In this document: positions 1 through 17,810 of the stretch, piece after piece
How positions within the stretch are numbered: the first letter of the stretch is position 1
How the letters are laid out: each line of letters starts with the position of its first letter
Translations under genes and position numbers: made by a program
Assembly: GCA_009885185.1 (NCBI GenBank)
Contig: VFLF01000797.1
Coordinates: forward strand, 1 to 17,810
Direction of reading: 5' to 3'
Origin: Nitrosomonadales bacterium
GTDB lineage: Bacteria; Pseudomonadota; Gammaproteobacteria; Burkholderiales; SG8-41
DNA: 17,810 nucleotides
The notes under the pieces: generated by a model
What the model saw: the letters and a program-made list of their open reading frames with translations, nothing else
What the model was told of the DNA's origin: nothing
Database searches by the model: none

Positions 1-1177
1 ACGTGCAGCGTGCAGCCGCCGATGTCGCGCGTGCCGGTGTTGGCGGCCTTGCAGGTGATGCGTTCGAGCCACACGCGCATAGCGGGTGTCGGCGGCACTT
101 CTGAAAACACATGCAGCGGATTCACTTCGCCATACGCCCCTGCCACGGCGACCGTCCAATACGCCGAGAACTGCGCGGTGACTTTTGCATTCGGGAAAAT
201 GCGCGTGGGTTTGGGGCGGCCCACCACGTCCCAAGCTTGCGGGCCGACTTCGAGTTCGAGTGAGGTGGCCTCGTGCGCGCGCGCGCCGAGGCGGGCGCGC
301 AACGCCAGCGCTGCGCTGGCCGCTGGGTGTGTGAGGCGGCACGTCGGGTAGGGCTTGAACGACAGGCGTTCGGTTTCAAAATCACTGCCCAGGTATTGGA
401 TCGCGCGCGCGCCGTCGAATTGATCGCGCAGATACACACGCGCCATGCCGTCCTTGCCGCCGAATACGCCGCCGACGCTGTCGAGGCCATTCCGCCGCCA
501 TCAGTGCGGCATTGACGCCGTTGGACGCAGCGAAACCAGGCTGCGCATGTTTAGTGGAAGCGCCTTCGTGGCTGCTTTGATGGTTGCGGCTGGCGAGGCT
601 GTAGGCGATGCCGAAGGCGTGCGCGAAGGTTGTGGTATCGGCCTTTAGCAAGCGCGCAGCTGCAGCGGTTGAGCCAAACTGACCCAGCAGCGTGTAAATC
701 CAGCCGCCATCGACGAGGTTCAATTTGGTTGCTACGCCAAGACGGCAGGTGACTTCAATGCCCAGCAGTATGGCCTCAAGAAATTCTTTCGGATCGGTGA
801 AGTTGCGGTATTCGGCGATTGCGAGCGCCGGTATTGCCGCAGCGCCTGCGTGCAGCACCGCCGCGTCGTGCGTGTCGTCGTATTCGAGCACATGGCCGTA
901 GTAGCCGTTGGCCAGCGCCGCGGTAGGCGCGGGCAACTTCGCGCCGCCGACCATCACGGCATCGGCACGGCCTCCGCGCGCTGCAAGCTCGGCTATCCAG
1001 CCGGGTACGCCCATCAGCGCGCGGCCTGCGATCAGGCAACCCAGAGAATCCAGCAGTTCGTATTTGACCGCCTTGCGGGTTTTGTCGGTGAGATCGTCTC
1101 AGCATCAGTTTGACGGATCAATCGGCGAAGGCGGTGACGACAGAATCGGTTTGGCGTGTTGTTTCTCCGGCACTCAC
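1..1177 (-). pseudogene. MmgE/PrpD family protein, frameshifted and cut by the window edge
   Basis: Relative of the 2-methylcitrate dehydratase / MmgE/PrpD family, which acts on small polycarboxylates. The body reads from about 1098 down to about 490, with family-typical stretches LLDSLGCLIAGR, NGYYGHVLEYDDTHD and HAGAAAIPALAIAEY. At about 489 the frame breaks. Dropping one base there restores AAEGLDSVGGVFGGKDG, and the new frame continues to base 1 with the expected C-terminal part (SFKPYPTCRLTHPA, then GEVNPLHVF). Upstream, a GTG at 1177-1175 has a well-placed GGAG (1187-1184) and opens with SAGETTRQTDSVV, but stops at 1118-1120. The three frames around 1099-1120 can be stitched into an N-terminus only by adding two bases. 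So about three indels are needed: a decaying gene, or a low-accuracy assembly. It lies downstream of the enoyl-CoA hydratase on the same strand. The family call is firm; true pseudogene status is less so. Confidence 0.72.
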
Positions 1178-1227
1178 GGACGTCTCCACTGACGCACTGG
1201 TTTACTAACCCCTGCGCGGGAACGGCA

Positions 1228-1242
1228 GGGAAATTATTTCCC
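1228..1242. repeat. Short palindrome between hydratase and MmgE/PrpD gene
   Basis: GGGAAAT-T-ATTTCCC is a perfect 7-bp inverted repeat with a one-base centre. It lies 8 bp beyond the hydratase stop codon, in the 72-bp gap before the MmgE/PrpD start. No T-run follows on either strand, so it is not a standard intrinsic terminator. It could be a weak hairpin or a protein site; its function is unknown. Confidence 0.3.
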
Positions 1243-1249
1243 GTTTCGC

Positions 1250-2014
1250 CTACGTCGGCCGATGGCCCTGCGCAAAACGTTCCAGCAACTCGCGCCGCTC
1301 CGGCGCGGCCACCGCCTGCTGCAATAATTTCTCTTCCATCTCGATGCCCGCGCCGAGCGGTAGGTTCAACGCCTGACGTACGGCTTCTTTTGCCATGGCC
1401 ACCGCGGTGGGCGGGCGCGTCGCCAGTTCCTTGGCCACAGCGCGCGCGGTGTCCAGCACATCGGCGGCGGCAACCACGTGCGTGACCAGCCCCATGCTGA
1501 ACATCTCGCGCGCCGATAGGCGATGTCCGTTCAGAATAATCCAGCGTGCGCGCACCGGCCCGACGAGGCGCGGCAGCAACTGCGTGCCCCAGCCGCCGGG
1601 GATGCCGCCCCATTGCACTTCGGGCAGCCAGAATTGCGCGGCATCACTGGCCACCACCGCGTCGCCCAACAGCGACAACTCAAAGCCGCCACCCGCCGCG
1701 TGGCCGTTGACCGCGATCACCAGCGGTTTCGCAAATTGCGCGAGTTCATGCCAGAACTGCAACAGCGGTGCGCGAAACTCGGCGTCCTTGCCGGGATGTT
1801 CGCGCCGCTCTTTTAAATCCGCGCCGGCGCAGAACACATCGCCTTCGCCCGTCAGCAGCAGTGCGCGCGCTTTCGCATCGGCGGAAATTTTGGCCAGCAC
1901 ATCGCGCAGTTCCGCGATCAGCGCTTTGTTGAGCGCGTTTTTCGCGGCGGCGCGCGCGAGTTTGAGGATCACCACGTCGCCGTCGTGGCCTACGAGCAGA
2001 TGTTGATATGCCAT
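1250..2014 (-). CDS. Enoyl-CoA hydratase/isomerase family protein
   Basis: A 254-residue crotonase-fold protein, the usual family length. It is expected to add water across the double bond of a 2-enoyl-CoA in the cytoplasm. The oxyanion-hole segments are present: CAGADL at residues 62-67 and GHAAGGG at 104-110. Both hydratase glutamates appear to be there, E112 (GGGFEL) and E132 (LPEVQWGGIPG). Their 20-residue spacing equals that of E144/E164 in rat mitochondrial hydratase, which favours hydratase over isomerase activity. The ATG at 2014 has no Shine-Dalgarno sequence. A TATAAT box ends 7 bases before it, so the mRNA may be leaderless. The gene follows the acyl-CoA dehydrogenase by 35 bp, and the two would catalyse consecutive steps of an acyl-CoA oxidation. 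The actual substrate cannot be told from sequence. Confidence 0.9.
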   Translation of the reverse strand: MAYQHLLVGHDGDVVILKLARAAAKNALNKALIAELRDVLAKISADAKARALLLTGEGDVFCAGADLKERREHPGKDAEFRAPLLQFWHELAQFAKPLVIAVNGHAAGGGFELSLLGDAVVASDAAQFWLPEVQWGGIPGGWGTQLLPRLVGPVRARWIILNGHRLSAREMFSMGLVTHVVAAADVLDTARAVAKELATRPPTAVAMAKEAVRQALNLPLGAGIEMEEKLLQQAVAAPERRELLERFAQGHRPT

Positions 2015-2020
2015 GAGTTT

Positions 2021-2026
2021 ATTATA
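2021..2026 (-). promoter_or_regulatory. TATAAT -10 box abutting the hydratase start
   Basis: A perfect TATAAT reads on the minus strand at 2026-2021, placing the predicted transcription start at or within a base or two of the hydratase ATG (2014). No convincing -35 lies at 17 bp; the palindrome at 2030-2047 occupies that region. The AT-rich context could produce this match by chance. Confidence 0.4.
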
Positions 2027-2029
2027 AGC

Positions 2030-2047
2030 ATTTGTTTTTAAACAATA
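2030..2047. promoter_or_regulatory. TTGTTT-TT-AAACAA palindrome, copy 1
   Basis: The 18-mer ATTTGTTTTTAAACAATA contains a perfect 6-bp inverted repeat (2032-2037 and 2040-2045) around TT. The same 18 bases recur at 10690-10707. It fills the short gap between the acyl-CoA dehydrogenase stop and the hydratase start, next to the TATAAT box. It looks like an operator for a dimeric regulator; that regulator is not encoded in the window. Confidence 0.5.
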
Positions 2048-2049
2048 TT

Positions 2050-3216
2050 TTAGAAGTAACCCATGCCAAATACACCGCTCGCCAGATCCATCTGATCCAC
2101 CAGCTTGCGGCTCACCAGATTGCGCAGGGTTTCGGTGGTGCCGCCGCCGAGACTGCCGTAGCGCGTGCCGCGAAAGAACCGCGATACCGGAAACTCATCG
2201 GTGAAGCCGTAGCCGCCATGCACCTGCACCGCCTCGGACGTGACGCGAATCGACATTTCGTTGCAGTAAATTTTCGCCATCGCCGCGAGCGTGGGGTCGG
2301 GAAACTGTTTGCCCGACACCGCCGCGCGATACAGCAGGCCGCGGCCCGCTTCGATCTGGATCATCATGTCGGCGGCTTTCCAGCGCATGCCCTGAAACTC
2401 GCCGATGCTTTTGCCGAACGCCTTGCGCTGGCGCATATATTTGATCGATTCTTCCAGCGCGCCTTCGGAAATGCCCAGGCAAATCGCCGGGTTCAGACAG
2501 CGCTGCACGTTAAACGCCGATAACAGCCGCTTCATGCCGTTATCTTGCAGAATCAAATTCTCCAGCGGCAGTTCGATGTTGTCGAAGCGCACGTCCGACA
2601 GATTTTCGCCGCCCATGGTGTGATAGGCGGCGTTGTACGAAAGTCCCTGGATGCCGCCCGGCACCAGCACGCAGCCGATGCCCGCGGCGCCCGGCGCGCT
2701 GTTCACCCGGGTAAACACCACGAACATTTCCGCGATGTCGGCGCGGCTGATGAGTGTTTTCGCGCCATTCAGAATGACTTTGTTGCCCTTGATTTCGCAG
2801 TTGGTGCGGTAGTTCGGCACGTCGGTGCCGGCATCGGGCTCGGTCATGCAGATGGCGAGCATGGCGTCGCCGCTGGCCACGCGCGGCAGAATTTTTTTCT
2901 TGATGGATTCCGGCGCGTAGGCGGCGATAATGCGCGACTGCGCGCCCACTTCGCCCAGCGCGCCCATCGCGGTGACGTAGCACACCTTGCCGATTTCCTC
3001 TAGCACCAGCACACAGTCGAGCGTGCCCATGCCGGAGCCGCCGTATTCCTCGGGAATCGACATACCCAGCACGCCGATCTCGCCGAGGCGCTTCATGTTC
3101 TCGGCGGGCCAGGTGCCGTCGAGGTACTGGATCGCGCGCGGCATGAATTCTTTTTGGCAGACCTTACGCACGGTGTCCACAAAGGCGCGTTGTTCATCGG
3201 TGATGGTGAAGTCCAT
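2050..3216 (-). CDS. Acyl-CoA dehydrogenase family flavoprotein
   Basis: FAD enzyme expected to form the 2,3-double bond of an acyl-CoA and pass electrons to electron-transfer flavoprotein. I choose the ATG at 3216 (MDFTITDEQRAF), which gives 388 residues and the standard N-terminus; the frame is open 25 codons further upstream but that part looks non-homologous. Visible are the middle-domain signature AICMTEPDAGTD (121-132), the RKAFGKSIGEFQ helix (264-275) and the C-terminal signature QVHGGYGFTDEFPVSRFFR (331-349). By hand alignment, the usual catalytic-base position near the C-terminus (YEGT in MCAD) is Gly358 in LGGGTTETLR. The alternative base used by isovaleryl-CoA dehydrogenase corresponds to Gln238 in NVQRC. 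The base is therefore non-canonical or elsewhere. First gene of a minus-strand group with the hydratase and MmgE/PrpD gene. Confidence 0.9.
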   Translation of the reverse strand: MDFTITDEQRAFVDTVRKVCQKEFMPRAIQYLDGTWPAENMKRLGEIGVLGMSIPEEYGGSGMGTLDCVLVLEEIGKVCYVTAMGALGEVGAQSRIIAAYAPESIKKKILPRVASGDAMLAICMTEPDAGTDVPNYRTNCEIKGNKVILNGAKTLISRADIAEMFVVFTRVNSAPGAAGIGCVLVPGGIQGLSYNAAYHTMGGENLSDVRFDNIELPLENLILQDNGMKRLLSAFNVQRCLNPAICLGISEGALEESIKYMRQRKAFGKSIGEFQGMRWKAADMMIQIEAGRGLLYRAAVSGKQFPDPTLAAMAKIYCNEMSIRVTSEAVQVHGGYGFTDEFPVSRFFRGTRYGSLGGGTTETLRNLVSRKLVDQMDLASGVFGMGYF

Positions 3217-3347
3217 TTTTGCAGTCTCTGTTATGAAGTGAAGCGCGAAAGGTGAAACGTCGTAAATGGCCGGCGGCGCGTTAGCGCGCAACGGAGCTGA
3301 ATCGATGGGGCCGAATTATAGTCGCTGCACGACAGCCGGCCAAATGT

Positions 3348-3379
3348 GCGCCATGGCCGGCCATGATCGGCCATGGCGC
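3348..3379. promoter_or_regulatory. Perfect 12-bp inverted repeat, candidate operator
   Basis: GCGCCATGGCCG (3348-3359) and CGGCCATGGCGC (3368-3379) are exact reverse complements around an 8-base spacer that itself contains another GCCATG. It lies in the 244-bp region between the divergent acyl-CoA dehydrogenase and alpha/beta hydrolase genes, 16 bp upstream of the predicted -35 box of the hydrolase. No T-run follows, so it is not a terminator. The position suits an activator or a divergent-promoter regulator. The regulator is unknown. Confidence 0.5.
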
Positions 3380-3395
3380 TCATGCAGTCCATCGT

Positions 3396-3424
3396 TTGAC
3401 GCTTGGTAGTCGCTCGCCTAGACT
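3396..3424 (+). promoter_or_regulatory. Sigma70-like promoter of the alpha/beta hydrolase operon
   Basis: TTGACG (3396-3401), a 17-base spacer and TAGACT (3419-3424) match the -35/-10 pattern with correct spacing. Transcription would begin near 3431, about 30 bases before the ATG at 3461. No strong Shine-Dalgarno sequence is visible before that ATG. This is sequence inference only. Confidence 0.45.
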
Positions 3425-3460
3425 TGGCGTCCCTTCTTTCCATACACAGCGAGTTTCTCC

Positions 3461-4363
3461 ATGGCAACCATTTCCGCCCACGATCACTGGACCAAAAAAG
3501 GCGACGTTAATCTTTTTCTGTTCGAGAAATATTCGGGCGCGCCCGGTAACAAGCCCGCAATTTTATTTGTGCATGGCTCGTCGATGGCCGCGCAGCCGAC
3601 GTTTGACCTGAAAGTGCCGGGCCGCCCGCACTCCTCGGCGATGGATTATTTTGTCGAGCAGGGCTTCGACACCTGGTGCGTGGACATGGAGGGTTATGGC
3701 CGCTCCGACAAAAAGCGCAACATCAATTTCGACATCGCCAATGGCGTGGATGATCTGGTGGCAGCCACCGACTACATCGCCAAAACGCGCGGCATCAAGC
3801 AATTCATGGTCTACGGCATTTCATCCGGCGCGCTGCGCGCGGCGTGTTTCGCCGAGCGTTGCCCGGAGCGCGTGTCGCGTCTGGCGCTTGATGCGTTTGT
3901 GTGGACGGGCGAGGGCAGTCCCACGCTCGCCGAGCGTAAAAAGAAACTGCCGGAGTTCTCCAAAGTGAATCGCCGCCCGATGAGCCGGGAGTTTATCCAC
4001 TCGATCTTCAGTCGCGATCACCCCGGTTGCGCCGAAGACAAGGTGATTGACGCCTTCGCCACCCAGGTGCTCGAACTCGACGACTCCGTGCCCACCGGCA
4101 CCTATGTCGATATGTGTTCACGGCTGCCGATCTGCGACCCCGCCAAAATCAACGCCGCGACGATCATCATGCGTGGCCAGTTCGACGGCATCGCGGGCTT
4201 TGACGACCTGATCGAGTTTTTCAAGCGCCTGCCGAACCCCGACAAGCAGTTCGCCGTGATGTCGGGTATTTCGCACGCGAGCTTTCAGCAGATCAACTAC
4301 ATGACGGTCTATCACATCCTGCATGCGTTCTTTACGCAGCCGGAACCGATTTACAAGGCTTAG
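3461..4363 (+). CDS. Alpha/beta hydrolase
   Basis: A 300-residue cytoplasmic alpha/beta-hydrolase-fold protein with no signal peptide. The oxyanion strand is LFVHGSS (36-41). The nucleophile elbow is GISSG with Ser121, the probable acid is Asp242 (GQFDG) and the probable base is His272 (GISHASF), a complete triad in the right order. The order and spacing fit carboxylester or C-C hydrolases, but the substrate cannot be named. It is the first gene of a tight plus-strand group: the flavin reductase-like gene starts 2 bases after its stop, and an amidase follows. It is transcribed divergently from the acyl-CoA dehydrogenase group, so both groups may serve one catabolic pathway (inference). Confidence 0.88.
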   Translation: MATISAHDHWTKKGDVNLFLFEKYSGAPGNKPAILFVHGSSMAAQPTFDLKVPGRPHSSAMDYFVEQGFDTWCVDMEGYGRSDKKRNINFDIANGVDDLVAATDYIAKTRGIKQFMVYGISSGALRAACFAERCPERVSRLALDAFVWTGEGSPTLAERKKKLPEFSKVNRRPMSREFIHSIFSRDHPGCAEDKVIDAFATQVLELDDSVPTGTYVDMCSRLPICDPAKINAATIIMRGQFDGIAGFDDLIEFFKRLPNPDKQFAVMSGISHASFQQINYMTVYHILHAFFTQPEPIYKA

Positions 4364-4365
4364 CC

Positions 4366-4992
4366 ATGCCCGAATTCGACGCATCCATCATCAGTTCCAT
4401 CGACCAATACAAACTGATGGTCGGCTCGATCACGCCGCGCCCCATCGCGCTGGTGTCCACCACCGGCAAGCACGGCCACAACGCCGCGCCATTCAGTTTT
4501 TTTAATGCGCTGGGCGCGCCGCCGCCGATGCTGATGTTCTCGGCGGGCGACGGCGAGGCGGGCGCCAAGGACACGGTGGCGAATATTCTGGAGACGGGTG
4601 ACTTCGTGGTGCATATCGTCAGTCACGACATGCGCGACAAAATGAATGTGTGCGCGGTGGGCTATGCGCGCGGCGTCAATGAAATGGAAAAAGCGGGCTT
4701 CACCACCGCGCTCTCGCGCAAGGTGAAGGCGCCGCGCATCCTCGAAGCGCCGATCGCGATGGAGTGCCGCCTGATGCAGCGCGTCGAAGTCGGCCCGCGT
4801 CCGTACCACGTGGTGATTGGCGAGGTGGTGTATTTTCATTTTCGTGATGGCACCGTCAACGACAAATTTCACGTCGATGTCGGCGCGGTCGATCCCATCG
4901 GCAGGCTCGCGGGCAAGGGCGGCTATACGCGCGTGACGGATCGTTTTGAAATGCCGCGGTTGCCGGGCGGCGAAGGGCGGCAGGATAAGTAG
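4366..4992 (+). CDS. Flavin reductase-like (DIM6/NTAB) domain protein
   Basis: A 208-residue FMN-binding split-barrel protein. The N-terminal segment ITPRPIALVSTTG (22-34) followed by APFSFFNALG (41-50) is characteristic of the DIM6/NTAB flavin-reductase-like family, where it forms the flavin pocket. Such proteins reduce flavin for a two-component monooxygenase or act as stand-alone FMN oxidoreductases. No monooxygenase partner is seen in this window, so the partner or substrate is unknown. The ATG is 2 bases after the hydrolase stop, implying translational coupling. The amidase follows after 42 bp. Confidence 0.85.
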   Translation: MPEFDASIISSIDQYKLMVGSITPRPIALVSTTGKHGHNAAPFSFFNALGAPPPMLMFSAGDGEAGAKDTVANILETGDFVVHIVSHDMRDKMNVCAVGYARGVNEMEKAGFTTALSRKVKAPRILEAPIAMECRLMQRVEVGPRPYHVVIGEVVYFHFRDGTVNDKFHVDVGAVDPIGRLAGKGGYTRVTDRFEMPRLPGGEGRQDK

Positions 4993-5000
4993 AATTAAGT

Positions 5001-5018
5001 ATTCGTTTTTAAATAACT
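5001..5018. promoter_or_regulatory. Degenerate copy of the TTGTTT/AAACAA motif
   Basis: ATTCGTTTTTAAATAACT matches the 18-mer at 2030 and 10690 at 14 of 18 positions. It sits in the 42-bp gap before the amidase gene, just upstream of its Shine-Dalgarno sequence. The dyad is imperfect (TCGTTT/AAATAA), so binding would be weaker than at the two exact copies. It may be chance similarity in an AT-rich gap. Confidence 0.3.
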
Positions 5019-5034
5019 TTTATGAGGGCGCGTC

Positions 5035-6324
5035 ATGCTGATGAAACCCCTGAACCAACTCACTGCCAGCGAAATCGTGCAAGCCATCGCGGCAAAAAAA
5101 ACCACCGCCGAAGCGGTAGCCCGCGCCTGCCTCGATCACATCAATGCGCGCGAGCCGCAGGTCGAAGCGTGGCAGTTTCTCGATCCTGATCTGGTGTTGA
5201 AACAAGCGCGCGCGCTCGATGCGAGCGGCAATGTCGGGCCGCTGCAGGGCGTGCCGGTGGGGATGAAAGACATCATTGATACCTGCGACATGCCCACCGA
5301 GTACGGCACGCCGATCCACAAAGGCCATCGACCGCGCATCGATGCGGCGATAGTCGCGCTGACGCGGCGCGCGGGCGGTCTCATCATGGGCAAAACGGTC
5401 ACCACCGAATTCGCCAACCGTCATCCCGGCAAAACGCATCACCCGCAAGATCACGCGCGCACGCCCGGCGGCTCGTCCAGCGGCTCGGCGGCGGCGGTGG
5501 GCGACAGCATGGTGCCGCTGGCCGTCGGCACGCAAACCACGGGTTCGACCATACGTCCGGCGGCGTTTTGCGGCTGCGTGGGCTACCGGCCCACGTGGGG
5601 CGACATACGCTGCCACGGCGTGATGGAGGCGTCCGGTTCGGTGGATACCGTGGGTCTGATCGCGCGCTCGGTGGAAGACATCGCGCTGTATCGAGACGTG
5701 GTGCTCGGCGTGCCGCCGCAACCATTGGCCGCGCAGGTCATCAACGCCCCCCGCATCGGATTCTGCCGCACGCCGTACTGGAGCCAATGCGAAGCCGCCA
5801 CGCAACAATCACTTGAAGACTGCGCGGCCAAACTGGCGAAGGCCGGCGCGCGAGTCACCGATTTGACGCTGCCCGATGCCTTCAGCCAACTCGAAGACGC
5901 GCATCGCTGGGTGACCAGTTTCGAGTTTGCGCGCAACCGCGCGTGGGAGATCAACAACCATTACGAGATGATTTCCGACACCCTGCGCAACAACCGCCTG
6001 AAAGACGGCCTCGCGTGCAGCTTTGAAAAATACCGCGAGTCGCGCAGCACCCTCGCGCGCCTGCGCCGCACCATGCACGACGTGATGAAAGACTACGACG
6101 TGCTGCTCGTGCCCGCCGCCTCGGGCGAAGCGCCGGTGGGCCTCAACGCCACCGGCAACGCCTCGCATTGTTTGATCGGCACCAGCACGCATGTGCCGTG
6201 CATGACGCTGCCGCTGTTCACCGGCCCGAACGGCTTGCCGGTGGGGGCGCAGTTGATGGCCGCGCGCAATAACGACCGGTTGCTGTTCGAGGCGGCCCGG
6301 TGGGTGATGGCGAGTTATTCGTAA
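5035..6324 (+). CDS. Amidase (amidase signature family)
   Basis: A 429-residue cytoplasmic amidase-signature enzyme that hydrolyses a carboxamide to an acid and ammonia. The Ser-cisSer-Lys triad is readable: Lys78 (VGMKDIID), cis-Ser147 in GGSSSGS and nucleophile Ser171 in GTQTTGSTIRP. The 24-residue gap between the two serines is standard. The ATG at 5035 has GAGGG 7 bases upstream; the second ATG at 5041 is too far from it, so 5035 is preferred. It differs clearly from AtzE and AtzF in this window: it has QTTGST where they have DTNGS or DTAGS, and it lacks the AtzF C-terminal domain. It is probably co-transcribed with the two genes before it. The substrate is unknown. Confidence 0.9.
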   Translation: MLMKPLNQLTASEIVQAIAAKKTTAEAVARACLDHINAREPQVEAWQFLDPDLVLKQARALDASGNVGPLQGVPVGMKDIIDTCDMPTEYGTPIHKGHRPRIDAAIVALTRRAGGLIMGKTVTTEFANRHPGKTHHPQDHARTPGGSSSGSAAAVGDSMVPLAVGTQTTGSTIRPAAFCGCVGYRPTWGDIRCHGVMEASGSVDTVGLIARSVEDIALYRDVVLGVPPQPLAAQVINAPRIGFCRTPYWSQCEAATQQSLEDCAAKLAKAGARVTDLTLPDAFSQLEDAHRWVTSFEFARNRAWEINNHYEMISDTLRNNRLKDGLACSFEKYRESRSTLARLRRTMHDVMKDYDVLLVPAASGEAPVGLNATGNASHCLIGTSTHVPCMTLPLFTGPNGLPVGAQLMAARNNDRLLFEAARWVMASYS

Positions 6325-6338
6325 GGCTGCCGCGCTCC

Positions 6339-7718
<1,380 letters not shown>

Positions 7719-7751
7719 CTAATGCGCCACCGTCGTTGCCGTATTGCTCAT
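7719..7751 (-). CDS. Ten-codon leader frame before sthA, ended by an in-frame TAG
   Basis: An ATG at 7751 with a well-placed AAAGGA (7763-7758, 6-base spacing) opens MSNTATTVAH and stops at TAG (7721-7719). The sthA ATG follows immediately in the same frame. Either this is a leader peptide that couples translation to sthA, or a C-to-T change turned a CAG into TAG and split a former N-terminal extension of SthA. Both readings fit; nothing in the peptide itself suggests a function. Confidence 0.4.
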   Translation of the reverse strand: MSNTATTVAH

Positions 7752-7902
7752 GGGTGATCCTTTCACTGAATCATGCGATTATCCGATAAATGCGAAATCC
7801 CAAATGGTTACCTTGCGATAGGGTCAATAAAACAATAGGTTGCGAGGTGGTTGCAGCAAGCCTTCGCGCGCTTGGACGTATCGCCACGGTGACGGCCCGG
7901 GC

Positions 7903-7919
7903 ATGGTACGTAAGTTGCT
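7903..7919 (+). promoter_or_regulatory. Sigma54 (-24/-12) promoter of the atzF unit
   Basis: TGGTACG-TAAG-TTGCT matches the sigma54 consensus TGGCACG-N4-TTGCW with one mismatch. The invariant GG (7905-7906) and GC (7917-7918) are exactly 10 bases apart. The predicted start near 7930 leaves a leader of about 32 bases before the atzF ATG. No full NtrC dyad is obvious upstream. A direct repeat of GGTTGC (7838 and 7849, 11 bp apart) lies at enhancer distance but is a poor match. Confidence 0.65.
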
Positions 7920-7946
7920 TTTGTTTGCATCCATTGACTAAACAAA
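7920..7946. promoter_or_regulatory. TTTGTTT-N13-AAACAAA inverted repeat over the atzF transcription start
   Basis: A 7-bp perfect inverted repeat (7920-7926 and 7940-7946) with a 13-base spacer overlaps the predicted start of transcription of the atzF unit. Its arms contain the same TTGTTT/AAACAA halves as the palindromes at 2030 and 10690, but with wider spacing. This could be a repressor site or a fortuitous AT-rich repeat. Confidence 0.35.
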
Positions 7947-7961
7947 CAGGTTCCATAGCTC

Positions 7962-9776
7962 ATGTTGCATTACAGCCTTGATCTGACCTTTCTCAGCGCC
8001 GCTTATGCGGGCGGTACGCTGACCCCTGGCGCATTGGTGCGCGATATTTATGCCGCGATGCCCGCGTTGGCGGGCAATCCGGTGTGGATTCATTTATTGC
8101 CGCAGGAGGCCGCCGCCCAACAAGCGCGCGAGCTGGAGGGGCGCCGCGCCGCCGGCGCGTCGCTGCCGCTCTACGGCATTCCGTTTGCGGTGAAAGACAA
8201 TATCGATGTCGCGGGTTGTCCTACCACGGCGGCGTGCCCTGCGTTCGCCTACACACCGCACGAGACCGCCTACGCCGTGCAACGCCTGCTGGACGCGGGC
8301 GCGCTGCTCATCGGCAAGACCAATCTCGATCAGTTCGCCACCGGGCTGGTGGGCACGCGCTCGCCCTATGGTGCGTGCAGCAATGCCTTCAACGCGGATT
8401 ACATCTCCGGCGGTTCAAGTTCAGGTTCGTCGGTGGCCGTGGCGGCGGGGCTGGTGAGCTTTGCGCTGGGCACGGACACCGCCGGATCAGGGCGCGTGCC
8501 CGCCGGCTTCAACAACATTGTCGGCCTCAAACCCACGCCCGGCGTGGTGAGCACGCGCGGGGTGGTGCCAGCGTGCCGCTCGCTGGATTGCGTGTCGGTG
8601 TTTGCGTTGACCTGCGAGGATGCGACCCGTGTGTTTGATGTGATGCGCGGGTTTGATGCCGGCGATATTTACGCCCGTACCGATTCTAACGGCGCGCCCG
8701 TATTTTCCACGACTGCTTTTCGTTGCGGCGTGCCGGCCCAATCGCAACTGGAATTTTTTGGCGACGGCATGGCGCGCGCGGCATTCGAGAAATCACTGGC
8801 GACGCTGCGCGACAACGGCGCGCAAATGGTGGAAATCGATTTTCAACCCTTCGCCGACGTGGCGCGGCTGCTGTACGACGGGCCGTGGGTGGCCGAACGT
8901 TACGCCGCGATCAAGGATTTTCTGTCGCAACAGCCGGATGAAATCCATCCGGTCACGCGCAAGGTGATCGAATCCGCGACAAACTGGAACGCCGTCGATA
9001 CGTTTGATGCGCTCTACCGCTTGCGTGAATTGAAACGCCGCTGTGATGCTGAATGGCAAAAAATGGATGTGCTTGTCGTGCCGACCAGCGGCACGATCTA
9101 CACCCATGCGCAAATCGCCGAAGCGCCCGTCGAGCGCAACACCCATCTCGGCTACTACACCAATTTCGTCAATCTGCTCGACCTGTGCGCGCTGGCCGTG
9201 CCGGGCACGTTCCGCGCCGACGGCTTGCCCGCCGGGGTGACGCTGATTGGTCAGACGCATGCCGATCATCAACTGGGGGCCATCGGCGATCGCTTTCATT
9301 GCGCGAGCGGCGTGCGCATGGGCGCGACGCGCTTTGAATTGCCGCCATCCGCGCCGCGGCAGGAAACGCCGGCAAAAAACGAAGTCGTGATTGCCGTGGT
9401 GGGCGCGCACCTGTCGGGCCTGCCGCTGAATCATCAACTCACCACGCGCGGCGCGCGCCTGCTGCAAGCCGCGCACACTGCGCCGTGCTATCGGCTGTAT
9501 GCGCTGCCGGGCACGGTGCCGCCAAAGCCGGGGCTGGTGCGCGTGGCGGAAGACGGTGTTGCCGTTGCGGTAGAACTATGGGCGCTGACGCCCGCTGCGT
9601 TTGGCGCGTTCGTGGCCGAGGTGCCGCCGCCGCTGTCCATCGGCACGTTGACACTGGCCGATGGGTGCACGGTGAAGGGGTTTTTGTGTGAGTCCTGTGC
9701 ATTGCCGGGCGCGCGGGATATTTCGTCATTCGGCGGCTGGCGCGCGTATCTCGCGGCGCAGGCGTTGCAAGCGTGA
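7962..9776 (+). CDS. atzF: Allophanate hydrolase
   Basis: A 604-residue two-domain enzyme that hydrolyses allophanate to ammonia and CO2, the last step of cyanuric acid and biuret catabolism. The N-terminal amidase domain has Lys78 (VPFAVKDNIDVAG), cis-Ser152 in SGGSSSGS and nucleophile Ser176 in GTDTAGSGRVPA. The stretch VAGCPTTAACPAFAY is typical of allophanate hydrolases. The C-terminal domain (about 465-604) ends with GFLCESCALPGARDISSFGGW, the conserved end of the AtzF / urea amidolyase hydrolase part. Length is as expected for AtzF. No urea carboxylase is adjacent, which argues against a urea amidolyase role. The Shine-Dalgarno sequence is weak. The stop overlaps the next gene by 4 bases. 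A sigma54 promoter precedes it. Confidence 0.93.
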   Translation: MLHYSLDLTFLSAAYAGGTLTPGALVRDIYAAMPALAGNPVWIHLLPQEAAAQQARELEGRRAAGASLPLYGIPFAVKDNIDVAGCPTTAACPAFAYTPHETAYAVQRLLDAGALLIGKTNLDQFATGLVGTRSPYGACSNAFNADYISGGSSSGSSVAVAAGLVSFALGTDTAGSGRVPAGFNNIVGLKPTPGVVSTRGVVPACRSLDCVSVFALTCEDATRVFDVMRGFDAGDIYARTDSNGAPVFSTTAFRCGVPAQSQLEFFGDGMARAAFEKSLATLRDNGAQMVEIDFQPFADVARLLYDGPWVAERYAAIKDFLSQQPDEIHPVTRKVIESATNWNAVDTFDALYRLRELKRRCDAEWQKMDVLVVPTSGTIYTHAQIAEAPVERNTHLGYYTNFVNLLDLCALAVPGTFRADGLPAGVTLIGQTHADHQLGAIGDRFHCASGVRMGATRFELPPSAPRQETPAKNEVVIAVVGAHLSGLPLNHQLTTRGARLLQAAHTAPCYRLYALPGTVPPKPGLVRVAEDGVAVAVELWALTPAAFGAFVAEVPPPLSIGTLTLADGCTVKGFLCESCALPGARDISSFGGWRAYLAAQALQA

Positions 9777-10606
9777 ACCTGTATCGCGGTATGGATCGCG
9801 CGGCGCTGGATGCCGCGTACGACAATACGGCGGCGGTCACGAACAGCGCCGCGTTGCTGGCGGATTTTGATGCGCGCAGCGCGCGCCTGCGCGAGGCCAT
9901 GCCGCAACATCTCGGTTTGCGCTATGGGCCGGCCGAGCGCAACCGCATCGATTATTTCGCCGCGCCGTCCACTGGCGAGCCGGCGCCGGTGCTGGTTTTC
10001 ATCCATGGCGGCTATTGGCAGATGCGCGCCAAGGAGACTTTCAGTTTCCTCGCGGCGGGCCCGCTCGCGCACGGCATCCACGTCGCGCTGCCGGGCTACA
10101 CGCTGGCGCCCGCGATCACTCTCGACGGCATCGTCGATGAGGTGCGCGCGGCGGTACGCTGGATCGCGCAACACGCGGCGGAGTTTGGCGGTGACCCTGC
10201 GCGCATTATCGTCTCCGGCTGGTCGGCGGGCGGGCATCTAGCCGCGATGATGATGGACGAGCCCGAGGTTAAAGCAGGCCTTGCGATCAGCGGTATTTTT
10301 GATCTGGAACCGATACGCCTGAATTACCTCAACACCCGGCTGAAGCTGGACGCGGATGCGGCGCGGCGCTTGAGCCCGGTGTTGCATCTGCCCTCGCGGC
10401 CCGCGCCGCTGCTGCTGGCGTGCGGCACCGGCGAACTACCGGAGTTGCAGCGGCAATCGGCAGGCTATGCGACGGCACGTGAGCAAGCCGGATTGCCGGG
10501 GCGGCTCACGGGTCTGCGCGGGCACAATCACTTCACGATACTTGAAGAGCTCGCTCGGCCCGATGGCGCGCTGACCATGATGGTGCGCGACATCGCCGCT
10601 GCGTAG
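9773..10606 (+). CDS. Alpha/beta hydrolase with HGGYW motif, arylformamidase-like
   Basis: A 277-residue alpha/beta hydrolase resembling the arylformamidase (kynurenine formamidase)-like branch, which cleaves formyl-amide or related bonds. It shows the oxyanion motif HGGYW (78-82), a nucleophile elbow GWSAGG with Ser151, candidate acids Glu221/Glu224 and a C-terminal His253 in HNHFTIL. The GTG start overlaps the atzF stop as GTGA and includes the N-terminal YRGMDRAALDAAY, which looks like family sequence; the later ATG at 9791 would remove part of it. The overlap implies translational coupling with atzF, so a role near allophanate is possible. I know of no characterised step in the pathway for it. 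It could process an upstream or side substrate. Confidence 0.85.
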   Translation: MNLYRGMDRAALDAAYDNTAAVTNSAALLADFDARSARLREAMPQHLGLRYGPAERNRIDYFAAPSTGEPAPVLVFIHGGYWQMRAKETFSFLAAGPLAHGIHVALPGYTLAPAITLDGIVDEVRAAVRWIAQHAAEFGGDPARIIVSGWSAGGHLAAMMMDEPEVKAGLAISGIFDLEPIRLNYLNTRLKLDADAARRLSPVLHLPSRPAPLLLACGTGELPELQRQSAGYATAREQAGLPGRLTGLRGHNHFTILEELARPDGALTMMVRDIAAA

Positions 10607-10615
10607 CCTTGAGTC

Positions 10616-10630
10616 GCGCTCATTTGGTGC
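10616..10630. promoter_or_regulatory. NtrC-like enhancer site 1
   Basis: GCGCT-CATTT-GGTGC matches the NtrC dyad GCACY-N5-GGTGC at 9 of 10 defined positions. Its centre is about 120 bp upstream of the predicted sigma54 transcription start and 31 bp (three helical turns) from site 2. The paired arrangement resembles the strong NtrC sites upstream of E. coli glnA. Confidence 0.55.
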
Positions 10631-10646
10631 GCGGTGGAAATAGATC

Positions 10647-10661
10647 GCTCCAGTGTGGTGC
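10647..10661. promoter_or_regulatory. NtrC-like enhancer site 2
   Basis: GCTCC-AGTGT-GGTGC matches the NtrC dyad GCACY-N5-GGTGC at 9 of 10 defined positions. Its centre is about 89 bp upstream of the predicted transcription start. With site 1 it shares the 10-base direct repeat TGGTGCGCGG (10625 and 10656). Confidence 0.6.
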
Positions 10662-10689
10662 GCGGATACAATCGAGAGGTAATGTAACT

Positions 10690-10707
10690 ATTTGTTTTTA
10701 AACAATA
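10690..10707. promoter_or_regulatory. TTGTTT-TT-AAACAA palindrome, copy 2
   Basis: Exact repeat of the 18-mer at 2030-2047, with the perfect dyad at 10692-10697 and 10700-10705. It lies between the NtrC-like sites and the -24/-12 promoter, where DNA bending is usually needed. Overlapping it, 10703-10715 matches the reverse-strand IHF consensus with one mismatch. It could be an operator, a bending site or both. Confidence 0.45.
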
Positions 10708-10715
10708 ATTTGTTA

Positions 10716-10732
10716 TTGGCATGATGGTTGCT
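10716..10732 (+). promoter_or_regulatory. Sigma54 (-24/-12) promoter of the ABC-atzDGE operon
   Basis: TTGGCATG-ATGG-TTGCT fits the YTGGCACG-N4-TTGCW consensus with one mismatch. GG (10718-10719) and GC (10730-10731) are separated by exactly 10 bases, as the sigma54 holoenzyme requires. The predicted start is near 10743, giving a leader of about 55 bases. Two NtrC-like sites lie upstream at the right distance. Confidence 0.75.
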
Positions 10733-10786
10733 GAGAGTAAAGGCGAAGCGCGAAGCAGGAGCGTCCGCCTGCCCGGCGCATTAACC

Positions 10787-10791
10787 AGGAG
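10787..10791 (+). promoter_or_regulatory. Strong ribosome binding site
   Basis: AGGAG with 6 bases before the ATG at 10798 fixes the start of the substrate-binding protein. It is among the clearest Shine-Dalgarno sequences in the window. Confidence 0.75.
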
Positions 10792-10797
10792 ATCAAC

Positions 10798-11772
10798 ATG
10801 CCAACGACACGATTAATACGCAGACAGTTTATTGCCGCCGCGCTTACCCTGCTGGCGCCGCTGGCGTTGCCCGCGTTACATAGCGCTCATGCGCAGGAGA
10901 AGGTCATCAAGGTCGGCGCGCTGAAACTGATTCATTCGATCACGCCGCACTTCTATCAGCAGTTCGCGCCGCCCGGTTACAAGATTGAAGTCATTCCTTT
11001 CGAGAGCCCGACGGATAGCAAGAACGCGGTGGTCACCGGCTCGGTGGATTTTGCCACCTTCGGCATTGCGGCTGCGATGCTGGGTGCGGCGGCCGGCGAG
11101 CCGATAGTGATCTTCGCGCCGCAATGCAACGGCGGCATGGCGGTGGTCGCCGGCGTGAAAACGGATATCAAATCGATCAAGGATTTGAAAGGCAAGAAAG
11201 TAGCGATCTGGCCCGGCTCCACGCAGGAGGTTGTGATTCTGGAGCGCCTGAAAGCCGAAGGCATGACGATCAAGGATATTCAGTCCATCCGCTTGCCGTT
11301 TTCCGACATGGCGCCCGCGCTGGCCCGCGGCGACATCGATGCCTACGTGGGCGCCGAGCCTGGCCCCGGCATCAGTCTTGCCAATGGCGATGGCCGGATT
11401 GTCGAATACCCGTACAGCACGCCCATTGGCTCGCTCAATATGATTTGGGCGACACGCCAGGAGATGGTCGACAAGAACCCCGATCTGGTGAGAATGATGA
11501 TGGATATGCATCGCAAGGCGACCGAATTCGCCTTGGGCAATCGCGCGGAAATGGTCAAGATGACCATGCAGAAGCTCGGCCAGCAGCAAAAATCGATTGA
11601 ACTGGCGGCGCCCAACGTACATCTGACGTGGAAGATCGACGATGAATTCATGAAACGGGCCAGGGCCTATGGCGCGCTGATGCTGGAGAAAAAGCAGATT
11701 CGGGAGCTGCCTAACTTTGATCGCTTCATCACTACCCGATTCATGCCGGCGGATCCGCCCGCCAAGAAGTAA
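10798..11772 (+). CDS. ABC transporter periplasmic substrate-binding protein (nitrate/sulfonate/taurine type)
   Basis: A 324-residue NMT1/SsuA-like solute-binding protein. Residues 1-32 form a signal peptide with a twin-arginine-like RRQFIA start, a hydrophobic core and an AHA cleavage site before QEKVIKVG, so it is exported to the periplasm. The mature part has the family features: the KNAVVTGSVDFATFG segment, DLKGKKVAIWPGS near the middle and ARGDIDAYVGAEPG. In this class the protein captures a small anion or heterocycle and delivers it to the permease-ATPase pair that follows. It is the first gene of the operon that ends with atzD, atzG and atzE, so I infer that it binds cyanuric acid or a related s-triazine or biuret compound. 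Sequence alone does not show the ligand. Confidence 0.88.
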   Translation: MPTTRLIRRQFIAAALTLLAPLALPALHSAHAQEKVIKVGALKLIHSITPHFYQQFAPPGYKIEVIPFESPTDSKNAVVTGSVDFATFGIAAAMLGAAAGEPIVIFAPQCNGGMAVVAGVKTDIKSIKDLKGKKVAIWPGSTQEVVILERLKAEGMTIKDIQSIRLPFSDMAPALARGDIDAYVGAEPGPGISLANGDGRIVEYPYSTPIGSLNMIWATRQEMVDKNPDLVRMMMDMHRKATEFALGNRAEMVKMTMQKLGQQQKSIELAAPNVHLTWKIDDEFMKRARAYGALMLEKKQIRELPNFDRFITTRFMPADPPAKK

Positions 11773-11792
11773 ACCGACTGGCGCACGTCGCG

Positions 11793-12710
11793 ATGTCCGC
11801 GCTTCCCTCCGAGATACCCGTGGCGACAGAGACGTCCGCCGGGTTGGGCACGCCCGCGTCGGCTGTAGATACGACCGCCACGGCTGTAGGCACAACCGCC
11901 CTGGCTGTTGCGCGCAAGCCGTGGCTGTCGGAGCGCGTGCAGGGTGTTCTGCTGGCAGTGGCGTTTCCGCTGCTGCTGTTGTTTCTGTGGCATCAACTGG
12001 TGGTGATGACCGGCACCCGGCTGATACCCAAGCCGTCGCAGGTCGGCACCATGATGTGGGATTTCACCTTCGGCGGCATCCACAACGACGCCTTCAGTGG
12101 CACCATACTCACGCATCTTTTTGCCTCGATGCAGCGCGTCTATGGCGGATTCGCGCTGGCGATCGTGATCGGCATTCCGCTGGGGTTGCTGATCGGCAAG
12201 GTCAAACTCATCCGGCAGATGCTGGACCCCACGCTTTCGATGTTGCGGCCTATTCCGGTCACGGCGTGGCTGCCGCTGTCGATGATTTTCTTCGGACTGG
12301 GGCCGCGCTCGGCGATATTTCTGGTGTTTCTCGGTGCGTTTTATCCGGTACTGCTGAATACCATTTTCGGCGTACGCTCGGTTGACCCGCGCTTGTTCGA
12401 GGCGGCGTCGATGCTGGGCTGCGACGGCTCGCGTATGTTTCGTCAGGTGGTGCTGCCGGCGGCGATGCCCAGCATCTTCAATGGCCTGCGTCTGGCACAC
12501 GGCTTTGCCTGGATACTGATCGTGGTGGGCGAAATGACCGGCGTGCCCACCGGCCTGGGAGCGGTCATCATGGACGGGCGCACTTTGTCGCGTACCGATC
12601 TGGTGATCACCGGGATGATTATCATCGGTCTCGCCGGCTTTTTAACCGACCGTATTATTGTCAGCATCAGCAACCGGGTGCTGCGCTGGAGTCCGCAACA
12701 TCATGCTTAG
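11793..12710 (+). CDS. ABC transporter permease (SsuC/TauC type)
   Basis: A 305-residue inner-membrane permease. After a hydrophilic N-terminal arm of about 50 residues there are about six hydrophobic segments, starting at VLLAVAFPLLLLFLW and ending near TGMIIIGLAGFLTDRIIV. The cytoplasmic EAA loop is clear: EAASMLGCDGSRMFRQVVLP, the coupling helix that docks with the ATPase. The N-terminal arm contains imperfect 7-residue repeats (SAVDTTA, TAVGTTA, LAVARKP) encoded by a tandem DNA repeat. The ATG is 20 bases after the binding-protein stop. The arm is longer than usual for this family, so a later start is possible, although no clearly better one is visible. Confidence 0.88.
   Translation: MSALPSEIPVATETSAGLGTPASAVDTTATAVGTTALAVARKPWLSERVQGVLLAVAFPLLLLFLWHQLVVMTGTRLIPKPSQVGTMMWDFTFGGIHNDAFSGTILTHLFASMQRVYGGFALAIVIGIPLGLLIGKVKLIRQMLDPTLSMLRPIPVTAWLPLSMIFFGLGPRSAIFLVFLGAFYPVLLNTIFGVRSVDPRLFEAASMLGCDGSRMFRQVVLPAAMPSIFNGLRLAHGFAWILIVVGEMTGVPTGLGAVIMDGRTLSRTDLVITGMIIIGLAGFLTDRIIVSISNRVLRWSPQHHA
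11860..11910 (+). repeat. 21-bp imperfect tandem repeat in the permease N-terminus
   Basis: Unit 1 (11860-11880) and unit 2 (11881-11901) agree at 17 of 21 positions, and a partial third unit starts at 11902 with TGGCTGTTG. The repeat is in frame and encodes the Ala/Thr-rich heptads of the cytoplasmic arm. It probably arose by slippage; length variation would be tolerated. Confidence 0.6.
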
Positions 12711-13527
12711 CGAACAACCGTTGGTGCCGGCAAAACCTCGCCGCCAGTTTCTGACCATCAACGACGTCACCAAGACGTTTCAGATCGGCGTCGACGCGGT
12801 GCAGGCGCTGCGTGGCGTGAATCTGCGTATCGACAAGGGCGAATTTGTTTGTCTGATCGGCGCATCCGGCTGCGGTAAATCCACCCTGCTCAGAATCATT
12901 GCCGGATTTGAACAGCCGACGTCGGGCGTGATCAGTCTTTACGAGAACGTGATTACCGGCCCCGGCAGCGATCGCGGCATGGTGTTTCAGGACTATGCGC
13001 TGTTCCCGTGGATGACGGTGCGCGAGAACATCAGTTTTGGCCCGCGTCAGAAAGGGCGGGCCAAAAAATACATCGACGAAATCTCCAGTGAGTATCTGCA
13101 TATGGTGGGGTTGGAGAAATTCGCCGACCGCTTTCCGCATCAACTCTCCGGCGGCATGAAGCAGCGCGTGGCCATCGCCCGCGTGCTGGCCAATGAGTGC
13201 GAAGTGTTGCTGATGGATGAGCCTTTCGGCGCGCTGGATGCCCTGACGCGCGAAAGCCTGCAACAGGAGTTGCTGGAAATCTGGGCGCGCACCAAAGTGA
13301 CGGTAATTTTTGTCACGCATTCCGTGGAAGAGGCCGTGTTGCTGTCCGACCGCGTGGTGGTGATGACGGCGGGGCCAGGACGTATCGAGGCCGACGTGGC
13401 GATTGAACTGGCGCGCCCACGCGAAGTGTCGGCGATTGATTTTAATCAGGTGCGTCGTGACATCACGCAACGCCTGACCAGTCATGTTCGCGCCGGGGCG
13501 CCGCGTGAGTTGAAGGCAGTCGCCTGA
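12703..13527 (+). CDS. ABC transporter ATP-binding protein (SsuB/TauB type)
   Basis: A 274-residue nucleotide-binding subunit that powers the importer on the cytoplasmic face. Walker A is GASGCGKST (53-61), the Q-loop glutamine is about 96 (VFQDYALFPW), the signature is LSGGMKQR (148-155), Walker B is EVLLMDEP (167-174) followed by the D-loop ALD, and the switch His is at 206 (VTHSVEEAV). All functional motifs are intact. I choose the ATG at 12703, overlapping the permease stop by 8 bases. The frame is open back to 12658, but those 15 codons lie wholly within the permease gene and look unlike the family N-terminus. The ring-opening amidohydrolase gene follows after 14 bases, so transport and catabolism share one transcript. 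Confidence 0.92.
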   Translation: MLSEQPLVPAKPRRQFLTINDVTKTFQIGVDAVQALRGVNLRIDKGEFVCLIGASGCGKSTLLRIIAGFEQPTSGVISLYENVITGPGSDRGMVFQDYALFPWMTVRENISFGPRQKGRAKKYIDEISSEYLHMVGLEKFADRFPHQLSGGMKQRVAIARVLANECEVLLMDEPFGALDALTRESLQQELLEIWARTKVTVIFVTHSVEEAVLLSDRVVVMTAGPGRIEADVAIELARPREVSAIDFNQVRRDITQRLTSHVRAGAPRELKAVA

Positions 13528-13541
13528 ACCTGCGCCGCGCC

Positions 13542-14660
13542 ATGGCCGTCGTACGTATGGTTGATGTTCACCGGATTCCCATGGCAGGGCCTGGGGACGT
13601 ATCGGGAATCGTGCGGCTGATCGATGACGGCGCGCTGGATCCGCGCGCTATCGTTGCGATCATGGGCAAGACCGAAGGCAACGGCTGCGTCAACGATTTC
13701 ACCCGCGAATACGCCACCGCAGCGCTGGCCGGCTGCCTCGCGCAGCGGCTCGCACTCACTACGGCAGAGGTCGAGCAGCGCATCGCGTTTGTGATGTCGG
13801 GCGGTACCGAGGGCGTGCTCTCGCCGCACATGACGGTGTTCACGCGCCGCGAGATCGACGCGCCGCCCGGCGCGCAAAAAAGACTGTCGATCGGCATCGC
13901 CCACACACGCGACTTTCTGCCGGAAGAACTGGGCCGCCGCGCGCAGATCGACGAAACCGCCAAAGCCGTGACGGTTGCCATGGCGGATGCGGGCATCACG
14001 CAGACAGCCGATGTTCACTTCGTGCAGATCAAATGCCCCTTGCTCACGGTGGAGCGCATGCGCGCCGCACACAGTCGCGGGCAAACTGTCGTCACCGAGG
14101 AGGCGTACGCCTCTATGGGTTACTCGCGCGGCGCATCGGCGCTGGGCGTGGCGGTGGCGTTGGGCGAATTGCGCGAGGCGCCGTCAGACGCATCGGTGCT
14201 GGCGGACTGGGACGCCTATTCCTCAGTGGCGTCCACCTCTGCCGGCATTGAGCTGATGTGCAACGTGGTGATCGTGATGGGCAATGCCGCGTATTGCGCA
14301 AGCCCCTACACTATCGGACACGCGGTGATGAACGATGCCATCGATCTGCCTGCGGTGATCGGCGCCTTTCGGCATGCAGGGATCGATATATCCGCCGCGG
14401 GAAGTACTGCCGCGCGCAAGCGGCTGGTCAATGTGTTTGCCAAGGCCGAAGCCGCGCCGTCCGGCGAGGTGCGCGGCGCGCGCCACACCATGCTGGATGA
14501 TTCGGACATTAACTCGACGCGCCACGCGCGCGCCGCGGTCGGCGGCTTGATCGCGGGCGTAGCGGGCACGGGGCTGGTGTATGTGTCAGGCGGCGCGGAG
14601 CACCAGGGGCCGCCCGGCGGCGGGCCGATTGCGGTTATCGCGCGCGTGGATCCCACGTGA
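13542..14660 (+). CDS. atzD: Ring-opening amidohydrolase, probable cyanuric acid amidohydrolase
   Basis: A 372-residue protein of the cyanuric acid hydrolase / barbiturase family, which opens a six-membered N-heterocycle. The three-fold internal pattern of Ser-Lys dyads is complete: Lys43 (MGKTEGNGC) with Ser86 (SGGTEG), Lys164 (VQIKCP) with Ser233 (STSAGIEL), and Lys301 (FAKAE) with Ser349 (VSGGAEHQG). Three matching arginines that hold the ring are Arg55 (NDFTR), Arg196 (YSRGAS) and Arg327 (STRHARA). The C-terminal EHQGPPGGGP metal-loop motif is present. Cyanuric acid would give 1-carboxybiuret. Barbiturase is the alternative, but the following atzG-atzE pair and nearby atzF favour cyanuric acid. 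The stop overlaps atzG by 4 bases (GTGA). The second ATG at 13557 is a possible start. Confidence 0.88.
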   Translation: MAVVRMVDVHRIPMAGPGDVSGIVRLIDDGALDPRAIVAIMGKTEGNGCVNDFTREYATAALAGCLAQRLALTTAEVEQRIAFVMSGGTEGVLSPHMTVFTRREIDAPPGAQKRLSIGIAHTRDFLPEELGRRAQIDETAKAVTVAMADAGITQTADVHFVQIKCPLLTVERMRAAHSRGQTVVTEEAYASMGYSRGASALGVAVALGELREAPSDASVLADWDAYSSVASTSAGIELMCNVVIVMGNAAYCASPYTIGHAVMNDAIDLPAVIGAFRHAGIDISAAGSTAARKRLVNVFAKAEAAPSGEVRGARHTMLDDSDINSTRHARAAVGGLIAGVAGTGLVYVSGGAEHQGPPGGGPIAVIARVDPT

Positions 14661-14872
14661 GCAATGTGAGCAACATAAGCGCAACGACGCCAGCACCCTT
14701 CGACGCGGATCAATTCGTGCAGGCCGGGGCACCCGCGTTGGGAATTGCGCTGACGGTTGCGGAGCGTGGCGTGGTGAGCGTGCAAATGGCGCGCATCCAC
14801 GCGCTGGCGCAACTTGTGATGGATCACCCGCTGGCGATGGAAGACGAGCTCGCGCCGAGATTTGAGCCGTGA
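14657..14872 (+). CDS. atzG: AtzG, small partner subunit of AtzE
   Basis: A 71-residue acidic protein resembling AtzG, a GatC-like chaperone or subunit that forms a complex with AtzE and stabilises it. The middle and C-terminal pattern, with ALGIALTVAERGVVSVQMARI then LAQLVMDHPL and a terminal EPRF-like APRFEP tail, is characteristic: a helical hairpin followed by an extended tail that wraps the amidase, as GatC does on GatA. It starts at a GTG that overlaps the atzD stop and ends in a GTGA that overlaps the atzE start, so translation of the three genes is coupled and subunit stoichiometry is probably matched. Such short genes are easily missed by gene finders. Confidence 0.85.
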   Translation: MSNVSNISATTPAPFDADQFVQAGAPALGIALTVAERGVVSVQMARIHALAQLVMDHPLAMEDELAPRFEP

Positions 14873-16275
14873 GTGACGGCGCCACGGCGCTGGAGATCGC
14901 GGCGGATGTGCGCGGCCGCCGCCGGACCGCCACTGAAATCGCCCGCGACACGCTTGAGCGTATCGGCGCGCACGACACGCATTACAACGCATTCACCGAA
15001 GTGACCTCCGAGCGCGCCTTGCGCGACGCTGCCGCGGTCGATGCCGCCATTGCGGCAGGCCGTGATCCGGGGCCGCTGGCCGGCGTGCCGTTTGCGGTCA
15101 AGAATCTTTTTGACGTGCAGGACCATGTGACGCTGGCCGGATCACGCATCAACGCGACGAACAATGCAGCGGTGGCCGATGCCACTCTCGTGCGCCGCTT
15201 GTGCGATGCCGGCGCGGTACTGGTAGGCATGCTGAACATGGACGAATACGCGTATGGGTTCACCACGGAGAACTCGCACTATGGCGCGACGCGCAATCCG
15301 CATTCGCTGGACTGCATAGCCGGCGGATCATCCGGCGGCTGCGGTGCGGCGGTGGCGGGCGGCCTCGTGCCGCTGGCCCTGGGTTCGGACACCAATGGCT
15401 CGATACGGGTGCCCAGCGCGCTGTGCGGCATTTTTGGATTGAAGCCGACGTATGGCCGGCTCAGTCGCGCCGGTTCGTTTCCGTTTGTCGACAGCCTTGA
15501 TCACGTCGGGCCGTTCGCGCGCTCGGCGGGCGACCTTGCCGCTGCGTACGATGCGATGCAGGGCACGGACGAGCGCGACGCGGCATGCGCGGCACGCGCG
15601 GTCGCGCTGACGTCACCTCAACTCACGCTCGGCGCCGATGGCCTGCGCATCGGGCTGCTCAGCGGCTATTTCGAAGTCAACGTCGATGAGCAAACGTGGG
15701 AAGCCGTCAGTGCCGCCGCCCGCGCACTCGGCGTCACGCGTGAAATCGTGCTGCCGGAAGTCGAGCGCGCCCGCGCTGCCGCATTCATCATGACCGCGGC
15801 GGAAGGTGGCCAGCTTCATCTGCCTGATCTCAGGGATCGCCGCGCCGAATTCGACCCGTTGATACGCGATCGGCTGACGGCGGGCGCGATGATACCGGGC
15901 GCATGGTATTTGCAGGCGCAACGGTTGCGCCGCTGGTTCAGCCAGCGCGTGCGCGAAATATTTCAGGATGTTGACGTGTTGCTCGCGCCGGCCACGCCGC
16001 GCGCCGCGACCGTCATCGGACAGGAAACCATGTGCATACGCGGACGCGACATGCTGGTTCGACCCAACATGGGATTGCTGACACAGCCGCTGTCGTTTAT
16101 CGGATTACCCGTTGTCGCCGCGCCGCTCGCGACAGCGGCCCCGATGCCGCTGGGCATGCAGATCATTGCGGCGCCCTGGCGCGAGGATCTTTGCCTGCGC
16201 GTCGCCGCGGAACTGGAGCAACGCGGTTTGGCCTGCGCAAAAAGGCCAGTGATGGCGGGAACCGCCGCAGGATGA
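14869..16275 (+). CDS. atzE: AtzE-type amidohydrolase (1-carboxybiuret hydrolase)
   Basis: A 468-residue amidase-signature enzyme of the AtzE type, related to GatA. The triad is Lys78 (VPFAVKNLFD), cis-Ser154 in AGGSSGGCG and nucleophile Ser178 in GSDTNGSIRVPS; this spacing matches GatA closely. In Pseudomonas sp. ADP, AtzE with AtzG removes ammonia from 1-carboxybiuret to give 1,3-dicarboxyurea, which decarboxylates to allophanate. Gene order atzD-atzG-atzE here equals that of the known s-triazine operon. The GTG start overlaps the atzG stop by 4 bases. The last gene of the operon, it converges with the ADP-ribosylglycohydrolase gene across a 39-bp gap. Confidence 0.9.
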   Translation: MSDGATALEIAADVRGRRRTATEIARDTLERIGAHDTHYNAFTEVTSERALRDAAAVDAAIAAGRDPGPLAGVPFAVKNLFDVQDHVTLAGSRINATNNAAVADATLVRRLCDAGAVLVGMLNMDEYAYGFTTENSHYGATRNPHSLDCIAGGSSGGCGAAVAGGLVPLALGSDTNGSIRVPSALCGIFGLKPTYGRLSRAGSFPFVDSLDHVGPFARSAGDLAAAYDAMQGTDERDAACAARAVALTSPQLTLGADGLRIGLLSGYFEVNVDEQTWEAVSAAARALGVTREIVLPEVERARAAAFIMTAAEGGQLHLPDLRDRRAEFDPLIRDRLTAGAMIPGAWYLQAQRLRRWFSQRVREIFQDVDVLLAPATPRAATVIGQETMCIRGRDMLVRPNMGLLTQPLSFIGLPVVAAPLATAAPMPLGMQIIAAPWREDLCLRVAAELEQRGLACAKRPVMAGTAAG

Positions 16276-16286
16276 AGGGTCGTCCT
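16269..16286. terminator. Weak hairpin over the atzE stop codon
   Basis: AGGATGA (16269-16275) pairs with TCGTCCT (16280-16286), with one G-U pair and an AGGG loop. It sits between convergent genes, where a bidirectional terminator would be expected, but no T-run follows on either strand. The rest of the 39-bp gap holds nothing recognisable. Confidence 0.25.
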
Positions 16287-16314
16287 GAAATAACTGGCTG
16301 GAGATGGAGCGGGA

Positions 16315-17379
16315 TCAATACGGCGGCAGCAAACGCCGGAAGCCATGCAGCAACACCACCAACATAAAGAAAGCGTTTCGCAACAATAGACCGAGCGGAT
16401 TGATCCATAGCGGCCTGGTTGGCTTTCCCGTTGCGCTGGCCGCGAGCGTCGCTCCGAGTTGCTCCATCCACGACACCGTGCGCGGCCACTCGCGCAGATC
16501 ACGCAGCCACTGGGACGGTATGCCAGCCTTGCCGACGCGCGCGCCGACTATTGCGCCGACAATGGCGGCGGTGGTGTCGGCATCGCCGCCAAGGCGGATC
16601 ATGGCGGTGACGGCGGCGCGGTAATCGTTCTGATGGGCGAGCCACACGTGCAGCACGCAGGGAATCGTGTAATACATGTAGCCCGATACGCCCTTGCCGC
16701 AGCCGATGCTGTCGGCAAATTGTTCGGCTGATTCGCGGCGAGCTACGCTTTCGGTGACGTTTTTCACCAGTGCGATAAATTCCGCATCGGTGACGTGTTC
16801 CTGCACCGCATGTAGATAGTCGCCGGGCGTGATGTCGGCGCCCCGCGCCGCCATTTGCGCCGCCAGCGCCACCGCGAACGCGCCGTATTCGGCTTTCGGG
16901 TCGGTGTGCGTAATGCGCGTGGCGGCGCGCACCATCGCGCGCAGGCGCGCCGAGTCATCGGCGAACACAATTCCCAGCAGCGCGCAGCGCATGGCCGGCC
17001 CGTTGCCCGCCGAAAACACGCCGCTCTTGTGTGCTGGAAAACCCAGCCACAGTTTCAGGATTGATCGCAGCGTGGCAAGGCCGATGCCCGCGGGCAGGCC
17101 CAATATCCAGAAGCGCAGTCGCCATGCGAAGTTTGAGAATATTTTCCTTTGATCGCTGTTCGCGCCGCCATGGGCGATCACCGACTGCGCCAGCATGCAG
17201 GTGTGCTCGGTGTCGTCCGAGGTCATGCCCTTGCCGAGTAAAAATTGATAGCCACTCAGCGCCGGAAACATTTTCGCCTGCCGCCGCCGGCTCAAGCCCT
17301 CGCAGACGAGTCCCATCGCGTCGCCGACGGCGGTGCCGAGCAGGCAGCCGGTGAGCGCATTTTCTTTTGGCGTGGTCAA
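16315..17379 (-). CDS. ADP-ribosylglycohydrolase family protein
   Basis: A 354-residue protein of the DraG/ARH family, which removes ADP-ribose or related groups from proteins or small molecules using two metal ions. Family features are GTAVGDAMG (15-23), the metal-binding SDDTEHT (54-60), GNGPAMR (126-132) and the second metal motif GGDADTTAAIVGA (264-276). After the domain comes a hydrophobic stretch (about 329-346) that could be a membrane anchor; this tail is unusual. The start is TTG at 17379, supported by GGAG 6 bases upstream; no ATG is suitably placed. It starts 3 bases after the stop of the Bug-type receptor gene, so the two are an operon. A link to nitrogen control (as for DraG) is possible but not shown. 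Confidence 0.85.
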   Translation of the reverse strand: MTTPKENALTGCLLGTAVGDAMGLVCEGLSRRRQAKMFPALSGYQFLLGKGMTSDDTEHTCMLAQSVIAHGGANSDQRKIFSNFAWRLRFWILGLPAGIGLATLRSILKLWLGFPAHKSGVFSAGNGPAMRCALLGIVFADDSARLRAMVRAATRITHTDPKAEYGAFAVALAAQMAARGADITPGDYLHAVQEHVTDAEFIALVKNVTESVARRESAEQFADSIGCGKGVSGYMYYTIPCVLHVWLAHQNDYRAAVTAMIRLGGDADTTAAIVGAIVGARVGKAGIPSQWLRDLREWPRTVSWMEQLGATLAASATGKPTRPLWINPLGLLLRNAFFMLVVLLHGFRRLLPPY

Positions 17380-17382
17380 GGC

Positions 17383-17810
17383 TTACTCCGCGGTGGCGCC
17401 CGACGCCTTGATGACCTTCATCCAGCGCGCGGCATCGGCGCGGATAAACGCCGCAAATTGATCCAGCGTCAGGTTCCCCGGTTCCGCGCCTTCGTTCGAC
17501 AGCCGCGTGCGCACCTCGGGTATTTCCAGCCAGCGCACGACCTCGGCATTCAAGCGAGCGATGATGTCCTTGGGTAATGCCGCCGGGCCGAACAGCGCAA
17601 ACCACTGCTGCGATTCAAAGCCCGGCAGGCCTGCTTCAGCCATCGTCGGCAACTGCGGCACGGCAGGATGGCGTTTCGGCGAGGTCACCGCCAGCGCGTG
17701 TATGCGCCCGGCATTCACCTGCGGCAGCGTGATCGCCACCGTGGAAAATGACAGATCGATTTGCCCGCCCACCAGCGCGATCACGCTCGGCGCCGAGCCT
17801 TTGAACGGAA
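17383..17810 (-). CDS. Bug/TctC-family tripartite tricarboxylate transporter receptor, 3' part
   Basis: C-terminal 141 or so residues of a periplasmic solute receptor of the Bug (TctC) family; the 5' part lies beyond the window. The frame is open to base 17810 and begins PFKGSAPSVIALVGGQIDLSF, the family motif at which the ligand-binding cleft is formed. It continues with GRIHALAVTSPKRHPAVPQLPTMAEAGLPGFE, another Bug hallmark, and the PAALPKDIIARLNAEV helix. Such receptors bind carboxylates or other small polar ligands and are greatly expanded in Bordetella and relatives, often without cognate membrane genes. The ligand is unknown. The ADP-ribosylglycohydrolase gene follows after 3 bases. Confidence 0.9.
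   Translation of the reverse strand, partial: PFKGSAPSVIALVGGQIDLSFSTVAITLPQVNAGRIHALAVTSPKRHPAVPQLPTMAEAGLPGFESQQWFALFGPAALPKDIIARLNAEVVRWLEIPEVRTRLSNEGAEPGNLTLDQFAAFIRADAARWMKVIKASGATAE

Follow-up and report, generated by a model that had tools for sequence, protein, structure and literature searches.

Cyanuric acid is a common intermediate of s-triazine breakdown, and in the known model of cyanuric acid gene control a dedicated LysR sensor governs the genes; in pADP-1, atzDEF is driven by AtzR. Both pADP-1 operons are described as having sigma54 promoters (PMC6834077), and NtrC is described as activating the promoter of the regulator gene in the absence of a UAS (PMC5263251). A second described arrangement is that of the betaproteobacterial atzG-atzE-atzH clusters, in which an allophanate hydrolase gene lies upstream on the same strand and about half of the clusters carry an ABC transporter between this gene and atzG-atzE; sigma54/NtrC control is not discussed in the available text of that study (PMC6219798). 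Nitrogen control in betaproteobacteria has been described for B. cenocepacia H111, where NtrC governs glnA as well as nitrate and urea transporters, and where NtrC dependence is reported for a nitrate ABC transporter gene and also for a DUF404/DUF407 gene (PMC5491218). Our literature search, with most subscription journals outside its scope, returned no paper that describes atzDGE as a direct target of NtrC.

The window analysed here is the whole 17,810-nucleotide stretch of DNA. Its relevant features, in order along the stretch, are the following:

7904..7919, + strand: second sigma54 element, TGGTACGTAAGTTGCT (11/12), 58 bp before the atzF start codon
7962..9776, + strand: atzF, allophanate hydrolase (TIGR02713, 842 bits, cut-off 511)
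9773..10606, + strand: alpha/beta hydrolase gene, overlapping atzF by 4 nt
10616..10630, + strand: NtrC-type enhancer site 1, GCGCT-CATTT-GGTGC (9/10), centre 10623, about -120, from a consensus scan
10647..10661, + strand: NtrC-type enhancer site 2, GCTCC-AGTGT-GGTGC (9/10), centre 10654, about -89, from a consensus scan
10685..10697, - strand: tentative IHF-like site (8/9), centre about -52, inside an AT-rich spacer
10717..10732, + strand: sigma54 -24/-12 element, TGGCATGATGGTTGCT (12/12), with exact GG-N10-GC spacing
10743, + strand: predicted transcription start, inferred from sequence, with -12 at 10731
10787..10791, + strand: ribosome-binding site AGGAG, 6 nt 5′ of the ATG at 10798, read directly
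10798..11772, + strand: NMT1/SsuA/NrtA-type ABC transporter substrate-binding protein gene
11793..12710, + strand: ABC transporter permease gene
12703..13527, + strand: ABC transporter ATPase gene (the ATG at 12703 is used; the ORF list gives a TTG at 12658)
13542..14660, + strand: atzD, cyanuric acid amidohydrolase (NF052395, 548.7 bits, cut-off 360)
14657..14872, + strand: atzG-like small subunit gene (71 aa), named by its position, size and likeness in relatives
14869..16275, + strand: atzE, 1-carboxybiuret hydrolase family (NF006631, 714.8 bits, cut-off 461)

Like pADP-1, the window combines cyanuric acid genes with an ABC transporter and with predicted nitrogen control involving sigma54 (PMC6834077), and its AtzD, AtzE and AtzF are 62%, 54% and 51% identical to the pADP-1 proteins. 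The nearest solved structures to AtzD are cyanuric acid amidohydrolases, with barbiturase ranking further down. The two systems differ in their layout. In pADP-1 there is a divergent LysR gene and a BMP-type transporter, whereas the window has an NMT1/SsuA-type transporter, carries the transporter genes and atzDGE on one strand behind one promoter, and places atzF upstream; neither AtzR nor AtzH was found in it. The pADP-1 type of AtzH gave no match at E 1e-3 in the window or in its five nearest relative loci (L001–L005), and pADP-1 AtzG did not match the 71-aa atzG-like ORF at the same threshold. The upstream, same-strand allophanate hydrolase gene recalls the atzG-atzE-atzH clusters, from which the window differs in having atzD and in that atzH was not found (PMC6219798).

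The genes behind the promoter are tightly packed, with gaps of 20 nt between the binding-protein and permease genes and 14 nt between the ATPase gene and atzD, an 8-nt overlap of the permease and ATPase genes, and overlaps of 4 and 4 nt at the atzD/atzG-like and atzG-like/atzE junctions. No terminator above the scan threshold was found 3′ of atzE. The first gene beyond it in the ORF list to have a Pfam match encodes an ADP-ribosylglycohydrolase and lies on the opposite strand. The transporter genes and atzDGE are predicted to be co-transcribed from 10743. Near the start of the window, a minus-strand ORF at 382–1014 looks by eye like a piece of an MmgE/PrpD-type protein, and the ORF after the ATPase gene in locus L126 reads similarly by eye.

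The two NtrC-type sites begin 31 bp apart, which puts them on one face of the helix, and each match GCACY-N5-GGTGC at 9 of 10 positions, the mismatch of site 2 falling in the GCACC half. Sigma54 elements were scored against TGGCAYG-N4-TTGCW (maximum 12/12), and the only 12/12 match within the window is the element at 10717–10732. Our scans thus bear out both the paired sites and the exact -24/-12 spacing proposed in the first-pass annotation. The same annotation gave 89 and 120 bp as the distances from the sites to the -24/-12 element, which is wrong: both values run to the predicted start at 10743, and the site centres (10623 and 10654) lie 120 and 89 bp before that start but about 96 and 65 bp before the G of the -24 motif (10719). 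The geometry is that of E. coli glnAp2, where a pair of NtrC sites is likewise separated by three helical turns and lies about 100 bp before the -24/-12 element. A sigma70 promoter was also considered for the intergenic stretch and was ruled out, as no sigma70-like site between 10560 and 10830 reached the scan threshold.

An IHF site or a bend between enhancer and sigma54 promoter is common, although not required. The 45 bp of spacer around the IHF-like site are 78% AT, compared with 37% for the locus. With the consensus WATCAA-N4-TTR and a match defined as at least 8/9, an IHF-like site is present in 8 of the 18 loci described below (7 of them at -49 to -52) compared with 8% of shuffled spacers. 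IHF could possibly bend the DNA between enhancer and promoter, a tentative element and a weak step in the proposed mechanism.

To place the promoter among relatives, genome contigs were scanned for AtzD, and the best 80 of 454 confirmed loci were taken. Among these, L001–L005 are the nearest to the window, with AtzD identities of 75–88% and neighboring genes that match to the contig ends. L001–L003 come from metagenome assemblies titled Bordetella parapertussis with environmental-looking sample names, and the label looks wrong. In an intergenic alignment of the window with L002, L003 and L005, the sigma54 element is kept, as are the AT-rich spacer and the positions of both enhancers; L137, the contig of genome G001 and the nearest to the window, shows the same features. 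Across the best 80 of the 454 loci, many of which (L001 and L004 included) are short on the upstream side, a search of the 5 kb before atzD gave a sigma54 match of 11/12 or better in L002, L003, L005 and L066. A 9/10 NtrC-type site accompanies it in L002, L003 and L005 and not in L066, so that only these three loci qualify as having a like sigma54 and NtrC promoter upstream of atzD.

The substrate-binding protein offers a broader comparison. It is found in 4 of 399 genomes of the order and in 18 of 74 family genomes, from which we assembled 18 testable loci, namely 16 from the family, the window itself and G102, which is more distant. G417 and G463 were left out because their contigs end before the promoter. 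In all 18 loci the binding-protein gene is preceded, at 49–136 bp, by a sigma54 element scoring 11/12 or more. An NtrC-type pair, meaning two sites that together score 16 or more out of 20 and are spaced 30 or 31 bp apart, is present in 17 of them, compared with 0.9% of 20,000 positions drawn at random from these loci; the sole exception is G102 (outlying locus L127). One member of the pair is weak (7/10) in L003, L163 and L171, and several copies of perfect NtrC-type sites occur in L162, L168 and L170. The 18 loci (457,100 bases, both strands) contain 30 sigma54 matches of at least 11/12; this promoter accounts for 18 of them and the atzF promoter for 8. All seven such matches in the window and L001–L005 (162,344 bases, both strands counted) precede either the binding-protein gene or atzF.

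The atzF gene, the last of the pathway, and the alpha/beta hydrolase gene lie upstream of the transporter promoter on the same strand. The alpha/beta hydrolase gene accompanies the transporter in 17 of the 18 compared loci, whether or not atzD is there, and counts as its conserved partner. In 9 of the 12 loci with the atzF start in view (L117 being counted as atzF by eye), atzF is preceded at 53–78 bp by a sigma54 element scoring 11/12 or more; the element scores 10/12 in L126, and none at 11/12 is found in L167 and L168. In L169 and L170 a sigma54 element still precedes atzF although atzF is opposite in strand to the transporter. We looked for an NtrC-type pair before atzF and did not find one: no 9/10 site lies within 220 bp (165 bp viewable in L003), and 8/10 sites occur nearby in four loci. 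In having a sigma54 element without a UAS, the atzF promoter of the window resembles the promoter described for the pADP-1 regulator gene (PMC5263251).

The first-pass annotation held that control acts directly on the catabolic operon without AtzR, and the searches support this. The window contains no AtzR-type LysR gene, and the pADP-1 AtzR query gave no match at E 1e-3 in the window, L001–L005, L126, L127 or L135–L137; the same query matches L041 and L058 at 49–50%. No AtzR orthologue was found in six relative genomes (G001–G005 and G051), where the only LysR matches are at most 33% identical (best E 7.6e-24), compared with 49–50% in the two control genomes. L041 and L058, titled Herbaspirillum and Marinobacter, have an AtzR-type regulator near atzD and a different ABC transporter.

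What is new here is that 13 of the 18 family genomes encoding the binding protein (G051 and 12 others) have the transporter and its promoter but no detected atzD, and that the carriers fall in one clade, although the absence of atzD from these genomes, like that of AtzR from the relatives above, is provisional because they are largely metagenome assemblies of untold completeness. The five family genomes with atzD are G001, G002, G003, G005 and G457, the last of which has atzD on another contig than the binding-protein gene. G004 has atzD and no binding-protein match, and its atzD contig begins inside the ATPase gene. Eleven atzD-less loci have at least 3.4 kb of sequence beyond the ATPase gene; no atzD match occurs in any of them, and the genes found there differ from locus to locus. 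In a tree of the 18 binding proteins, rooted at the midpoint only and with a very long row for L171, a single group, supported at 96/96, is made up of G457 and the five atzD loci. The tree tool counted two changes in atzD because G457 was then labelled as lacking the gene.

Because 13 of the 18 genomes lack a detected atzD and the carriers form one clade, the switch and transporter probably predate atzDGE, and a single gain of atzDGE would be the simplest reading. The full scenario, to which we give about an even chance, is that in lake-type betaproteobacteria atzDGE was captured once behind a pre-existing transporter operon under NtrC and sigma54 that was already associated with allophanate hydrolase, so that inducer-free control replaced AtzR while atzF kept its UAS-less sigma54 promoter. 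Since atzF keeps this promoter of its own, the two halves of the pathway would, in the same scenario, answer NtrC in two ways.

The history could also have run the other way, with atzDGE ancestral to the transporter operon and lost from most relatives, the cyanuric acid genes and the promoter having evolved together. Gene losses are easy and the root of the tree is a midpoint only, but this history requires losses in all sampled lineages outside one clade, and the 11 loci reaching at least 3.4 kb past the ATPase gene yield no atzD match; we regard it as unlikely.

A different objection supposes that the sigma54 promoter drives the transporter only, atzDGE being expressed mainly from another promoter, for example one inside the ATPase gene. 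As most relatives have the promoter without atzD, it is not specific to cyanuric acid genes and did not evolve for atzDGE, which is in favor of this idea. The 14-nt gap between the ATPase gene and atzD and the overlaps of the downstream genes argue against it, as does the lack of any sigma54 match scoring 11/12 or more from 10733 to atzD (the sigma70 scan covered 10560–10830), and separate expression appears quite improbable. Cyanuric acid is at most a candidate substrate of the transporter, given that the transporter occurs without atzD and that a 56%-identical one adjoins atzF on an enterobacterial plasmid.

Enterobacterial plasmids carry a binding protein 56% identical to that of the window, and on one plasmid such a transporter adjoins atzF. 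In this Raoultella plasmid stretch (L140, 16408–21117), the NMT1/SsuA-type transporter and atzF have a GntR-type neighbor, and a ring-opening amidohydrolase gene lies about 15 kb away. The transporter and the allophanate hydrolase gene therefore travel together elsewhere too. The plasmids were rejected as a parallel case for the promoter, since no sigma54-like match of even 9/12 was found within 500 bp before the binding-protein gene on the one plasmid examined.

To identify the likely activator, we turned to the regulators of the relatives. NtrC and RpoN both score above their family cut-offs in five of five relatives, each with one RpoN, and the recognition helix segment GRNTLTRK is identical in these five and in E. 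coli. As a control, the E. coli glnA promoter has two 10/10 sites 32 bp apart before a sigma54 element scoring 10/12. The five relatives contain 40 exact sigma54 matches, compared with 8 for the reversed pattern, and loci were inspected for 30 of the 40. Among these, the NrtA-type genes L110 and L120 (relatives G004 and G002) have 8/10 NtrC-type sites 31 bp apart, and the circularly permuted ATP-grasp gene L093 has a pair spaced by 32 bp; at L097 and L119, NtrC-type sites are present but do not form a pair at about 31 bp. L114, which looks like a nitrate reductase promoter and has a 31-bp pair, was discarded as a control because the gene fragment begins mid-protein. The betaproteobacterial NtrC regulon described for B. 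cenocepacia H111 differs only in its target genes, with no cyanuric acid genes mentioned in the available text (PMC5491218).

The promoter is very probably a sigma54 promoter activated by NtrC, with NtrC binding and sigma54 dependence predicted from its motifs, and the earlier reading of a nitrogen-limitation promoter gains support from the arrangement in 17 of the 18 loci, the NtrC and RpoN of all five relatives, the glnA control and the identical NtrC helix. Another enhancer-binding protein might serve the promoter instead. The relatives encode several NtrC-like activators, as further full-length matches below the family cut-off indicate, and the sites of the window are imperfect, with one mismatch each. 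The paired site GCACY-N5-RGTGC is nevertheless of the NtrC type, with perfect copies in L162, L168 and L170 and the same site at E. coli glnA, and all five relatives share the same NtrC helix, which makes another activator highly improbable.

That the motifs arose by chance and the true promoter is of another type is barely credible and largely refuted already by conservation: single 9/10 NtrC-type sites do occur at chance level in this G+C-rich window (5 on both strands, 5.37 expected), and at least one appears in 280 of 20,000 dinucleotide shuffles of the 191-bp intergenic stretch, but a pair 29–33 bp apart appears in 0 of the 20,000, the elements are conserved in 17–18 of 18 loci, and no sigma70-like site rises above threshold, so that chance origin was ruled out by the shuffles together with the relatives.

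With activation of the sigma54 promoter by NtrC as the preferred reading, the following sequence of events may be proposed. When nitrogen is short, phosphorylated NtrC would bind the sites at about -120 and -89, form an active assembly and, reaching across the AT-rich spacer that IHF may bend, trigger opening by the sigma54 polymerase positioned at 10717–10732. Transcription would then run from about 10743 across the transporter genes and continue across atzD, atzG and atzE. In one clade, atzDGE would have come behind the ATPase gene and so under a general nitrogen signal, with no AtzR-type inducer sensor.

The promoter type is ordinary and the wiring is unusual. In these bacteria cyanuric acid chemistry seems to be wired straight to the general nitrogen-stress signal, which would predict expression of the genes without cyanuric acid and their repression by ammonium. 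Since some relatives carry atzDGE behind this promoter and others have the promoter without these genes, the way in which an existing regulon recruits a catabolic cassette becomes directly testable in this family.
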